A DNA stretch of 64,000 nucleotides from Granulosicoccus sp. (GCA_020627685.1 JAHDGK010000004.1:1-64000), one strand, 5' to 3'. Shown: positions 1-64,000, counted from the first letter of the stretch. The notes: a model not told the origin generated them from the sequence alone. A program made the numbers and translations.

Positions 1-1221
1 CTAAGCCTCAAGCACGCTCTTGAGCCGCTCAGGCCCCGCAAGTATGTCGTCTTCAGTGATAGAAACACCCGCAGCGATGAGTTTGCGCGCCAACATATGC
101 TCTTTCGCATTGTTGATGGTTTCTACACACACCACATGTTGATCCTGAAGGTGGTACAAAGCGAACTTGTCATCTTCGCGTCTTAGAACCGTTTGGCTCT
201 CGCCTGCATATATTCCGGCAATTTGTAGCTTCAAGGGTCCTATATCAGACCAGAACCACGGAACGGCTTTATAGTCTGACGCTACGCCGGTGGCAATCTG
301 TTGAGCAATCTGTTTTGATTGATCAACTGCGTTTTGGACTGATTCTAATCGCACGGTTGTTTGAGTTTGCCAGTGTGGAAAACGACAGCAATCCCCCAGT
401 GAAAAAACATCAGCCGCAGAGGTCTTGAGTGATTGATCGACGACGATGCCATCATCACAGTGGATACCTGCTGACAGTGCAAGGGATTCGTTAGGTATTG
501 CCCCAATACCCACAACCAGTAATTCAATATCTACGATGCTTCCGTTATCCAGTTGGATGGAATCTAGGCGGTTAGCAGACTCATTGAATTCGACGGCCAT
601 AGCACCGAGTTCAAGTGTTATACCCAGCTCATGGAGTTTGCGTTGAACAATATCGGAAACTTCCGGGGCGACCACTCTAGACAATACGCGTTTACTGGCT
701 TCTAGAACCCTTACTTTTTTACCCATACCGGCGAAGCATGCGGCAACTTCTAATCCGATAAAACCACCGCCGAGTATAGTGACGCTATTTGCGCTTAACG
801 CCAACTCTCGTAAGCTAGTGGTGTCTTGCAGCGTACGTATTGAATGTACATTGTCAATATTTGTAAGTGCAGGAATCACTCTATTGCTAGCACCTGTTGC
901 GAGAACAAGCGATGTGTAGGTCATTTCGCCTGTTTTAGATAGTGTTAAGGTCTTTGTTGCCGTATCAATGTTTATTGCAGTGTCTTGTAGTCTTTCTACT
1001 GACGCTTTTTCGTATGCGCTCGCAGGGCGCAAAGGCATTTCTTTTTGATCCTCAGACAGCAAATATTTCTTTGATAACGGCGGCTTGTGATAGGGAAGAC
1101 TAGCCTCATCTTCATCAACTAAAACTATTTGCCCCTCATAACCTTCAGATCGCAAACTAATAGCACACTGGCTTCCCCCGTGACCAGCGCCAACGATAAT
1201 GGTTCTCTGTGGTGATGACAT
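1..1221 (-). CDS. FAD-dependent ferredoxin/rhodocoxin-type reductase
   Basis: Cytosolic NAD(P)H-dependent flavoprotein of the pyridine nucleotide-disulfide oxidoreductase superfamily, 406 aa, which in this family passes electrons to a small ferredoxin that feeds a monooxygenase or dioxygenase. Visible: N-terminal FAD dinucleotide fold with GAGHGG at residues 11-16, the LVLATG segment near 105-110, a second fold for NAD(P)H with GGGFIG at 151-156, and the FAD-contacting SLGD segment near 270. The C-terminal part with WFWSD resembles the reductase C-terminal domain of rhodocoxin and putidaredoxin reductases. The gene is complete; its stop codon is the first three bases of the window. It lies 55 bases downstream of the RraA-like gene on the same strand. 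No ferredoxin or oxygenase partner is visible here, so the electron acceptor is unknown. Confidence 0.85.
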   Translation of the reverse strand: MSSPQRTIIVGAGHGGSQCAISLRSEGYEGQIVLVDEDEASLPYHKPPLSKKYLLSEDQKEMPLRPASAYEKASVERLQDTAINIDTATKTLTLSKTGEMTYTSLVLATGASNRVIPALTNIDNVHSIRTLQDTTSLRELALSANSVTILGGGFIGLEVAACFAGMGKKVRVLEASKRVLSRVVAPEVSDIVQRKLHELGITLELGAMAVEFNESANRLDSIQLDNGSIVDIELLVVGIGAIPNESLALSAGIHCDDGIVVDQSLKTSAADVFSLGDCCRFPHWQTQTTVRLESVQNAVDQSKQIAQQIATGVASDYKAVPWFWSDIGPLKLQIAGIYAGESQTVLRREDDKFALYHLQDQHVVCVETINNAKEHMLARKLIAAGVSITEDDILAGPERLKSVLEA

Positions 1222-1276
1222 AACAGTTTTTTGAATATTCGAATTTAGATTGACGGGTAATAGCGTTTAACGGGGA

Positions 1277-1969
1277 CTAGATGCGTTTTACCTGATCCGA
1301 TTGCATAAGCTCTTTAATCGCCTCTGGAATTTTGAGTCCGTTAGCAACGTCATCATCCAGTTCTCGCTCTAGCACTTGAATCTTGGCAACGGCTTCAATG
1401 ACGTCATCTAGTTTCTCATAGGGCACCACAACTACCCCGTCCCTATCGCTAACAATTAAATCTCCACTACGTACGGTAGTTCCACCTAATTGAACAGGAA
1501 AACCAATCTCTCCCGGACCTTTAGCAAACGGTGAATTGGGCGATAAACCCGCGCACATCAATGGCAGACCTACTGCTTCTATTCCCGCGACATCTCTAAC
1601 CAGACCATCGGTGACAAAGCCTGCACCGCCGGAATTTTTCAACATGCCCATAACGCGATCGCCGGTAACCGCAGACAGTGTCCAATTACCGGTTGCGACC
1701 ACCATGACATCGCCTTGTTCCAGTTCGTCCAGCGCGCCTAAAATAGCCAATATATCCTCAGGGCCGCAATGACAGGTTAAAGCCGGGCCGCACATATTAG
1801 AGGGCAATACACCCGGACTTAAGGGCCGAATACGGTAATCCATTGCGCCGCGACCATTCATGGCATCGGTTAAAAAGCCTGTGGGAATATCTTTTAGAGC
1901 CTCTACTTGCTGGGCACTCGGTCTGTTCCGGGATGTATTTATGGTTAACAGTGGCGGTTCTTCAATCAT
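1277..1969 (-). CDS. RraA/HMG-aldolase-fold family protein
   Basis: Member of the RraA-like family (4-hydroxy-4-methyl-2-oxoglutarate aldolase/oxaloacetate decarboxylase fold; also annotated as dimethylmenaquinone methyltransferase family), about 230 aa. The core shows VTDGLVRD and later SDRDGVVVVP, both typical of the family; the Asp and Arg of the first motif normally contact the divalent metal and keto-acid substrate. I place the start at the ATG at 1969 (protein begins MIEEPPLLT); an open extension to 2065 adds 32 residues not typical of the family and would crowd the divergent promoter region. In metabolic operons such proteins usually cleave or decarboxylate a 2-oxo acid, which would fit the neighbouring reductase and MmgE/PrpD gene, but the substrate cannot be read from sequence. 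Confidence 0.82.
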   Translation of the reverse strand: MIEEPPLLTINTSRNRPSAQQVEALKDIPTGFLTDAMNGRGAMDYRIRPLSPGVLPSNMCGPALTCHCGPEDILAILGALDELEQGDVMVVATGNWTLSAVTGDRVMGMLKNSGGAGFVTDGLVRDVAGIEAVGLPLMCAGLSPNSPFAKGPGEIGFPVQLGGTTVRSGDLIVSDRDGVVVVPYEKLDDVIEAVAKIQVLERELDDDVANGLKIPEAIKELMQSDQVKRI

Positions 1970-2121
1970 TTTAAAACTCGTTTTTCGAGTGCGGCTGGTC
2001 ATTACGATGGGTAAGCTTAGCGCCTCACGATGACCGGTGCCAACTTCAGGTCTCAGCGCGAACAAAATTGGTCGGATTACGCGCTAGAATTCGACCAGGA
2101 CTTCTTCCAGGATCTAAGTTT

Positions 2122-3483
2122 GTGGATACCCCCCGAGTTTCTGAACAACTGGCTAGCTTCATAGCATCCGATCAGGCGGCTATAGAGCAGTCCGCAGGTC
2201 AAGCATCTTATGAGCAGGCCAATAGCGTTTTAAAACTATCCCTGCTCGACTGGATAGCTGTCGCCAAAGCCGGCACTCTAGAACCTGTGAGTACTATCGT
2301 AAGAGAGATGGCTCTGTCTGATGCAGGTGCTGCAGAATGCCGTATTTTCGGCTCGAGCACAAAGCTGCCTGCTAGAGCTGCAGCGATGGTTAATGGGACC
2401 ACATCGCATGCTTTGGATTACGACGATACGCATTTCATGCATGTTGGTCATACCAGTGTTGTTGTATTTTCCGCAGCATTGGCTTTGTCTGAAAAACTAA
2501 ATAAATCAGGAACTGATTTACTACATGCCAGTTTAATCGGATCTGAAGTGTGCTGTTATCTAGGTGATTGGTTAGGACGCTCACACTACGAAGCAGGTTT
2601 TCATCAAACTGCCACAGCAGGTACATTTGGAGCCACCGCAGCGGCGTGCAATTTACTCGAACTCAGTGTTACGGAAATTGCTCATGCGTTGGGAATAGCA
2701 GCGACAAGGGCTGCGGGTTTAACGAGTCAGTTTGGCACCATGAGTAAACCGTATCATGCGGGAATGGCTGCCTCTGTCGGTGTTGAGGCCGCGCTTTTGG
2801 CCAGCAGAGGGTTTACGGCAAACCCTGAAGGCATTGACTGCACGCTAGGTTTTGCCCAAACCCATCACGCTCGAAATAATTTGAATAAAACAAACAATAC
2901 CTCTCTCGATATGCTCGGAAAGCGTCTGGTGTTTGCGGATGTACAACATAAGCTTCATGCTTGTTGTCACGGTATTCATGCGTCTATCGAAGCGCTAGAG
3001 CAATTAAAAACACAACATGACCTATGTGCAGATAATATCTCGGCAATACGCATAGAAACGAACCCACGGTGGCTTGCCGTGTGCAACAAACCGGCACCAC
3101 AAAGCGGCCTGGAGACAAAGTTCAGTTATGCTCATGTCAGCGCTTTGGTTTTCTCACAATACAATACTGCCGCACTAACAACCTACAGCGATGAAACCTG
3201 TCAGGACACACAGTTAAGCTATATCAGGAACAATACTCAAGCGGTTGGAAACGAGCAGCTAAGCGATACCATGAGTCGCGTATCCGTTCAGCTTAAGGAC
3301 AACAAAATACTATCTGCCGAACATGATCTGGCACAGCATGGATCCATAGAGTTTCGGACTCAAAAGTTGCTGAAAAAGTGTGAGGCGTTATTGGGTGGCT
3401 CTGATACCGATGCAGTGTGGCAGGCAGTATCAGGTAGTGCGGATGTCTCAGCGCAGCATTTTTCAACGCAAATAATGAACTAG
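2122..3483 (+). CDS. MmgE/PrpD family protein (2-methylcitrate dehydratase-like)
   Basis: Cytosolic protein of the MmgE/PrpD family, which includes 2-methylcitrate dehydratase, cis-aconitate decarboxylase and related lyases; about 453 aa, the usual length. Family signatures are the N-terminal helical repeats with NGTTSHALDYDD followed by GHTSVVV, and the GTFGATAAACNLL segment. The frame stays open to a TTG at 2068, but I favour the GTG at 2122, which has AGGA at 2109-2112, 9 bases upstream. Divergent from the RraA-like gene. No prpB or prpC is nearby, so propionate breakdown is not supported; the exact reaction is unknown. Confidence 0.82.
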   Translation: MDTPRVSEQLASFIASDQAAIEQSAGQASYEQANSVLKLSLLDWIAVAKAGTLEPVSTIVREMALSDAGAAECRIFGSSTKLPARAAAMVNGTTSHALDYDDTHFMHVGHTSVVVFSAALALSEKLNKSGTDLLHASLIGSEVCCYLGDWLGRSHYEAGFHQTATAGTFGATAAACNLLELSVTEIAHALGIAATRAAGLTSQFGTMSKPYHAGMAASVGVEAALLASRGFTANPEGIDCTLGFAQTHHARNNLNKTNNTSLDMLGKRLVFADVQHKLHACCHGIHASIEALEQLKTQHDLCADNISAIRIETNPRWLAVCNKPAPQSGLETKFSYAHVSALVFSQYNTAALTTYSDETCQDTQLSYIRNNTQAVGNEQLSDTMSRVSVQLKDNKILSAEHDLAQHGSIEFRTQKLLKKCEALLGGSDTDAVWQAVSGSADVSAQHFSTQIMN

Positions 3484-3538
3484 GTTGAACCCCTGCAAAC
3501 TTAGACCTCATTTGATGCCCAATTCTTTACATTTATAC

Positions 3539-3577
3539 ATTCAATTATTTGAATAAATTGCCATTACTCAGTATCAT
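3539..3577 (+). promoter_or_regulatory. bigR promoter with overlapping BigR/SqrR-type operator
   Basis: Seen: a palindrome of form ATTC-N8-GAAT at 3539-3554. Its right half overlaps a plausible -35 box TTGAAT (3549-3554), followed by a 17-base spacer and -10 TATCAT (3572-3577), 70 bases before the regulator start. ATTC-N8-GAAT is the consensus I recall for persulfide-sensing repressors of the SqrR/BigR group. An operator covering the -35 box fits autorepression. Assignment to this regulator is inferred from the motif, its position and the second copy upstream of soxC. Confidence 0.6.
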
Positions 3578-3647
3578 TCAAGCTCATTAGTTTCGATCGA
3601 CTAACTACGGAAGGCTGTTAAAAGGCCTATCTGCCGAGTGCTAACAA

Positions 3648-3989
3648 ATGGCCCTACCCCGATTCGACAAAAACGCCTCTGAGGAGGAGCTTTTACAGCT
3701 TCAAGCTCAGGCTAGGCGCGCCAGCGAATTAATGAAGGCCCTGTCGCATGAGACACGACTTCTCATACTGTGCCTACTGACAGAAAAAGAAATGTCGGTG
3801 TCCGAATTAGAGGAAATTATTGGGCTGTCACAAGCAGCCGTCTCGCAGCAACTCGCCCGCCTACGATTAGAAAGGTTGGTTTCTACCCGCCGTGATGGGC
3901 GGCAAATTTATTACCAGATTGTGGATAAAGAAGTTAACACCATCGTTGAATCACTCTACGACCTCTTCTGTAAACCTGTCCGCGAATGA
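3648..3989 (+). CDS. bigR: BigR/SqrR-type persulfide-sensing ArsR-family repressor
   Basis: Small winged-helix repressor of the ArsR family, 113 aa. The HTH lies around residues 50-75 (MSVSELEEIIGLSQAAVSQQ) followed by the wing RRDGRQIYYQ. It has exactly two cysteines, Cys42 in the helix LILCLL and Cys108 in LYDLFCKP; these match the positions of the redox-switch pair known in BigR and SqrR, where persulfide links them by a polysulfide bridge and releases DNA. Metal-binding motifs of ArsR or SmtB are absent. The stop overlaps the start of the YeeE-like permease by 4 bases (ATGA), and the sulfide and thiosulfate oxidation array lies beyond, so it probably derepresses these genes when sulfane sulfur accumulates. 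The BigR-group assignment is strong; its targets are inferred. Confidence 0.88.
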   Translation: MALPRFDKNASEEELLQLQAQARRASELMKALSHETRLLILCLLTEKEMSVSELEEIIGLSQAAVSQQLARLRLERLVSTRRDGRQIYYQIVDKEVNTIVESLYDLFCKPVRE

Positions 3990-5059
3990 ATTTCGATTCG
4001 CCATGGCTCTTAGCTATATCCGGCTTGATATGCGGAATAGTGTTGGGGGCTGCCGCACGTCACTATAGATTCTGTACGCTTACAGCACTGGAACGTCACT
4101 GGTATGCAGACGACAGCCTAGGGTTACGATCCTGGGTACTGGCTGCAACCGTTGCTATAGCAAGCACCCAACTTGCTATCTACTTTAATCTTATTGTGCT
4201 TGATGAAAGTTTTTATCTCACTCCCCGTTTTAGCTTGATGGGCAGTGTACTCGGAGGAACCTTATTCGGTATCGGTATGGCACTGGTGGGCACCTGTGGC
4301 TTTGGTGCCTTAGTCAGGATTGGCGGTGGCAGCCTGCAATCATTGGTGGTAGTAGTTGGCCTAGGTCTCGCTGCATTGAGCACCCAACGTGGCTTACTGT
4401 CAATTCCACGCGAAAAATTTATCGAACCCTTGGCGCTAGACCTCAGCAGCTTCTCTAGCCAGTCCATCCCCACTTTAATCAGCGTCATATCAGGCTTTCC
4501 GCTGTATTGGCCCACAACCCTTCTTATCGTGCTTTTGCTGTTGTTTTGGGTATTTAAACAGGCAGCGTTCAGACAAAACCGAAGCAGTATTGTCAGTGGC
4601 ATCATTATCGGTTCATGCGTAACGGTAGGTTGGTACGCCACGTACACCTTAAGTCAGATTTCCTATGAGCCTGTTCAAATTGAATCCGCCTCCTTTGTCT
4701 TGCCGCCGGGTCAATTAGTACAAAGCATTATTACCACGGCTGCGCCACTACCGGACTACGGGGTCGGTATGGTTGTGGGCGTTGTTATTGGTGCGCTTTT
4801 GGTGGCATTGTGGCACAAAGATATTCGTTGGGAAGCGTGTGACGATGCACGAGAACTAGGTCGGCATCTCGGAGGCGCACTACTCATGGGAGTGGGTGGC
4901 GTCCTTGCAGCAGGCTGTACGATCGGACAAGGTGTCACTGCTATGTCCGTTTTAGCGGTATCGGCACCTCTGGTTTTCGTCAGTATTTGCTTTGGTGCCA
5001 GAATTGGTCTTTCATGGCTGTTGGAAGGATCCCCATTCTCATTCTTGAGAAATGACTAG
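3986..5059 (+). CDS. YeeE/YedE family sulfur-compound permease
   Basis: Inner-membrane protein of the YeeE/YedE (TsuA, SoxT-like) family, 357 aa, with about nine or ten hydrophobic segments and an internal duplication. The family takes up thiosulfate or related sulfur species through conserved cysteines; three cysteine sites are seen here: RFCTLTALE near residue 30, GTCGFGALVR near 107 and AAGCTIGQG near 310. Translationally coupled to bigR by a 4-base overlap, the arrangement found for sulfur permeases under persulfide control. It could import thiosulfate or return sulfane sulfur for assimilation; direction and substrate are not decided by the sequence. Confidence 0.85.
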   Translation: MNFDSPWLLAISGLICGIVLGAAARHYRFCTLTALERHWYADDSLGLRSWVLAATVAIASTQLAIYFNLIVLDESFYLTPRFSLMGSVLGGTLFGIGMALVGTCGFGALVRIGGGSLQSLVVVVGLGLAALSTQRGLLSIPREKFIEPLALDLSSFSSQSIPTLISVISGFPLYWPTTLLIVLLLLFWVFKQAAFRQNRSSIVSGIIIGSCVTVGWYATYTLSQISYEPVQIESASFVLPPGQLVQSIITTAAPLPDYGVGMVVGVVIGALLVALWHKDIRWEACDDARELGRHLGGALLMGVGGVLAAGCTIGQGVTAMSVLAVSAPLVFVSICFGARIGLSWLLEGSPFSFLRND

Positions 5060-5116
5060 GCCATCGATTTATTTAAACAACCCTGTAAAACAAGGTAGCG
5101 AAGCTTTTCAACCGGC

Positions 5117-6061
5117 CTAGACAGGCACAAATTGAAACGCATTGTCTGAGCGTTCGACATAACCTACGCCCGGGGCCGGCAGGTGGTATCCGACTATCAA
5201 ACTCTTATCGTGTGCCAAGCGATCAAGTAAGGCTAACCGCGTATTCGCTCCCATGCTTTGATCTTGATCGCTCCCCGACAGCAGTGAGGGATATTCGAAC
5301 GACACTACCGCATTGGCAATGGCATCTCCGACAACAAACAATGAGCGGTTGTTATCATGAATCATAAAAGATGAATGCCCCGGTGTATGCCCGAATGATT
5401 CCACAACTTCTATACCCGGTAGTATTTCATCGCCTCCCTTGAACAGAGCAATTTGATCTGCCAACAGCGGCAATCGATTTTGCGCACCAACCACAAACGA
5501 TTGTCTATTTTCTGGAGTGCGACTCAGTGTGTTCGGATTGAGCCAATAGTCCCATTCACGCTGTGACATATGGAACTGAGCCTCTGGAAAGGCTAGATCG
5601 TCAAAATCGTCAAGCACTCCCCATAGGTGATCGGGATGAGCATGCGTGAACACCACATCGGTGACATCATAAGGATCGATGCCAATAGACTCTAGCTGTG
5701 ACGCAAGCTCACCGCCCCCCACAGGAAATTGGGAGCCGGCACCCGTATCAAATAGGATTATTTTCTCAGGTGTTTGCCACAATACAACGTTGCAGTCCGG
5801 CGTATAGAATTCATCGCCGATGTTATTTCTACCAATAATCGATTGCTGTTGCTGCGCACTTAAGGAGTCAGGTAAGGCCATTGAAACCGGCAATTGCAAC
5901 TGACCATCGCTCAGAGAGAAAAATTGACCATCTCCTAGCGGCATAGACGATATACCACTAGGAGAATCAGCCGCGACAAGCCGAAGCGGACACAAGGCAG
6001 CACCGGCAAGCGTAGCGCTTGTTTGCAAAAAACGCCGTCTGGAATGCCTGTGTCCGTTCAT
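5117..6061 (-). CDS. Tat-exported MBL-fold metallo-hydrolase of the sox island
   Basis: Periplasmic metallo-beta-lactamase-fold protein of about 314 aa. A twin-arginine signal (SRRRFLQTS) lies at the N-terminus. The metal motif is intact (THAHPDH), with later ligands in GHTPGHSS and VVGDAI and a C-terminal GYHLPAPG. It is the last gene of the soxCD-fcc transcription unit and resembles the SoxH-type hydrolases found in sulfur-oxidation clusters, whose substrate is not established. I use the ATG at 6061, with AAGGG about 8 bases upstream; the ATG at 6082 lies inside the flavocytochrome gene and would give an N-terminus atypical for Tat. Confidence 0.82.
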   Translation of the reverse strand: MNGHRHSRRRFLQTSATLAGAALCPLRLVAADSPSGISSMPLGDGQFFSLSDGQLQLPVSMALPDSLSAQQQQSIIGRNNIGDEFYTPDCNVVLWQTPEKIILFDTGAGSQFPVGGGELASQLESIGIDPYDVTDVVFTHAHPDHLWGVLDDFDDLAFPEAQFHMSQREWDYWLNPNTLSRTPENRQSFVVGAQNRLPLLADQIALFKGGDEILPGIEVVESFGHTPGHSSFMIHDNNRSLFVVGDAIANAVVSFEYPSLLSGSDQDQSMGANTRLALLDRLAHDKSLIVGYHLPAPGVGYVERSDNAFQFVPV

Positions 6062-6071
6062 AACTTCGCCC

Positions 6072-7352
6072 TTAAGCTCCAAACATGTCAGACGTTATGG
6101 AGTCGTACCAGCCAATCGATTCCTGATAGGTAGCGGACCGTACGGACGCTTCTTCACCCGCCTGACTAATAAATTTAGAGGTTGCGACGATTTTGCCATC
6201 TTCGCCTGCTTCATACTGAGCGCCGACCTTTACGCCATTCTCAGGCGAGATAAGACTCCAACAAGTATTTGCGTAGCGTGCCGGGAAAACGCGAGCGTCG
6301 AGCAAATCACCGCGGATATTCATAGCAGCTACCTTAGCCTGGCTATTGGCAGAAAAACCGGATTTCGGCATTGCGCCGGCAATACTGGCATCACCAATAA
6401 CAAACACATTCTCGTCCACGGTTGAACGCATAGAGCCAGCTTCGATAGGACAAAAACCGCTGTCGTTAGTTAAACCGGCAGTAGACGCTATAGCACCCGC
6501 TCGCTGAGCAGGAATAACATTCAGCAAAGAGCCTTCAAAGGTATCCAGATCGGTCTCGACCGTGCCTGCTGCTGCATCAACGTTAAGAATTCCTCCATGA
6601 ATCTCTGGAGGTAACCACTCTACAACGCCCGGGTAGTTAGCTTCCCAACCTTCCGTAAACAATCCCTGTTTAGAGAACTTAGGCTTTGTGTCTAAGATAG
6701 TGATGGTGCTGTCAGTAAACCCACGTGTTTTTAGTGTGTGCGCCATCATGGATACTCGCTCATAGGGTCCCGGTGGGCAACGATAAGGGTTAGGCGGCGC
6801 AACCATAACGATGTTCTGTCCGTTTTCCAGAGCATCCAACTTGGCTTTTAGCAGCTCAGTTTGAGGACCACCTTGCCAGGCATGCGGTGCAATCTCAGCA
6901 GCACTCTCTGAATAGCCTGGAACACTGTCATAAATGAGGTCAATGCCCGGAGAGACGACCAAACGATCGTAAGGAATTTTAGCGCCCCCGGCTACCGTGA
7001 CTGTTTTTGCGTCTCGATCGATACCGGTCGCCATATCATGCACAACACTCAATCCATCCATCGCTGCAAGAGAATCATAGCTGTGCGTAATTGAATCAAA
7101 ATTACGTACGTCTCCTACGTACAAGTTTGAGAAAAAACAGGTGGTGTAGGTCTTAGAATTTTCAATGAGTGTGACATCGATTGCCCCGGCACCATCTTTC
7201 GCTAGATAGCGTGCAACAGTGGCACCACCAGCACCACCACCAATAATGACAACCTTAGGCTTCCCCTGAGCCATCACCATAGAAGGGCTTAAGAGCGAGG
7301 CAGCCCCTAGCCCCATAAGGGAATTAAACGTACGTCGGTTCATTTTTTTCAC
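6072..7352 (-). CDS. fccB: flavocytochrome c sulfide dehydrogenase, flavoprotein subunit
   Basis: Periplasmic FAD subunit that oxidises sulfide to sulfane sulfur and passes electrons to the cytochrome subunit; about 426 aa. Tat signal MNRRTFNSLMGLG, then FAD fold VVIIGGGAGGATVARYLA. Redox cysteine candidates are in YTTCFFSNLY, PYRCPPGPYE and GFCPIEAG; the C-terminal FCSD domain ends near TCWSLISPENG. Start: the frame is open to 7421, but GTG at 7352 has AGAGGA at 7361-7366, 8 bases upstream, and places the twin-arginine at the right distance. It follows fccA after a 138-base gap that contains an inverted repeat (7410-7416 with 7430-7436), perhaps an mRNA processing or stability element. Confidence 0.9.
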   Translation of the reverse strand: MKKMNRRTFNSLMGLGAASLLSPSMVMAQGKPKVVIIGGGAGGATVARYLAKDGAGAIDVTLIENSKTYTTCFFSNLYVGDVRNFDSITHSYDSLAAMDGLSVVHDMATGIDRDAKTVTVAGGAKIPYDRLVVSPGIDLIYDSVPGYSESAAEIAPHAWQGGPQTELLKAKLDALENGQNIVMVAPPNPYRCPPGPYERVSMMAHTLKTRGFTDSTITILDTKPKFSKQGLFTEGWEANYPGVVEWLPPEIHGGILNVDAAAGTVETDLDTFEGSLLNVIPAQRAGAIASTAGLTNDSGFCPIEAGSMRSTVDENVFVIGDASIAGAMPKSGFSANSQAKVAAMNIRGDLLDARVFPARYANTCWSLISPENGVKVGAQYEAGEDGKIVATSKFISQAGEEASVRSATYQESIGWYDSITSDMFGA

Positions 7353-7490
7353 TGTATTCTTCCTCTCTTGGGTTGAACGTAGGTTACGTTGAGGACGTTT
7401 CATCACGTGATTGACAGTCAAAATATGGTTGTCAATTTTTTATGCTCACCTCTGCGTAACGTCGACTAACTATCCAATAAGTATTCTTAT

Positions 7491-7859
7491 TTATTTCGTT
7501 TGTTGGGCAAAGTAGTGTGCAAGCGCTGCGATCTCTTCATCACCCAAAGCACTTACTACGTTTCTCATTGTGGAGTTATCCCGAATACCATTTCGGTATT
7601 CGAGTAAGGCTTGTGCAATATGCTCTGAACTTGCACCCTGTATGACCGGAACATTGCTGCCACTGACGGCAGTCGTTGCATGACACGATGCGCATTCACC
7701 CGCTAAATACTCGCCGTACGCCACATCATTAGAAACCGCCAAAACCTTAGAAACATCTTGCTCGCTAACAGATGTATTGCTATCGGCATGAATGAACAGC
7801 GATGTGGCCGCGAGAACGGAGGCAAAAATGAAGGCGCCTGTGGTGACTGAAGCCCTCAT
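7491..7859 (-). CDS. fccA: flavocytochrome c cytochrome subunit (monoheme c-type)
   Basis: Periplasmic c-type cytochrome, 122 aa, with a Sec signal (residues about 1-25) and a single heme site CASCH, plus a candidate methionine axial ligand in NSTMRNVV. Its place directly before the flavoprotein gene identifies it as the electron-accepting subunit of flavocytochrome c sulfide dehydrogenase. It is a short monoheme type, not the diheme subunit of Allochromatium. The start overlaps the soxD stop in a TGATG arrangement, so it is translationally coupled to soxCD. Confidence 0.82.
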   Translation of the reverse strand: MRASVTTGAFIFASVLAATSLFIHADSNTSVSEQDVSKVLAVSNDVAYGEYLAGECASCHATTAVSGSNVPVIQGASSEHIAQALLEYRNGIRDNSTMRNVVSALGDEEIAALAHYFAQQTK

Positions 7860-8962
7860 CAGTCTAAGCTTCCGTTCTGAGCGTCATTGTCTTCATCGGG
7901 AGTCACATCAAGCACTCTGGCTCGCTGTATCACTTCAGCTACACCCTCAATACAATCATTCATACAAGGCTCTGTTGTTGCTGCGAACCAACTTTCCTCA
8001 GACCGGCTATCCGGAATAAAATTTTCTTCGTTAGGAAGCCGGATATCTAAAAAATTCTGATCAGTCAGTTCAAACGATTCATCTACCATATCATTAAGAT
8101 ACAACAGGTAAGCGGTTAAGGCATAGACATCGTCATCTGACAATGACCGGGTATTGCCAAACGGCATCGCACGCCGAATATAGTCGTAAACCGTTGACAA
8201 GTATGGCCAGTAGGAACCTACTGTTTTTTCAGGACGTTCATCGGTTAAAGAGTCCTGTCCGCCCGCTAAAATCGGCCAACGCCCCTCGCCTTCGCCAAAC
8301 ACTCCATGGCAACTGGCGCACTGAGCGTCATACAGTTCTCCGCCATCAAGCACTGAACCTTGGCCACTGGGCAAGCCTTGACCATCGGGTCTGATATCGA
8401 TATCCCAGGCGCTTATTTCCTCAGCCAATGCAACGCGACCCAGATGGAGAATACCGTGCTCAGGGATAGGCACATCTATAGCCAGCGGTCTTTCTTTGGA
8501 ATCATCCGATTTAATAACCTCGACTTTCTCTACCACCTCACCAACAATGGTGCCGTCTGGATTCAGCGTTTTAAGATAAGCAATGACGTTTGCTCTATCG
8601 TCAGCTGATTGCAATCCCGGGTAGGCCATTTTTGTACCCGGCATGTTGCTTAACGGAGCCGCGAGATACGCATCCAGCGACTTATCATCCCAACTTAAGC
8701 CTTCATTCACTCGTTTAAGCAATGCATTTGAATAGTCATAGCCACTGGCAGCTCCGGCCCCACGTGTTGTCAGGCCATTAAGTTGGGGGCCAAACCGATG
8801 TGCCGCATCCGGCCCAACGGCATGACAACCGGCGCATTGGTTAAACGTGCTTTTACCTGCTTCTGCATCGGCGGCGAAACTGACCGCTGACAGACTATTA
8901 AATCCCATTAAAGCGAGAAATAAAAAACTAGATTGGGTGAAACGCTTTGCACAGATGCTCAT
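7859..8962 (-). CDS. soxD: SoxD, diheme cytochrome c of sulfane dehydrogenase
   Basis: Periplasmic electron-transfer subunit of the Sox(CD)2 sulfane dehydrogenase, 367 aa. Sec signal ending near SFAADAEAG, first heme site CAGCH near residue 43, second CASCH near 215, and an acidic C-terminal extension with a CMNDC pair. It takes the electrons released when SoxC oxidises the outer sulfur bound to SoxY. The ATG at 8962 is preferred over the in-frame TTG at 8965 because GGAG lies 8 bases upstream and it forms a TGATG junction with the soxC stop. Confidence 0.93.
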   Translation of the reverse strand: MSICAKRFTQSSFLFLALMGFNSLSAVSFAADAEAGKSTFNQCAGCHAVGPDAAHRFGPQLNGLTTRGAGAASGYDYSNALLKRVNEGLSWDDKSLDAYLAAPLSNMPGTKMAYPGLQSADDRANVIAYLKTLNPDGTIVGEVVEKVEVIKSDDSKERPLAIDVPIPEHGILHLGRVALAEEISAWDIDIRPDGQGLPSGQGSVLDGGELYDAQCASCHGVFGEGEGRWPILAGGQDSLTDERPEKTVGSYWPYLSTVYDYIRRAMPFGNTRSLSDDDVYALTAYLLYLNDMVDESFELTDQNFLDIRLPNEENFIPDSRSEESWFAATTEPCMNDCIEGVAEVIQRARVLDVTPDEDNDAQNGSLD

Positions 8963-10275
8963 CAAGAGATCTCCACATTTTCAGCAGAGCCATCGCCCCG
9001 CACATGCCACGTTTGTATACCATTGTTGTGGTAAATGGAATTTTCACCGCGAGCTAGACGTAATGCATTTTTCGTCGGCTGTATGTTCCCATGATTATCA
9101 ATGGCGCGACTTTGCAAATACATATCTCGTCCATCCCAATCGAAATCATAATAAAACCGATGCACTGATTTCGAGAAGCTCGGGCCATCCAACCGGGCAG
9201 TGACCCAATTTCGACCACCGTCTGTGGACACATCAACACGTTTGATCGTGCCGTGTCCAGACCACGCTAAGCCTGTAATAACCGTACGACCCTTGCCATG
9301 CATTATCGGCGCTTGTGGGCTTGGATTCGTAATAACGGATTTAACATCCATCTCCCAGGTGAATCGACGTGCACGGCCATCAGCGAGTAGATCGGTGTAC
9401 TTTGAAGTCTCCTCTCTATGATGCCAAGGTTGGTCTCCAACTTCGAAGCGTCTTAGCCATTTCACCCACATATTTCCTTCCCAACCGGGAACCACTAAAC
9501 GAAGCGGATACCCTTGCTCGGGTCTTAATGCCTCACCGTTCATTTTGAAAGCAACAAGACAATCATCCAAGGCTTTTTCTATGGGGATAGAGCGAGTCAT
9601 GTGAGCAGGGTCAGCACCCTCGGGTAACAACCATTTACCCCGTGCTTTTACGCCTGCTTCGTCCAACAGGTGCTTTAATTTCACACCGGTATAGACAACG
9701 TTATGCACCATGCCATGTGTAAACTGACAACCGTTGAGTTGCGCACCTCTCCACTCCATTCCCGAGTTTGCTGCGCACTCCAGGAAGTAGGTGTGATTCT
9801 CCCTCGGGAACCTAGCGATATCTTCCATCGTAAAAACCAATGGATGATCAACCAAACCGTTGATCATCAAGCGATGATCGCTGGGTGCTATTTGAGCGAC
9901 CCCTCCATGATGTCTTTCGAAACACAATCCATTAGGTGTGATGATTCCATCTAAGGCATGCAAGGGTGTGAAGTTGACGGACGATTTAGCATCTGCTGTT
10001 AACCAGGCAACATCACGGCGTACAACTTCTGATTCAAACTTTGACGGCAAGCCGTAGGGGTTGGAATCTACGCCGTCTCCCATGTATCGGTTCCAATCCT
10101 GAATCTCAGTAATTAATGGATCAGGTTTGCTTTGATCTGCCGCAACCGCACTTTTAATTATTGCGCCGGAACCTGCTGTACCGGCAGCGGCAAGACCACC
10201 GAGTTTCAAGCCTGCCTTAAGTGCACTGCGCCGAGCAGATACCTTAGGTTTTTCGATGTTCTTATCATCACTCAT
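8962..10275 (-). CDS. soxC: SoxC, molybdenum subunit of sulfane dehydrogenase
   Basis: Periplasmic molybdopterin enzyme of the sulfite oxidase family, 437 aa. Tat-type signal SARRSALKAGLKLGG; Mo-ligand Cys167 in LECAANSG; the C-terminal dimerisation domain shows GLAWSGHGTIKRVDVSTDGG. With SoxD it oxidises SoxY-bound sulfane sulfur to the sulfone level, so thiosulfate can go fully to sulfate without stored sulfur globules. It heads the soxC-soxD-fccA-fccB-mbl unit and has a BigR/SqrR-like palindrome in its upstream region. RBS AGAGG lies about 11-13 bases before the ATG. Confidence 0.95.
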   Translation of the reverse strand: MSDDKNIEKPKVSARRSALKAGLKLGGLAAAGTAGSGAIIKSAVAADQSKPDPLITEIQDWNRYMGDGVDSNPYGLPSKFESEVVRRDVAWLTADAKSSVNFTPLHALDGIITPNGLCFERHHGGVAQIAPSDHRLMINGLVDHPLVFTMEDIARFPRENHTYFLECAANSGMEWRGAQLNGCQFTHGMVHNVVYTGVKLKHLLDEAGVKARGKWLLPEGADPAHMTRSIPIEKALDDCLVAFKMNGEALRPEQGYPLRLVVPGWEGNMWVKWLRRFEVGDQPWHHREETSKYTDLLADGRARRFTWEMDVKSVITNPSPQAPIMHGKGRTVITGLAWSGHGTIKRVDVSTDGGRNWVTARLDGPSFSKSVHRFYYDFDWDGRDMYLQSRAIDNHGNIQPTKNALRLARGENSIYHNNGIQTWHVRGDGSAENVEIS

Positions 10276-10308
10276 AACCGATGCGGCCTCTTAAATTTCT
10301 TTAAATAC

Positions 10309-10332
10309 ACACATTCATATTATTGAATGTGT
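10309..10332 (-). promoter_or_regulatory. BigR/SqrR-type operator upstream of soxC
   Basis: Seen: a perfect 9-base inverted repeat ACACATTCA / TGAATGTGT around TATTAT, whose core reads ATTC-N8-GAAT (10313-10328). The site is 34-57 bases upstream of the soxC start codon in a 115-base gap between soxB and soxC, and shares the core form of the site over the bigR promoter. It implies that soxCD-fcc has its own persulfide-responsive promoter. Regulator assignment is inferred. Confidence 0.6.
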
Positions 10333-10390
10333 TTGAGCGAAAAGCAACAGCAATTGGAAACTTACTCCACTAAAAACGCCCGCTTTAAAA

Positions 10391-12076
10391 CTAAATAATT
10401 TTGACGGCGTCGTTCACCGTCGGTACCACCGTCCCCACAGACGTTAAGTAGTTTTCCATTAAGTCGTAAACGGCGGGACCTTCTACATTCTCATTAACTG
10501 ATGCCCAACCGGCAACCACATAGCTCTTTCCGGGCTCAACGGCTTTACCCGTTGATAAGTCAGTCATCTCGGTTATTCGAGAACCCATGGTTGCAGACGG
10601 ATTGCAGGTATAACCCATGCCGCCGACTCTGACCATATCTCCACCCTGCTGAAAGAACGGATCAGGATTGAATAAGTTATCGCAAACATCTTCTAATATT
10701 TCATGAAGCTGCTGTCCGGTGAATTCCAATCGATAGACGGATGGATAGCTCATGGACGTTTGCGTGTATAAATCGTCAATCGTGATATCAGAATCTGGCA
10801 GGAGTGTTGTCCCCCAGCGAAAACCCGGACTGAGCGAAAATTGAGAATCACGTTCAGCGATCAAACCTTCACAAATTAGATCGTCCCAACTGCCATTGAA
10901 GTTGCCTCTTCTATAGAGCAAACCGTCTGTCTTAGCGAGCACCCGACCTAACTCATCTTGATACGGTGCTCTTATCTCATCGATCTTCTCTCGCATTTCT
11001 GCGTCTGATTCAATGGCATCAGAGAAAACAGGTATCAGCGTGGAGTTGTAGTCGGTGACTTTTCCATTGGAAACTTCCAAATCAACCCGGCCTAGAAATT
11101 TTCCGTGGGAGCCGCTGGCAAGAATGAGTGTGTTTCCAACCGTGACGGCTTCAGGGATGGCATCGTGCGTATGTCCCGTCAATATGACATCAATCCCTGG
11201 TACCACCCCAGCTAATTTTCTATCGACATCAAAACCATTGTGCGATAGCAATACGACGACATCTGCCCCGTTCGCGCGCGCCGCATCAACATTCTGTTTC
11301 AAGGTTTCTATGCGCAGCCCGAATGACCAGTCTGGAAACATCCAGCGCGGATTGGCTATGGGCGTGTACGGCATTGCCTGACCAATAACAGCCACCTGAG
11401 AGCCGCCAACCGTATACGTTGCGGTGCTTTCAAAAACGGGCTCTTCCCAATCTACGTCGACAATGTTGCTCGCTAAAAACGGATAGCCAAGCTCATCGAT
11501 AATTTCGAGTACTCTGTCAGCACCGAGAGTGAATTCCCAGTGACCTACCATGGCATCCGGCTTTAACAGCTTCAGGCAGTCGACCATGTCCTGACCGTTT
11601 GTCTTCAGCGCTGTATAGGACCCCTGCCAGGTATCTCCACCATCAAGTAACAAGACATTGCTGTCGCCACGCTCAGCTCGGATTGCTTTGATTAAGGTTG
11701 CAGTGCGATCAAGGCCTCCGAGTCGTCCATAGGTCCGGGCCATCTCTACGTAATCGAGCATGGTATGGGCATAGGCTAAAGCACTTTTTTTCTCAAGACC
11801 AAAGTGACTGATAAATTCCTCGCCAACCAGGTGAGGAGGAATACCCGCGTAATCACCTATACCTATATTGGTATCCGGCGGCCGAAAATACACAGGTTCT
11901 AACTGAGCGTGTATATCGGTTAAGTGCAGCAGCGTTATTTTGCCTTTCGCATCAAACGAAAGTAGGTCGTCCTGCGTTAACCTTTGCTGCGCGACGGCTC
12001 GCTGCAAACTGCCACCCAAGCCAGTCAGTGCTGTACTTGCGATGGCAGTCTGTAAAAATTCCCGACGGGAAAACAT
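10391..12076 (-). CDS. soxB: SoxB thiosulfohydrolase
   Basis: Periplasmic dimanganese hydrolase that releases sulfate from S-sulfonated SoxY; 561 aa. Tat signal FSRREFLQTA. Metallophosphoesterase-like ligands are seen in HLTDIHAQ, LDGGDTWQGS, GHWEFTLG, LLSHNG and TGHTHD; the 5'-nucleotidase C-terminal domain follows. The motif GHWEF in place of GNHEF is the usual SoxB form. Upstream is soxA on the same strand with 44 bases between them; RBS AAGGGG is 11 bases before the ATG. Confidence 0.96.
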   Translation of the reverse strand: MFSRREFLQTAIASTALTGLGGSLQRAVAQQRLTQDDLLSFDAKGKITLLHLTDIHAQLEPVYFRPPDTNIGIGDYAGIPPHLVGEEFISHFGLEKKSALAYAHTMLDYVEMARTYGRLGGLDRTATLIKAIRAERGDSNVLLLDGGDTWQGSYTALKTNGQDMVDCLKLLKPDAMVGHWEFTLGADRVLEIIDELGYPFLASNIVDVDWEEPVFESTATYTVGGSQVAVIGQAMPYTPIANPRWMFPDWSFGLRIETLKQNVDAARANGADVVVLLSHNGFDVDRKLAGVVPGIDVILTGHTHDAIPEAVTVGNTLILASGSHGKFLGRVDLEVSNGKVTDYNSTLIPVFSDAIESDAEMREKIDEIRAPYQDELGRVLAKTDGLLYRRGNFNGSWDDLICEGLIAERDSQFSLSPGFRWGTTLLPDSDITIDDLYTQTSMSYPSVYRLEFTGQQLHEILEDVCDNLFNPDPFFQQGGDMVRVGGMGYTCNPSATMGSRITEMTDLSTGKAVEPGKSYVVAGWASVNENVEGPAVYDLMENYLTSVGTVVPTVNDAVKII

Positions 12077-12120
12077 GATTAGAATCGCCCCTTCAATGAT
12101 TCCTTATAAGCGTGAAGCGT

Positions 12121-12990
12121 TTATTGGCGGACAGCAGGAGTCTCAACCGACAAACCAGTACCACGCCAGGTTGTATAAACCTCAAGGCCCATTAACTCAT
12201 CAGAGAAGGCTGCCGGGTATTCTGCTCTTGTGTCGCGTATGCAACCGCGGAAACGATTGTGCAAGGAAATTAAATTACTTTGCTTGAGTCTGTAAGTAGG
12301 AAAGCCGTTCACGTTACCTTGGCTTAAGTGATCCGCACGGATGTACTTACCATTGTTATCTTCGTGACAGGTTGCACACGACAAATTCAACTGGCCGGTA
12401 CGACGATAGTAGGTCTCTTTACCGCGCTCCCACCATTGCTGCATTTCGCCTTCTTCAAGGTTCAGTTCGACAGGCAGGCCCTGTGACTGATGCTTGATAA
12501 AAGCGGTTAATGGCTTCTGACCGCCTTTATCGAACTTGTAAGGCTCGGCTCCCATGTTCTCAACGCGGCAGTGGTTAATCTGCAATTCGACGTTGATCGG
12601 TTTACCTAGCTTTTCACTCCACTTGGGGTAGCTAGCTCCAACACCGACCATTGATTCAGAGGCATCACCATGACAGCTGGCGCATGACTTGCCCATAGTA
12701 CCTTCGACCTTATTCCAATACTCTTCACCTTCTTCAACGCCCAGCATGCCAGGGTTGTCGAAAGAATCCTGTTGCAAAGCGCGCGTGTCTTCTGTTCGGT
12801 AGTGCCACCCTGAAATGACCTCGGGCAGCGGATGCCCCTCGATGGGTGCAACTCTTGTGGACATTTCTAGTTCACCGTCAATCACCAGAGAATCATCGGC
12901 AGGTGCGGCTAAAACGGCCATAGAGGTGACTGCTGCCACGGCCAACACACTTGTGGCTGCTACGGCGACTGGAGCGAGGAATCTATTCAA
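12121..12990 (-). CDS. soxA: SoxA, diheme L-cysteine S-thiosulfotransferase subunit
   Basis: Periplasmic SoxAX subunit that with SoxX joins thiosulfate oxidatively to the SoxY cysteine; 289 aa. Signal peptide residues about 1-28; heme sites CASCH and CATCH, so it is the two-heme type; active-site Cys250 in RFRGCIRDTR, which normally carries a persulfide and ligates the catalytic heme. Another conserved segment is NHCRVENMG. Translation probably begins at TTG 12990, supported by GGAG 7 bases upstream; no suitable ATG is present before the signal peptide. Confidence 0.95.
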   Translation of the reverse strand: MNRFLAPVAVAATSVLAVAAVTSMAVLAAPADDSLVIDGELEMSTRVAPIEGHPLPEVISGWHYRTEDTRALQQDSFDNPGMLGVEEGEEYWNKVEGTMGKSCASCHGDASESMVGVGASYPKWSEKLGKPINVELQINHCRVENMGAEPYKFDKGGQKPLTAFIKHQSQGLPVELNLEEGEMQQWWERGKETYYRRTGQLNLSCATCHEDNNGKYIRADHLSQGNVNGFPTYRLKQSNLISLHNRFRGCIRDTRAEYPAAFSDELMGLEVYTTWRGTGLSVETPAVRQ

Positions 12991-13083
12991 GGGGCTTCTC
13001 CGTGTGGTGATTCGGTAAACTTTATTAGAATGAATCGCTGCGGCGCTCAGGGCGGCTCGCAGCGTTCTTATGCTTTTAGCAAC

Positions 13084-13410
13084 TTACCCTTTTAAGGCAA
13101 TGTCTTTACTGGTCTCGATAACCGTACCGGCATCATCAGTCCACTTCATGACAAAGGTGCCCGCTTCGCTAATGCGGGATGAAAACTCAATATATGGATT
13201 CGCTGAAACCGCAGGATCAATGTCCACAGAGAACACGACATTGCCGTTAAAGGCAGCCTCGAAGTGATTGATAATATCTCTGGGAATGACATTACCTTCT
13301 TTGTCTTTACGTTGACCTGATTCCATCTTGTGTTTGATCAGGGTTTTGATCGTGATGACATCACCTGCCGACACGCTCTTGGGTATTTTTACACGCGGTT
13401 TACTAGCCAT
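13084..13410 (-). CDS. soxZ: SoxZ sulfur-carrier partner subunit
   Basis: Periplasmic immunoglobulin-like subunit, 108 aa, that pairs with SoxY and is carried through the Tat pathway by it, so it has no signal of its own. Recognisable by the start KPRVKIPKSVSAGDVITIK, the segment FEAAFNGNVVFSVDIDPAVS and the end IETSKDIAL. Good RBS GGAG 7 bases before the ATG. Lies between soxY and soxA. Confidence 0.95.
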   Translation of the reverse strand: MASKPRVKIPKSVSAGDVITIKTLIKHKMESGQRKDKEGNVIPRDIINHFEAAFNGNVVFSVDIDPAVSANPYIEFSSRISEAGTFVMKWTDDAGTVIETSKDIALKG

Positions 13411-13458
13411 GTGCGTTCTCCGTAGTTTTAATCGTTGTATAAGAGTGTGTGAGGTGTA

Positions 13459-13914
13459 CTAACCGCCACAACCACCGATGGTGACCTTGACGTTGTTACT
13501 AACCTTAAACAACTGCCCCGAATTGGTTTTCGCAACAGCTAGCACGTCTTGAGTTTTGGCTAGTCTCATCCGGGTAGATGCTTTAGCGATTCCACTCGCA
13601 GGCGTAAAGTGGAACGTTGCCACTTCAGGTCTCGGGTTTTCACTGGCCATGATCATGACTGACTCAATGTAATCGTCGTCTGTCATGGGGCTGTCAACGT
13701 TAACCGAAACAGGCACACTGTTTCCGTTTTCCGCAATCTCTGGAGTGGTCAGTTGCAAAGGACCAGCATCGCCTGCGGCTGCACCGCCACCGAATTCAGC
13801 GATTAGCTTCTCTACATCTTCAACTGTTGCGATAGCTTGACCAGAGATTCCAAAAAACGCAGCTGCCGACGCCGCCGCACTAGTGCTTAAGAAGGCTCTT
13901 CTACTGATGTTCAT
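13459..13914 (-). CDS. soxY: SoxY sulfur-carrier protein
   Basis: Periplasmic carrier on which thiosulfate sulfur is bound and processed; 151 aa. Tat signal NISRRAFLSTSAAA; C-terminal swinging arm GGCGG with Cys149 as the covalent attachment site, complete and at the protein end. It is translated just before SoxZ, with which it forms the SoxYZ complex and is co-exported. RBS GGAG 9 bases upstream. Confidence 0.96.
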   Translation of the reverse strand: MNISRRAFLSTSAAASAAAFFGISGQAIATVEDVEKLIAEFGGGAAAGDAGPLQLTTPEIAENGNSVPVSVNVDSPMTDDDYIESVMIMASENPRPEVATFHFTPASGIAKASTRMRLAKTQDVLAVAKTNSGQLFKVSNNVKVTIGGCGG

Positions 13915-13948
13915 CGAGGGTAACTCCCGTTAAATTTATATAAATTAC

Positions 13949-14410
13949 TTATTTAAGCGTAAGCAGGTAGGCAACGAGATCCTCTATCTGCTCCGCTGAA
14001 AGAATGGTTTTTCCAATGAGGTCTTTGCGTACGTTTTCACCTACCTCTAGGGAATAGAAAGCCGGCATGATCGTTCTGTCCGAGAAAACCGCTTTAGCGT
14101 TAACCATGATGGCGCGAAGTTGTGGCTCTGACCAACGAGCGCCAGCTCCATCCAGGCTGGGCCCTACTTCACCGTGAAAAAGCTGTTCTGAAAGGTCTGC
14201 ATTTGCATGGCAAGCCAAGCAGTTACCCAGTTTTCTATTCGCGAAGGTTTTACGACCCTCCGACGCGTTACCAGCCATACCGGTAAGGGACTCGCTTACG
14301 GCAATATTTTCGATTTTGACATCGCCCGGCGCTACGGTGCCGGCCACGAGAGTTGAGGCAATCAGCATTGAGCCAAAACATCCTGCAAGTAGAACGCTTC
14401 TATTTTTCAC
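13949..14410 (-). CDS. soxX: SoxX monoheme cytochrome c
   Basis: Periplasmic cytochrome of the SoxAX complex, about 153 aa, with heme site CLACH and the SoxX-like end AEQIEDLVAYLLTLK. A methionine ligand is likely in DRTIMPAFY. The frame is open to 14503, but I prefer GTG at 14410: GGAG lies 8 bases upstream and the product begins with KNRSVLLAGCFGSMLIAST, a proper Sec signal. It is the first gene of soxXYZAB. The 157-base region before it holds the imperfect palindrome ATTCC-N5-GGAAT near 14486-14500, which does not have the N8 spacing of the other sites. Confidence 0.92.
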   Translation of the reverse strand: MKNRSVLLAGCFGSMLIASTLVAGTVAPGDVKIENIAVSESLTGMAGNASEGRKTFANRKLGNCLACHANADLSEQLFHGEVGPSLDGAGARWSEPQLRAIMVNAKAVFSDRTIMPAFYSLEVGENVRKDLIGKTILSAEQIEDLVAYLLTLK

Positions 14411-14567
14411 TACCATTTCTCCAACAAGGTTTGCTGAGTACTCAAGACCAGCGTAGCTGACCCACCGAACCCAAACATTAGCCCTATTCCATTTAGGAAT
14501 CAATAGATTTATCTAGTTTTTTGAATATATAAACTGAACAAGCAAAATTATTCCAGCTAAGCACACC

Positions 14568-15935
14568 TCACTCGAACTCCATCGCACGAAATATCCGATC
14601 CGCGTTCAAGCCAGCTAATTCATCGAAAGTATCCAGATGCCGGTACGCATTTTGGTCGATGTTGTAGGCATCTATCAGAGATCCGCCATCATCCAGGATG
14701 GCGCCCACTTGCTCCCGCATGTAGATCAGATAATCGAGCGTCCAGCGTCTTACCTCGGTGATATCGGTGGGACCTCCGTGCCCGGGCACCACAATTTTTG
14801 CCTCCAAAGCTTCAAACTCCGGCCAGGATTCAACCCAACCTGCCGTGTCCGTATCTTCGAATACTGGTAGCAGACGTTCATGGAAAGCCATATCGCCGGA
14901 AATAACGAGTGATTTTTCGGGAAGCCAGACAACGATGTCACCGGGGCTATGAGCAGGGCCTAAGTTCAGAGCTTCTATACGCCAATCACCTAATTCGATG
15001 ACGCGCTCATCGCTAAAAGTCTCGTCGGGTAAGGACAAAACCGTACCCATGGCTTTATCACGATTCCGACGCTGCATTCTTTCCAGGATTCCCTCACCCC
15101 GCTCTTCGATTTCATGAGCAGCGTCCTCATGCGCAATGACAATAGCTCCTTGACGCTGCCAGTAATCAGTTCCCAACATAGCGTGGCCTTGGCCGTTTTC
15201 TAAGATGACATAGCGAACGGGCTCGTCAGTTACTTGTTGTATTTCACGATGCAGAGCTTGAGCGAGCAAGGCATTGTCTGATGCATTCACCACGACAACA
15301 CCCTCACCCGTCACGATGAAAGATAAATTGTTGTTATGCCCTGAATTTTCATAGGTCGGGGGCGCCGTAGCTCCAATAGCGGAATACACCCCGGGGATGA
15401 TTTCAATGGGTTTGCTGTACAGCATTGAGCCCACTGATTCATCCGTTAGCCTGACTGGTAATCCGGCATCGCGCCATTTAAAAAATCCATCGGCATAGTT
15501 CCATACCTGCGTGTAACCCAACTCGATAAGCGTTTCAGCTGCCAGTGGACTGCGCAGATTAATACCGCAATAGACAACGACAGGCGTGTTGAAGTCGTGC
15601 AGGACATCGGATGCACGAAACTCAAGCCAGCCTCGACTCAACACCACGTCGCGACGGCCGGAATCTATGCTTCCGCCCAAGGTCGCAAGCTCCTCTGGCA
15701 ACCGAACGTCCATGACCACCAAATCGGGCTCTGATTCGATGAGTTGCAGAAAGGCATCCGTATCCAAATTCTGGATGCTTAATTCAGGCTTTGAAACATC
15801 GGGTGGCGTATCGCTTTGAGCAATCGCAAAAGACGAAGGAAAAATAAAGAGCGCTAATACAATAGCGAGTGCAGGTCGTATACAGCGGAAACCAACATGT
15901 GAGGATGTGACCGGTCTATTGAGAAAGCAACGCAT
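14568..15935 (-). CDS. secreted rhodanese - metallo-beta-lactamase-fold two-domain protein
   Basis: Periplasmic protein, 455 aa: signal peptide (about 1-39), rhodanese domain (about 55-165) with catalytic cysteine in VVYCGINLRSP, then an MBL-fold domain (about 175-440). The MBL metal motif is degenerate: where HxHxDH is expected the sequence reads ENGQGHAMLGTDYW, so only one histidine remains. Later ligand-like positions are kept (GPAHSPGD, VISGDMAF, VPGHGGPTD). The rhodanese site suggests handling of sulfane sulfur alongside SoxYZ. It lies upstream of soxX on the same strand and has its own palindrome just before the start codon. Function is inferred from the domains only. Confidence 0.75.
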   Translation of the reverse strand: MRCFLNRPVTSSHVGFRCIRPALAIVLALFIFPSSFAIAQSDTPPDVSKPELSIQNLDTDAFLQLIESEPDLVVMDVRLPEELATLGGSIDSGRRDVVLSRGWLEFRASDVLHDFNTPVVVYCGINLRSPLAAETLIELGYTQVWNYADGFFKWRDAGLPVRLTDESVGSMLYSKPIEIIPGVYSAIGATAPPTYENSGHNNNLSFIVTGEGVVVVNASDNALLAQALHREIQQVTDEPVRYVILENGQGHAMLGTDYWQRQGAIVIAHEDAAHEIEERGEGILERMQRRNRDKAMGTVLSLPDETFSDERVIELGDWRIEALNLGPAHSPGDIVVWLPEKSLVISGDMAFHERLLPVFEDTDTAGWVESWPEFEALEAKIVVPGHGGPTDITEVRRWTLDYLIYMREQVGAILDDGGSLIDAYNIDQNAYRHLDTFDELAGLNADRIFRAMEFE

Positions 15936-15944
15936 AGCACCCCT

Positions 15945-15966
15945 ACATATTCAATATTTAATATGT
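15945..15966 (-). promoter_or_regulatory. AT-rich palindrome, possible BigR-type operator variant
   Basis: Seen: ACATATT / AATATGT, a 7-base inverted repeat with an 8-base spacer, 10-31 bases upstream of the rhodanese-MBL start codon. It contains one ATTC half-site; the other half is ATAT instead of GAAT, so it is a weaker match than the bigR and soxC sites. The position overlaps the likely RBS and promoter region of a sulfur-linked gene. Confidence 0.4.
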
Positions 15967-16016
15967 ATTTAAGCATACGAGAAAACTTTCTAAATGTGAA
16001 TAGAAATTTTACAGCC

Positions 16017-17402
16017 CTAATTGATACTGACTAATTTACCCGGATTCATCAGGTTGTCAGGATCCAGCGTCTTTTTTATTGATCCCATAATGGCATACGC
16101 TGCGCCGTGCTCATCGTGCATATACTTTTTCTTTCCGGTGCCAACACCATGTTCGCCAGTAACAGTGCCACCAAATTCCAACGCGATATGATTTACATCC
16201 GCTGCTAATTGTTTGGCCTTTTGCATCTCTGAGTCATCTTCGGTATCAACAAGGATCAACAAGTGAAAGTTTCCATCGCCGACATGCCCTACCAGTGGTG
16301 CAATGAGCCCATACTCTTTAATCAGTTCTTTAGTTTTGGAAATACAAGCAGACAATGCCGAAATAGGCACACAACAATCCGTGACAAAGCCCTCTGCACC
16401 CGGACGTAAAGATTTACCGGCATAGTAAGCACTATGACGTGCTTTCCACAGTCTGTTCCTATCTTCTTCTTTGCTAGCCCACTGAAAATTGGATACGCCA
16501 AATTCTTCAGCAACACCATTGAATGTTTCTACTTGTTCGGCCACCGAGTTTTCTGTCCCGTGAAACTCTAAAAACAAATGCGGTATTTCCGGCATGATCA
16601 TATCCGGGTTGTAGGTGTTCATACCTTTCATTTGGACTTCGTCCAATAATTCAATGCGAGCCATCGGAATCCCCATCTGGATAGCCATAATGACGGAGTT
16701 CACAGCATCGTCTACAGTAGGAAAGGCACAGGTTGCCGCAGACATGGTTTCGGGTTGACCAAACAGGCGTACCGTGAGCTCTGTAATTATGCCAAGCGTG
16801 CCTTCCGAACCGACAAAAAGCCGGGTGAGATCATAGCCGGCTGATGATTTCCGAGCGCGCGTGCCGGTTCGTATTATTTGACCGTCTGCGAGCACAACTT
16901 CTAAAGCCATGACATTGTCCCGCATAGAGCCATACCTGACCGTGTTGGTACCGGAGGCTCTGGTAGCAGCCATGCCTCCCATGGTCGCGTCAGCCCCGGG
17001 ATCGACAGTGAACATTAAACCCGTTGCTCTTAGTTCTTCGTTGAGCTGTGTACGCGACACACCGGGTTGTACAACGGCATCCATATCTTCAGTGTTAACC
17101 GCTAGGATCGCTTTCATGCGACTGGTGTCGATACTAATCCCACCGTGAATGGGAATCACGTGCCCCTCTAACGACGTACCAATTCCATAGGGGACAACCG
17201 GACACTGATGCAGTGTGCACACCTTCATGATCTGTGAAACTTCCTCAGTTGACTCAGGAAACGCCACAGCATCGGGTTGCATAGGTGTGCTGTACGCTTC
17301 ATCATGGCTATGCTGTTCAAGTATTGACGACCCAGTCGATAAACGCTCTCCCAATAGACTACGCAGGTCTTCAATAGTCTTTTTTACGCGATCCAATTCC
17401 AT
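16017..17402 (-). CDS. FAD-linked oxidase, GlcD / D-lactate dehydrogenase (cytochrome) type
   Basis: Flavoprotein of the vanillyl-alcohol-oxidase fold, 461 aa, oxidising a 2-hydroxy acid such as D-lactate or glycolate. The FAD-binding PP-loop region shows VVPYGIGTSLEGHVIPIHGG and SSAGYDLTRLFVGSEGTLG; the C-terminal part has GHVGDGNFH, GEHGVGTGKKK and the end LMNPGKLV. This single-chain form has the size of Dld rather than the GlcDEF complex, and no glcE or glcF is adjacent. It lies 64 bases after a D-2-hydroxyacid dehydrogenase gene on the same strand, so the two may work on related hydroxy and keto acids. Confidence 0.85.
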   Translation of the reverse strand: MELDRVKKTIEDLRSLLGERLSTGSSILEQHSHDEAYSTPMQPDAVAFPESTEEVSQIMKVCTLHQCPVVPYGIGTSLEGHVIPIHGGISIDTSRMKAILAVNTEDMDAVVQPGVSRTQLNEELRATGLMFTVDPGADATMGGMAATRASGTNTVRYGSMRDNVMALEVVLADGQIIRTGTRARKSSAGYDLTRLFVGSEGTLGIITELTVRLFGQPETMSAATCAFPTVDDAVNSVIMAIQMGIPMARIELLDEVQMKGMNTYNPDMIMPEIPHLFLEFHGTENSVAEQVETFNGVAEEFGVSNFQWASKEEDRNRLWKARHSAYYAGKSLRPGAEGFVTDCCVPISALSACISKTKELIKEYGLIAPLVGHVGDGNFHLLILVDTEDDSEMQKAKQLAADVNHIALEFGGTVTGEHGVGTGKKKYMHDEHGAAYAIMGSIKKTLDPDNLMNPGKLVSIN

Positions 17403-17466
17403 CAGATAAATCTCTTTCCTACATTACCTTTTGTGTAAATATTTGAACAACAGACCTGCTAAAAAA

Positions 17467-18510
17467 CTAGCTAAACTCGACAGGCTTGCTTTGCATCATA
17501 CCAACTAGCTCAATTTCTGCACGCTTACAGTTTTGTGGAGGTAATCCGCGACTAAGTAGCATTAAGTCAGCGACTACACGCTCACCTATCTCATGGAGTG
17601 CACTTTGTAGGGCACCGGCTCGATGAGCCGATAAAATTAAATTCGGTGTCGTCCTCAGTGGATGATCCACAGCTAATGGCTCTTCGGGAAAAACGTCAGT
17701 CGCAGCAGCAATATGCCCATTCGCACAAGCATTCATTAAAGCATCGATGTCTACAACATCCGCACGACTAAGAAGTATCACCATGGTTCCTGGTCGCATT
17801 TTCTCAAACTCCCTTGCACCTATGAAATGCTTGTTTTCGGAAGTTGGGCTAGCCACAACACAGATGAGTTCGCTGCACGAAAGCACCTCTTCGAATGAAG
17901 TAGATCGCAAAGATTCTCTGGCTAACATTTCCGGACAGATCCAAGGATCATATATTCGCACTTGGGGACTAAGCCCAGAGAACACTCTTAGTATTGCACG
18001 CCCTAAATCTCCAAATCCAATGAACCCTAATTGGCAGTTTGAAAGTAACTTCGCATTCAGATTACTAGCTAAACCGTATTTCTCCGTACCTGCTTTAAAA
18101 TCAGCATCAGCCGCCGGAATACTTCTTGCCAAACTTAACGCTAACCCTAACGCAAGCTCCGCAACCGGCTGGGCGAATACGGGACTGATGGATAACACAT
18201 GGACATTATTCGAAAAGCAGGCCTGATAGTCTATGTTTTGCGTAAAGTTCCCTTCCACGTTGATAATAGCCAACAAATTAGTCGCTTTATCTAGTTCATC
18301 AGCGCGTAATGGAGGCTGGCCAATTATAAAACTCGCAGAGGGAAGATATCGTTGGTAAAAACTTTCGACGTCAGTCTCATTCCGCTCAATGACAGTGAAG
18401 CGCGAATGAAGCTCTTCTAGCAATTTATCCGTAAATATTTCACCCTTAGTTCTAGGGTACGGATCCAAAAGCACCAAAGGCACTTTTCTGTCGCGACCTA
18501 TTTCATTCAT
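17467..18510 (-). CDS. D-isomer-specific 2-hydroxyacid dehydrogenase
   Basis: Cytosolic NAD(P)H-dependent reductase or dehydrogenase of 2-keto/2-hydroxy acids, 347 aa. Rossmann motif GFIGFGDLGRAIL in the middle; catalytic Arg in LLSRADVVD (a variant of the usual ARG-x-VVD), Glu in VFPEEPL and His in SAHRAGA. Not a phosphoglycerate dehydrogenase: no ACT domain. Shares strand with the FAD oxidase downstream. The variable N-terminal half gives no clear substrate clue. Confidence 0.82.
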   Translation of the reverse strand: MNEIGRDRKVPLVLLDPYPRTKGEIFTDKLLEELHSRFTVIERNETDVESFYQRYLPSASFIIGQPPLRADELDKATNLLAIINVEGNFTQNIDYQACFSNNVHVLSISPVFAQPVAELALGLALSLARSIPAADADFKAGTEKYGLASNLNAKLLSNCQLGFIGFGDLGRAILRVFSGLSPQVRIYDPWICPEMLARESLRSTSFEEVLSCSELICVVASPTSENKHFIGAREFEKMRPGTMVILLSRADVVDIDALMNACANGHIAAATDVFPEEPLAVDHPLRTTPNLILSAHRAGALQSALHEIGERVVADLMLLSRGLPPQNCKRAEIELVGMMQSKPVEFS

Positions 18511-18608
18511 AGCGAAACCTAGCCAAAGATAGGCACTGTGTCACTAGTTGAGGGCAAGGTCAAATACGATAGTTATAATTCCCAGAAACCGCTTGGTGGT
18601 CAAAATAC

Positions 18609-19841
18609 CTAGTTTGCTGTCGACTCTATGGCTGAACGATAAATATCACTCATGCTATCCCTAACCACCGCCCAACTAAATTTGCTTATAGCTATTTGCT
18701 GAGCAGCATTTCCCATAGTACGAGCCAAGTGTGGATTATCTAAAAGATGTATCAGTGCATCTGCGACACATTTTGGTGAGTCTTCTACCAAGAGACCGGA
18801 TTTTTTATTCTCTATGACCTCACGTAGCACGGGAAGATCAATCGCGACGGTAGGTTTAGCATTAAATGCAGCCTCTATATATACAACTCCAAGGCTTTCC
18901 ATTCGAGACGGCACACAAAGCACATCACACGCTGCCAGAGCATCTGCTTTCGTCGTCTGGTCAAAATCTTCCCACAATATTATTCTACTATCTCCAATAG
19001 ATAGAATATGTTCGCGGGCTTTTTGAGTTGCAGGCCCCATGAAAACTACATGTGTACTAGGATTAGAGCTCCAAATTCGTTCGCATGCGTCTAGTAGTAC
19101 ATCGTAGCCTTTTGAGGCATTGATCCTCCCCAGAAACAATACTAGATTCTCATTCCCTAACTTTAATGATTCTCTGAATTTATTTTGACTACTACCCGTT
19201 CTTAAGATAGGCCCGTAGGGCACTACCGAAATCTTATCTTCAGGCACCCCTTGTCTTTGTAAGAATTGAGACTCGTGATTAGTTAGCGCAATAATTCGAT
19301 AGGCTGAGGAATAAAGCTTTTTAAAACGGAAGGAATTCCACGCATGTGGTTCATCTGACGTATTCAGTATATTGGGAGTGAAAACAAAAGGAATTTTCCA
19401 CTTAGCTGCATTTCTAGCAGCTAAAACCGCAGAATCAGTCAATCCGTTATAAACGAAATGAATCAATTCTGCCTTTCTAGTGATAGCAGCACTTCTAGCC
19501 TGTAAATTGTTATAAAACAAACCAGAAAATATAGGACGAGTGGCCCTGTGCTGTTCATGCTTCGTTGCGATGTACTTATACAATGGAGTAGCGGCTCCAT
19601 TCAACGCCAAACGATTTACACGAACCCCGTCATCGATATAGGAAGCATCGTTTGCACTAATGACATCCTGTTCTAAGTTTACACCTGCCACCTCACTACT
19701 GATGCTGTGAGTAATTACATTGACATCGTATTCGCAAGACAAATATTTAGTTAGTTCATGGGTATGTAACTCGGTACCACCCATAGCTGGCCAATAGCGA
19801 GGTACCCACAAACAAGTATTTGGTTTTTTATCCCGTGTCAT
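18609..19841 (-). CDS. GT4-family glycosyltransferase
   Basis: GT-B glycosyltransferase, 410 aa. N-terminal acceptor domain starts with WVPRYWPAMGGTELHTHEL, including the glycine-rich GGTE loop; donor-binding domain has VLFLGRINASKGYDVLLDA and the EX7E motif in PSRMESLGVVYIEA. The family transfers a sugar from a nucleotide donor to a glycan or lipid at the inner membrane face. No polysaccharide locus surrounds it, so its product is unknown. A 422-base gap separates it from the next, divergent gene. Confidence 0.85.
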   Translation of the reverse strand: MTRDKKPNTCLWVPRYWPAMGGTELHTHELTKYLSCEYDVNVITHSISSEVAGVNLEQDVISANDASYIDDGVRVNRLALNGAATPLYKYIATKHEQHRATRPIFSGLFYNNLQARSAAITRKAELIHFVYNGLTDSAVLAARNAAKWKIPFVFTPNILNTSDEPHAWNSFRFKKLYSSAYRIIALTNHESQFLQRQGVPEDKISVVPYGPILRTGSSQNKFRESLKLGNENLVLFLGRINASKGYDVLLDACERIWSSNPSTHVVFMGPATQKAREHILSIGDSRIILWEDFDQTTKADALAACDVLCVPSRMESLGVVYIEAAFNAKPTVAIDLPVLREVIENKKSGLLVEDSPKCVADALIHLLDNPHLARTMGNAAQQIAISKFSWAVVRDSMSDIYRSAIESTAN

Positions 19842-20263
19842 GCATCAGCGCTCAAACAGCGTGGCCTCCATTGACAAGATTAATGAACACCTCGGTGTTA
19901 CATCAACAAACGATTAATATTGTCATCTATGTATTGGGCTAACGGTCCAGATAAGTATTTGTTGAGAACCTACTAAAAACTAATTCGGAACTTGATCACA
20001 ATTTCCTACCCAGAAATTAATAACAATCTAAATAACGTGTCGCCTAGCACGTTATTCAAGGAAATTTAGTGCACCACCGCGAATTTTATAACCTGATTAA
20101 CAACCTTTGTTAAAAACGAACAGTTGCGTCGCCGCTGCACGCTTAACTGACGAAATTGGCTACTTGATAGGCTGCCCTGTTTTCATCTGTCAGTAAAAAA
20201 TAACAAGAAAAAATGCTCGAACGCAGAGGCGCTCGAATCGTGTAGGAATAAAGGATATGCATT
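19842..20263. promoter_or_regulatory. divergent intergenic region with inverted repeat
   Basis: 422 bases without a gene between the glycosyltransferase and the first LruC-domain gene. An inverted repeat AATAACGTG (20031-20039) / CACGTTATT (20048-20056) with an 8-base spacer lies about 210 bases before the LruC start; it has no T-tract, so it looks more like an operator than a terminator. A strong RBS (AAAGGA) sits shortly before ATG 20264. No other structure was recognised. Confidence 0.4.
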
Positions 20264-22468
20264 ATGGTGAAAACTAAAAACCAACGAAGAGAAGGTTCGA
20301 TCACCTGCTCTCATCAACAACGACGCAATAAACACATCGCGTTTCTAAAACTATCGGGATTACTCTTAGCGAGTTCTTTATTCTCGCCTGTTTCACACGC
20401 ACAAGAGGCTTTCGCAGCAACAGCATTTTCAGAGTGCCCGACACAAGCATTCTTAACTCAAGGAAAACACCCTAAGACATATGGCGTAAACCTCGTTACG
20501 GGTGACTACACGGTACAGGCCCAAACACATGGCACAACTGGTGGATTAAACGCTACTGGTTTCAATGAAAATGATCGTTTCTTTTATGGTTGGAGTTACG
20601 AACACAATCAACCTGCTCGAATACACAACGATTGGCAAATAGAGCCGTTGATTGGCGTTAACGCCACTGATTCTAATTTCTTTGTTGGTGACGTCTCTAT
20701 TCCAGAAAACAAATACTATGTCTATCGGAAAGGGGCTGGTTACGGCCTATATTCTATTGGGCTTGATCCTGAAGCTGACGACTACCTGCAAATGCAGAAA
20801 GTAATAGACGGCTCGGAATTGTTTTTACGCGTTTACGATATGGCCTTCCACCCCAGTGATGGTTACGCCTATATGGTTGACGCAACTGGCACTCTGTATA
20901 AAGTGAGTGCGGCTGATGGAACCTACCAAAACCTGGGGAATGTCGGCGAGCGCGGAACTTTCGGTGCGTCATATTTTGATGCTGACGGTAATCTGTACAT
21001 TGGTCGAAATAACGATGGAAAGGTGTATCGAATTGCGATTGATTCTGGAGTATACGAAGCTGAATTATTTACACTTGGACCAGCAGCTTCGACTAACGAT
21101 GGATCGCGTTGCGCAATTGCTCCGTTAAGCGACAATACAGATACACGTATCGATTTTGGTGACGCTCCTGAGAGTTATGGCACTTCGCTAGAGAATAATG
21201 GTGCACGTCATGGCCTTTTAGCTGAACCAGAACTATTTTTGGGTGCAAGTGTTGATGGCGAATCAGACGGATCAGCATTTCCGTTGTCTGATGACGACAA
21301 CAGCGAGCAAAACGACGAGGACGGTGTTCAATTCGTAACCAACATCGTAGAGAGAGAAACAGCGATCGTATTAGTAACCGCTTCTGCACCGGGCTATGTT
21401 AACGCGTGGATTGATTACAACCAAAACGGAGAATTCGATCAATTCGAACAAGTCATTACTGATAGGCTGACTGTCGCAGGTGAGAAAGCCTTTTACATTA
21501 ATGTTCCGACGGGCGTGGTCGAAGGAGATACTTGGGCGCGCTTCAGGATATCAAGCACGGCTGGATTGGAAGCGGTTGGAGGTACCACAGACGGCGAGGT
21601 GGAGGACTATCAAGTTAGTGTCCAGCAGCAGGAAGTTGTAGTGACGACCTATCCATCCGCAAGCGGCTGGACAACCGTTGCATTTGAAGACAACTGGCCG
21701 TACATGGGCGACTATGACATGAACGATCTAGTCGTGTATTTGCGAAATACCCTGTACAGCAGCGATTTAGGCGTATCTAAAGTAGTGATCGAAGGTGAAT
21801 TGGCTGCAGCAGGTGCTTCATATCACAATGGATTTGCCATGAGACTACCTGGCGTTCTTCGAAGTCAGGTGGATAGCAACAATCTTGAATTCAAGATTAA
21901 CGGTTTACCAGTAACAGGTACATCACCACTGGAAGCTGGTCGAAACGAAGCAATATTTATTGTTGCAAACGACGTTCACGATTTCGTAGAAGCCGGTGAA
22001 AACTGCACATACCATCGAACTGAGGCTGGTTGTGGGTCAAATATTGAGTTTACCTTCTCAATAACAATTCCTCTAAACGAACCAGTCGATGTTGATTTGT
22101 CAGGTGTGCTTGACCCATTCATTTTCGCTACAGATCATTTCTGGCACGGTGACCACTTTTCTACACCGCCAGGTCGTGGATATGAAGTCCACTTAAAGAA
22201 TGTGGCTCCTACTGAAGCATTCAATATCAATCTGTTTAACGGCATTGGTCAAGATGCTTCGGTACCTAGCAACGGTATTTACTACCAAACGACAACGGGA
22301 CTGCCTTGGGCGATAGAAGTCGGCGATCGCTGGGATTATCCACAAGAACACAAAGAGATTATGAGGGCTTATCCAGAATTTAAGCAATACGCAGAATCTA
22401 TGGGACGGTTGAAGCCAGACTGGTACAGCAAAGACAAAGCTGAAGCAGAACATATTTTCAAGGACTAG
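20264..22468 (+). CDS. secreted LruC-domain protein, copy 1
   Basis: Exported protein, 734 aa, with an unusually long basic N-region and a signal core cut near VSHAQEAF. Three regions follow: an N-terminal beta-rich domain (about 55-285; repeated YGWSY, YGLYSIGL, YIGRNNDGK motifs, DUF6923-like); a GEVED domain (about 292-465) with DFGDAPESYG, GARHG and DGEVEDYQV; and a C-terminal LruC (DUF4842-like) domain (about 480-700) with FEDNWPYMGDYDMNDLVVY and a cysteine pair in ENCTYHRTEAGCG. The Asp-rich loops suggest calcium binding. It is followed after 4 bases by a lipoprotein gene, and the pair is repeated downstream. Likely surface-attached; role unknown. Confidence 0.85.
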   Translation: MVKTKNQRREGSITCSHQQRRNKHIAFLKLSGLLLASSLFSPVSHAQEAFAATAFSECPTQAFLTQGKHPKTYGVNLVTGDYTVQAQTHGTTGGLNATGFNENDRFFYGWSYEHNQPARIHNDWQIEPLIGVNATDSNFFVGDVSIPENKYYVYRKGAGYGLYSIGLDPEADDYLQMQKVIDGSELFLRVYDMAFHPSDGYAYMVDATGTLYKVSAADGTYQNLGNVGERGTFGASYFDADGNLYIGRNNDGKVYRIAIDSGVYEAELFTLGPAASTNDGSRCAIAPLSDNTDTRIDFGDAPESYGTSLENNGARHGLLAEPELFLGASVDGESDGSAFPLSDDDNSEQNDEDGVQFVTNIVERETAIVLVTASAPGYVNAWIDYNQNGEFDQFEQVITDRLTVAGEKAFYINVPTGVVEGDTWARFRISSTAGLEAVGGTTDGEVEDYQVSVQQQEVVVTTYPSASGWTTVAFEDNWPYMGDYDMNDLVVYLRNTLYSSDLGVSKVVIEGELAAAGASYHNGFAMRLPGVLRSQVDSNNLEFKINGLPVTGTSPLEAGRNEAIFIVANDVHDFVEAGENCTYHRTEAGCGSNIEFTFSITIPLNEPVDVDLSGVLDPFIFATDHFWHGDHFSTPPGRGYEVHLKNVAPTEAFNINLFNGIGQDASVPSNGIYYQTTTGLPWAIEVGDRWDYPQEHKEIMRAYPEFKQYAESMGRLKPDWYSKDKAEAEHIFKD

Positions 22469-22472
22469 AACA

Positions 22473-23030
22473 ATGAAAAAACACACTTTAGCACTTACTT
22501 GTATCGCAGGGCTTCTCACAGGTTGCGGTGGAGGCTCAATATCCGGCTCTCTTGTAGATCAAATAGGATCAGGAGAGGAAGTACAAGCGGCAGCAGCAAC
22601 CGAGCAGACACCAGCGGCTGCTAATCCAACTCCCTATGTAGAAGAAGCAGTAAACAACACGTCATTCGCAACAATACCCGACTCTGAAACGAGCCAAATA
22701 GTTACAACGGCCAACTTTCTGTTCGATACCGCAAAATCGGTTGAGTTACGAGTCAATATTGCAGAGGCAATTGGAACACAATCGAGCATCTCCTTGTGTA
22801 CAGACTATGAGGCAAACGGCTCTGGTTATTCAGTCAACTACAACAGCTGTGCAGTAAAGGCTACGATTCAGGATGGTCAATTTACACACCAGATGGAACT
22901 AATGAACCAATTTGATTCGGCCATCGCAGTTGTCTGGTTCCCTGATCAAGAGTTCGAACCAATGTTCAACGAACTAAACGTTGCAGAGCTTATAGAAAGC
23001 GAAAGTGGCTATATTTGGAATTGGAATTAA
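22473..23030 (+). CDS. lipoprotein partner of LruC protein, copy 1
   Basis: Lipoprotein of 185 aa: signal MKKHTLALTCIAGLLTGCGGG with lipobox LTGC, then a low-complexity Ala/Pro/Thr/Glu-rich linker (about 30-55) and a folded domain with FLFDTAKSVELRVNIAEA, CTDYEANGSG, NYNSC and the aromatic end YIWNWN. Two conserved cysteines (in SLCTDYE and NSCAVK) may pair. The start lies 4 bases after the LruC stop, so the two are co-translated and probably form one envelope complex. I do not recognise the domain by name. Confidence 0.78.
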   Translation: MKKHTLALTCIAGLLTGCGGGSISGSLVDQIGSGEEVQAAAATEQTPAAANPTPYVEEAVNNTSFATIPDSETSQIVTTANFLFDTAKSVELRVNIAEAIGTQSSISLCTDYEANGSGYSVNYNSCAVKATIQDGQFTHQMELMNQFDSAIAVVWFPDQEFEPMFNELNVAELIESESGYIWNWN

Positions 23031-23054
23031 CTAGTCTGATCTATCAGCAAAGTA

Positions 23055-23085
23055 TAAAAGCACTTGCAAGGAGCAAGTGCTTTTA
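23055..23085 (+). terminator. hairpin after first LruC-lipoprotein module
   Basis: Perfect 13-base-pair stem (23055-23067 with 23073-23085) around the loop AAGGA, ending in TTTTA. It starts 24 bases after the lipoprotein stop. The short T-tract lies in the stem, so it may terminate in either direction. Confidence 0.7.
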
Positions 23086-23160
23086 CCCTAAAACCCAGAT
23101 GGAGGAAAAATAAAAATTAGTCATCGTTTATTTGTCTAGCATACATAATACAATCTGCGG

Positions 23161-23195
23161 GGGAAAGCGTTATCTAGGCGCTTTCCCTTTTTTTA
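23161..23195 (+). terminator. strong intrinsic terminator
   Basis: Stem GGGAAAGCG / CGCTTTCCC (23161-23169 with 23179-23187) with a 9-base loop, followed by seven T and a T-rich tail. It is the second hairpin behind the first LruC module and separates it from the second copy. Confidence 0.85.
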
Positions 23196-23622
23196 TTTAT
23201 ATCATTTTACCCAAACTATAGTCACCTTAGTACGTACCAGATCTAAGTTAGCCCTGAAAAATCAAGTAACATCTCTGATACATATTATTGCGTACTGGTG
23301 TTTCAGTCCGAATGCCCAGCTGTAAAATTCTAAATGCATGCCGCAGTAGGCTTAGTCACATGACCCTAAGTTACATGTAACTTTTAAAAGCTGCCGCAGA
23401 CATATAATGCGCACTATCCCAATATTTAGTGAGCTGGTTCCAAACTCTTTCACTATCTGCTCCGCAATATTAAAAGATCTATTAGATTCGCCGCTCCGTT
23501 ATTGACTACTAAAGTCAGCGTGAAATAAGGTTTGCCCCTTTTTCGACTGTGAGTCAAATAACATGCGAAAGCTGGAATGCAATCGCATTCGTATCATTTA
23601 GATTTTCTGGATCAGTGCAGTG
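23196..23622. other. intergenic region upstream of second LruC module
   Basis: About 430 bases without a gene. It holds a 16-base perfect palindrome at 23368-23383 (listed separately). No recognisable tRNA, mobile element or ORF was found. The region does not resemble the upstream region of copy 1 by eye, so the two modules probably have different promoters. Confidence 0.5.
23368..23383. promoter_or_regulatory. 16-base perfect palindrome, possible operator
   Basis: The sequence AAGTTACATGTAACTT is a perfect palindrome with no spacer, 240 bases upstream of the second LruC gene. It has the size and symmetry of a dimeric repressor site. Only a partial GTTACAT half-site was noticed upstream of the first copy (around 19898). 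The regulator is unknown. Confidence 0.45.
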
Positions 23623-25815
23623 ATGACTAGTACCCACAGCATCAGCTCTATTACGTATCGTGTATCCATATTCAAAAGCGGATATTCCAAATTATTATTG
23701 GTAACTGCGCTATTGATTTCAAGCTTACTTTCAATTTCAGAAGTTTATGCACAGGAGGTATTTGATAGCCAGGCGTTTGATAGCTGCCCCACCCAGGCCT
23801 TTTTAACACAGGGCAAGCGTGCAAAGACATTTAGTGTAAATCTCATCACCGGTGAGTACAACATAGCAGCGCAATCCCATGGTACTAACGATAAACTGAA
23901 CGCGATGGGATTCAATCCAAACGACCGATATATTTACGGTTGGAGTTATAAGCACAACCAACCTGCACGGTTACATAAAAATTGGAAAGTAGAACCATTA
24001 AGTGGTGTCAACATAACCGACTCAAACTTCTATGTTGGTGATGTCTCGTTAACCGACAACAAATACTACGTCTACCGTAGAGGTGATGGGTACGGGTTAT
24101 ATTCAATTGGGTTGGATCCTGAGGCTGACGACTATCTTAGAATGATAAAGGTCGCAGACGGTGCAAAAATCTTCCTACGGATATTTGACTTAGCATTTCA
24201 TCCCAGAGACGGCTTTGCCTATGCGGTGGACAGCAGAGGTAACTTATTTAAGATTAGCACTGTTGATGGATCTTACGAAAATTTAGGTTTTGTAGGTCAA
24301 AAAGGCATATTCGGCGCATCTTATTTTGATACCGATGGAAATTTGTATATTGGACGTAATAATGACGGGAAAGTTTACCGAATTGCCATAGATTCCGGTG
24401 TGTACGAGTCAGAGCTCTTTACCATTGGCCCTGCTTCATCAACAAACGATGGATCACGTTGTGCCATAGCCCCATTAAGCGACAATACCAATACACAAAT
24501 CGACTTTGGTGATGCACCTGATAGCTATGGTACATCGTTGGTCAGTAATGGTGCTAGGCATGGGATATCGGTTGATTCACAGCTGTATCTCGGCGCGAGC
24601 GTTGACGGTGAGTCAGACGGATCTGTGTATCCGTTGTCTGATGATCACAATAGTGATCAAAACGATGAGGATGGAATTCAGTTTGTCACCAACATTGTTG
24701 AAGGTGAAAAAGCGATCGTTTTGGTTAGTGCGTCAGCGCAAGGGTATTTAAATGCTTGGATCGATTACAACAGAAATGGAAAATTCGATGACTTCGAGCA
24801 AATTATTACAGATAAGCTCACAGCGGCTGGACAACATGCTCATTACATAGCTGTACCAGCTGGAGTTTCAGAAGGTAGTAGCTGGGCACGTTTTCGGATC
24901 TCGAGCACCCCTGGCTTAGAGGCTATTGGTGGAACTGCTGATGGTGAGGTCGAAGATTATCAGGTTGATATTCAAAAGCAAAATGTAGTGGTAACAGCCT
25001 ATCCATCAGCAACTGATTGGACAACGGTTGCTTTTGAAGACAACTGGCCATTTATGGGCGACTACGATATGAATGATCTAGTGGTTTATCTCAGAAATTC
25101 TCTCTACAACAACGAGCTCGGAGCAATAAAACTTCTCATTGAAGGCGAACTGGCTGCCGCCGGTGCGTCCTACCACAATGGATTTGCCATTCGATTGCCT
25201 GGCGTGTTTCGCTCGCAAATAGACGATGAAAACTTGGAGTTTAGGATTAACGGCCAGCCAGTAACTGTTTCACCATTAGAGGTGGGGCGCAACGAAGCGA
25301 TTTTCATTATTGCGGAAGACGTACATGACTTTGTTGATGCCGGAGAGGACTGTACGTATTATCGTACGGAGCCCGGATGTGGTTCGGCTATTGATCTTAG
25401 TTTCTCTATCATGATCCCCTTTAAAGAGCCTGTACAGGCAGACCTTTCAGGTGTACTCGACCCATTTATCTTCGCAACAGATAATTTTTGGCACGGCGAC
25501 CACTTCTCTACGCCTCCCGGCAGAAGTTATGAAGTGCATTTAAAAAACATACCACCGACCGAAGCATTTAATAGCAAACTTTTTAATTCTATTGGCCAGG
25601 ATGCATCTGTATCATCGAACGGTATCTACTTCCAGACTAGAACCGGGCTGCCTTGGGCAATCGAAGTTGGTAACCGATGGGATTATCCCTCTGAGAACAA
25701 TGAAATAATGAAGGCGTACCCTGAATTTAAGCAGTACGCCGAGTCGATGGGCCGTCTGAATTCAAATTGGTACGCAAAGGATCGCGCTAATCCAGCCTAT
25801 ATATTTACGGAATAG
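23623..25815 (+). CDS. secreted LruC-domain protein, copy 2
   Basis: Paralogue of the protein at 20264-22468, about 730 aa, with the same order of signal peptide (cut near EVYAQEVF), DUF6923-like domain, GEVED domain (DFGDAPDSYG to DGEVEDYQV) and LruC domain (GDYDMNDLVVY). Long stretches are identical in protein but the DNA differs at many silent positions, so the duplication is not recent. The signal peptides are unrelated in sequence, unlike the mature parts. ATG at 23623 is taken; a GTG lies one codon earlier. Followed after 4 bases by its lipoprotein partner. Confidence 0.85.
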   Translation: MTSTHSISSITYRVSIFKSGYSKLLLVTALLISSLLSISEVYAQEVFDSQAFDSCPTQAFLTQGKRAKTFSVNLITGEYNIAAQSHGTNDKLNAMGFNPNDRYIYGWSYKHNQPARLHKNWKVEPLSGVNITDSNFYVGDVSLTDNKYYVYRRGDGYGLYSIGLDPEADDYLRMIKVADGAKIFLRIFDLAFHPRDGFAYAVDSRGNLFKISTVDGSYENLGFVGQKGIFGASYFDTDGNLYIGRNNDGKVYRIAIDSGVYESELFTIGPASSTNDGSRCAIAPLSDNTNTQIDFGDAPDSYGTSLVSNGARHGISVDSQLYLGASVDGESDGSVYPLSDDHNSDQNDEDGIQFVTNIVEGEKAIVLVSASAQGYLNAWIDYNRNGKFDDFEQIITDKLTAAGQHAHYIAVPAGVSEGSSWARFRISSTPGLEAIGGTADGEVEDYQVDIQKQNVVVTAYPSATDWTTVAFEDNWPFMGDYDMNDLVVYLRNSLYNNELGAIKLLIEGELAAAGASYHNGFAIRLPGVFRSQIDDENLEFRINGQPVTVSPLEVGRNEAIFIIAEDVHDFVDAGEDCTYYRTEPGCGSAIDLSFSIMIPFKEPVQADLSGVLDPFIFATDNFWHGDHFSTPPGRSYEVHLKNIPPTEAFNSKLFNSIGQDASVSSNGIYFQTRTGLPWAIEVGNRWDYPSENNEIMKAYPEFKQYAESMGRLNSNWYAKDRANPAYIFTE

Positions 25816-25819
25816 CCAG

Positions 25820-26377
25820 ATGCACAAACGAATTCTTCCAATGATCATGGTGCTTCTAACTGTCACGGCTTGTGGCGGTGGTTCCGTCTCTAGCTCACTC
25901 GCACATAAATATTTTTCAGGGGAGAACGTACAGGCACCAGAAGCTGCTAATCCCACACCTGAAGAGATTAATCCGGCTCCCTATGTTGATGTGGCTGAAA
26001 ACAATATATCCTACGCCACGGTTCCGGAGTCTGAAACGAGTCATATCCTTACAACCGTCAATTTCCGTTTTGACACTGCCAAACTCGTGCGGTTACAAGT
26101 TGACATTGCCAAAGCTGCTGGTACTCAATCGAGTTTGTCAATTTGCACGGATTATGAAGCAATAGACGATGGCTATTCGGTAAATTACAATAGCTGCTCA
26201 ATAAAAGCACAGATGCTAAACGGCCAATTTGAACACCCATTGGAGATAATGAATCAATATGATTCAGCCGTTGCGGTAATTTGGTTTCCAAACCAAGAAT
26301 TCGATCCCATGTATAACGAACTTAACGTTGCTGATCTCATTAAAAGTGGAGACGCCTACGTTTGGAATTGGAAGTAA
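25820..26377 (+). CDS. lipoprotein partner of LruC protein, copy 2
   Basis: Paralogue of the 185-aa lipoprotein at 22473-23030 with the same length. Signal peptide ends in lipobox VTAC followed by GGGS; the Ala/Glu/Pro linker differs most between the copies, while the folded half (FRFDTAKLVRLQVDIAKA, CTDYEA, NYNSC, end YVWNWK) is well kept. The 4-base spacing to the LruC stop is the same as in copy 1, so the pair duplicated as a unit. Confidence 0.78.
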   Translation: MHKRILPMIMVLLTVTACGGGSVSSSLAHKYFSGENVQAPEAANPTPEEINPAPYVDVAENNISYATVPESETSHILTTVNFRFDTAKLVRLQVDIAKAAGTQSSLSICTDYEAIDDGYSVNYNSCSIKAQMLNGQFEHPLEIMNQYDSAVAVIWFPNQEFDPMYNELNVADLIKSGDAYVWNWK

Positions 26378-26527
26378 ACAGGTTTAGTATTCTGTCGCTT
26401 CACCCTACGATTCAAGGAAAAAGTAGCCCTACCCCAAATGAGTTATTAATTTTCTGTCTAAATAATCATTTATTTATCCAGTGAAAGCGGTAGCATGACA
26501 ATTTAGAATTTTCTAAGTTTACTTGCT

Positions 26528-26962
26528 ATGTCCAAGATACCGCCGAATCGGAACGATTATGGGTACTTCTGCTCTATAAGCACACGCTGGATTGACAACG
26601 ATGTCTACGGGCACGTGAACAATGCCGTGTACTACACCTATTTTGATACAGTGTGTAATACCTACTTAATAGAGCACTGTGGTTTAGATATAAAAACATC
26701 ATCGGTAGTGGGTTTTGTCGTTGCTTCTTCGTGCGAATATGTGTCCCCTATTGTATTCCCAGACACGATAAACGCCGCAATGCGAGTCAATAGAATTGGT
26801 AATAGCTCAGTCGAGTATGGTGTGGCTCTTTTTAAAGGCACGAATACGACCGCCTCAGCTCACGGGACATTTACACATGTATTTGTTCATAGGGAACTGG
26901 GGCATACTGTGCGTATTCCAGATGATATGCGACAACAACTAAGTTCTATTATTTCTAAATAG
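26528..26962 (+). CDS. acyl-CoA thioesterase (4HBT hotdog fold)
   Basis: Cytosolic hotdog-fold thioesterase of the YbgC/FadM type, 144 aa. The signature TRWIDNDVYGHVNNAVYYTYFD carries the catalytic Asp near residue 24, followed by the hotdog helix; FVVASSCEYVSPIVFPD is the usual next strand. It would hydrolyse an acyl-CoA of unknown chain. On the same strand as the SnoaL-like gene 41 bases downstream, possibly co-transcribed. Confidence 0.8.
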   Translation: MSKIPPNRNDYGYFCSISTRWIDNDVYGHVNNAVYYTYFDTVCNTYLIEHCGLDIKTSSVVGFVVASSCEYVSPIVFPDTINAAMRVNRIGNSSVEYGVALFKGTNTTASAHGTFTHVFVHRELGHTVRIPDDMRQQLSSIISK

Positions 26963-27003
26963 AGTTAACACACGATCATTGATTCCATCTTCGTCAAAAA
27001 CGC

Positions 27004-28029
27004 ATGAATACTGATCCAGAAAAGACAAATAAGTCCATAGTCAGTCAGCTGTGCGATGCCATGTATGATTTTGACTCTGCAACGGTACGTACTCTATTAA
27101 AAGATTTACTTAGTCCGGATTGCCTTATTCACATGTGCTATCCGTTTGGTGATTTACACGGGGCAGATACCTTTTACAGCACCGTCTATCACAATCTACT
27201 TAATGCAATTCCTGACCTAGAACGAAGAGATTTTATTCGAATCGCAGGCCCCACGGAAGACGACGAGCAATGGGTCGGATGTGCGGGATATTACATGGGG
27301 TGTTTTCAGAACCCATGGTTCGGAATTCCAGCTACCGGTCAATTCGTGTCGTTTCGATACCACGAATTTTATAAAATTGAGAATGAAAAAATCGTAGAAA
27401 TCCAAGCCGTCTGGGATTTACCGGAATGGCTCCATCAAATTAACGTCTGGCCCTTAGCTCCAAGTCTTGGCCGGGAATTTCAAGTTCCTGGACCTGCTAC
27501 TAACGATGGTGTGGTATCCCGATCTTTTAGCCATGCGCACAACTTGCAAACTCGCCAACTGATTGTTGACATGCTAGGTGCTATGGTCCGACATCCTTCT
27601 GAGGGTGGACCAGAACTCATGGAACTGGATAAGTTCTGGCATCCGAGAATGAACTGGTACGGTCCATCAGGTATTGGTACCTGCAGGGGTATTGATGGGT
27701 TCAGGAGATGGCATCAAATACCTTTTTTAAAAGCCATGCCTGATCGAGGTCAATTCCAAGACGAAATTCAGCTACATTTTTTCGCTGAAGGCAATTACGC
27801 AGCTGTAACAGGATGGCCTGATATGGCTCAAACACTTAGCCACGATGGGTGGTTAGGTATACCTGCAATCGGTCAAAAAATATATTTACGTAGCCTTGAT
27901 TTTTGGCGTATTGAAAATGGCCGAATCCGTGAGAATTGGGTGTTAGTAGACCTTCTAGATATTTACTCCCAATTAGGCGTCGATGTGTTTGCTAGGGCAA
28001 GGGAAATTGCTCAGACAAGAATCCCCTAG
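27004..28029 (+). CDS. tandem SnoaL-like (ester cyclase/NTF2-fold) protein
   Basis: Protein of 341 aa built of two SnoaL-like halves. Half one (about 15-155) has WFGIPATGQFVSFRYHEFY and IVEIQAVWDLPEWLHQI; half two (about 180-335) has WLGIPAIGQKIYLRSLDFW and IRENWVLVDLLDIYSQLGV. The NTF2-like cone binds a small hydrophobic ligand; in SnoaL enzymes it catalyses aldol cyclisation, but many environmental homologues have no known reaction. Half two resembles the single-domain protein at 59104-59604. No polyketide genes are nearby, so polyketide cyclisation is not supported. Confidence 0.75.
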   Translation: MNTDPEKTNKSIVSQLCDAMYDFDSATVRTLLKDLLSPDCLIHMCYPFGDLHGADTFYSTVYHNLLNAIPDLERRDFIRIAGPTEDDEQWVGCAGYYMGCFQNPWFGIPATGQFVSFRYHEFYKIENEKIVEIQAVWDLPEWLHQINVWPLAPSLGREFQVPGPATNDGVVSRSFSHAHNLQTRQLIVDMLGAMVRHPSEGGPELMELDKFWHPRMNWYGPSGIGTCRGIDGFRRWHQIPFLKAMPDRGQFQDEIQLHFFAEGNYAAVTGWPDMAQTLSHDGWLGIPAIGQKIYLRSLDFWRIENGRIRENWVLVDLLDIYSQLGVDVFARAREIAQTRIP

Positions 28030-28446
28030 ATTAGCCAATTCCAACACGGTTGCCGTTTAAGATAACTAAGAGACAAGCTACAAATTCTGCCGACGCTTTA
28101 AGACGAATTTAATCCACGTTGGATGATCGTGATGCAGTCGCGATTTTAACTAAACAACTCCTAACAAACAGATTAGCAGCCTAAAGGCGTGCTAGCTATT
28201 AAGGCATTATTTGCGAACATATAGCGGTTTTCAAGCTTATACATCGATAGTTATATTTTCGTCGACACTTCACAAAATTTCTTTAGTAGTGGCTAAAAAC
28301 GAGATGCCCGGTAGCCGAAAAATTGGTTGCTAGGCAGTACAACAGTGTACATAATTTTATCCATTGGCAAATCGTGGTGCCTGATGTAGCAAAGCCAATT
28401 TACTAGTCTCTACAGAGACAAGAGACTTAATTAATAGGTATTGTTA
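28030..28446. other. intergenic region with alternative hairpins
   Basis: About 417 bases without a recognisable gene. Near its end, overlapping inverted repeats can form two exclusive hairpins: AGTCTCT (28405-28411) with AGAGACT (28421-28427), or GTCTC (28406-28410) with GAGAC (28415-28419). They lie about 20-40 bases before the start of the next small ORF. Nothing else was recognised. Confidence 0.35.
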
Positions 28447-28683
28447 ATGAGCTATGAAGATTGGAGCGTAGGAGACGCATTCGGTGTTAAAGAAACCATG
28501 CTAGTTTCAGTAGAAAATGGCACGTCATTAGAACAAAGATTAATAGATGGGAGCGTTATTGGCACAATTTTGAGTGTGTTGATTCATATCAACTATATGC
28601 ATGTCATGATCAAAGGTATTAAGGGAACTATCATGTTAAGACACGACCAATTCGATAAGCTTATTAAAATTCCACCGAGCTAA
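28447..28683 (+). CDS. small hypothetical protein
   Basis: ORF of 78 aa starting at ATG 28447 with AGG 8 bases upstream; a TTG two codons earlier is less likely. Composition is protein-like: an acidic start SYEDWSVGDAFGV, a hydrophobic strand-rich middle (VIGTILSVLIHINYMHVMIKG) and a basic C-terminus, without signal peptide or clear membrane helix. I do not recognise it. It is isolated on the plus strand ahead of a convergent operon and may be a small regulatory or beta-barrel protein, or a remnant. Confidence 0.4.
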   Translation: MSYEDWSVGDAFGVKETMLVSVENGTSLEQRLIDGSVIGTILSVLIHINYMHVMIKGIKGTIMLRHDQFDKLIKIPPS

Positions 28684-28835
28684 GAAAATTGGGCTGCTTA
28701 TAAAAAATCGAATTAGTCTCCAATTCAAAGGCTGATAATTAGGCGACAAGGACTTTATCAGCTGAATTTATAGTAACTTTCAATAACGCGAACTAACGGT
28801 GAGAGAGGTCATAGTTAGAGATAAACAAAGATAAC

Positions 28836-29957
28836 TTAAAGTGGCAAATCTCTAACAACACCGTCTCTGAGGGATCCGTCAGCACATTGAATCGTCACTA
28901 ATTGCCCATCGTTCCAATAACCACGGATCACCATCCCTAAGCTAACGTTGGCTTCCAATCGTGGCGACCATATCGCTGTGGTAACTTGTCCCACCTCACG
29001 CTCATTAACAAACACTGGCCAAGCGGATGCGCAGGGTGGACACTTGTTACCGTTAAAGACAATACCTTTTACTCGTTGTTTTATACCGTCATCTGATATT
29101 TTTTTTAATGCAGCTTTACCTATGTAATCCACGTTGTCATCGATGGAACAGTAGGCTTGCATGTTGCATTCGAGGGGATTGTTTTCTTGAGTAAATTCGT
29201 TGCCGTAGGACAATAGTCCTCCCTCGACCCTCTCAATCAGGTTTGGGGAGCCGGGCCTGACATTAAACTCTGCGCCAGCATCCCACAGTGCATCCCATAG
29301 AGATAATCCAAGACTTGAATCGTCCAGATAGATTTCAAAACCCCCTTGTCGACTATATCCAGAGCGCGCAACTACGAGAGGGTGACCACTGAACTCCAAA
29401 ATTTTAAACCTGAAGAAAGCAATGTCTTTTATATTTTCCCCGAACACTTTCAGCATTAGCTGTTCCGATTTAGGACCTTGTACAGCGAGAGGAGAAACAT
29501 CGGGTTCACAAATTGAGACATCGAGCCCCATACCGACCGACAAGCCTTTGGCCCAGAGAAGTACATCTGAATCAGCGATAGACAACCAAAAACGATCTTC
29601 AGCTAATTTGAGTACTACGGGATCGTTAAGCATCCGCGCTTCGTCGTCAATTAATGGAAGATATAAACACTGCCCCACTTCGGTTTTTTGAATATTTCTC
29701 GGAGTCATTAGCTGCATAAGCTTTGCAGCATCACGCCCCTTCAGCTCAACTTGTCTCTGGCAACTGACGTCCCACATCTGCACATGTTCTTTCAAATGCC
29801 AGTAGTCTTCCTCCACAGAGCGGCCAAACCCTTTAGGAAGGACCATATGATTAACTATGGAATAGTCACTGACCCCGAGAGATTCGACCCTTGGTGTATA
29901 CGGCGTGCCTCTCAGGCGTCTTGATACTGCAAGTTTTGCTGCACGCGGCTCTTTCAT
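28836..29957 (-). CDS. DmdA-like tetrahydrofolate-dependent demethylase (GcvT family)
   Basis: Cytosolic GcvT-fold protein, 373 aa. The N-terminus SRRLRGTPYTPRVESLGV and the segments YSIVNHMVLP, HLKEHVQMWDVS, RQVELKG, LAVQGPKSEQLM, VVARSGYSRQGGFEIY and NLIERVEGGLLSYGNE match, as far as I recall them, the DMSP demethylase DmdA more closely than glycine-cleavage T protein. DmdA moves a methyl group from dimethylsulfoniopropionate to tetrahydrofolate. It is the last of three genes and overlaps the transthyretin-like gene by 4 bases (ATGA). DmdA is usually not linked to such partners, so the substrate could be DMSP or another S- or N-methyl compound. Family call secure; substrate open. Confidence 0.75.
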   Translation of the reverse strand: MKEPRAAKLAVSRRLRGTPYTPRVESLGVSDYSIVNHMVLPKGFGRSVEEDYWHLKEHVQMWDVSCQRQVELKGRDAAKLMQLMTPRNIQKTEVGQCLYLPLIDDEARMLNDPVVLKLAEDRFWLSIADSDVLLWAKGLSVGMGLDVSICEPDVSPLAVQGPKSEQLMLKVFGENIKDIAFFRFKILEFSGHPLVVARSGYSRQGGFEIYLDDSSLGLSLWDALWDAGAEFNVRPGSPNLIERVEGGLLSYGNEFTQENNPLECNMQAYCSIDDNVDYIGKAALKKISDDGIKQRVKGIVFNGNKCPPCASAWPVFVNEREVGQVTTAIWSPRLEANVSLGMVIRGYWNDGQLVTIQCADGSLRDGVVRDLPL

Positions 29958-30325
29958 GCCGAATTCCCTTTCTCAGTTTTACCCGACCACCATATTGAAT
30001 ACGCATGTGGAGACAACATGACTGGAACGTGATACTTGGCAGCCGGATCGGGTAGTGTTAATTGAACGACGATGGTAGGCATGATCTGTACGGTTGAATT
30101 AATTAGGCCAGTTTGATCAAAATATTCTTGTGAGTGAATGAGCAACTGCACTTCATCACCCGCTGATAGGTCAACCCGTTCCGATATCCTTCCCTCTTCG
30201 TTCGCATGGACACTAAATATAATTTCCATTGCACCGTTGGATTGCCTTCTCTGACACTCAATTCGTATTCCAGCCGCATGATCACCTGTCACAGAATCTA
30301 AAATGTGAGATGAGATAATTGCCAT
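29954..30325 (-). CDS. transthyretin-like protein (5-hydroxyisourate hydrolase family)
   Basis: Cytosolic beta-sandwich protein of the HIUase/transthyretin-related family, 123 aa. The three residues known as catalytic in HIUase appear kept: His7 (SSHILD), Arg46 (EEGRISE) and His99 (KYHVPVMLSP). The otherwise near-invariant C-terminal YRGS is replaced by IWWSG and an extra tail TEKGNSA follows. No urate oxidase, OHCU decarboxylase or allantoinase is nearby. It lies between the ThDP-enzyme gene (21-base gap) and the DmdA-like gene (4-base overlap), so it may hydrolyse a cyclic intermediate other than hydroxyisourate. Confidence 0.72.
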   Translation of the reverse strand: MAIISSHILDSVTGDHAAGIRIECQRRQSNGAMEIIFSVHANEEGRISERVDLSAGDEVQLLIHSQEYFDQTGLINSTVQIMPTIVVQLTLPDPAAKYHVPVMLSPHAYSIWWSGKTEKGNSA

Positions 30326-30346
30326 ACTTTTAATTTTCCAGTCTGA

Positions 30347-32068
30347 TCACTCTATTGATGCCTTGTCACGCTTACTGGTGGTCGCCAGTACGATGGGACT
30401 AATGTGCCCCATTGTTTTTACGTTAATGCAGGCAGTTTTACCACTGGAAATGGCCCGTTGCACTGCGGGGATAATTTCATCTCTGGATTCGACCAATTCG
30501 CCATATCCACCAAGCCCCTCAAACATTTTATGGAATGGAATATCTCTGAAGTCCGTGGCGAAATGAGTCTCGCTGTTGAACAAGCGCTCCTGCTGCTGAG
30601 ATATACAATCCAGTCCACCGTTATTATCAATAACCACCACGATGGGCAAATTTTCTTGAAATGCGGCTTCCACGCTCAGACCACCTGACAGAAACGCACC
30701 GTCGCCACTGATCAACACAACGTTGCTCTTAGGATTTGTCATTTTTGCCGTGATCGCGAATGAGACGCCAACCCCAAGCAAACTAAACGTCCCCGGATGC
30801 AGAATGTTTCCAAGCTTTTGTCCTTGGTAGCCTGCGATATTGACCGCAATCTCTGACCAGAAATGTGTGTTCCCACCATCAATGACTAGCCAATCCTCCT
30901 CAGCCATTGCCTTCTGAACATCTAGAGCAACATGCAGAGGATGAATGGCGCCGTTGAGTTCTTCCGTCGACGGTAGATCGCTGAGCATTTTGTCTACCCA
31001 AACGCCTCGACGCGCCGCATTGTCATTGAACCATTGTTTGTCCAAGGTCCATTGGCCGGCATCGTGCCGTTTTAGCAGCTCGTCAAAAAAGGCACCCGGA
31101 TCACTGAGCAACGTTTCGTCCGCTGCGCGATTGAGGTCCAACTCCTCGTGCGAACCGTTGACACAGATCAGTGTTGTGGATGACGGGAAGAACGGCGGGT
31201 TACCAAAATTCAGCTGATTGTCTAAGCGCGCGCCAACCACGATCGTGACATCGGCTTGGCCCAACGCATATTCAGATGGGTGATATTGGTGAATGTCTGC
31301 CAACCCCATATAAGGGCTGACATGCTCACCCAATAGTTTTTGATGATAGGGCACATTGAACACAGGAATATTCAGCCGGGTACCCACCGCTTCGAGTTTG
31401 CGCTCAGCACCTGACCACCAAACTCCATGCCCTGCAATCAGGATGGGTCTGGATGCGTTTTTGATGGCATCGAAAATCCTGTCCATGTCCTCAGGGCAAG
31501 GCCACGCTCGCGGAGTCGGTTTTTTTGCTCGCACAAACGGGCGTTCTTCCAGGCCGACATTTTCATCAAACGAGCTGAACATAATATCGACAGGCAAGCT
31601 GAGATGAACCGGGCCTGGATATCCACTGAGAGCCATCTTGTAGGCTCGGTCGACAAATTCCCCGATTCGTTCACCATGGGTAACTTCGATACTGTATTTG
31701 GTTAAGGGTGCTGCAATTGCCACATCATCTATTTCTTTAAACCCTCCTGCGCCCTTTCGTCTGTGCGTACTCGAACCCGTCACGAAAATGACCGGCGATC
31801 GTTCACCCCAGGCCTCCATCATGGCGGGGACAGCGTTGGCAAACCCTTCCGGTCCTACCAGGCAGACACAGGGCTCCCTGGTAATACGGGTATAGCCGTC
31901 AGCCAGGTGTCCGGCGACCTGCTCATGGGGGGCGTTAATAACAGGGATTTGGCACTCCATAAAACCTTCGAGCGCTGGGTTGCAGAACCCACCGCTAAGG
32001 GTGAAAACCTGACGCACACCTTTGTCTCGAAAGGCTCTGGCCAACAACGCTCCACCACGGATTTTCAT
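30347..32068 (-). CDS. thiamine-diphosphate-dependent enzyme (acetolactate synthase superfamily)
   Basis: ThDP enzyme of 573 aa with N-terminal pyrimidine-binding domain (catalytic Glu in NAPHEQVAGHLADGYTR), central domain, and C-terminal ThDP/Mg site SGDGAFLSGG to VVVIDNNGG. It is the size of benzoylformate decarboxylase, 2-hydroxyacyl-CoA lyase or acetolactate synthase large subunits. No small regulatory subunit is adjacent. It opens the operon with the transthyretin-like and DmdA-like genes; RBS GGAG lies 9 bases before the ATG. The company suggests carbon-carbon cleavage or decarboxylation in a catabolic route, not branched amino acid synthesis. Confidence 0.8.
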   Translation of the reverse strand: MKIRGGALLARAFRDKGVRQVFTLSGGFCNPALEGFMECQIPVINAPHEQVAGHLADGYTRITREPCVCLVGPEGFANAVPAMMEAWGERSPVIFVTGSSTHRRKGAGGFKEIDDVAIAAPLTKYSIEVTHGERIGEFVDRAYKMALSGYPGPVHLSLPVDIMFSSFDENVGLEERPFVRAKKPTPRAWPCPEDMDRIFDAIKNASRPILIAGHGVWWSGAERKLEAVGTRLNIPVFNVPYHQKLLGEHVSPYMGLADIHQYHPSEYALGQADVTIVVGARLDNQLNFGNPPFFPSSTTLICVNGSHEELDLNRAADETLLSDPGAFFDELLKRHDAGQWTLDKQWFNDNAARRGVWVDKMLSDLPSTEELNGAIHPLHVALDVQKAMAEEDWLVIDGGNTHFWSEIAVNIAGYQGQKLGNILHPGTFSLLGVGVSFAITAKMTNPKSNVVLISGDGAFLSGGLSVEAAFQENLPIVVVIDNNGGLDCISQQQERLFNSETHFATDFRDIPFHKMFEGLGGYGELVESRDEIIPAVQRAISSGKTACINVKTMGHISPIVLATTSKRDKASIE

Positions 32069-32564
32069 GCACCCGGTCTCCTCGAATCACCTAAACTAAG
32101 CCTGAGTGTACGACACGTCCAGAAGATTCCCCGTATCTTTTTATATGCGTAGGCGCTGGAATCGAAAATACGTTGTTGCTCGTACAAACTCCAAGAAGAA
32201 ATTTCGGATAAACGCTGCTTGTGCGTGGCGTTTCTGCTCTTAGGATTAGCCTCCAAGGAGCTCAGTAAGCATCAGACAGCAATTGCCTCTCATCGGCAGG
32301 AGTACCGAATCACAAATTTGGCCTGAAAAGCCCCCGTGGACCAACCCAAGACACCCTATTTGGCGCAATGCTGGCACCCTACTTTGCGGTAACATGCGTC
32401 ATGCGGGTTGTCGCAGGTAGGGACCTGCACGGCAGTAACATCGACAACTCTCCAAAATTATTGTGAATGGAATCGTGCTTTTCAGTACGCATCCAATCAT
32501 CTATGACAGCAGTTTTCAGCAGACCCCCTTTCATCGACTACTGATTTAATAGGAGTACGACACA
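32069..32564. promoter_or_regulatory. divergent regulatory region between the ThDP operon and xsc
   Basis: 496 bases without a convincing gene between two divergent transcription units. A perfect hairpin GCAGGT / ACCTGC (32413-32428, loop AGGG) lies about 137 bases before the xsc start and could belong to its 5' leader. No known riboswitch was recognised. AGGAG at 32551-32555 is the xsc RBS. Confidence 0.4.
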
Positions 32565-34346
32565 GTGAAAATGACTACCGAAGAGGCCTTCATCAAGGTT
32601 CTTCAGATGCACGGTATCGACAATGCGTTTGGCATTATCGGTTCAGCCATGATGCCTATCTCCGACTTATTTCCAGACGCTGGTATCAAATTCTGGGATT
32701 GTGCCCACGAATGTAATGCCGGTATGAGTGCAGACGGCTACACGCGTGCGACTGGCAAAATGTCCATGGCGATCGCGCAAAACGGTCCGGGAATCACTAA
32801 TTTTGTTACTCCTATCAAGACTGCTTACTGGAACCACACGCCGCTGCTGTTGGTAACACCACAGGCAGCCAACAAAAGCATCGGTCAAGGTGGGTTCCAG
32901 GAAATCCAGCAGATGGCTTTATTCCAGGACATGGTGGCCTATCAGGAAGAAGTCCGTGACCCTAGCCGGATCGCTGAAGTCTTAAACCGAGTCATCGAGC
33001 AAGCTTGGCGTGCGTCTGGCCCGGCTCAAATCAACGTTCCTCGTGACTACTGGACAAAGGTAATCGATATTGATTTACCGCAGGTTGTACGCCTTGAGCG
33101 ACCACGTGGCGGAGCCACAGCTATTGAACAGGCAGCAGACCTTCTGTCTAACGCTCAGTTCCCTGTCATCTTAAACGGTGCCGGTGTTGTTATTGGCGGC
33201 GCAATCGATGCTTCTCGCCAACTCGCTGAAGTACTTGACTCACCGGTATGCTGTAACTACCAGCACAACGATGCATTCCCGGGTTCTCACGAGCTCTCCA
33301 TGGGACCATTAGGCTACAACGGTTCGAAAGCCGCGATGGAAATCATCGCAAAAGCCGATGTAATTCTTGCACTGGGTACACGCCTTAATCCTTTCTCAAC
33401 GCTTCCAGGCTACGGAATCGATTACTGGCCTAAAGATGCCAAGCTGATCCAAGTCGACATTAACGCAGACCGAATTGGTCTAACTAAGCGCGTTGACGTT
33501 GCCATTCAAGGTGATGCGAAATACGTGGCAGAACAAATCAAAGCACAATTGAGCAAAGGCGCAGGCGATGCCGGTCGTGAAGACCGTAGAGCGCTTATCA
33601 AGCTAACCAAAGATCGTTGGGCTCAAGAACTTGTGTCGATGGAACACGAAGAAGACAACGACGAAGGTATTACGTGGAACGAGCGTGCACGCGAGCGTGA
33701 GCCAGATCGTATGTCTCCCCGAAACGCCTGGTTGGCCATCCGTGATGCACTACCCGATGAGGTCATCATCTCAAGTGACATCGGCAACAACTGCGCAATC
33801 GGTAACGCTTACCCCACTTTCGAGAAAGGTCGTAAATACCTAGCGCCAGGCTTATTTGGCCCTTGCGGTTACGGATTACCGGCTATTCTTGGTGCAAAAA
33901 TCGGCTGTCCTGATGTGCCGGTTGTCGGTTTTGCAGGTGACGGTGCGTTCGGAATCTCCATGAACGAGATGACTGCCTGTGGTCGCAACGACTGGCCACC
34001 CATCACTATGGTTATCTTCCGTAACTATCAGTGGGGTGCTGAGAAGCGCAACACCACACTCTGGTACGACGATAACTTTGTCGGCACAGAGCTCAACCAA
34101 GGCGTCGAATACGCACAGATCGCTGATGCGTGTGGACTGAAAGGTGTGAAGGTCTTCAACACTGACGAGCTGACCGAAGCATTGAATACAGCAGTTAAAG
34201 AGCAGATGAACGACAACGTAACTACGTTTATCGAAGTTGTTCTTAATCAGGAATTAGGCGAGCCATTCCGCCGTGATGCGATGTCAGCACCTAATAAGGT
34301 TGCCGGCGTAAGCGCAAGCGATATGCGTCCTCAGCAAATCAGCTAG
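32565..34346 (+). CDS. xsc: sulfoacetaldehyde acetyltransferase
   Basis: ThDP-dependent enzyme, 593 aa, converting sulfoacetaldehyde and phosphate into acetyl phosphate and sulfite, the desulfonation step of taurine and other C2-sulfonate breakdown. Pyrimidine domain with catalytic Glu in CAHECNAGMSADGYTR and the Xsc-like stretch NGPGITNFVTPIKTAYWNHT; ThDP site FAGDGAFGISMNEM to FRNYQWGAEKRNTTLWYDDN, typical of Xsc. GTG start with AGGAG 9 bases upstream. Phosphotransacetylase (pta), the usual neighbour, and taurine-deaminating enzymes are not in the window. Released sulfite might be exported (TauE/SafE protein at 58315) or oxidised. A strong terminator follows. Confidence 0.92.
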   Translation: MKMTTEEAFIKVLQMHGIDNAFGIIGSAMMPISDLFPDAGIKFWDCAHECNAGMSADGYTRATGKMSMAIAQNGPGITNFVTPIKTAYWNHTPLLLVTPQAANKSIGQGGFQEIQQMALFQDMVAYQEEVRDPSRIAEVLNRVIEQAWRASGPAQINVPRDYWTKVIDIDLPQVVRLERPRGGATAIEQAADLLSNAQFPVILNGAGVVIGGAIDASRQLAEVLDSPVCCNYQHNDAFPGSHELSMGPLGYNGSKAAMEIIAKADVILALGTRLNPFSTLPGYGIDYWPKDAKLIQVDINADRIGLTKRVDVAIQGDAKYVAEQIKAQLSKGAGDAGREDRRALIKLTKDRWAQELVSMEHEEDNDEGITWNERAREREPDRMSPRNAWLAIRDALPDEVIISSDIGNNCAIGNAYPTFEKGRKYLAPGLFGPCGYGLPAILGAKIGCPDVPVVGFAGDGAFGISMNEMTACGRNDWPPITMVIFRNYQWGAEKRNTTLWYDDNFVGTELNQGVEYAQIADACGLKGVKVFNTDELTEALNTAVKEQMNDNVTTFIEVVLNQELGEPFRRDAMSAPNKVAGVSASDMRPQQIS

Positions 34347-34357
34347 CAGGTAATACG

Positions 34358-34390
34358 AAACCGGCTGGCTTCATAAGCCAGCCGGTTTTT
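34358..34390 (+). terminator. strong intrinsic terminator after xsc
   Basis: Perfect 14-base-pair stem (34358-34371 with 34375-34388), loop CAT, T-tract at the end. It starts 11 bases after the xsc stop. The AAA on the left side may also make it work for the convergent homocysteine methyltransferase gene. Confidence 0.9.
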
Positions 34391-34418
34391 ATCGTTTCAA
34401 ATAAGTGCAGTATTTATT

Positions 34419-35306
34419 TCAGTGACTTGCCTGTAGATTTTCAGACAGACAGGCAATATGCGCAGGTCCGACCTCGCAGCAACCTCCGATGAGCGTTGCC
34501 CCTCCGCTGACCCATCCCATGGCAAAAGCGGCATAAGCTTCCGGGCCAAGGTCGTTACGCGTCTCTAATGAATCCACGGTTCCTCCAGGCTTAAGATCGG
34601 TCACGGATGTAAACCCGTTGGCGTAGGCACCAAAAGGTACGTCGCACGCTTTCGCAAAATCTGCCCAAATGGCATCGATGGTCTCTGGACGCGAACAATT
34701 TAACAGCACGGCCGCAGCCCCTCGCTCTTGTACACGCATCACTGCCTCCTGCCAGGGTTCTCCGCCTCTTAGACAGTTTGGGTTTTTATCGTCTAGCGTT
34801 AATGCAAGCCAGACAGGCTTTCCAAAAACCGATGCAGCTTCCAACGCGTATTCAGCCTCGGCAACGCTTGCCATGGTCTCGCATATAAAGAAGTTGACCG
34901 TGTCGTTTTGCGCCGCTGCTATTTTGGTATACGTATCGACGGCGATCTCTTTGGCAGGTGTTAATTCAGGGTGGTAGCTTGCGACCAACGGTGGCAAACA
35001 CCCCGCAATTTGAACGTTAGGAACACCGGCTTTTGTGATCGCACTTTTAGCGACATCACAAGCAGCCCGCTGTACCGGTTCAAACAGTTCAGCACGGCTA
35101 TGTGCCGCGAGCCTCTCGGGAGTTGCACTGTACGTATTGAGCGTAATGACAGACGCACCGGCTTTAATAAAATCAATGTGCAGCTGTTCTACTATCTCAG
35201 GGGTGTCGAGCATGACCTGGGCAGACCATAAAGGCGATGGATCTTTGCCCGAACGACGAACGAGCTCCTGCCCCATTCCACCATCGAGTAATGTGACACT
35301 TTGCAT
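34419..35306 (-). CDS. homocysteine S-methyltransferase family protein
   Basis: Cytosolic zinc-dependent methyltransferase, 295 aa, size of MmuM. Start TLLDGGMGQELVRR; zinc ligands in VLLNCSRPE and the C-terminal GGCCEVGPAHI. The family transfers a methyl group from S-methylmethionine, betaine or similar donors to homocysteine. A good RBS (AAGGAA) precedes the ATG. With the DmdA-like protein and sarcosine oxidase nearby, a role in methylated-compound use is possible; the donor cannot be read. Confidence 0.86.
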   Translation of the reverse strand: MQSVTLLDGGMGQELVRRSGKDPSPLWSAQVMLDTPEIVEQLHIDFIKAGASVITLNTYSATPERLAAHSRAELFEPVQRAACDVAKSAITKAGVPNVQIAGCLPPLVASYHPELTPAKEIAVDTYTKIAAAQNDTVNFFICETMASVAEAEYALEAASVFGKPVWLALTLDDKNPNCLRGGEPWQEAVMRVQERGAAAVLLNCSRPETIDAIWADFAKACDVPFGAYANGFTSVTDLKPGGTVDSLETRNDLGPEAYAAFAMGWVSGGATLIGGCCEVGPAHIACLSENLQASH

Positions 35307-35456
35307 ATTGAGATTCCTTAAAAAATACTGGCAACAGTATGGTCGCCGACACTGTATATTCTAAAATGCTACGGCTTGTACTGCACTTTACGGTTATTCC
35401 TGCTCAAACTGGCCGCAAACACTGCGCCAAACCCAAATAATTTATCGCAATATTCC

Positions 35457-36782
35457 ATGAAAAGTGTAAACAAGCCTTTGACCGAGGGGCCGATACTAAA
35501 CCATCTCGTGCGGCTGTCCATTCCGGCATCCATGGGCATGATATTCAACACGCTCTACAACCTCAGTGATTTCTGGTTTGCAGGTCTTGTGTCCGATGAG
35601 GCTCTGGCCGGAGTCTCCATTGCAGGCAGTGTATTTTTCCTCTTGCTAGCTTTGGGTATTGGTATCCAAACCGGCGCCTCGGCCATCATCGCGCCATCGG
35701 TAGGCAAAGGTGACAGTGAGGATGTCGCGAATTGGGTGGACCACGTTTTCGGTTTGTCCATCGTGTTGAGTATATTGGTGTCCGCACTGGGTTGGTGGGC
35801 AGCGGAACCTCTGGTCGTCTTCCTTGGCGCCGAACCTGATATTGCACCACTGTCCATGGAATACGTGTCGATCACGTTGCTCGGGGCATTTACCTTTATT
35901 TTAAGCTTCGCAGCGGCCGGTGCCCTTATGGCAATGGGGGATACGAAATCCAATAGAAATGCCCTGGCAGCTGGTTTTTTTATCAACCTTGCATTGAACC
36001 CCTTACTGACGTTTTCCTTGGAGCTGGGAGTCACGGGGCTTGCTCTGGCAACCGTACTCATTAAGGCCGGCTCGGCTGTCTATCTCTATTGGGTTCTCTG
36101 CCGCGAGATTGGACGTTATAGCAAGCCGAAAATAAACATCAATCGATGGATGGACCTGTTAAAGCAAGTGCTGCCAGCCAGCTTCAATATGCTGACGATT
36201 ATTCTAGGCAGCTTTATCACAATCTCACTGATCGGTCGGTTCGGTAGTGAACATGTCGCAGGCTACGCAGTAGGACTCAGACTAGAACAAGTACTCTTAC
36301 TTCCTGCTTTGGGTTTAAATGCTGCTGTCATGGCCATCGCCGGTCAGAATCTAGGCGCCGGTCATTACACACGCGTACAGGAGACTTACAAAACAGCGCT
36401 TAAAGTTGGATTAGCGATGGCTGCGGTCTCTATCCCTATCATGGTGTTCTTATCACCGGCCATGATGGACTTCTTTACCGATGATCAGTCGATAAGAGAT
36501 ACTGGTGCGGCCTATTTAAAAATCGATGCCATTGCCTTCTATGCCTATGTTGTGCTGTTCCTAAGCACGGCGACATTGCAGGCGATGAAACAACCGATGT
36601 TTCCTATGGTGTTGGGTATCGCACGACAACTAGTCATTCCAGCTAGTATTAACTACTGGCTAATCGTACAAATGAATTCACCGATGATGTCGGTGTTCTA
36701 CACCATTATTTCTGTGGTGGTAGTTGCAGCGTTTGTCGCTCACTGGTACACGTCAAGACAACTCAAAGAGCTTACATCCTAA
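35457..36782 (+). CDS. MATE-family multidrug/metabolite efflux transporter
   Basis: Inner-membrane exporter of 441 aa with about 12 membrane helices in two MatE halves. Typical start TEGPILNHLVRLSIPASMGM, with NTLYNLSDFWFAG in helix 2 and GQNLGAGHYTRVQE in the second half. Uses a sodium or proton gradient to expel cationic or organic compounds. ATG at 35457 is preferred over an upstream TTG (35376), whose 27 extra residues do not fit the family. Substrate unknown. Confidence 0.86.
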   Translation: MKSVNKPLTEGPILNHLVRLSIPASMGMIFNTLYNLSDFWFAGLVSDEALAGVSIAGSVFFLLLALGIGIQTGASAIIAPSVGKGDSEDVANWVDHVFGLSIVLSILVSALGWWAAEPLVVFLGAEPDIAPLSMEYVSITLLGAFTFILSFAAAGALMAMGDTKSNRNALAAGFFINLALNPLLTFSLELGVTGLALATVLIKAGSAVYLYWVLCREIGRYSKPKININRWMDLLKQVLPASFNMLTIILGSFITISLIGRFGSEHVAGYAVGLRLEQVLLLPALGLNAAVMAIAGQNLGAGHYTRVQETYKTALKVGLAMAAVSIPIMVFLSPAMMDFFTDDQSIRDTGAAYLKIDAIAFYAYVVLFLSTATLQAMKQPMFPMVLGIARQLVIPASINYWLIVQMNSPMMSVFYTIISVVVVAAFVAHWYTSRQLKELTS

Positions 36783-36806
36783 AAGCACTTTGAGTGTCTT
36801 AAGTGC
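36781..36806 (-). terminator. weak terminator hairpin after GH16 gene
   Basis: Short stem GCACTT / AAGTGC (36785-36790 with 36801-36806) just beyond the GH16 stop codon; on the minus strand the stem is followed by TTTT. The stem is only six pairs, so the call is tentative. Confidence 0.35.
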
Positions 36807-36814
36807 ACAGAGAC

Positions 36815-38320
36815 TTATTGCTGCCAGACGCGGATGTAATCGATTTCGAATACCGCTGGAATTGAAGCTGCAGTGGGTGAGCCAATCCATTCACTACCGA
36901 CCACTAACTGCGCAATAATATTCATGGGCTCGTCGGATACGCGAGGACCGGTAATGCGTTGTACTTCCTGACCATCAACGTACCAAATAACCAGGTCTTC
37001 TTCCCACAGCACTCCGTAGGTGTGGAAGCCCTGACTCATGTCTGTTCCGGTAACGGTTTCCATAGTGGGTGAGGAATGCTTTTCACCCGAGGCGTATCGT
37101 GCACGGTTACTGTCATAGTAGTGATACGTTTGATACGTCTTATCGGGACGAGAACCAATGAATTCAAGGATGTCTATCTCAGGTTTATTCTTTTCAAATT
37201 CCTGATTGAATAAATAGAACGTCGACAACAAGCCCTGACCACTGGCAACGCGTGCACTCATTTCAACATACCCGTAGGTCATCTCAAAATAATCTGAGGT
37301 ACTGATAACACCGGATAAGTACTGTTTGTTGTTGGCCGCAGCTAACAACTCAGGTGGTGTTTCGATACCTGTGATTTTCAGCGTCTCACCCGTAAACACA
37401 AATGGATCATAGGCTGGAGGGTTGTTACCAAACGTATTGACGAAATACTGCAATTCACGATTTATCGTGGTGTCGGGTCCCCAAGGTAGTGAGGTTTTCC
37501 AACGCGAGCGATCAAGACCGGACTCATTGAATTCTTCGGCAAACACTTGAGAGTAGTTAGTCAAATCGACAGGTTGAGAACTCAGTTGATTCAACGTAAA
37601 GACAACCGGTGCCGATTGAGCTGAACGCATGCCTTCATTGTCTACTGCAGCTATGGAGTAGCTATAACTGGCTCCCGGTACGGGCTGTCGACCAGTACAA
37701 CTGGCAGAGCGCGTGTAGTTACAATCCATGTAAGACGTACTGAGCCAGCTACGGTATTCGTGTTCAACACCAGAGTCCCCTCTAATGGTTTCAATCAAGA
37801 CACCATCGCGATAAATTTCGTAGGCCTCTACCGATTGATCGTCAGATGACGGTCCCCAACTGAATTCCAACCAGTTGTCAGACGCAAGCAACACGGTCAA
37901 ACCCGTTGGCACGCTCGGCGGGCCTGCACTACGAGTTGTATCTTTAACAAATGGCCCAACCAGAGACGCTGATTCAACGGCTGTTGGACTGTCATCATCA
38001 CCGCCCGACAAATCGACACCATCCGGATTATTAACCACTAAGTCGCCACCCGGATCATCTGCCGCAGGTGGAGTCTGCGTTGTAGGTGTATCGGCTTGCT
38101 CTAGCGCGTCTGTATTGGTTGTATCCGGTGTGTCGGGCACATCCGGCGTGTCACTTACTGGTGTGCTTGGTTGGTCGGCAGTAGGTGTTTGTTCTTGCTG
38201 TTCTGTCGTGCTACTGCTGGAACCGCCACAAGAGGATAAGGTAAAACATGCAGCTACAAAAAAACCGGTAAAACCGGCTCGTTTAAAAATCGTCATGATT
38301 ATGAGTTTCTTAGGATCCAT
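36815..38320 (-). CDS. GH16 family beta-glucanase/laminarinase-like lipoprotein
   Basis: Surface lipoprotein of 501 aa: signal with lipobox LSSC followed by GGSSSS, a Pro/Thr/Asp-rich linker (about 35-135), a fibronectin type III domain (about 135-235) and a C-terminal GH16 domain (about 245-501). The catalytic motif ExDxxE is intact as EIDILEFIG, with FAEEFNESGLDRSRW at the domain start and WYVDGQEVQRI later. GH16 enzymes cut beta-1,3/1,4-glucans, agars or carrageenans; laminarin of algae is the likely marine substrate. Start at 38320 or 38296; no clear RBS decides. Confidence 0.87.
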   Translation of the reverse strand: MDPKKLIIMTIFKRAGFTGFFVAACFTLSSCGGSSSSTTEQQEQTPTADQPSTPVSDTPDVPDTPDTTNTDALEQADTPTTQTPPAADDPGGDLVVNNPDGVDLSGGDDDSPTAVESASLVGPFVKDTTRSAGPPSVPTGLTVLLASDNWLEFSWGPSSDDQSVEAYEIYRDGVLIETIRGDSGVEHEYRSWLSTSYMDCNYTRSASCTGRQPVPGASYSYSIAAVDNEGMRSAQSAPVVFTLNQLSSQPVDLTNYSQVFAEEFNESGLDRSRWKTSLPWGPDTTINRELQYFVNTFGNNPPAYDPFVFTGETLKITGIETPPELLAAANNKQYLSGVISTSDYFEMTYGYVEMSARVASGQGLLSTFYLFNQEFEKNKPEIDILEFIGSRPDKTYQTYHYYDSNRARYASGEKHSSPTMETVTGTDMSQGFHTYGVLWEEDLVIWYVDGQEVQRITGPRVSDEPMNIIAQLVVGSEWIGSPTAASIPAVFEIDYIRVWQQ

Positions 38321-38507
38321 TAATTAACACGGGCATTGTCCGTGTCAAGACAAATCACTGTCAATCGACAAAATGTGAAGTATTTAAAACATACCCGCGA
38401 TATTCCAAGGATCCCGAAATACAGTGCACGTTTTAGAACAATAAACCGACTACAAGGCGCATAAACACTGGGTTAAGGGCGTCTGTATTAACGAAGACAC
38501 AAACTGG

Positions 38508-39509
38508 TTACAGTTCAGATAATGAGCGATGACATAAGGCTAATGTATAGCTATGGATTTTCGCATGTCCCGGCATCCAGCCTAAGAGGAAACGATAGAA
38601 GTCCGTCCATGCAATCGGATACAGAGACCGCCATTCAACTTCGAGATGTTGTTTGCTTTGCGCATCTAATGAGTTATCAATGGCGTTGTGCAAACAATGA
38701 AAGTAATGGTCAAGCAATTGAGTTTCATTAGCGGCACATTGTTTATCGCTTAGACAACTGCCCAGAAAGTACGCAACGTCTTTCATTCCACAGCCGCGGC
38801 CTACGTATTGAAAGTCAACCGCGGCAACATCACTCATTGTTTCGTTAAAACAGAAGTTGGCAACTTTCGCATCGCCATGAACCAAGGTTTGAAATTGTGC
38901 GCCTTTTAATTTCTCATCAAGCAACACAGCTGCCTCTTTGACTGGCCCAGACTCCATCGCGGCGAACTCATCAGGGCGAGTCGCCAAATGCCAATAACAC
39001 CCCTCTGTCCAAAGACCTTCAGCCGAATCACCTAAAAATTTCGCGTGAAATTCGGCCAGCCATCTCAGACAGACCTGCACTTCTCTGAGGGTAAGATGCG
39101 AACATAGACCCGGGTATTCCGGTGATAAATCTTCTAGGAGAATAAAGCTTGCGTACGCATCGGCATGCGTACCTAGCGAGGCAGGTACCCTACAACCACT
39201 ATGGCATCGATGAGCGTAGTGTTCGTACCAATGGCGTTCGACTCTATACGATTGGGCCTTACGTTCATGAGAGCGCTGACCGTTCCAACCTCGCGGATGC
39301 TGTGCAGCACGATCCGGAGTTATATGCTTTAACACACAGGATGGATGTGTCGGGGAGTTGCTGCGTACCCTGAGCAGACTTCCCTGCCCGCCCCATAGAT
39401 CTTGCATCGTTGTCGCTGAGTGAATAACTGACGCACCAATTTGATCGCATACAAACTGATGGGCTGACTCTGAGAGTTTGACTTGAGCCCTATCGGGTTC
39501 GTTTTTCAT
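38508..39509 (-). CDS. CHK/ecdysteroid-kinase-like phosphotransferase
   Basis: Protein-kinase-fold phosphotransferase related to the aminoglycoside phosphotransferase and ecdysteroid-kinase-like (EcKinase) group, about 333 aa. Catalytic loop LVHGDAKVANFCF and metal-binding VAAVDFQYVGRGCGMKDVAY are clear; SFILLEDL marks the hinge. It would phosphorylate a small hydroxylated compound. The ATG at 39509 is chosen over a TTG at 39533. Divergent from the peroxiredoxin-like gene. No resistance role is evident. Confidence 0.78.
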   Translation of the reverse strand: MKNEPDRAQVKLSESAHQFVCDQIGASVIHSATTMQDLWGGQGSLLRVRSNSPTHPSCVLKHITPDRAAQHPRGWNGQRSHERKAQSYRVERHWYEHYAHRCHSGCRVPASLGTHADAYASFILLEDLSPEYPGLCSHLTLREVQVCLRWLAEFHAKFLGDSAEGLWTEGCYWHLATRPDEFAAMESGPVKEAAVLLDEKLKGAQFQTLVHGDAKVANFCFNETMSDVAAVDFQYVGRGCGMKDVAYFLGSCLSDKQCAANETQLLDHYFHCLHNAIDNSLDAQSKQHLEVEWRSLYPIAWTDFYRFLLGWMPGHAKIHSYTLALCHRSLSEL

Positions 39510-39655
39510 ATCCACTAATCCATGCTTAAACAAACTCTGTGGGGAGACCTTTTCAGACTCACCGCAGTATAAGGCGACAGCGTGACAAAACTTGAGAATG
39601 GCCCGCGTGCCAGTATACTAGTCTTCTCTTTAACTCCTCGTTTTTGACATCAGAC

Positions 39656-40183
39656 ATGAGCCTTTCGAACTCCAAGCCCGTCGCTGGTCAAGCCTTCCCA
39701 GTCTTTAACAGTACGCTCGCCACGGGCGACACTCAGACAGTGGGTGCCCCCAATGGTCGTTGGCAACTGATCGTTGTCTATCGCGGTAAGCACTGCGGTC
39801 GATGCAAAAAGTACCTTGGAATTTTGGAAAATATGCAATCTGAATGGAAAGCAGCCGGATTCGATATCGTTGCCGTATCCGCTGACCCTATCGAAAAATT
39901 GCAAGCAGACCTAAACGAATTTGGATGGACATTTCCAGTTGGCTACGACTTATCAGTAGATGACATGAAAAATCTTGGCGTATACATCAGCGACCCGCTG
40001 ACACCGGACGAAACGGACCGCCAGTTTGCTGAACCCGCTGTTTTCTGCCTACGTCCAGATGGCACGATTCAAATTGCCGCTATCTCTAACGGCCCGTCGG
40101 CGCGACCCGACTTAGCCGAGTTACTCGATGGCATGATATTCACTATTGAGCATGGCAAACCCGCTCGAGGCACCGCGGCATAA
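39656..40183 (+). CDS. peroxiredoxin-like (AhpC/TSA) protein
   Basis: Thioredoxin-fold protein, about 175 aa. The redox site is KHCGRCKKY, a CxxC with the position of the peroxidatic cysteine, followed by the AhpC/TSA-like FDIVAVSADPIEKLQADL and AVFCLRPDGTIQ. It probably reduces peroxide or a disulfide in the cytosol, no signal peptide being present. ATG at 39656 is preferred to the TTG at 39644. Its stop overlaps the start of the S9 peptidase by one base (TAATG), so the two are coupled. Confidence 0.78.
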   Translation: MSLSNSKPVAGQAFPVFNSTLATGDTQTVGAPNGRWQLIVVYRGKHCGRCKKYLGILENMQSEWKAAGFDIVAVSADPIEKLQADLNEFGWTFPVGYDLSVDDMKNLGVYISDPLTPDETDRQFAEPAVFCLRPDGTIQIAAISNGPSARPDLAELLDGMIFTIEHGKPARGTAA

Positions 40184-42081
40184 TGTCCAGTAAGGCCACA
40201 GCGCCCTATGGCACCTGGGCGTCTCCAATTACGGCCAACATGCTGGTAGCCGGTGCGAAAGGTATCAGTGAAGTCATACCTGATGGAGACGCGGTGTGGT
40301 GGGCAGAGTCAAGGCCCGAAGAAGGCGGCCGCGTTGCCGTCATGCGCTGGTGTGATGGCCTCTCTGAGGAGATAACGCCCGATGGTGCAAACGTCAGAAC
40401 CACCATGCATGAATACGGTGGTGGCGCCTGGTGGGCCGCAGACGGTGTTCTTTGGTATGTCGACTATTCTGATCAACGGCTGCGCCGCCTGCATCCTGGC
40501 AGCGACCCAATACTGCTGAGTAATGAGCCAGAAAAGCCTAAGGCTGATCGTTTCGCCGATATCAGGCCGACACCTTGCGGACAGTGGCTTATTAGCGTTC
40601 TGGAAAGACATCGCTCTGATCAACCCGAACCGCAAAATCTGATTGCGGCTACCGCTAACGACGGATCAGGAAAACAGGTAGATCTTGTTACCGGGGCAGA
40701 TTTCTACGGGTCTCCGTGTCTGTCACCGGATGGTAAACGGCTCGCCTGGGTTCAGTGGGATCACCCTAATATGCCTTGGGATGATACTCGGCTGATGCTC
40801 GCTGATATCGACATCACGTCTGATGATGTGGCCATCAATAACGTTGAGCTTGTTGCAGGCGGCGCAGACGAATCCATTGTTCAGCCATTATGGTCTCCAA
40901 CGGGTGTTCTGCACTACCTATCTGATCGTAACGATCTGTGGCATCTGTACGCACACGGCACAGACACCCCCATACTGGCACCTGAAGGAGAAATTGGTTA
41001 TCCGCCGTGGGTACACGGCATGGCTCGCTATGCTTTCAAAGCAGATGGCACCCTTGTGTTCGCTCAGTACAAAGGTGGAATCGACTATTTGGACGGCTAC
41101 CCTGAACAAACAAATTTTCACAGTGTTCGGGCATCAGGATCACACATCAGTTTTACCAGTGGCTCATGGTCAAGGGAAGCTGCCGTGTTTCAAGATCAAC
41201 AGCAGATCGTCAGCCCGCGAGATTTACATCTGCACTCTGAGTATCTCAGCGAACCGGAAGTCATAACCTTTCCAACCGGACCTGCCAAAAATGAGGTGGC
41301 GCATGCCTTGTATTATGCGCCGGCACACCCTGATATTGAGGGTCCGGCAGACGAACGACCTCCCCTGATCGTACTTGCCCATGGTGGTCCGACAGCACCG
41401 GCTAGACCACAGTTGTCATTAGCCCATAGGTTTTGGACCAGCCGTGGTTTTGCAATAGCCGATGTCAATTATCGTGGTAGTAGCGGTTTCGGTCGTGTAT
41501 ACCGTAAGAAGCTGGAAGGACAATGGGGAATAGCTGACGTTGAAGACTGTGTCGCCGTTGCCCAGTATCTAGCTGACAGAGGTTCTGTTGACCCCAAACG
41601 GCTACTTATTCGTGGCGGCAGTGCGGGTGGCTTTACGGTACTCTCAGCTTTAGCTTTTCATGACACGTTCACGGCAGGCGCAAGCTTGTATGGCGTGGCT
41701 GATTTAGAGGCATTGGCAAACGATACTCATAAATTCGAATCACGGTATTTAGATAGCCTGATCGGACCATGGCCGGAAGCCTCTGATGTTTACGCGCAAC
41801 GCTCACCCATCAACCATTTAGACGGCTTTACAGCGCCCATGATTATTCTTCAAGGATCTGAAGATGCGATTGTTCCTCCGAACCAATCTCGCATGATTGT
41901 GGACGCCCTTGAAAAGCGTGGAATTCCCGTTTCATATCTGGAATTTGAAGGTGAGCAACACGGGTTCAGGCAGGCCGAGACCATCATAAAAGCCATACAG
42001 GCTGAACTGACATTTTACGGCCGTGTTTTTAACTTTGAACCCGCCGGTGAAACCACCGATTTAGAAATACGCAACATGTGA
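40183..42081 (+). CDS. S9-family serine peptidase (prolyl oligopeptidase/acylaminoacyl peptidase type)
   Basis: Protein of 632 aa with an N-terminal beta-propeller (about 1-375) and a C-terminal alpha/beta-hydrolase domain. Catalytic serine in RGGSAGGFTVL, Asp in GSEDAIVPP, His in GEQHGFRQ; oxyanion region VLAHGGPTAP and the conserved NYRGSSGFGR. Cleaves short peptides in the cytosol; no signal peptide. Coupled to the peroxiredoxin-like gene, convergent with the histidine kinase. Confidence 0.88.
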   Translation: MSSKATAPYGTWASPITANMLVAGAKGISEVIPDGDAVWWAESRPEEGGRVAVMRWCDGLSEEITPDGANVRTTMHEYGGGAWWAADGVLWYVDYSDQRLRRLHPGSDPILLSNEPEKPKADRFADIRPTPCGQWLISVLERHRSDQPEPQNLIAATANDGSGKQVDLVTGADFYGSPCLSPDGKRLAWVQWDHPNMPWDDTRLMLADIDITSDDVAINNVELVAGGADESIVQPLWSPTGVLHYLSDRNDLWHLYAHGTDTPILAPEGEIGYPPWVHGMARYAFKADGTLVFAQYKGGIDYLDGYPEQTNFHSVRASGSHISFTSGSWSREAAVFQDQQQIVSPRDLHLHSEYLSEPEVITFPTGPAKNEVAHALYYAPAHPDIEGPADERPPLIVLAHGGPTAPARPQLSLAHRFWTSRGFAIADVNYRGSSGFGRVYRKKLEGQWGIADVEDCVAVAQYLADRGSVDPKRLLIRGGSAGGFTVLSALAFHDTFTAGASLYGVADLEALANDTHKFESRYLDSLIGPWPEASDVYAQRSPINHLDGFTAPMIILQGSEDAIVPPNQSRMIVDALEKRGIPVSYLEFEGEQHGFRQAETIIKAIQAELTFYGRVFNFEPAGETTDLEIRNM

Positions 42082-42087
42082 TTGTTG

Positions 42088-43872
42088 CTAGCTGGCCTGT
42101 TCTGTCTCACTTAGAGGCAGAACGTTCGCCTGCTCTGCAATTAACTTTCTTAACAGCTCCGGTTCGCAGGGTTTGTGCAGCATCGGGAAACCCAAACGCT
42201 TGATGTCCGTAAGTTGCTCAGGTGCGATGTCCCCGGTCAGGATGATCGCCGGAACGTCTAACTTTAAGTGTTCTCTAATACGGCGAATCGCATCACCACC
42301 GGTTTCACCATCGCGAAGCCTGTAATCGCTGAGAATAACATCGGGGATCTCGTTAATTTCTTTGAGCTGCTGCAACGCGGCATCGCCGGATGTCGCGGTC
42401 ATAACGACGCAGCCCCATGTTTCGAGTAGTCCTTCTACCGCTAAACACACGCCATATTCATCATCGACGACCAACACGAATAAGGAATTAACCGCATGCA
42501 AAGGTTGACTGACCGCATCAGCAACCTCTTCGTAATATTCGTTATATCCTAGCGGTACAAGCACTGAAAACGTTGTACCGAAACCGGGCTTTGAAACAAG
42601 CGATACCGGTATGTCCAGCAATATGGACAACCGCTTAACAATCGACAAGCCCAAACCGATTCCTTGTCCGCGGGTATGTTTGTTTCCATTGAGTTGCACA
42701 AACTCTTCGAAGATACGAGCTTGGTCAGAAGCTGAAATTCCAGGTCCTGTGTCAACGACAGAAATAGAGACATCCTCACCCTGTAACTGCACATTCAAGC
42801 TTACTGAACCAGATGACGTATATCTGATAGCGTTGCTAATAATATTACGTAGGAGTCGTTCCAGTAAAAGGAGATCGGAATAAACTACGTATTCGCGAAT
42901 CTCACAAACAAACTCAATACCTTTTTCGGCCGCTAATGGCTGAAAATCTCTTTTCAACAGCCGAAGAAGATCAGCTAACTGCGAATGTTGATTATTGACA
43001 GGCAAGGTGCCAGCATCCAATTTCGAAATATCAAGCAAAGCGTTGAATAATTCTTCTAAGGACTTGACTGATGAGTCGATCTGCGAGACCAGGGTCTTAT
43101 GCCGCGTATCTCTGGTTTGCAACTCCAATGTCGCTGTAAATAGACGTAACGAGTGCAGGGGTTGTCTTAAATCATGACTGGCAGCTGCCAGGAATTTAGA
43201 TTTAGCTTGATTCGCATGAGCTTCGCGTTTTAAGGCCTCTTCTGCCCGTTGTTTTTCCAGACGCAGGTTTTCTAATAGCTCGTCATTTTCGAAACGAATT
43301 CTAATTGAACTACCGACTGATGTGCTCACACTTCGCGAGACGCCAGTGCAGACGAACAGGAACATGACTCCAAGAGCAGACAACCACCGGTAGATCGGAT
43401 CTTCAAATCCCCACATTTTTATGATGATAGGGGTTAACAACGGCGTGACGAAAAATAGGTAAACCGGAATCAGAAAAGAGGATGATCCGGTAGCACTGGC
43501 GGTCATCCCGGCCAGAATCATGAGAATCAATAATGATGAGAACGGACTGCCTTCATCAACCGCAAAAAAACCGAAAACACCGAATGACGTCGCCATGACA
43601 AACGCCAAAAAGGCTGCCACTGCGATTCGCTGATTGACATTATGTCGAGTAGATTTGTGTTTTTTCCAATAGCGAAGTATCACGCCTCGCAGTACCGTCC
43701 ACGCAATCACAAACCCAAACCAGGGAACTAAATAAGCGTCGGGTATTTCTTCTCGAAGGCAGAAAAATAATGCAACCGCCGCGACAGCCGAGCCCGCCAT
43801 GACATATGGGAGGTTGTCACAGATTAAGTGAAACTTCGCTAATCGCGTATCTAGCTTTCGGTTATGGGGCAT
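42088..43872 (-). CDS. membrane hybrid histidine kinase/response regulator
   Basis: Inner-membrane sensor kinase of about 594 aa. About six hydrophobic segments (residues 20-180), a coiled-coil linker, HisKA with phospho-accepting His near 233 (AAASHDLRQPLHSLRLF), HATPase with NIISNAIRYTSSG, DTGPGIS and GQGIGLGLSIV, and a C-terminal receiver domain with Asp in VILSDYRLRDGE and Lys in MLHKP. It resembles quorum- or membrane-state-type hybrid kinases with a 6TM input. No output regulator is adjacent. Starts at ATG 43872, overlapping the S4 gene by 11 bases; a TTG four codons earlier is less likely. Confidence 0.87.
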   Translation of the reverse strand: MPHNRKLDTRLAKFHLICDNLPYVMAGSAVAAVALFFCLREEIPDAYLVPWFGFVIAWTVLRGVILRYWKKHKSTRHNVNQRIAVAAFLAFVMATSFGVFGFFAVDEGSPFSSLLILMILAGMTASATGSSSFLIPVYLFFVTPLLTPIIIKMWGFEDPIYRWLSALGVMFLFVCTGVSRSVSTSVGSSIRIRFENDELLENLRLEKQRAEEALKREAHANQAKSKFLAAASHDLRQPLHSLRLFTATLELQTRDTRHKTLVSQIDSSVKSLEELFNALLDISKLDAGTLPVNNQHSQLADLLRLLKRDFQPLAAEKGIEFVCEIREYVVYSDLLLLERLLRNIISNAIRYTSSGSVSLNVQLQGEDVSISVVDTGPGISASDQARIFEEFVQLNGNKHTRGQGIGLGLSIVKRLSILLDIPVSLVSKPGFGTTFSVLVPLGYNEYYEEVADAVSQPLHAVNSLFVLVVDDEYGVCLAVEGLLETWGCVVMTATSGDAALQQLKEINEIPDVILSDYRLRDGETGGDAIRRIREHLKLDVPAIILTGDIAPEQLTDIKRLGFPMLHKPCEPELLRKLIAEQANVLPLSETEQAS

Positions 43873-44119
43873 CGTGCTCAACAACCATTGTCAGTCGTAT
43901 TCTGTCGAAATCGATGACGTCATCCCGGCGGATTTTCCGGCGACGACGGGTTTCAAGTTCACCGTTGACAAAAACCAAGCCATCGTCGATGACCATTTTG
44001 GCCTCGCCGCCACTGCTCACCAACGCTTCAAACTTTAATATTTTATACAGCTCCACGGGCTCTGTTTCCAGAACTACATCTCTGGACTCAGACGGCGGAG
44101 GAGCATTCTCGGCAGGCAT
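43862..44119 (-). CDS. S4-domain RNA-binding protein (YbcJ-like)
   Basis: Small cytosolic RNA-binding protein, 85 aa, of the YbcJ/YaaA-like S4 family. The S4 fold shows LYKILKFEALVSSGGEAKM, VFVNGELETRRRRKIR and DDVIDFDRIRLTMV. Likely binds structured or ribosomal RNA. Overlaps the start of the histidine kinase gene by 11 bases, which suggests co-transcription without a clear functional link. Confidence 0.8.
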   Translation of the reverse strand: MPAENAPPPSESRDVVLETEPVELYKILKFEALVSSGGEAKMVIDDGLVFVNGELETRRRRKIRRDDVIDFDRIRLTMVVEHDAP

Positions 44120-44138
44120 GGACTATTTTTGACGCGTA

Positions 44139-44177
44139 CAAAAAACGAGTGCCGCTAGGGTACACCCTAGCGGCACT
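44139..44177 (-). terminator. intrinsic terminator after DHH gene
   Basis: Perfect 13-base-pair stem (44148-44160 with 44165-44177), loop TACA. On the minus strand it is followed after two bases by a run of T (A-run at 44140-44145 on plus). It ends the DHH phosphoesterase transcript before the S4 gene. Confidence 0.85.
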
Positions 44178-44239
44178 GACAACGTCTTCCACTGGTATTT
44201 TTTTAGAAAATCGTAATTTTCGAAAATTCAGTCGGGGTA

Positions 44240-45190
44240 CTAACTTGCCTTTGCCAAAGGCTGTTCGTTGGCATTAATGGCTGCAATGAGTTCTTTGAGT
44301 ACGTCGTCGGCCTTATCGTTGTCTATTTGACAAGTACCGGCAGCAGCATGTCCGCCCCCATCGTATTCAAGCATCAACTCGCCAACGTGCGTTTTGCAAC
44401 TCCGATCAAAGATAGATTTTCCTGTGGCGAAAACTGTATTCTGCTGACGAAAACCCCACAGCTGATGAATCGAAATATTGCATTGAGGGTACAGGGCGTA
44501 AATGCTAAACCGACTACCCGGGTAAATGGTTTCCTCATTGCGCAGGTCTAGCACCACTAAATTTCCGTGGACTGTGCCGCAGCGTAATAATTGCTCTTTG
44601 AATTTATCGGCATTCTGTTCGTATAGCTCTACTCGCTCCACCACGTCGGGCAGTTGGAGAATCTCCTCAATTGACTGGGTTCGGCACGCATCGATGAGTT
44701 CCATCATTAGTGCGTAGTTGGAGATCCTGAATTCGCGAAATCGTCCGAGACCCGTTCTGGAATCCATGAGCATGTTTAGCAGCTCCCAATTTTTAGGCTC
44801 GAGAACTTCTTCCATGGAGTACTGGGCTGAATCGGCTTTGTCTACCGCTTCCATCATCTCATCCCACTGAGTAGGAAAAGTGTCATGGCCACCGTAGTGC
44901 TTCCACACCACTCGCGCGGCTGACGGTGCATCGGGATCAATGATGTAATTCGACACGCTGACATCATTACGCTTGGTCTCAGAATCATGGTGATCGAATA
45001 CCAAATGAGCACCATCACAAAACGGCAAGTTGGTCGTGATATCAGATGCCGAGATATCAATCTTGCCATCCTGCATATCCTTGGGATGAACAAAACTAAT
45101 GTCATCGATCATGTCCATGTGCTTGAACAAAACAGCACACACTAGGCCGTCGAAGTCACTGCGAGTTACCAGGCGATATTTTTCGGTCAT
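44240..45190 (-). CDS. DHH-family phosphoesterase
   Basis: Cytosolic DHH-superfamily hydrolase, about 316 aa, with metal motifs RSDFDGLVCAVLF, VFDHHDSE and the C-terminal DHHA1-type GGGHAAAGTC. Relatives act on short oligonucleotides, cyclic dinucleotide products or polyphosphate; this one has no RecJ, NrnA or PPX specificity features that I can identify. Start at ATG 45190 (MTEKYRLVTRSDFDG); the frame extends to 45244 but the extra hydrophobic residues do not fit the family. Confidence 0.8.
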   Translation of the reverse strand: MTEKYRLVTRSDFDGLVCAVLFKHMDMIDDISFVHPKDMQDGKIDISASDITTNLPFCDGAHLVFDHHDSETKRNDVSVSNYIIDPDAPSAARVVWKHYGGHDTFPTQWDEMMEAVDKADSAQYSMEEVLEPKNWELLNMLMDSRTGLGRFREFRISNYALMMELIDACRTQSIEEILQLPDVVERVELYEQNADKFKEQLLRCGTVHGNLVVLDLRNEETIYPGSRFSIYALYPQCNISIHQLWGFRQQNTVFATGKSIFDRSCKTHVGELMLEYDGGGHAAAGTCQIDNDKADDVLKELIAAINANEQPLAKAS

Positions 45191-45361
45191 TTGCTTTTCA
45201 ATTTCCAAACACAACGGATAGATCAGAAAAGCGGCTGACAGCACTTCGGTTTGAGTAGCTAGGGGTTAGCTTTTCTTCTTATAACCCCGTAACTGTGAAC
45301 AGTTCACAAAATAACTTGGCTCTCGAGCAACACTAACACGCGTTACACACTTGTCTAGCCC

Positions 45362-47764
45362 CTAATTTTTACCTTCCAGGGCCGCTTTTAGGGACAAGGC
45401 TAACGCCGATGGAGCCTCATCACTCTTGGCGCGACCGCCCCCGTTTTTCGCCGGCTGATGACGTGCCTGTTGACGATTTGGTTTGGATGCCTGCGTCTGT
45501 CTGGCCGATTGACGCGTGCCGCCCTTTTTAGATGCCTCATTAGCATCGTCACTCATGCGCATCGACAACCCTATTCGCATACGCGCTACATCAACGGACA
45601 TCACTTTCACTTTGACAATGTCGCCGGCTTTAACAACGTCTCTCGGGTCTTTTACGAACGTATCGCTCAATGCCGATATATGCACCAAGCCATCCTGATG
45701 AACGCCTACGTCGACGAAAGCACCAAACGCTGTGACGTTAGTAACTTTTCCTTCCAGAACCTGGTTAGGCACTAAATCGTTGACTGATTCAACACCGTCG
45801 GCAAAACGAACAGCGCGAAACTCCGGTCGAGGGTCTCTTCCGGGTTTGTCCAGCTCCTCGATGATATCTCTGACCGTGGGCACACCGAACTGATCATCAA
45901 CAAACTGTTCGGCACTAAGTGTTTTAAGCAACGCACTGTTTCCGATGACATCTTCGATGGGTTTTCCAAGGTGCTTTATGATTCGCTCGACCACCGGATA
46001 AGCCTCCGGGTGCACACCCGACGCATCCAGCGGGTTAGTACCGTTGGGTATGCGCAGAAATCCTGCAGCCTGCTCAAACGCTTTCGGGCCCAGTCTTGGC
46101 ACTTTGGTTAGCTGTTTACGACTTTGAAATGCGCCTTGTTCATCTCTATAAGCCACGATATTGCTTGCAAGAGTCGGTGTTAAACCTGCAACACGTCCTA
46201 ACAAAGCTGCCGATGCTGTGTCCAGATCAACGCCCACGGCATTAACACAATCTTCCACCGTTGCTTCAAGGCTTTTTGCCAGAGCGGTTTGAGATACATC
46301 ATGCTGGTATTGGCCAACGCCGATAGCTTTCGGATCAATCTTCACCAACTCTGCTAGAGGATCCTGTAAACGTCGTGCAATGGATATTGCACCACGAATA
46401 GTCACGTCCAGATCAGGGAACTCGTCTTCTGCGATTTTAGAGGCCGAGTAAACCGATGCACCCGCTTCCGATACAACAACTTTGATGAGATCTGCCCTTC
46501 GCTCTTTCAGCGTTTTTCGTAAACGTACAATCAATTCATCGGCTAGCTTTTCGGTTTCGCGACTTGCAGTGCCGTTACCGATTGCAATCAGTTCGACATC
46601 ATGACGCTCACACAACGCGCCCAGAATTGCCAGGGATTGTTCCCACTGTGCCTGAGGCTTGTGAGGAAAAACAGCGGTGTGATCGACAACCTTTCCCGTG
46701 CTATCGATGACCGTTACTTTGACACCGGAGCGGTAACCCGGGTCTAATCCCAGAGTGGGCCTTGGACCGGCGGGTGCCGCTAATAGAAGATCCTGCAAGT
46801 TCGCCGCAAAGACGCTAATGGCTTCGGCATCTGCTCGGTTACGCAGCCCGGACATCAACTCACTTTCTAAATGCAACGATAACTTAACCTTCCACGTCCA
46901 TGAGACAACTTGCCCACGCCAGTCATCAGCAGGTTTGTTTTGATGGGCAAACCCCAGATGATTAGCAACAGTGCCGACGCAGGCCTTATCGTTGTATTCA
47001 TCGCCGTCCTTCATGAGTAAGCTGAGCGATAACATACCTTCAGTACGTCCACGAAACATAGCCAGTGCTCTGTGCCCGGGAACCCTTGCATAGCTTTCCT
47101 GATGGTCGAAATAATCTCGAAATTTTGCACCCTCTGAATCTTTGCCTTTGACAACACTCGCACACAGAAATGCTTGGTTGCTGAGTTGATCACGCAGTTT
47201 TGCAATTAGTGCTGCATCCTCTGCAAAGCGTTCCATAAGGATGTAACGAGCACCATCTAACGCAGCCTTCTCATCGACAACGGGTGCGTCCGCATTAGGG
47301 TCATTTTTAATATATTTCTTCGCTTCAACTGCCGGATCTTGTGTGGGATCGTTCCACAAACTCTCCGCTAAAGGCTCAAGCCCAGCTTCAATAGCAATCT
47401 GCCCTTTGGTTCGGCGTTTCTTTTTAAACGGCAAATACAGATCTTCCAGTTCAGCTTTTGTTGAAGCCTGTAAGATGCGTTGTTGCAGCGCACTATCAAG
47501 TTTTCCTTGCTCATCAATTGCGTTAGCAATGGCACTACGCCGGTCGTCTAATTCCCTTAAATAGATGAGTTTTTCTTCTAAGGTTCGCAACTGAGAGTCA
47601 GTCAAACCGCCCGTAGCCTCTTTTCTATAACGCGAAATAAACGGCACGGTTGCACCACCATCTAATAGATCAACGGCGGCAATAACCTGCCGAGTGTCAG
47701 CGGCAATTGCCTCTGCAATTTTAGAAGGAATAGACGATGCAGATACTGCTAAACCTGAGTTCAT
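45362..47764 (-). CDS. tex: Tex transcription accessory protein
   Basis: Cytosolic nucleic-acid-binding protein, 800 aa. Tex N-terminal helices ([15 protein letters not shown]), YqgF-like RNase H fold ([17 protein letters not shown]), helix-hairpin-helix region ([13 protein letters not shown]), and an S1 domain ([19 protein letters not shown]). The C-terminal tail after the S1 domain is Gln/Lys/Arg-rich. Tex is a conserved factor acting on transcription elongation and RNA binding. Complete; ATG 47764. Confidence 0.95.
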
Positions 47765-47882
47765 AAACGTAGCGAATTTATATTGCTGTGATCTGTCGCC
47801 ATCGGCGCAGAGTTACCGGGACGAGAAGTTTACAGCAGCTTTCGGCATCGCGGGTTAAAGATAATGATTGCGAAGGTGGGGG

Positions 47883-48875
47883 CTAAGCGATCGATTCAGT
47901 ATCTGATGTAGAAGATATTTCCAGACGATAATGTTTGGGTGAAAGACCGGTAACAACCTTGAAGCGCTTGCTAAAATGTGCTCCGTTGGCAAAGCCTGTA
48001 GCAGTCGCAATTTCACTCACGGTTAGCGAGGTTGTTTTCAACAACTGTTGCGCCTTTTGTAAACGCATTTGGCTATAGAAGTTAACCGCACTGTGATGTA
48101 AATGTGTTTTGAACACTCGATTTAGCTGCCGAGCACTCAGTCCACAAAGTGTCGCTACCTGATTCAACTCCAGTGGATCCGCGATGTGATTTTCCATCGC
48201 TTCCAATGCTTTTAAAAGCGATTGATGATGGGTGTTATAGCGCTCCGCTAAACCCGAGCGTTGAGCGTCATCGCCCTGTCGGATATCAGTGTGCAAAAAC
48301 CAATCACTAATTCGCTGGGCAAACACAGGACCGTGATGCTCTGTGATCACCGTGTGCATCATATCCAATGCAGCCGTTCCTCCCCCGCAAGTCAGTCGGT
48401 TTCGGTCGCGAACATATAAGGATCGCTCAAGTACAACTTTGTGTATTTCAGCCTTTAGCACATTAACCTGATCCCAATGGATCGTCATGCGGTGCCCTTG
48501 CATGACACCTGCCCTCGCCAGTACTAATGGCCCCCCGGATACACCACCGACCAGCACACCGCGACTGACTAACAGGCGCAGCCAGCTCTCGAGGCGACGA
48601 TCATGTAGATCAACCACATCACTTCCAGCGATAACCAGCACAAGATCGAAATCCACATGCTCACCAAGAAATGCATCAGCCCGGATGACCGCCCCAGAGG
48701 AACTCGTTGAGCGCGCTCCGCTGACCGGCAAATGGCGGACATCGTAAAGTTTCTCGTTAGCCAGTAAGTTTGAGGCCCGTAATGGCTCTATGGCGGAGGC
48801 ATAGGCCATGAGTGGAAACCCGTCTACAAGGACTAATCCGACCCTAAATTCTTTTCGTAACGCTTTTTTGTCCAT
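47883..48875 (-). CDS. GlxA-type AraC-family transcriptional regulator
   Basis: Regulator of 330 aa: N-terminal DJ-1/PfpI-like domain (about 10-190; VGGVSGGPLVLARAGV) and C-terminal double HTH of AraC type (about 220-315; LCGLSARQLNRVFKTH and TATGFANGAHFSKRFK). This architecture includes GbdR, SouR and CdhR, activators of betaine, sarcosine and carnitine catabolism. It is divergent from the sarcosine oxidase operon with 87 bases between start codons, so it likely controls it, with a methylated amino acid as effector. Confidence 0.9.
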   Translation of the reverse strand: MDKKALRKEFRVGLVLVDGFPLMAYASAIEPLRASNLLANEKLYDVRHLPVSGARSTSSSGAVIRADAFLGEHVDFDLVLVIAGSDVVDLHDRRLESWLRLLVSRGVLVGGVSGGPLVLARAGVMQGHRMTIHWDQVNVLKAEIHKVVLERSLYVRDRNRLTCGGGTAALDMMHTVITEHHGPVFAQRISDWFLHTDIRQGDDAQRSGLAERYNTHHQSLLKALEAMENHIADPLELNQVATLCGLSARQLNRVFKTHLHHSAVNFYSQMRLQKAQQLLKTTSLTVSEIATATGFANGAHFSKRFKVVTGLSPKHYRLEISSTSDTESIA

Positions 48876-48904
48876 TTAAGACAAGTTTACGTCTTTTTAG
48901 GACA
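48875..48904 (+). promoter_or_regulatory. direct-repeat operator candidate for the GlxA-type regulator
   Basis: Direct repeats TTTAAGACA (48875-48883) and TTTAGGACA (48896-48904) are 21 bases apart, two turns of the helix, as expected for an AraC-family protein binding one face of DNA. They lie between the regulator start and the sarcosine oxidase beta gene, 58-88 bases before its GTG. Confidence 0.45.
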
Positions 48905-48962
48905 GACACAAGTACTAGAAAATGATTCATCCTTCACTCACCAATCAATCGGGTAAACGGCC

Positions 48963-50213
48963 GTGCGCTATTCCGCATTTCAAGTACTCAAAGAGGGTCT
49001 GACCGGCAACAAAGGATGGAAGCCTGCGTGGCGTGATCCTGAACCCAAAAAACAATACGACGTCATCATCGTTGGTGGCGGAGGTCACGGGCTAGCAACG
49101 GCTCACTATTTAGCGAAAGAGCATGGCATCACAAACGTGGCGGTGCTGGAAAAAGGCTGGATTGGATCCGGCAACGTTGGCCGCAATACCACCATTATCC
49201 GATCAAACTACATGCTTCCGGGTAACGAGCCGTTCTATGAACTCTCTTTAAAACTCTGGGAAGGCTTAGAGCAGGATTTCAACTACAACGCGATGGTATC
49301 CCAAAGGGGAATCGTCAATCTCTACCACAGCGATGCACAGCGTGATGCTTTCGCTAGACGCGGAAACTCCATGCGTCTGGCCGGTGCCGATTCTGTTTTA
49401 CTCGATGAAGACGGCATCAGAAATCTTTGTCCTGATTTGGACTTCACCAATGCACGCTTTCCTATTAAAGGCGGCTTGTGGCAGCCACGAGGCGGCACGG
49501 TCCGGCATGACGCCGTAGCCTGGGGATACGCCAGAGGAGCAGACAGTCGCGGCGTCGATATCATTCAAAACTGCGAAGTCACCGGTTTCACTATGGACAA
49601 CGGTCGCTGTGTCGGAGTCGATACTAACCGCGGTCGCATTGGCGCTAAGAAAGTAGCCGTTTGCGTGGCAGGCTCTTCAGGACGCGTGATGTCTTTAGCA
49701 GGTATGCGTCTACCCATCGAAAGCCATGTGCTTCAGGCCTTTGTCTCAGAGGGCTTAAAACCCACCATTCCAGGTGTCATTACTTTTGGTGCGGGACACT
49801 TCTACATCAGCCAATCTGATAAAGGAGGATTGGTCTTCGGGGGAGATATAGACGGCTATAACTCCTACGCACAACGAGGCAATCTGCCGGTCGTTGAAGA
49901 TGTCTGCGAAGGCGGAATGGCCATCATGCCAAAAATTGGCAGGGCCCGATTACTGCGTAGCTGGGGTGGCATCATGGATATGTCCATGGACGGCTCTCCG
50001 TTCATCGATAAAACTGAAGTGCCAGGATTGTATTTTAACGGTGGTTGGTGCTACGGCGGTTTCAAAGCAACTCCGGCAAGTGGTTGGTGCTATGCCCATC
50101 TAATAGCGACAGACAATCATCACGATGTAGCGACGGAACTTCTTCTCAACCGCTTCAAGACAGGCGCTGTTGTTGATGAACGTGGTGCCGGCGCTCAGCC
50201 CAACTTGCATTAA
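48963..50213 (+). CDS. soxB: sarcosine oxidase beta subunit
   Basis: Flavin-binding subunit of heterotetrameric sarcosine oxidase, 416 aa, which oxidises sarcosine to glycine with one-carbon transfer to tetrahydrofolate. FAD fold DVIIVGGGGHGLATAHYL near 33-50; GWIGSGNVGRNTTIIRSNY; His182 in GGTVRHDAVAWG matches the histidine that carries covalent FMN in the characterised enzymes; C-terminal GGWCYGGFKATPASG. GTG start. First of beta-delta-alpha-gamma. The symbol coincides with the unrelated sulfur-oxidation soxB in this window. Confidence 0.93.
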   Translation: MRYSAFQVLKEGLTGNKGWKPAWRDPEPKKQYDVIIVGGGGHGLATAHYLAKEHGITNVAVLEKGWIGSGNVGRNTTIIRSNYMLPGNEPFYELSLKLWEGLEQDFNYNAMVSQRGIVNLYHSDAQRDAFARRGNSMRLAGADSVLLDEDGIRNLCPDLDFTNARFPIKGGLWQPRGGTVRHDAVAWGYARGADSRGVDIIQNCEVTGFTMDNGRCVGVDTNRGRIGAKKVAVCVAGSSGRVMSLAGMRLPIESHVLQAFVSEGLKPTIPGVITFGAGHFYISQSDKGGLVFGGDIDGYNSYAQRGNLPVVEDVCEGGMAIMPKIGRARLLRSWGGIMDMSMDGSPFIDKTEVPGLYFNGGWCYGGFKATPASGWCYAHLIATDNHHDVATELLLNRFKTGAVVDERGAGAQPNLH

Positions 50214-50226
50214 GGGGTAGATGACT

Positions 50227-50523
50227 ATGATTATCAATCACCCTTTGTTGGGACCACGAGATGCTGCGGAATTTGTCTACCTGGGTGACGCTTCGCTTAT
50301 CAACCGACCAGACCCGCAATCAGAAACCGCTGCAGAGGAATTTTACGAGTACTTGCATTTACGGGATAACAATGCCGGCGAGCATCGTGAACTCTGGTAC
50401 CACGAGCAAGGCGATCGATCGTGGCTAGTGGTGACTAGAAACACTTTGACGCATGACATCACTCGAGTAGAGCTTGCGCGAGACGTCGCTTCAATGCGCG
50501 CTAACGGAGCGGGTGCCGAATGA
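50227..50523 (+). CDS. soxD: sarcosine oxidase delta subunit, zinc ligands mostly lost
   Basis: Small subunit of the heterotetramer, about 98 aa. Alignment by eye with the Corynebacterium subunit puts GPRDAAEFVYLGDA and EFYEYLHLRDN in place, but the CPxCG knuckle reads HPLLG, and the GCRKW cysteine is an aspartate (GDRSW); only the histidine in WYHEQGD remains, so the zinc site is missing. ATG at 50227 has GGGG 9 bases upstream and is preferred over ATG 50221. Overlaps the alpha start by 4 bases. Confidence 0.85.
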   Translation: MIINHPLLGPRDAAEFVYLGDASLINRPDPQSETAAEEFYEYLHLRDNNAGEHRELWYHEQGDRSWLVVTRNTLTHDITRVELARDVASMRANGAGAE

Positions 50524-53486
50524 ACGATTCAAACAACACTGTCGGTGTAAACCGTATCGGTCAGGGCTTATTAGCATCCAGCGCACCGGTACCGTTTATT
50601 TTTAATGATCGTAAATTCCATGGCCTGGAGGGAGACACATTAGCCTCTGCCCTGTTAGCCAATGGTCAGCGTCTGGTGGGCAGATCGTTCAAGTACCATC
50701 GGCCGCGCGGGATAATCACCACCGGTTCTGAAGAACCTAATGCCTTAGTAGAACTTGGTACAGGTGCGTACAAAGAGCCTAATACTCGCGCAACCGTCAT
50801 TGAACTGTACAAAGGGCTTGAAGCGCGAAGTCAAAACCATAAAGGGCCGTTGTCTTTCGATTTGATGGCAATTAATGATCATTTGTCGTCGTTCTTAAGT
50901 GCCGGGTTTTACTACAAGACATTTATGTGGCCGAAAGCCTTTTGGGAAAAACTCTACGAACCCATGATACGAGCAGCCGCAGGCTTGGGTTCGCTATCAG
51001 GCGAGGAAGATCCAGACGTCTATGACAAAGGCTTTCTCCACTGTGATTTGCTGGTTATCGGTGCTGGCGCTTCAGGTTTAAGCGCGGCTCTCACAGCAGG
51101 CAGAGGCGGTCTTCAGGTGATTATTGCCGACGAAGACTTCCTACCCGGTGGACGTTTGAACTTTGAAACAGACACCGTAGACGACCAACCCAGCTCTCTA
51201 TGGGCAGCAAATGCCTACGAAGAATTAAAGAACATGGACAATGTTAGGTTCATGACTCGTACCACGGTCTATGGTGCCTACGATCATGGGGTCTACGGCG
51301 CGCTGGAAAAATGCACCGATCATCTGGCCGGCGTCAGCGACTTACCGCGGCAAATTCTATGGCGCATTTATAGCAAACGCGCGCTACTGGCCGCCGGTTC
51401 TACCGAGCGCTCTATAGGTTTCGGAAATAACGATCGACCCGGCATCATGCTTGCGGGTTCTGTCCGCGGCTATGTCAATCGTTACGGAGTTGCCCCCGGA
51501 AAACGCGTCGCTGTGTTCACTAACAATGACTCAGGCTGGCGAACAGCTCATGATCTTATCGATGCGGGAGTAAACGTCGTCGCCGTCGTAGACTCGCGCT
51601 CAATAAGTCCGCTCATGGCGATACCCGGTGCGTCGATCGCGATGGGCAGTCAGGTCGTCGACACGCAAGGGCGCCTGGGAATAAAGTCGATAACACTCAA
51701 TGACGGCCGCAGCGTTCCCTGCGATTGCCTGGCAGTCTCAGGTGGTTGGAACCCCAATGTTCATTTAACGTGTCACCAGCGTGGACGCCCCACCTGGCGG
51801 AGTGACATCGCAGCTTTCGTCCCCGGGGATGATCTCCCAACGGGCATGCAGGTCATAGGCTCTGCATCCGGTTCATTTGGACTTGCTGAACGCTTGCGCT
51901 CAGGTCATGAGGCCGCTACCGACATTCTTGTCCAAGCGGGTAGCAATGTCGTGGCGAAGCGTACGCCGCAGGCCCACAGTATTGACTACACCATCACGCC
52001 GCTCTGGCAGGTACCGGATTGTAAAGGTAAGGCATGGGTAGATTTACAAAACGATGTCACCTCAAAGGACATTGCTCAATCTGTCCGTGAAGGATTCAAA
52101 GCCGTTGAGCATCTAAAACGCTACACCACTCTGGGCATGGCTACTGATCAAGGAAAAACCGCGAATGTGCTCGGTCTTGGCATTTTGTCTGAGATTAGCG
52201 GCAAATCCATTGAGGACACGGGCACCACGATATTCCGTCCACCGTACACACCTGTGCCCATTGGCGCTTTGGCTGGTCGAGCCCGAGGTAAACACTTTCG
52301 CCCAACACGACTGACACCAAGCCACCAGTGGGCTGATGCACACGGTGCTGAGTTTGTTGAAGTGGGTATGTGGTTACGCGCTCAGTGGTATGCACTGCCC
52401 GGTGAATCGCATTGGCGTGAAAGTGTCGATCGGGAAGTCACAGCCACTCGTGAATCTGTGGGAATTTGTGACGTAACGACGCTTGGGAAAATCGATGTGC
52501 AAGGACGCGATGCTGCGCAATTCCTCGATAAGGTCTATGCCAACACATTCTCAACACTTGCGGTTGGGAAGGTTCGCTATGGCTTGATGTTACGAGAAGA
52601 CGGGTTCGTCATGGACGATGGAACTACCGCACGCCTTGATCAAAACCACTACGTCATGACGACAACAACAGCCAACGCTGTCAGTGTTTTCCGACACATG
52701 GAATTTGCTCGTCAGTGTTTGTATCCATCAATGGATGTTCATCTGATATCAGCCACTGAGCAATGGGCGCAGTTTGCCGTTGCGGGTCCAAATGCTCGAA
52801 ACCTATTGAGCAACATTGTTGATGCACCTTTCGATATCAGTAATGAGGGGTTTCCATTTATGGCGTGTAGTGAACTTAGCGTTTGCGGAGGAACACCCGC
52901 TCGCTTGTTCCGCATCTCATTCTCCGGAGAGCTTGCTTACGAAATAGCTGTACCTGCAAGATATGGTAACTCCCTCATGCATGCACTTATGCAGGCAGGA
53001 AAATCCTTTAACGCGGTACCATACGGCACGGAAGCATTGGGGGTCATGAGAATTGAGAAAGGCCACGCAGCCGGCAATGAACTCAATGGTCAAACCACAG
53101 CAGCCAACTTGGGTTTAGGGCGCATGGTGTCAACCAAAAAAGACTGCATGGGTGCTGTCCTGTCCCGCCGACCACGAATGAACCCGGAAAACCCCATCGA
53201 GCTAGTCGGCTTTATACCTACCGATGGTGCGGCAACCCTCAGAGCAGGTGCTCATTTCATAGCCACTGATGCCGAAGCGACACTTGAAAATGATCAGGGC
53301 TGGATGACATCAGTTGCCTACTCCCCGTCTCTTCAAAGTTCTATAGGGCTCGGATTTATTCGCGATGGGCAACAGCGAATAGGTGAAACGGTCGTTGCTG
53401 CTGACCCTCTGCGTAACGAATCAATCACTGTAAAGATTGTGTCGCCACATTTTGTCGATCCTGATGGAGACCGCTTACGTGTCTGA
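50520..53486 (+). CDS. soxA: sarcosine oxidase alpha subunit
   Basis: Large subunit, 988 aa. N-terminal ferredoxin-like domain with the family motif GRSFKYHRPRGI and EEPNALVELG; dinucleotide-binding region VIGAGASGLSAAL near 178-190 for NAD; C-terminal GcvT-type domain (about 610-985) with VGICDVTTLGKIDVQG and FMACSELSVCGGTPARLFRISFSGE, where tetrahydrofolate accepts the one-carbon unit as 5,10-methylene-THF. Translation coupled to delta by ATGA. Full length for the family. Confidence 0.93.
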   Translation: MNDSNNTVGVNRIGQGLLASSAPVPFIFNDRKFHGLEGDTLASALLANGQRLVGRSFKYHRPRGIITTGSEEPNALVELGTGAYKEPNTRATVIELYKGLEARSQNHKGPLSFDLMAINDHLSSFLSAGFYYKTFMWPKAFWEKLYEPMIRAAAGLGSLSGEEDPDVYDKGFLHCDLLVIGAGASGLSAALTAGRGGLQVIIADEDFLPGGRLNFETDTVDDQPSSLWAANAYEELKNMDNVRFMTRTTVYGAYDHGVYGALEKCTDHLAGVSDLPRQILWRIYSKRALLAAGSTERSIGFGNNDRPGIMLAGSVRGYVNRYGVAPGKRVAVFTNNDSGWRTAHDLIDAGVNVVAVVDSRSISPLMAIPGASIAMGSQVVDTQGRLGIKSITLNDGRSVPCDCLAVSGGWNPNVHLTCHQRGRPTWRSDIAAFVPGDDLPTGMQVIGSASGSFGLAERLRSGHEAATDILVQAGSNVVAKRTPQAHSIDYTITPLWQVPDCKGKAWVDLQNDVTSKDIAQSVREGFKAVEHLKRYTTLGMATDQGKTANVLGLGILSEISGKSIEDTGTTIFRPPYTPVPIGALAGRARGKHFRPTRLTPSHQWADAHGAEFVEVGMWLRAQWYALPGESHWRESVDREVTATRESVGICDVTTLGKIDVQGRDAAQFLDKVYANTFSTLAVGKVRYGLMLREDGFVMDDGTTARLDQNHYVMTTTTANAVSVFRHMEFARQCLYPSMDVHLISATEQWAQFAVAGPNARNLLSNIVDAPFDISNEGFPFMACSELSVCGGTPARLFRISFSGELAYEIAVPARYGNSLMHALMQAGKSFNAVPYGTEALGVMRIEKGHAAGNELNGQTTAANLGLGRMVSTKKDCMGAVLSRRPRMNPENPIELVGFIPTDGAATLRAGAHFIATDAEATLENDQGWMTSVAYSPSLQSSIGLGFIRDGQQRIGETVVAADPLRNESITVKIVSPHFVDPDGDRLRV

Positions 53487-54060
53487 CTATACTTTAACGC
53501 CTGCCTCTCCATTAAATGGTTTCAGTAAACGCTACGGTGACACTGAATTGTCCGAGCACCCCGCTCTGGATATTGTATCGCTCGCCACCCCAAACGGTGG
53601 TGATGAAACACTTAATGCTCTTGTGCTTGAAAAAGTGGGTGCTGGACTGCCTGAGACTGGACGCATAAGCCGTGCTGATGATTCTTCAATGTTTCTCGGG
53701 CTGCAGCCTGATCAATGCTTTCTTGTGAGTGAATCGCAGAGACTACAGCCTGCTCTGGAATTAAAAAACTTACTCGGAGATGCCGCATACGTCAGCGATC
53801 AATCTGACAGTTGGGCGGTGCTTGAGATTAAGGGGCCAAAAGCCCATGCAGCGCTTGAAAGAATTTGCCCAATTGACATCAGCGCCAATGTCTTTGATGA
53901 AGATTCCGTAGCCCGTACATCTATGGAGCATCTCTCGGTCATCATTCACAGACACGGCACCGATGGCTACCGACTGTACTCACCACGTTCATCCGCTAAC
54001 AGTTTTCTTCATGCAGTGACTGAGTCTCTGTATAACGTTTCATCCACCACTCAGGGTTAA
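53479..54060 (+). CDS. soxG: sarcosine oxidase gamma subunit
   Basis: Gamma subunit, about 193 aa, the most variable of the four, with a GcvT-like fold. Features: LQPDQCFLVSES, VSDQSDSWAVLEIKGPKA, ERICPIDISANVF and HRHGTDGYRLYSPRS near the end. I choose GTG at 53479, which has GGAG 9 bases upstream and overlaps the alpha stop by 8 bases; ATG at 53464 is an alternative. It closes the beta-delta-alpha-gamma unit. Confidence 0.88.
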   Translation: MSDYTLTPASPLNGFSKRYGDTELSEHPALDIVSLATPNGGDETLNALVLEKVGAGLPETGRISRADDSSMFLGLQPDQCFLVSESQRLQPALELKNLLGDAAYVSDQSDSWAVLEIKGPKAHAALERICPIDISANVFDEDSVARTSMEHLSVIIHRHGTDGYRLYSPRSSANSFLHAVTESLYNVSSTTQG

Positions 54061-54095
54061 TCTTTACCCGCTCTATTTGAGATCTACACAAAACA

Positions 54096-55772
54096 ATGGC
54101 TCATTTAACTGATATTGAAATTGCACGAGCTGCAACCAAAAAGCCCATTCAAGAAATTGGCGCAAAGCTTGGTATTGATAGCGAACACCTATTACCTTAC
54201 GGCCACGACAAAGCAAAGTTATCTGCACAATTCATCGCAGATCAACAAAGTAAGCCGGACGGTAAGCTGATACTGGTGACAGCGATCAACCCGACACCTG
54301 CGGGTGAAGGAAAGACGACCACCACGGTTGGACTCGGTGACGGCCTGAATTCCATCGGCAAAAAAACCATGATTTGTATCCGTGAAGCCTCGCTCGGCCC
54401 CTGTTTCGGGATGAAAGGCGGCGCAGCAGGCGGTGGATACGCGCAGGTTATTCCCATGGAAGAAATGAATCTGCATTTCACTGGCGATTTCCACGCAATT
54501 ACCTCCGCACACAACTTACTGTCAGCAATGATTGACAACCATATCTACTGGGGCAATCAATTGGAGATCGATTCACGTCGAGTGGTTTGGCGTCGTGTTG
54601 TAGACATGAACGATCGTGCTCTTCGTCAGATTACTGCAAGTCTGGGTGGAGCGACCAACGGGTTCCCTCGCGAAGCGGGCTTTGATATCACGGTTGCATC
54701 TGAAGTCATGGCCATCCTGTGTCTGGCCAACGATTTAGACGACTTAGAAAAGCGTCTTGGCGACATCATCGTGGCTTACCGTCGTGACCTAACGCCTATT
54801 TACTGTCGTGATATCAAAGCTGACGGTGCCATGACGGTATTGTTGAAAGATGCTATGCAGCCAAATCTTGTGCAAACTCTGGAAAATAATCCGGCATTTG
54901 TACATGGCGGCCCATTCGCCAACATAGCTCACGGCTGTAACTCGGTCGTTGCAACGAAAACTGCCTTAAAGCTTGCAGACTACGTTGTGACAGAAGCTGG
55001 ATTCGGTGCTGATCTCGGTGCTGAAAAATTCATGAATATCAAGTGTCGAAAAGCCGGATTAGCACCTGATGCAGTGGTACTCGTTGCAACTGTACGCGCC
55101 ATGAAAATGAACGGCGGCGTAGCCAAAGAAGACCTAGGACCAGAAAACGTCGAAGCGGTTAATCAAGGTTGTGCGAATCTTGGACGCCACATCGAAAACG
55201 TAAAGTCATTTGGTGTTCCTGTCGTTGTTGCTATCAACCACTTTGTGACCGATACCGATGCTGAAGTTAAGGCGGTTGCTGATTACGTAGAAACACTCGG
55301 CTCTGAGGCCATTCTTTGTAAGCATTGGGCAGACGGTTCTGGTGGTACGCAGGAACTGGCGACAAGAGTTGCCGAAATCGCGGACAGCGGTTCTTCGCAG
55401 TTCTCCCCGTTGTATCCCGATGAAATGCCACTGTTTGAAAAAATCGAAACTATTGCAAAACGCATTTACCGCGCTGATGAAGTCCTTGCTGATAAGAAAA
55501 TCCGGGACCAACTCAAGCAATGGGAAGATGCAGGCTACGGGCACTTACCGGTATGCATGGCAAAGACTCAATACAGTTTCTCAACCGATCAGAACCTGCG
55601 TGGAGCCCCCACGGGTCACTCCGTTCCGGTAAGAGAAGTGCGATTGTCCGCTGGTGCAGGTTTTGTCGTTGTGGTCTGTGGTGAAATCATGACTATGCCA
55701 GGCTTACCTCGCCAGCCGGCCGCAGAGGTCATTAATCTGAACGAAGCTGGTGAGATTGAAGGCTTGTTCTAG
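54096..55772 (+). CDS. fhs: formate-tetrahydrofolate ligase
   Basis: Cytosolic enzyme, 558 aa, joining formate to tetrahydrofolate with ATP, or in reverse making ATP from 10-formyl-THF. P-loop [53 protein letters not shown] and [15 protein letters not shown] are hallmark segments. 35 bases after soxG, so likely in the same operon: it can dispose of the one-carbon units released from sarcosine. No folD or purU is in the window. A terminator follows. Confidence 0.95.
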
Positions 55773-55800
55773 ACAGTTACATACTTGCATTATTGTGTTG

Positions 55801-55836
55801 GGGGTTATTCGCTGACTGGCGGATAACCCCTTTTTT
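55801..55836 (+). terminator. intrinsic terminator after fhs
   Basis: 12-pair stem (55801-55812 with 55819-55830, one G-T pair) starting GGGGTTAT, 6-base loop, then six T. It starts 28 bases after the fhs stop and ends the sarcosine oxidase-fhs operon. Confidence 0.9.
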
Positions 55837-56063
55837 ATTGAAGAAGGCAAAAATGTATTGAATACAACGCGTATTTAACACAGCCGAAAACTCAGCAAGA
55901 ATGTGATGTATGGCAATTTTGTTAACAAAACCCGTACTTTATGATGCAGTTAAATACATGAACGTGTAACACGCTACATTCCCACGAATTTTCGTCGTTA
56001 AATCTGGCAGACAACTTGTAGCTATTAGCTCAACGCCAACTTAATTCAATAAGAACGACGTTT

Positions 56064-57227
56064 ATGACCACCATTGCCCTCATTGATGCGGACGCAGGCC
56101 TACTGAAAAAACAGGCTAAATCGCTATCGAAAGCACGACCTGACTGGGAAATAATTACAGCGACGTCTGCTGCAGATGCACTGGTCCTTGTTGATGATCA
56201 TCTCATTGATGTTCTGGTAACCGAAGCTCAATTACCGGATATGCAGGGCTTCGAATTTTTAGAGAAAGTTAAAAATCTAAAACCTGAAATCATCCGCTTC
56301 ACGGTATCGTCCGATTCAGAATCGGAAGTGATACTTGAATGTGCTCGCGTGCATCACCGCTTTCTTGCGAAACCTGTTGAGGCAGATGCACTGGCAGAGG
56401 CTATGGAAAGCTCACTGGAATTGAAAACAATTCTGGCAGATGAGCAGCTCATGACATTCATGCAGGCTGTTGAATCACTACCCGCAATACCGGCACTTTA
56501 CGACGAGCTTGTTACAGAACTCGCATCAAAGAACAGCTCATTAATGAAAGTGGCCGAGATCATAGAGGGAGATGCCGGACTGACGCTTACGATATTAAAA
56601 GTCGTGAACTCAGCCTACTGTGGCCTCACTCAGCCTGTAGAGTCCGTTTCGCAGGCTATCTCACTGCTAGGAGCTAGCTTTGTTAAAAACATAACGCTCA
56701 CGTCCAAGGTTTTTTCAAAGTTTGAAGGTGACAAATCCACACTGAAAAAGCTCACTGAACTTAATAAGGACGCGCTCAAGGTTGGGGCGCTCACTAATCA
56801 ATTTGCACGGTACGCAAAGGTCCCACGATCATCAGTCAATCATTGCCAAGTGGCTGGCATGATGTTCAACGTCGGCGAGCTTATCGCGTTGACGTCAAAG
56901 TCTGACGACATGGCCGAAAAGACTCCGTCGCATTTGCTTGGCGCATATTTAATGCGCTCATGGATGATGCCAGACGCCGTGACTGAAGCTGTTGCGTTGC
57001 AACACGAGGAAATCACTGAAAACCCGGGCAAAGTGACACCGCTGGTTGTCCTGCACAGCATTCGTTATTTACAGGAAAACTATACGAATACTGCCAACAT
57101 GGAACAACGACAGCAGTGTGAAGACTACCTTTGCTCATTTGTCGCACCGTTTTTAGTGGACATTTGGCTGGATACTTATCAGGCACTAGAGCAGCTGGCC
57201 TCTTCGGGAAACCAAGAAGCCGCCTAA
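56064..57227 (+). CDS. receiver-HDOD signalling protein with Asp-to-Glu receiver
   Basis: Cytosolic protein, 387 aa: N-terminal response-regulator receiver domain (about 1-120) and HDOD domain (about 130-340; PAIPALYDELVTELA, ILKVVNSAYCGLTQPVESVSQAISLLG). The expected phospho-accepting Asp is Glu54 (LVTEAQLPDMQGF), while the early acidic pair (IDAD) and the Lys (FLAKPV) are kept. Glu there may mimic the phosphorylated state. HDOD proteins take part in cyclic-di-GMP or stress signalling. Monocistronic after a 291-base gap. Confidence 0.82.
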   Translation: MTTIALIDADAGLLKKQAKSLSKARPDWEIITATSAADALVLVDDHLIDVLVTEAQLPDMQGFEFLEKVKNLKPEIIRFTVSSDSESEVILECARVHHRFLAKPVEADALAEAMESSLELKTILADEQLMTFMQAVESLPAIPALYDELVTELASKNSSLMKVAEIIEGDAGLTLTILKVVNSAYCGLTQPVESVSQAISLLGASFVKNITLTSKVFSKFEGDKSTLKKLTELNKDALKVGALTNQFARYAKVPRSSVNHCQVAGMMFNVGELIALTSKSDDMAEKTPSHLLGAYLMRSWMMPDAVTEAVALQHEEITENPGKVTPLVVLHSIRYLQENYTNTANMEQRQQCEDYLCSFVAPFLVDIWLDTYQALEQLASSGNQEAA

Positions 57228-57238
57228 CTCGTTCGGGT

Positions 57239-57646
57239 TTAAGCGGTGGTGAAATACCTGACGCACACTGCCGCACAAACAGACACGGACGCTGCCAATA
57301 TTGTTCCCCACGCTATATCGACAACGGTGACGAGAACCGGCCAGTCCTTCAAAGTGGCCAGGTTCGTTAGATCGTAAGTTCCGTAGGCCATTAACCCGAC
57401 AACCGCACCATGCAGTGCGATGTTCGCCAATGATAGCTCTGGCTGCGATGGCCGTACTGCGAGAAATACCAAGCCTGCGGTAAACATGAGATAGAAGATT
57501 ACACCCGGGAGCATCAGGAAATCTTTCTTGAGCAAATCACCTAAGTGGTCGGCGTAGAAGTTTTTCGCGACTAAGCCTAACCAAATGCCATCGATGATGA
57601 GAAATGCGGAGACTGCGGCTCCATAGGCAATCAAAAAGGTTTTCAT
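57239..57646 (-). CDS. DUF2177-family membrane protein
   Basis: Small inner-membrane protein of about 135 aa with four hydrophobic helices. Starts MKTFLIAYGAAVSAFLIIDGIWLG, with the family's short DGIWLG and a loop AKNFYADHLGDLL; then helices with GAVVGLMAYGTYDLTNLATLKDW and DIAWGTILA. Function of the family unknown. Convergent with the HDOD gene; lies after the RluA-type gene on the same strand. ATG at 57646 chosen over a TTG at 57652. Confidence 0.75.
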   Translation of the reverse strand: MKTFLIAYGAAVSAFLIIDGIWLGLVAKNFYADHLGDLLKKDFLMLPGVIFYLMFTAGLVFLAVRPSQPELSLANIALHGAVVGLMAYGTYDLTNLATLKDWPVLVTVVDIAWGTILAASVSVCAAVCVRYFTTA

Positions 57647-57655
57647 GGGCAAAAT

Positions 57656-58318
57656 CTACTTAACGGGCGACACGAATGGGGCTGGACACTCCACGGAGCA
57701 CCGAATTCCGGTTGATGGATGGTTAAACGACAGAAAATCCGCGTGCAACATCATTCTGTCCGTGGATCGGTCATGAGAAGCTTTTCCATACAGTCTATCT
57801 CCTTTTATAGGGATCCCAAGGCCTGCTGGATCTGCCAGATGGACCCTTAATTGGTGACTTCGTCCCGTAAGCGGATACAAAACGATGCTATTAGCACCTG
57901 CTCCCGGGTCTCGATGCCAGACAGTTGTTGCTTTTTTGCCATGCTCATAACAGACAATTTGCGTAGGTCGATTATCGATATCAAGGCGAATCGGTACATG
58001 AATTCGGCCCCCTACACCCTCAGGCACCGCGGTTAATACAGCTCTGTACCGTTTTCCGATTTCTCTCTTTTCGAACTGTTGCTGTAACGTTCTGTGAGCG
58101 TCTCTATTTTTTGCCAGCATTAACAAACCGGAGGTATCCATATCCAGACGGTGCACCAATACTGGCTCAACTTCCGAATTGATCGCCTCAGCGACACGAA
58201 CAGACACGGAATCGTTAATGTGTTTTCCAGGTTGAGAAAGTAGTCCGGCCGGTTTGTTGACGATGATCAGTGAATCATCTTCAAACACGACAGGAACACC
58301 CGGTATACGTGTATTCAC
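57656..58318 (-). CDS. RluA-family RNA pseudouridine synthase
   Basis: Cytosolic pseudouridine synthase, about 220 aa, without an S4 domain, of RluA/TruC size. Catalytic motif HRLDMDTSGLLML; further TGRSHQLRVHLA and DRLYG. Modifies uridines in rRNA or tRNA, target not determined. GTG at 58318 overlaps the TauE/SafE stop by 4 bases (GTGA), so the two are co-transcribed. Confidence 0.87.
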   Translation of the reverse strand: MNTRIPGVPVVFEDDSLIIVNKPAGLLSQPGKHINDSVSVRVAEAINSEVEPVLVHRLDMDTSGLLMLAKNRDAHRTLQQQFEKREIGKRYRAVLTAVPEGVGGRIHVPIRLDIDNRPTQIVCYEHGKKATTVWHRDPGAGANSIVLYPLTGRSHQLRVHLADPAGLGIPIKGDRLYGKASHDRSTDRMMLHADFLSFNHPSTGIRCSVECPAPFVSPVK

Positions 58319-59094
58319 CAAATAGCTCGACGAATCAGGTTTAGCCCCATTATCAGGAATACGATTAACAACAATTTTTCAAAACGTTTAGCGGACAACT
58401 GATGTCGTACACGCTCACCCAGGACCATACCTAGCATGGATGGGATTAACAAAAAACAGGATGCTAAAGCCACTGACGAACCGACAAGACCGGTATTCCA
58501 ATAAGCAATAAATAAAACCACGCTGCCCGAAAACAGAAACACGCCAGCCGTTGCTACAAATTGTTCCTTTGAGACACCGCGAGCAGTGAGATACATAATA
58601 ACAGGCGGCGCCCAAACACCGGCAATCCCGCCCATGATGCCACTGGCGACACCTGCAACAACCTGTGCTTGTTTATCTTTTTCCGGACGAATAGTCAAAA
58701 CCGGTTTATACAAGGTTGTTATTGAATAAAAACTAATGACACTCCCTAAAAAGAGCGTGACGTACTCAACAGGTATCACGCTTGAGAGTTGCGCAAACAG
58801 GGCAATGAAAATGACGCTGCTAATTAAAAGACGCCAATAGCTCGAGACAACCCTCTGAATTTGTCGGCTCCGCCATACTTGCCAGGCGTTGGTCATTATC
58901 ATCGGAATAATCACAACGCTAATGGCCGTTCTAGCATCTGTAAATTGTGCAAGAAGGCTAACGGCCGTCGTTGGAAACCCAATTCCGAGGGTTCCCTTCA
59001 CCACTCCCGCAAACAGATAAATCAGCGCAGCGAGCGCTAACAATGAAGCAGGCAAACCGCCCAGAACACTGCTGCCCCACAAGGACTCAAACAC
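58315..59094 (-). CDS. TauE/SafE-family membrane permease
   Basis: Inner-membrane protein, 259 aa, seven to eight helices, two TauE/SafE repeats: VVKGTLGIGFPTTAVSLLAQF near the start and VVAGVASGIMGGIAGVWAPPVIMYL in the middle. The family exports sulfite or sulfonates (TauE, SafE) and other anions. In a genome with xsc, sulfite export is an attractive role, but these genes are far apart, so this is inference. GTG start. Followed by the RluA-type gene. Confidence 0.82.
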   Translation of the reverse strand: MFESLWGSSVLGGLPASLLALAALIYLFAGVVKGTLGIGFPTTAVSLLAQFTDARTAISVVIIPMIMTNAWQVWRSRQIQRVVSSYWRLLISSVIFIALFAQLSSVIPVEYVTLFLGSVISFYSITTLYKPVLTIRPEKDKQAQVVAGVASGIMGGIAGVWAPPVIMYLTARGVSKEQFVATAGVFLFSGSVVLFIAYWNTGLVGSSVALASCFLLIPSMLGMVLGERVRHQLSAKRFEKLLLIVFLIMGLNLIRRAIW

Positions 59095-59103
59095 GTGCGG
59101 TAT

Positions 59104-59604
59104 TCACGAGTCCCTGGATTCCCAGCCGTGTCCGTTAAAAGGATCGACACCTAATTGCTGCATCACATGCGGGAAATCAACCATCACGTAATTGTCGACT
59201 ATTTTGCCGTCCACCACCTTCCAAAAATCCATGTAGCGAATTTCAACTCGCTTACCGGTAGGTTCAATACCCATGAATTCGCCGGAATGCGTGGCTTCCT
59301 GACGGCCAAATGCGGCCATCCATTCGCCTTCGGCGAGACGAGCTTCGTCTATACAAACCTTATCTGAAAATGCAGCCTGAAAAGGTCTTTGCCAATTGTC
59401 CTGGAATTCTTTTAGACCGTTTTTCGTACCACAGCCCGCATTACCCATCCATCGAAAGGTTTGCGCGAAGAAAGCACCCATACCGTCTATCTCATGATCA
59501 TTCAGCCCATCGACCATGGATGACACAACTGAGCGTGTCTCCTCGGTTTTACTGAGATCATTATCTTTGGTCAATGCTGCCTGTTCAGGTCTAGAGCCCT
59601 TCAC
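59104..59604 (-). CDS. single-domain SnoaL-like protein
   Basis: NTF2-fold protein, 166 aa, of the SnoaL-like ester-cyclase group. The signature FMGIEPTGKRVEIRYMDFWKV and KIVDNYVMVDFPHVMQQLGVD closely follows the C-terminal half of the double protein at 27004-28029. GTG start with GGAGAG about 6 bases upstream; it overlaps the SDR gene by 14 bases. Reaction unknown. Confidence 0.78.
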   Translation of the reverse strand: MKGSRPEQAALTKDNDLSKTEETRSVVSSMVDGLNDHEIDGMGAFFAQTFRWMGNAGCGTKNGLKEFQDNWQRPFQAAFSDKVCIDEARLAEGEWMAAFGRQEATHSGEFMGIEPTGKRVEIRYMDFWKVVDGKIVDNYVMVDFPHVMQQLGVDPFNGHGWESRDS

Positions 59605-60469
59605 TGTGTTCTCTCCAAATTTCGCTTAATGCAACTCTGTAGTTGGGATAGCGGTAGTGCATACCCAACATACGCTTACTTGCTGTATTTAAAACGCGTT
59701 TATTTTCACTGTAAAACGAACGCGCCATCGGGGTGATATCGGCGGTATAAAAATCGATTGCCTGTGGGGCATTTTTTCCAACAAGCGCATGCGCATATTG
59801 CACTACATGCTGTGGCGGAGCTGGATTGTCATCGGTAATGTTCAACACACCGGCAAAGTGTTGCTTAGCAGCAAGTAGTGTTGCGTGTGCCAGGTCTTCC
59901 ACATGAATTCTATTAAACACCTGATGAGGCTTTACCAGTATTCGCGCCTTACCAATCAGTGCATCGCGCACAGCATTTCTACCGGGACCGTATATTCCCG
60001 ATAGTCGAAGCACCGCCACAGGAACACCCAGTTTCTCACCAAACAACTGCCATGCGATTTCTGCTTCGCGACGCATTATCGAGCGAGACTGAGTTGATAC
60101 GCATTGGCTGTCTTCATCTACCCAACGCCCTTGATAATCACCGTAAACGCCAATGGTTGACAAATAGCCAACCCATTTAAGGTGGCTAAACGCGGTAGCG
60201 GGCAATGTTTGCAACAATGACAACATAGGATCATGCAGCGGCGCCTCTCTATTGGGCGCAACACTGACAATCAAATGTGTGGCTTTAGACAGCTGTGTAA
60301 TGAATTCATCGTTAAGTTTGCTATTGAGCTGCACACCTTCAATACCCAGCGATGCAAGCTCATCGATACCCGATTGTTCGCGTCTCGTGCCCGTCACACT
60401 GCCACACTGCATTGCCAGACGCGCTATACGCTTTCCGCTGTAACCGGCTCCCAGTATTAATGTATGCAT
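59591..60469 (-). CDS. NAD(P)-dependent SDR epimerase (YeeZ-like)
   Basis: Extended/atypical short-chain dehydrogenase, 292 aa. NAD(P)-binding start LILGAGYSGKRIARLA; active-site region GYLSTIGVYGDYQGRWVDE with Tyr and the substrate loop RLSGIYGPGRNAV. Resembles YeeZ-type proteins of unclear reaction. Next to the sugar-acid genes upstream (gap 23 bases) and overlapping the SnoaL-like gene downstream, so it may act on a sugar-derived compound. Confidence 0.8.
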   Translation of the reverse strand: MHTLILGAGYSGKRIARLAMQCGSVTGTRREQSGIDELASLGIEGVQLNSKLNDEFITQLSKATHLIVSVAPNREAPLHDPMLSLLQTLPATAFSHLKWVGYLSTIGVYGDYQGRWVDEDSQCVSTQSRSIMRREAEIAWQLFGEKLGVPVAVLRLSGIYGPGRNAVRDALIGKARILVKPHQVFNRIHVEDLAHATLLAAKQHFAGVLNITDDNPAPPQHVVQYAHALVGKNAPQAIDFYTADITPMARSFYSENKRVLNTASKRMLGMHYRYPNYRVALSEIWREHSEGL

Positions 60470-60492
60470 GTGACGCTAAGCTGGATACGCAA

Positions 60493-62094
60493 CTACATCG
60501 TGGCGCCGATTTGCCACGGTACAAACTCGTTGTCGCCAAGCCCATGCCCCTCGCTAAGCGTCATGTCGCCGGATGCAACTTCCAATAGACGCTCATAAAT
60601 TCGACGCCCCACGGCTTCGACAGAATCGCCGTCACTGACGATAGTGCCTGCATTAATATCCATATCGTCGCTTAGCTTAAGGAACATATCAGTATTAGTC
60701 GCAACTTTTAAACACGGCGATGGTTTACTACCAAACGTTGAACCCCGCCCTGTTGTAAACGTCACAAGATTACATCCGCAGGCTATTTGCCCAGTAACCG
60801 ATGCGGGGTCGTAACCCGGAGAATCCATGAAAAGAAATCCTTTGCGATCTACCTGTTGGGCGTAACGATAGACGCCGTTAAGCTCTGTGCTGCCACCTTT
60901 GGCTACTGCGCCCAATGATTTTTCCAAGATGGTCGTTAGGCCGCCTAATTTATTACCCGGTGAAGGGTTATTGTCCAGCGATCCGTTGTTCTTCTTAACG
61001 TAATCCTGCCACCAGGCTATGCGATCCATTAGATCGTTGGCGACCGAGTCATCGGCAGCCCGTTGAGTGAGTAAATGTTCCGCACCGTATATTTCAGGGG
61101 TCTCTGCCAAGACAGCCGTACCACCTTGCTTGACCAATAAATCAGCTGCGTAACCCAACGCTGGATTTGCCGTAATACCCGACCACGCATCTGACCCGCC
61201 GCATTGCAGCGCCAGCGTCAATTCAGACACGGGACACGGTTGCCTTTCAATGGCGTTAACCTCATCGAGCATGCTTTGGATGAGTTCCACGCCACGTGCA
61301 ATCGTCTTTACATGCCCACCCGTGGTCTGAATATTCATGGTGCGCAATAACGGTCCGCTGGCTAAGCGGTGCGCTTCAAGCGTACCGGCGATTTGACTCG
61401 TTTCACACCCTAAACCAACGAGCAACACGCCACCCACGTTTGGATGCCTTGCGTAACCGACCAGGACTCGCTGAAGGTTTTGAAAACCTTCACCTGCGGC
61501 ATCCATTCCACACCCGGTGCCGTGCGTAAAAGCCGCGACGCCGTCGACATTGGCGTAGTCGCTGAGCGCATTACCCTCGAACGCCGCTGCAATTCGGTTA
61601 GCCACCGTTGCTGAACAATTAACGCTGCTGATAACGGCAATGTAGTTGCGAGTGCCTACTCGTCCATCGGGGCGCTGATAACCCATAAAGGTATCCGTAC
61701 AATCAACTACCGTGGGTTCCCGATGTTTCTCAGGTTTTAGCGATACATCGTTATCAGTGAACGCAAGATTATGCGTATGCACTGACGTCCCCGCAGCAAT
61801 GGGTTCACTCGCAACACCAATCAGTTGATTGTATTTAGTAACCCTGGCGCCACCGGGAATTGCATGAAGGGCCACTTTGTGACCTTTCATGATTCGCTCT
61901 TTGATAATCAGTGAGATCGAACTGACTTCTCCTGTCGCGTTGTCATTGTGCCCAATGACTATCTCTTCACCTTCTTTAAGCGTTCTTAATGCGACCGCTA
62001 CATTGTCAGCCTCAGCCAACTTCAACACAGGCTGCGCAGTCGATTGCTTACCATCCAGCCATTGGACGGGAGTTGAATCATTCATATCGACCAT
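60493..62094 (-). CDS. UxaA/GarD-family sugar-acid dehydratase
   Basis: Cytosolic Fe-dependent dehydratase, 533 aa. N-terminal SAF domain (about 20-105) and UxaA core with FTHGTGCGMDAAGEG, GLGCETSQI, LQCGGSDAWSG and ACGCNLVTFTTGRGSTFG, the metal-binding conserved segments. Altronate, galactarate or similar acid is dehydrated to a 2-keto-3-deoxy acid. Runs with the two next genes in a sugar-acid operon. Altronate is not certain: no uxaC or uxuA is in view. Confidence 0.87.
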   Translation of the reverse strand: MVDMNDSTPVQWLDGKQSTAQPVLKLAEADNVAVALRTLKEGEEIVIGHNDNATGEVSSISLIIKERIMKGHKVALHAIPGGARVTKYNQLIGVASEPIAAGTSVHTHNLAFTDNDVSLKPEKHREPTVVDCTDTFMGYQRPDGRVGTRNYIAVISSVNCSATVANRIAAAFEGNALSDYANVDGVAAFTHGTGCGMDAAGEGFQNLQRVLVGYARHPNVGGVLLVGLGCETSQIAGTLEAHRLASGPLLRTMNIQTTGGHVKTIARGVELIQSMLDEVNAIERQPCPVSELTLALQCGGSDAWSGITANPALGYAADLLVKQGGTAVLAETPEIYGAEHLLTQRAADDSVANDLMDRIAWWQDYVKKNNGSLDNNPSPGNKLGGLTTILEKSLGAVAKGGSTELNGVYRYAQQVDRKGFLFMDSPGYDPASVTGQIACGCNLVTFTTGRGSTFGSKPSPCLKVATNTDMFLKLSDDMDINAGTIVSDGDSVEAVGRRIYERLLEVASGDMTLSEGHGLGDNEFVPWQIGATM

Positions 62095-62121
62095 GCCATG
62101 TTAATGCAACAACGGTTACGC

Positions 62122-63006
62122 TTATTTATTGATGAGCCGCATCAGAGCAGGAACATAGTCCTCTCCATGCCCATCGTTAACCACTTTCTCCATTCGGGCA
62201 AATGCCGCTTTGGGTATTGACGCATCAACACCAACCTCGTCTGCCATAGCGTTGAAATAGCCCATGTCTTTGTAGCCGTTTTTCAACGCAAACGCGAGTT
62301 TTGTTTCGTCACCGTCAACAGCTGACGCCATCATCCACTCGAAAAAGTCACTGCGGTTTGGACCGGCGACCATGACGTCTCTGACCCACGCTAAATCAAC
62401 GCCACCTGCACGAGCTGTTGCCATCGCCTCAGCTGCCAAACAAGCAACCGCCATGGAGAAACCATTATTGATAAGCTTGATACGGTGACCAATACCTAAA
62501 GCACCCACGTGGAAAAGATTCTCGGACATCGTATCCAATAGGGGTTTAGCCCGATTGAAATCTTCTTCGCTTCCGCCGGCCATCATGTTGAGTGTGCCGG
62601 ATTCGGCAGCGGCTGACGATTTACCCAATGGCACATCCATCATGCTGCAACCTTTTTCTGCAAGCATGTCCCCTAAAGCCAACGTTGAGTCTGGTCGGGA
62701 TGTACCGCAATCGATTAATAGGAACGGGTTGTCAGAGGCTTCTGCACTCAACAGACCATTGTCACCTTTAACGATATTCTCAACAGCATCGGATGTCGTA
62801 ACGCACAAGATGATGACATCACAATGCTGACGCATTTCAGCAGGCGTTGTGACCTCTTTAGCACCTAATGCCAACAACCTTTCAACGGGTTCGCGGCGAG
62901 TGTGGCCCATAATGGTTAACGGATAACCAGCCCCGATAACATTAGCAGCCATGCCAACGCCCATAGACCCTAAACCAATAAACCCGACTCGTTCTTTACT
63001 ACTCAT
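62122..63006 (-). CDS. 3-hydroxyisobutyrate dehydrogenase-family oxidoreductase
   Basis: NAD(P)-dependent beta-hydroxyacid dehydrogenase, 294 aa. Rossmann motif IGLGSMGVGMAANVIGAG, substrate-binding DVPLGKSSAAAESGTLNMM and catalytic Lys in HRIKLINNGFSMA. Tartronate semialdehyde reductase and L-threonate dehydrogenase belong to the same group, which fits a sugar-acid operon. Located between the UxaA-like and IlvD/Edd-like genes; gap of 48 bases on the IlvD side. Confidence 0.85.
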   Translation of the reverse strand: MSSKERVGFIGLGSMGVGMAANVIGAGYPLTIMGHTRREPVERLLALGAKEVTTPAEMRQHCDVIILCVTTSDAVENIVKGDNGLLSAEASDNPFLLIDCGTSRPDSTLALGDMLAEKGCSMMDVPLGKSSAAAESGTLNMMAGGSEEDFNRAKPLLDTMSENLFHVGALGIGHRIKLINNGFSMAVACLAAEAMATARAGGVDLAWVRDVMVAGPNRSDFFEWMMASAVDGDETKLAFALKNGYKDMGYFNAMADEVGVDASIPKAAFARMEKVVNDGHGEDYVPALMRLINK

Positions 63007-63054
63007 TTGAATGTTTCACCGTTGAAAATGCTGATGGTTGCGTAAGCGGTTAAA

Positions 63055-64000
63055 TTAGTGACTGTCACGTGGGACAGGAGCACCGCTCCCGCCGCGCAGG
63101 AAATCCAAATCCGCTCCCTCATTGGCCTGCATGACCGTCTCTTGATACATTTTTACATAACCACGCGTTGCCTGCGGATGAATCGGCTTCCATTTCTGAC
63201 GACGAGCCTCAAATTCCTGCTCGTCAACATTAACCGACAGTTCTCGAGTTGCAACGTCCAGAGTAATCATATCGCCATTCTCTATAAACGCGAGAGGTCC
63301 ACCGACGGCAGCTTCCGGGCAGGCGTGCAGTACGACAGTGCCGTAAGCGGTGCCACTCATACGGGCATCTGACACGCGGACCATATCCGTGACACCGGTT
63401 TTTAGAATTTTTGCCGGCAACGCCATGTTCCCTACCTCTGCCATACCCGGATAGCCACGCGGGCCGCAATTTTTTAATACCAGAACACAGCTTGCGTCGA
63501 CATCCAAGTCGTCGGAATCTATGCGGGCCTTGTAGTCGTCAATATCTTCAAAGACGACCGCCCGACCTGTGTGCTGCATAAGCTCAGGGCTAGCCGCTGA
63601 TGGCTTCAAGACAGCTCCGTCCGGTGCAAGATTGCCCCGGAGAACGACGATGCCGCCCGCCTCTTTAAACGGTTTCTCAGTTGGGAATATGACGTTGTCA
63701 TCGTAGACATCAGCATCCTGAACGTTTTCCCAATGAGATTTCCCGTTAACCGTCAGCGTGTCTTTATGGAGCAGTCCGGCATCACCGAGCTTTCGCAGCA
63801 CGGCGGGAAGTCCACCCGCATAATAAAAATCCTCCATCAGATAATCGCCCGAGGGCATCAGGTTTACCAGACACGGAACATCACGCCCCATCTGATCCCA
63901 ATCGTCCAGTGAATGCTCAACACCTAGTCGACCGGCTAGTGCCAACAGGTGAATGACCGCGTTGGTTGACCCCCCGATTGCACCGTTAGCCCGTATCGCG
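63055..64000 (-). CDS. IlvD/Edd-family dehydratase, 5' end beyond window
   Basis: C-terminal part, about 314 residues, of a Fe-S dehydratase of the IlvD/Edd family; the coding frame continues to the window edge (ANGAIGGSTNAVIHLLALAG) so the start is missing. Visible: GRDVPCLVNLMPSGDYLMEDFYYAGGLP, NCGPRGYPGM, MVRVSDARMSGTAYGTVVLH and CPEAAVGGPLAFI. Given the neighbours, a pentonate or hexonate dehydratase (arabonate-, xylonate-type) is more likely than branched-chain amino acid synthesis. First gene of the visible operon. Confidence 0.87.
   Translation of the reverse strand, partial: AIRANGAIGGSTNAVIHLLALAGRLGVEHSLDDWDQMGRDVPCLVNLMPSGDYLMEDFYYAGGLPAVLRKLGDAGLLHKDTLTVNGKSHWENVQDADVYDDNVIFPTEKPFKEAGGIVVLRGNLAPDGAVLKPSAASPELMQHTGRAVVFEDIDDYKARIDSDDLDVDASCVLVLKNCGPRGYPGMAEVGNMALPAKILKTGVTDMVRVSDARMSGTAYGTVVLHACPEAAVGGPLAFIENGDMITLDVATRELSVNVDEQEFEARRQKWKPIHPQATRGYVKMYQETVMQANEGADLDFLRGGSGAPVPRDSH

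Follow-up and report, generated by a model that had tools for sequence, protein, structure and literature searches.

The window analyzed here is a stretch of 64,000 nucleotides from Granulosicoccus sp. (GCA_020627685.1 JAHDGK010000004.1:1-64000), in which three consecutive minus-strand genes, separated by a gap of 21 bases and an overlap of 4 bases, were found at exactly the coordinates proposed in an earlier sequence-only reading. The locus and its surroundings comprise the following features:

30347..32068, minus strand: ThDP-dependent lyase/decarboxylase (ThDP enzyme), 573 aa, leading the operon, assigned from ORF and Pfam
30326..30346, minus strand: intergenic gap of 21 bases between the ThDP and TTH genes
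29954..30325, minus strand: transthyretin/HIUase-like protein (TTH), 123 aa, assigned from ORF and Pfam
29954..29957, minus strand: overlap of 4 bases (ATGA) between the TTH stop and the DMD start
28836..29957, minus strand: DmdA-derived, GcvT-fold, tetrahydrofolate (THF)-dependent methyltransferase (DMD), 373 aa, assigned from ORF, Pfam and tree
32069..32564, no strand: intergenic stretch separating the operon from the divergent xsc, the probable site of the operon promoter
32565..34346: xsc, divergent from the operon, 920 bits against a cut-off of 676
34419..35306, minus strand: homocysteine S-methyltransferase family protein, possibly accessory, recurring near the operon in relatives

The three family assignments of that reading were borne out by Pfam, with matches to TPP_enzyme_N/M/C for the ThDP protein, to GCV_T and GCV_T_C for DMD, and to Transthyretin for TTH (63.8 bits versus a cut-off of 25.3). 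The ThDP gene carries a GAGGAG ribosome-binding site immediately 5' of its ATG, and the ATGA shared by the TTH stop and the DMD start implies translational coupling of both genes.

Relatives of the operon were collected by a genome scan with the window ThDP protein, which returned 80 loci at 68-82% identity, adjacency being counted at those with enough flanking sequence (67 for TTH and DMD, 72 for the FMN gene described below). They span Granulosicoccaceae, SAR116, Rhodospirillaceae, Hyphomicrobiales, Comamonadaceae-type Betaproteobacteria and other Gammaproteobacteria, with further loci in MAGs labelled Chloroflexi or Deltaproteobacteria, taxon labels being those of the records. Plasmid relatives of the ThDP enzyme were limited to distant ones, below 30% identity, and were discarded. 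TTH lies directly 3' of the ThDP gene at 65 of the 67 testable loci, and both TTH and DMD follow it at 61 of them, a linkage far beyond chance. The concern that the three genes might stand together in this genome only is thus removed by the relatives. Considering this conservation across four major lineages (Alpha-, Beta- and Gammaproteobacteria and Chloroflexi), and that no description combining dmdA, transthyretin, thiamine and operon was found in the literature searched, the operon constitutes a functionally linked and apparently undescribed catabolic module, as had been supposed.

The usual full module consists of four genes, namely FMN dehydrogenase, ThDP enzyme, TTH and DMD, since in 59 of 72 relatives the ThDP gene is immediately preceded by one for an FMN-dependent 2-hydroxyacid dehydrogenase. 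This fourth gene could not be seen in the window because its lineage lacks it at the operon: neither the window operon nor its closest relatives (L009-L013) have it there, and two of the latter (L010 and L011) carry an ApbA/PanE-family reductase instead. One gammaproteobacterial MAG holds two operon copies (L149 and L150), one preceded by the FMN gene and the other, truncated by the edge of its contig, followed by an ApbA/PanE gene. Reduced versions also occur: ThDP and TTH genes without DMD are found at six loci (L015, L049, L085, L086, L122 and L153), a second cluster in Pelagibius reads TctC-TctB-TctA-ThDP-TTH-FAD dehydrogenase-TauD, also without DMD, and in several Granulosicoccaceae the ThDP gene appears with Tct transporters and neither TTH nor DMD. 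ThDP-TTH hence looks like the core, with DMD as the element dedicated to a methylated substrate, and the occurrence of the ThDP gene without DMD means that the substrate of the ThDP enzyme need not be methylated.

Five unrelated families of 2-hydroxyacid dehydrogenases recur next to the ThDP gene, namely FMN_dh, ApbA/PanE, D-isomer 2-hydroxyacid dehydrogenase, Ldh_2 and a GlcD-type FAD enzyme, the last at L153 and, as read by eye, at L115. The repeated replacement of one such family by another is good evidence, if no proof, for the use of a 2-oxo acid by the ThDP enzyme, such an acid therefore being its probable substrate. The closest full-length PDB match of the FMN protein is (S)-mandelate dehydrogenase, and the best 2-hydroxyacid dehydrogenase encoded in the window genome shares only 47% identity with the FMN enzyme of SAR116. 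The arrangement resembles the mandelate pathway, where an FMN 2-hydroxyacid dehydrogenase likewise precedes a ThDP enzyme ((S)-mandelate dehydrogenase and benzoylformate decarboxylase). It differs in that the operon ThDP enzyme is nearer to 2-hydroxyacyl-CoA lyase (HACL), oxalyl-CoA decarboxylase and benzaldehyde lyase, that TTH and a THF demethylase are added, and that no aldehyde dehydrogenase is conserved beside the ThDP gene.

The ThDP family itself is compact, with a mean column identity of 78% over 20 members, in which the catalytic Glu49 (within PHEQ), GDG 455-457 and NN 482-483 are invariant and a C-terminal tail, KRDKASIE, is nearly so. The window enzyme falls below every curated cut-off, scoring 230 bits for HACL (cut-off 600) and 224 bits for oxalyl-CoA decarboxylase (cut-off 557). 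A fold search placed oxalyl-CoA decarboxylase, HACL and benzaldehyde lyase as the nearest solved structures, at ~22-27% identity, the model being taken for fold class only in view of its poor domain packing (pLDDT 76, rmsd ~18 Å). The ThDP motif and catalytic Glu of this group are thus kept in the operon enzyme, whereas the tail is its own and CoA-handling partners are missing, no CoA ligase or transferase being conserved near the operon.

Like 5-hydroxyisourate hydrolase (HIUase), TTH has a transthyretin fold and a catalytic His/Arg/His set, H7, R46 and H99 being kept in 60 of 60 sequences, and its AlphaFold model (pLDDT 92) adopts the HIUase fold with a TM of 0.79 to 4q14. On the contrary, the YRGS terminus of HIUases is replaced by xWWS in the family (IWWSG in the window), with W112 present in 60/60 sequences and W113 in 55/60. 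TTH scores 65.8 bits against the HIUase model TIGR02962, whose cut-off is 87.45, and the operon copies of all 31 carrier genomes stay below that cut-off, at 81.5 bits or less. A separate canonical HIUase above the cut-off is encoded in 23 of these 31 genomes, and the separate HIUase of the window genome ends in YRGS; the urate pathway was consequently rejected as the main role. TTH is probably a hydrolase of altered specificity, and one may speculate that its tryptophan pair could bind a cation. That the substrate might be cyclic, as had been suggested, stems from the homology to HIUase.

DMD has the GcvT fold and the conserved folate residues, and it passes the NCBIfam DmdA equivalog NF009133 (551.2 bits, cut-off 410); its usual label is DMSP demethylase. 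In a tree of 61 sequences the operon DMDs form one branch (support 100/98) nested inside the DmdA clade and sister to roseobacter DmdA (96/90), the latter including the DmdA encoded in the dmd operon of P. inhibens; SAR11 DmdA and the second DmdA of the window genome lie further out. The branch is marked in the window DMD by V35, K42, Q67 and E254; in SAR11 numbering, the changes Y32V, A/T39K, E63Q and D250E are fixed in 71 of 71 operon DMDs, and outside the operon clade, distant DmdA-like proteins included, Y32 and D250 are retained in 20/20 sequences and E63 in 19/20. The replacement W197Y was discarded as proof against DMSP activity, Tyr being also found in the DmdAs of P. inhibens, Marinovum and Antarctobacter. 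The DmdA/dmdABCD operons of Phaeobacter inhibens and Pelagibacter accordingly share with the present one the DmdA clade, fold, folate residues and equivalog score, but there the partners, typical though not universal for DmdA, are DmdB/C/D in place of ThDP, TTH and FMN enzymes, none of the former being present in the conserved operon neighbourhoods, and the four fixed residues set DMD apart as a monophyletic group. Firm placement of DMD within a functional DmdA clade, with DMSP activity and unrelated neighbours, had been regarded as fatal to the idea of a new system; the nesting is indeed found, but on a separate branch with fixed residues of its own and conserved non-DMSP neighbours.

Besides DMD, the window genome encodes two more distant DmdA homologues (47% and 42% identical), and Pelagibius holds a canonical DmdA beside genes for a DmdB-like ligase and an AcuI-like reductase. 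In six of the 31 carriers (five MAGs of Betaproteobacteria and one labelled Methylocystis) no DmdA homologue other than DMD reaches E<=1e-60, an absence that is weak evidence because several carriers are incomplete MAGs. A DmdD homologue is found anywhere in the genome in 5 of 31 carriers, the window genome among them.

The remaining neighbours vary by lineage. Transporters are of the peptide-type ABC, TRAP or Tct kinds, and the ligands suggested by their PDB matches (GsiB/YliB, AgaA, and sialic-acid and isethionate TRAP proteins) were uninformative. Recurrent lineage-specific companions are LysR regulators, an S51 peptidase-like protein, an MttB-like protein, DMF-amidase-like together with isochorismatase-family proteins, an amidohydrolase paired with a transglutaminase-like protein, and a carbon-nitrogen hydrolase. 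Homologues of homocysteine S-methyltransferase lie within several kb of the operon at five loci (L030, L031, L041, L060 and L122), folate C1 genes (PurU-like, homocysteine methyltransferase and, read by eye, an MTHFR-like protein) near some copies, and formate dehydrogenase-like genes at L086. Altogether, the neighbours suggest that the compound is a carboxylate, which in some cases arrives as an amide, and that C1-folate is used. The folate C1 genes and the DmdA ancestry of DMD also favour the previous suggestion that the methyl probably goes to tetrahydrofolate. The SnoaL-like protein and the thioesterase that adjoin the window operon are not conserved among the relatives. The divergent neighbour is a true Xsc, as its score indicates, but reading it as a hint of an organosulfur substrate was not supported: among the 80 loci just weak ThDP cross-matches of 22-29% identity were found, a true Xsc adjoins the operon in none of the relatives, and the link was rejected for this lack of conservation.

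Considering these data, the window operon may represent the form that a conserved catabolic operon takes in Granulosicoccaceae, one serving alpha-oxidation and THF-dependent demethylation of an onium 2-hydroxy or 2-oxo acid, probably a dimethylsulfonio one, a reading to which we give an even chance of being correct. A methylated carboxylate would be imported by whichever transporter the lineage provides and released from an amide if necessary. The 2-hydroxy acid would be oxidized to the 2-oxo acid by the interchangeable dehydrogenase, which in most carriers is the FMN enzyme; for the window lineage, either a dehydrogenase would be encoded at another place in the genome or the oxo acid would arise in some other way. 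The ThDP enzyme would then release the 1-carboxyl as CO2, TTH would hydrolyse the decarboxylation product or a cyclic or amide-like form of it, and DMD would transfer one methyl from the onium centre, most likely a dimethylsulfonium, to tetrahydrofolate. The data show directly how the genes are linked, to which families they belong, which catalytic residues are kept or altered, and the phylogeny. The 2-oxo-acid chemistry, the methyl acceptor and the onium nature of the substrate are what we infer, and the order of the decarboxylation, TTH and DMD steps, and the TTH reaction itself, are a guess. Against this reading, a TTH reaction has no obvious role in sulfonium chemistry, the ThDP gene occurs without DMD at several loci, an aldehyde dehydrogenase is not conserved next to it, and the window operon has no adjacent 2-hydroxyacid dehydrogenase. 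Nitrogen-based onium or ureide-like compounds are possible substrates too, and the MttB-like and amide-hydrolase genes that recur nearby would suit a nitrogen-based onium or an amide just as well.

The DmdA ancestry of DMD favours a dimethylsulfonium substrate, and 4-dimethylsulfonio-2-hydroxybutyrate (DMSHB), or its oxo acid, can be named as an unlikely but concrete candidate, being a natural 2-hydroxy sulfonium acid on which a ureide-pathway fold is reported to act. DsyD of Gynuella sunshinyii, a ureidoglycolate-lyase-fold domain, decarboxylates DMSHB in DMSP biosynthesis (PMC11306096). It offers a precedent for a ureide-pathway fold working on a dimethylsulfonio-2-hydroxy acid, although it is biosynthetic, and its fold is non-homologous to TTH.

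Ordinary DMSP demethylation, with DMD as a functional DmdA giving MMPA and the FMN, ThDP and TTH proteins as an alternative MMPA route or loosely linked companions, is the explanation that the equivalog score, the sister position to roseobacter DmdA and the role of DMD as sole DmdA homologue in some Betaproteobacteria and the Methylocystis-labelled MAG would suggest. The presence of DmdD homologues in just 5/31 carriers would leave room for another MMPA route, but other carriers of DmdA are known to lack DmdD as well, and little can be concluded from its absence. This explanation appears unlikely, though it deserves some weight, given that Y32, E63 and D250 are turned into V, Q and E, and A/T39 into K, in every operon DMD, and that Pelagibius keeps a canonical DmdA with its own DmdB-like and AcuI-like partners besides DMD.

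A ureide or purine-type route would instead assign to the FMN enzyme the conversion of a ureidoglycolate-like 2-hydroxy acid into an oxalurate-like N-oxalyl acid, to the ThDP enzyme the decarboxylation of this acid to an N-formyl compound, in the manner of oxalyl-CoA decarboxylase, to TTH or a neighbour the cleavage of the amide, and to DMD the removal of an N-methyl. Homology of TTH to HIUase with the H/R/H residues kept, closeness of the ThDP enzyme to oxalyl-CoA decarboxylase, the recurrent amide hydrolases (S51, DMF-amidase-like, isochorismatase-family, amidohydrolase and CN-hydrolase) and an Ldh_2 neighbour with the fold of ureidoglycolate dehydrogenase would all fit it. Nonetheless, DmdA chemistry requires a methyl activated as an onium, unlike the N-methyl of an amide, TTH has lost YRGS, 23/31 carriers own a separate canonical HIUase, and the operon has no conserved urate genes next to it, which makes this route quite improbable. 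Even less credit is given to CoA-dependent alpha-oxidation, where the ThDP enzyme would act as a HACL after a PhyH/TauD hydroxylase, yielding an aldehyde and formyl-CoA. Its top PDB and fold matches are HACL/HACS, and PhyH-like genes lie near six loci and TauD-like ones near a few; against this, CoA ligases and transferases are not conserved, FMN/FAD 2-hydroxyacid dehydrogenases use free acids, and the HACL score is far under the cut-off (230 versus 600 bits).

Returning to the onium 2-hydroxy acid pathway, the module would probably strip a methyl and a carboxyl from a methylated, likely sulfur-containing acid. If true, a new route for methyl and carbon uptake from such an acid would exist in widespread aquatic bacteria (SAR116, freshwater Comamonadaceae, Granulosicoccaceae and Chloroflexi), and a branch scored as DMSP demethylase by the standard model may act otherwise, affecting dmdA-based estimates of marine sulfur flux. 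We tentatively propose, while judging it somewhat more apt to fail than to stand, that a re-purposed HIUase fold, a neofunctionalised DmdA and a ThDP 2-oxoacid lyase make up a so far undescribed aerobic route for 2-hydroxy acids that bear a dimethylsulfonio or other onium group, such as DMSHB, and that part of the dmdA counts in marine and freshwater (meta)genomes marks that route and not DMSP demethylation. In SAR116, dmdA has been reported in one subclade only, without dmdD (PMC8547437). The SAR116 loci among the relatives carry the operon form of DMD, so published dmdA counts, those for SAR116 for instance, may include the operon branch.

Besides the DmdA-like protein (DMD) of the operon, two further DmdA homologues are encoded in the window's genome, and a SnoaL-like protein is encoded beside the operon itself:

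Contig C42, 6264-7298: second DmdA homologue (L002)
Contig C117, 2606-3700: third DmdA-like gene (L003)
Window, 27004-28029: tandem double SnoaL-like protein of 341 aa, adjoining the operon

The second homologue, adjoined by genes for an MscS-like channel and an Lrp-type regulator, keeps the canonical residues W197, Y32, E63, and D250 (SAR11 numbering), and is likely the actual DmdA of this genome. The third, 42% identical to the window's DMD, has a Rieske-type oxygenase gene immediately upstream, and its tree partner is a Marivivens DmdA-like protein whose gene adjoins DmdB/C/D-like genes.

ThDP genes also occur in clusters devoid of DMD. The second ThDP cluster of Pelagibius (L153) is a seven-gene run, TctC-TctB-TctA-ThDP-TTH-GlcD-like FAD dehydrogenase-TauD, from which DMD is absent, its TauD protein scoring 284.6, below the taurine dioxygenase cut-off of 313. 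At the Granulosicoccaceae loci L116, L117, L118, L124, and L126, TctC/TctA transporter genes adjoin that of a 68-70% identical ThDP protein, neither TTH nor DMD being found within the locus sequence examined.

Regarding neighbours, the double SnoaL-like protein is not kept beside the operon in relatives. Upstream of SAR116-type operons, an MttB-family (trimethylamine methyltransferase-like) gene adjoins an S51 peptidase-like gene (L036, L038, L040, L054, L056, L057, L059, and L067). At L086 the operon takes the variant form ThDP-TTH-SnoaL-like, with genes for PhyH-like proteins ahead of it and formate dehydrogenase-like genes after it.
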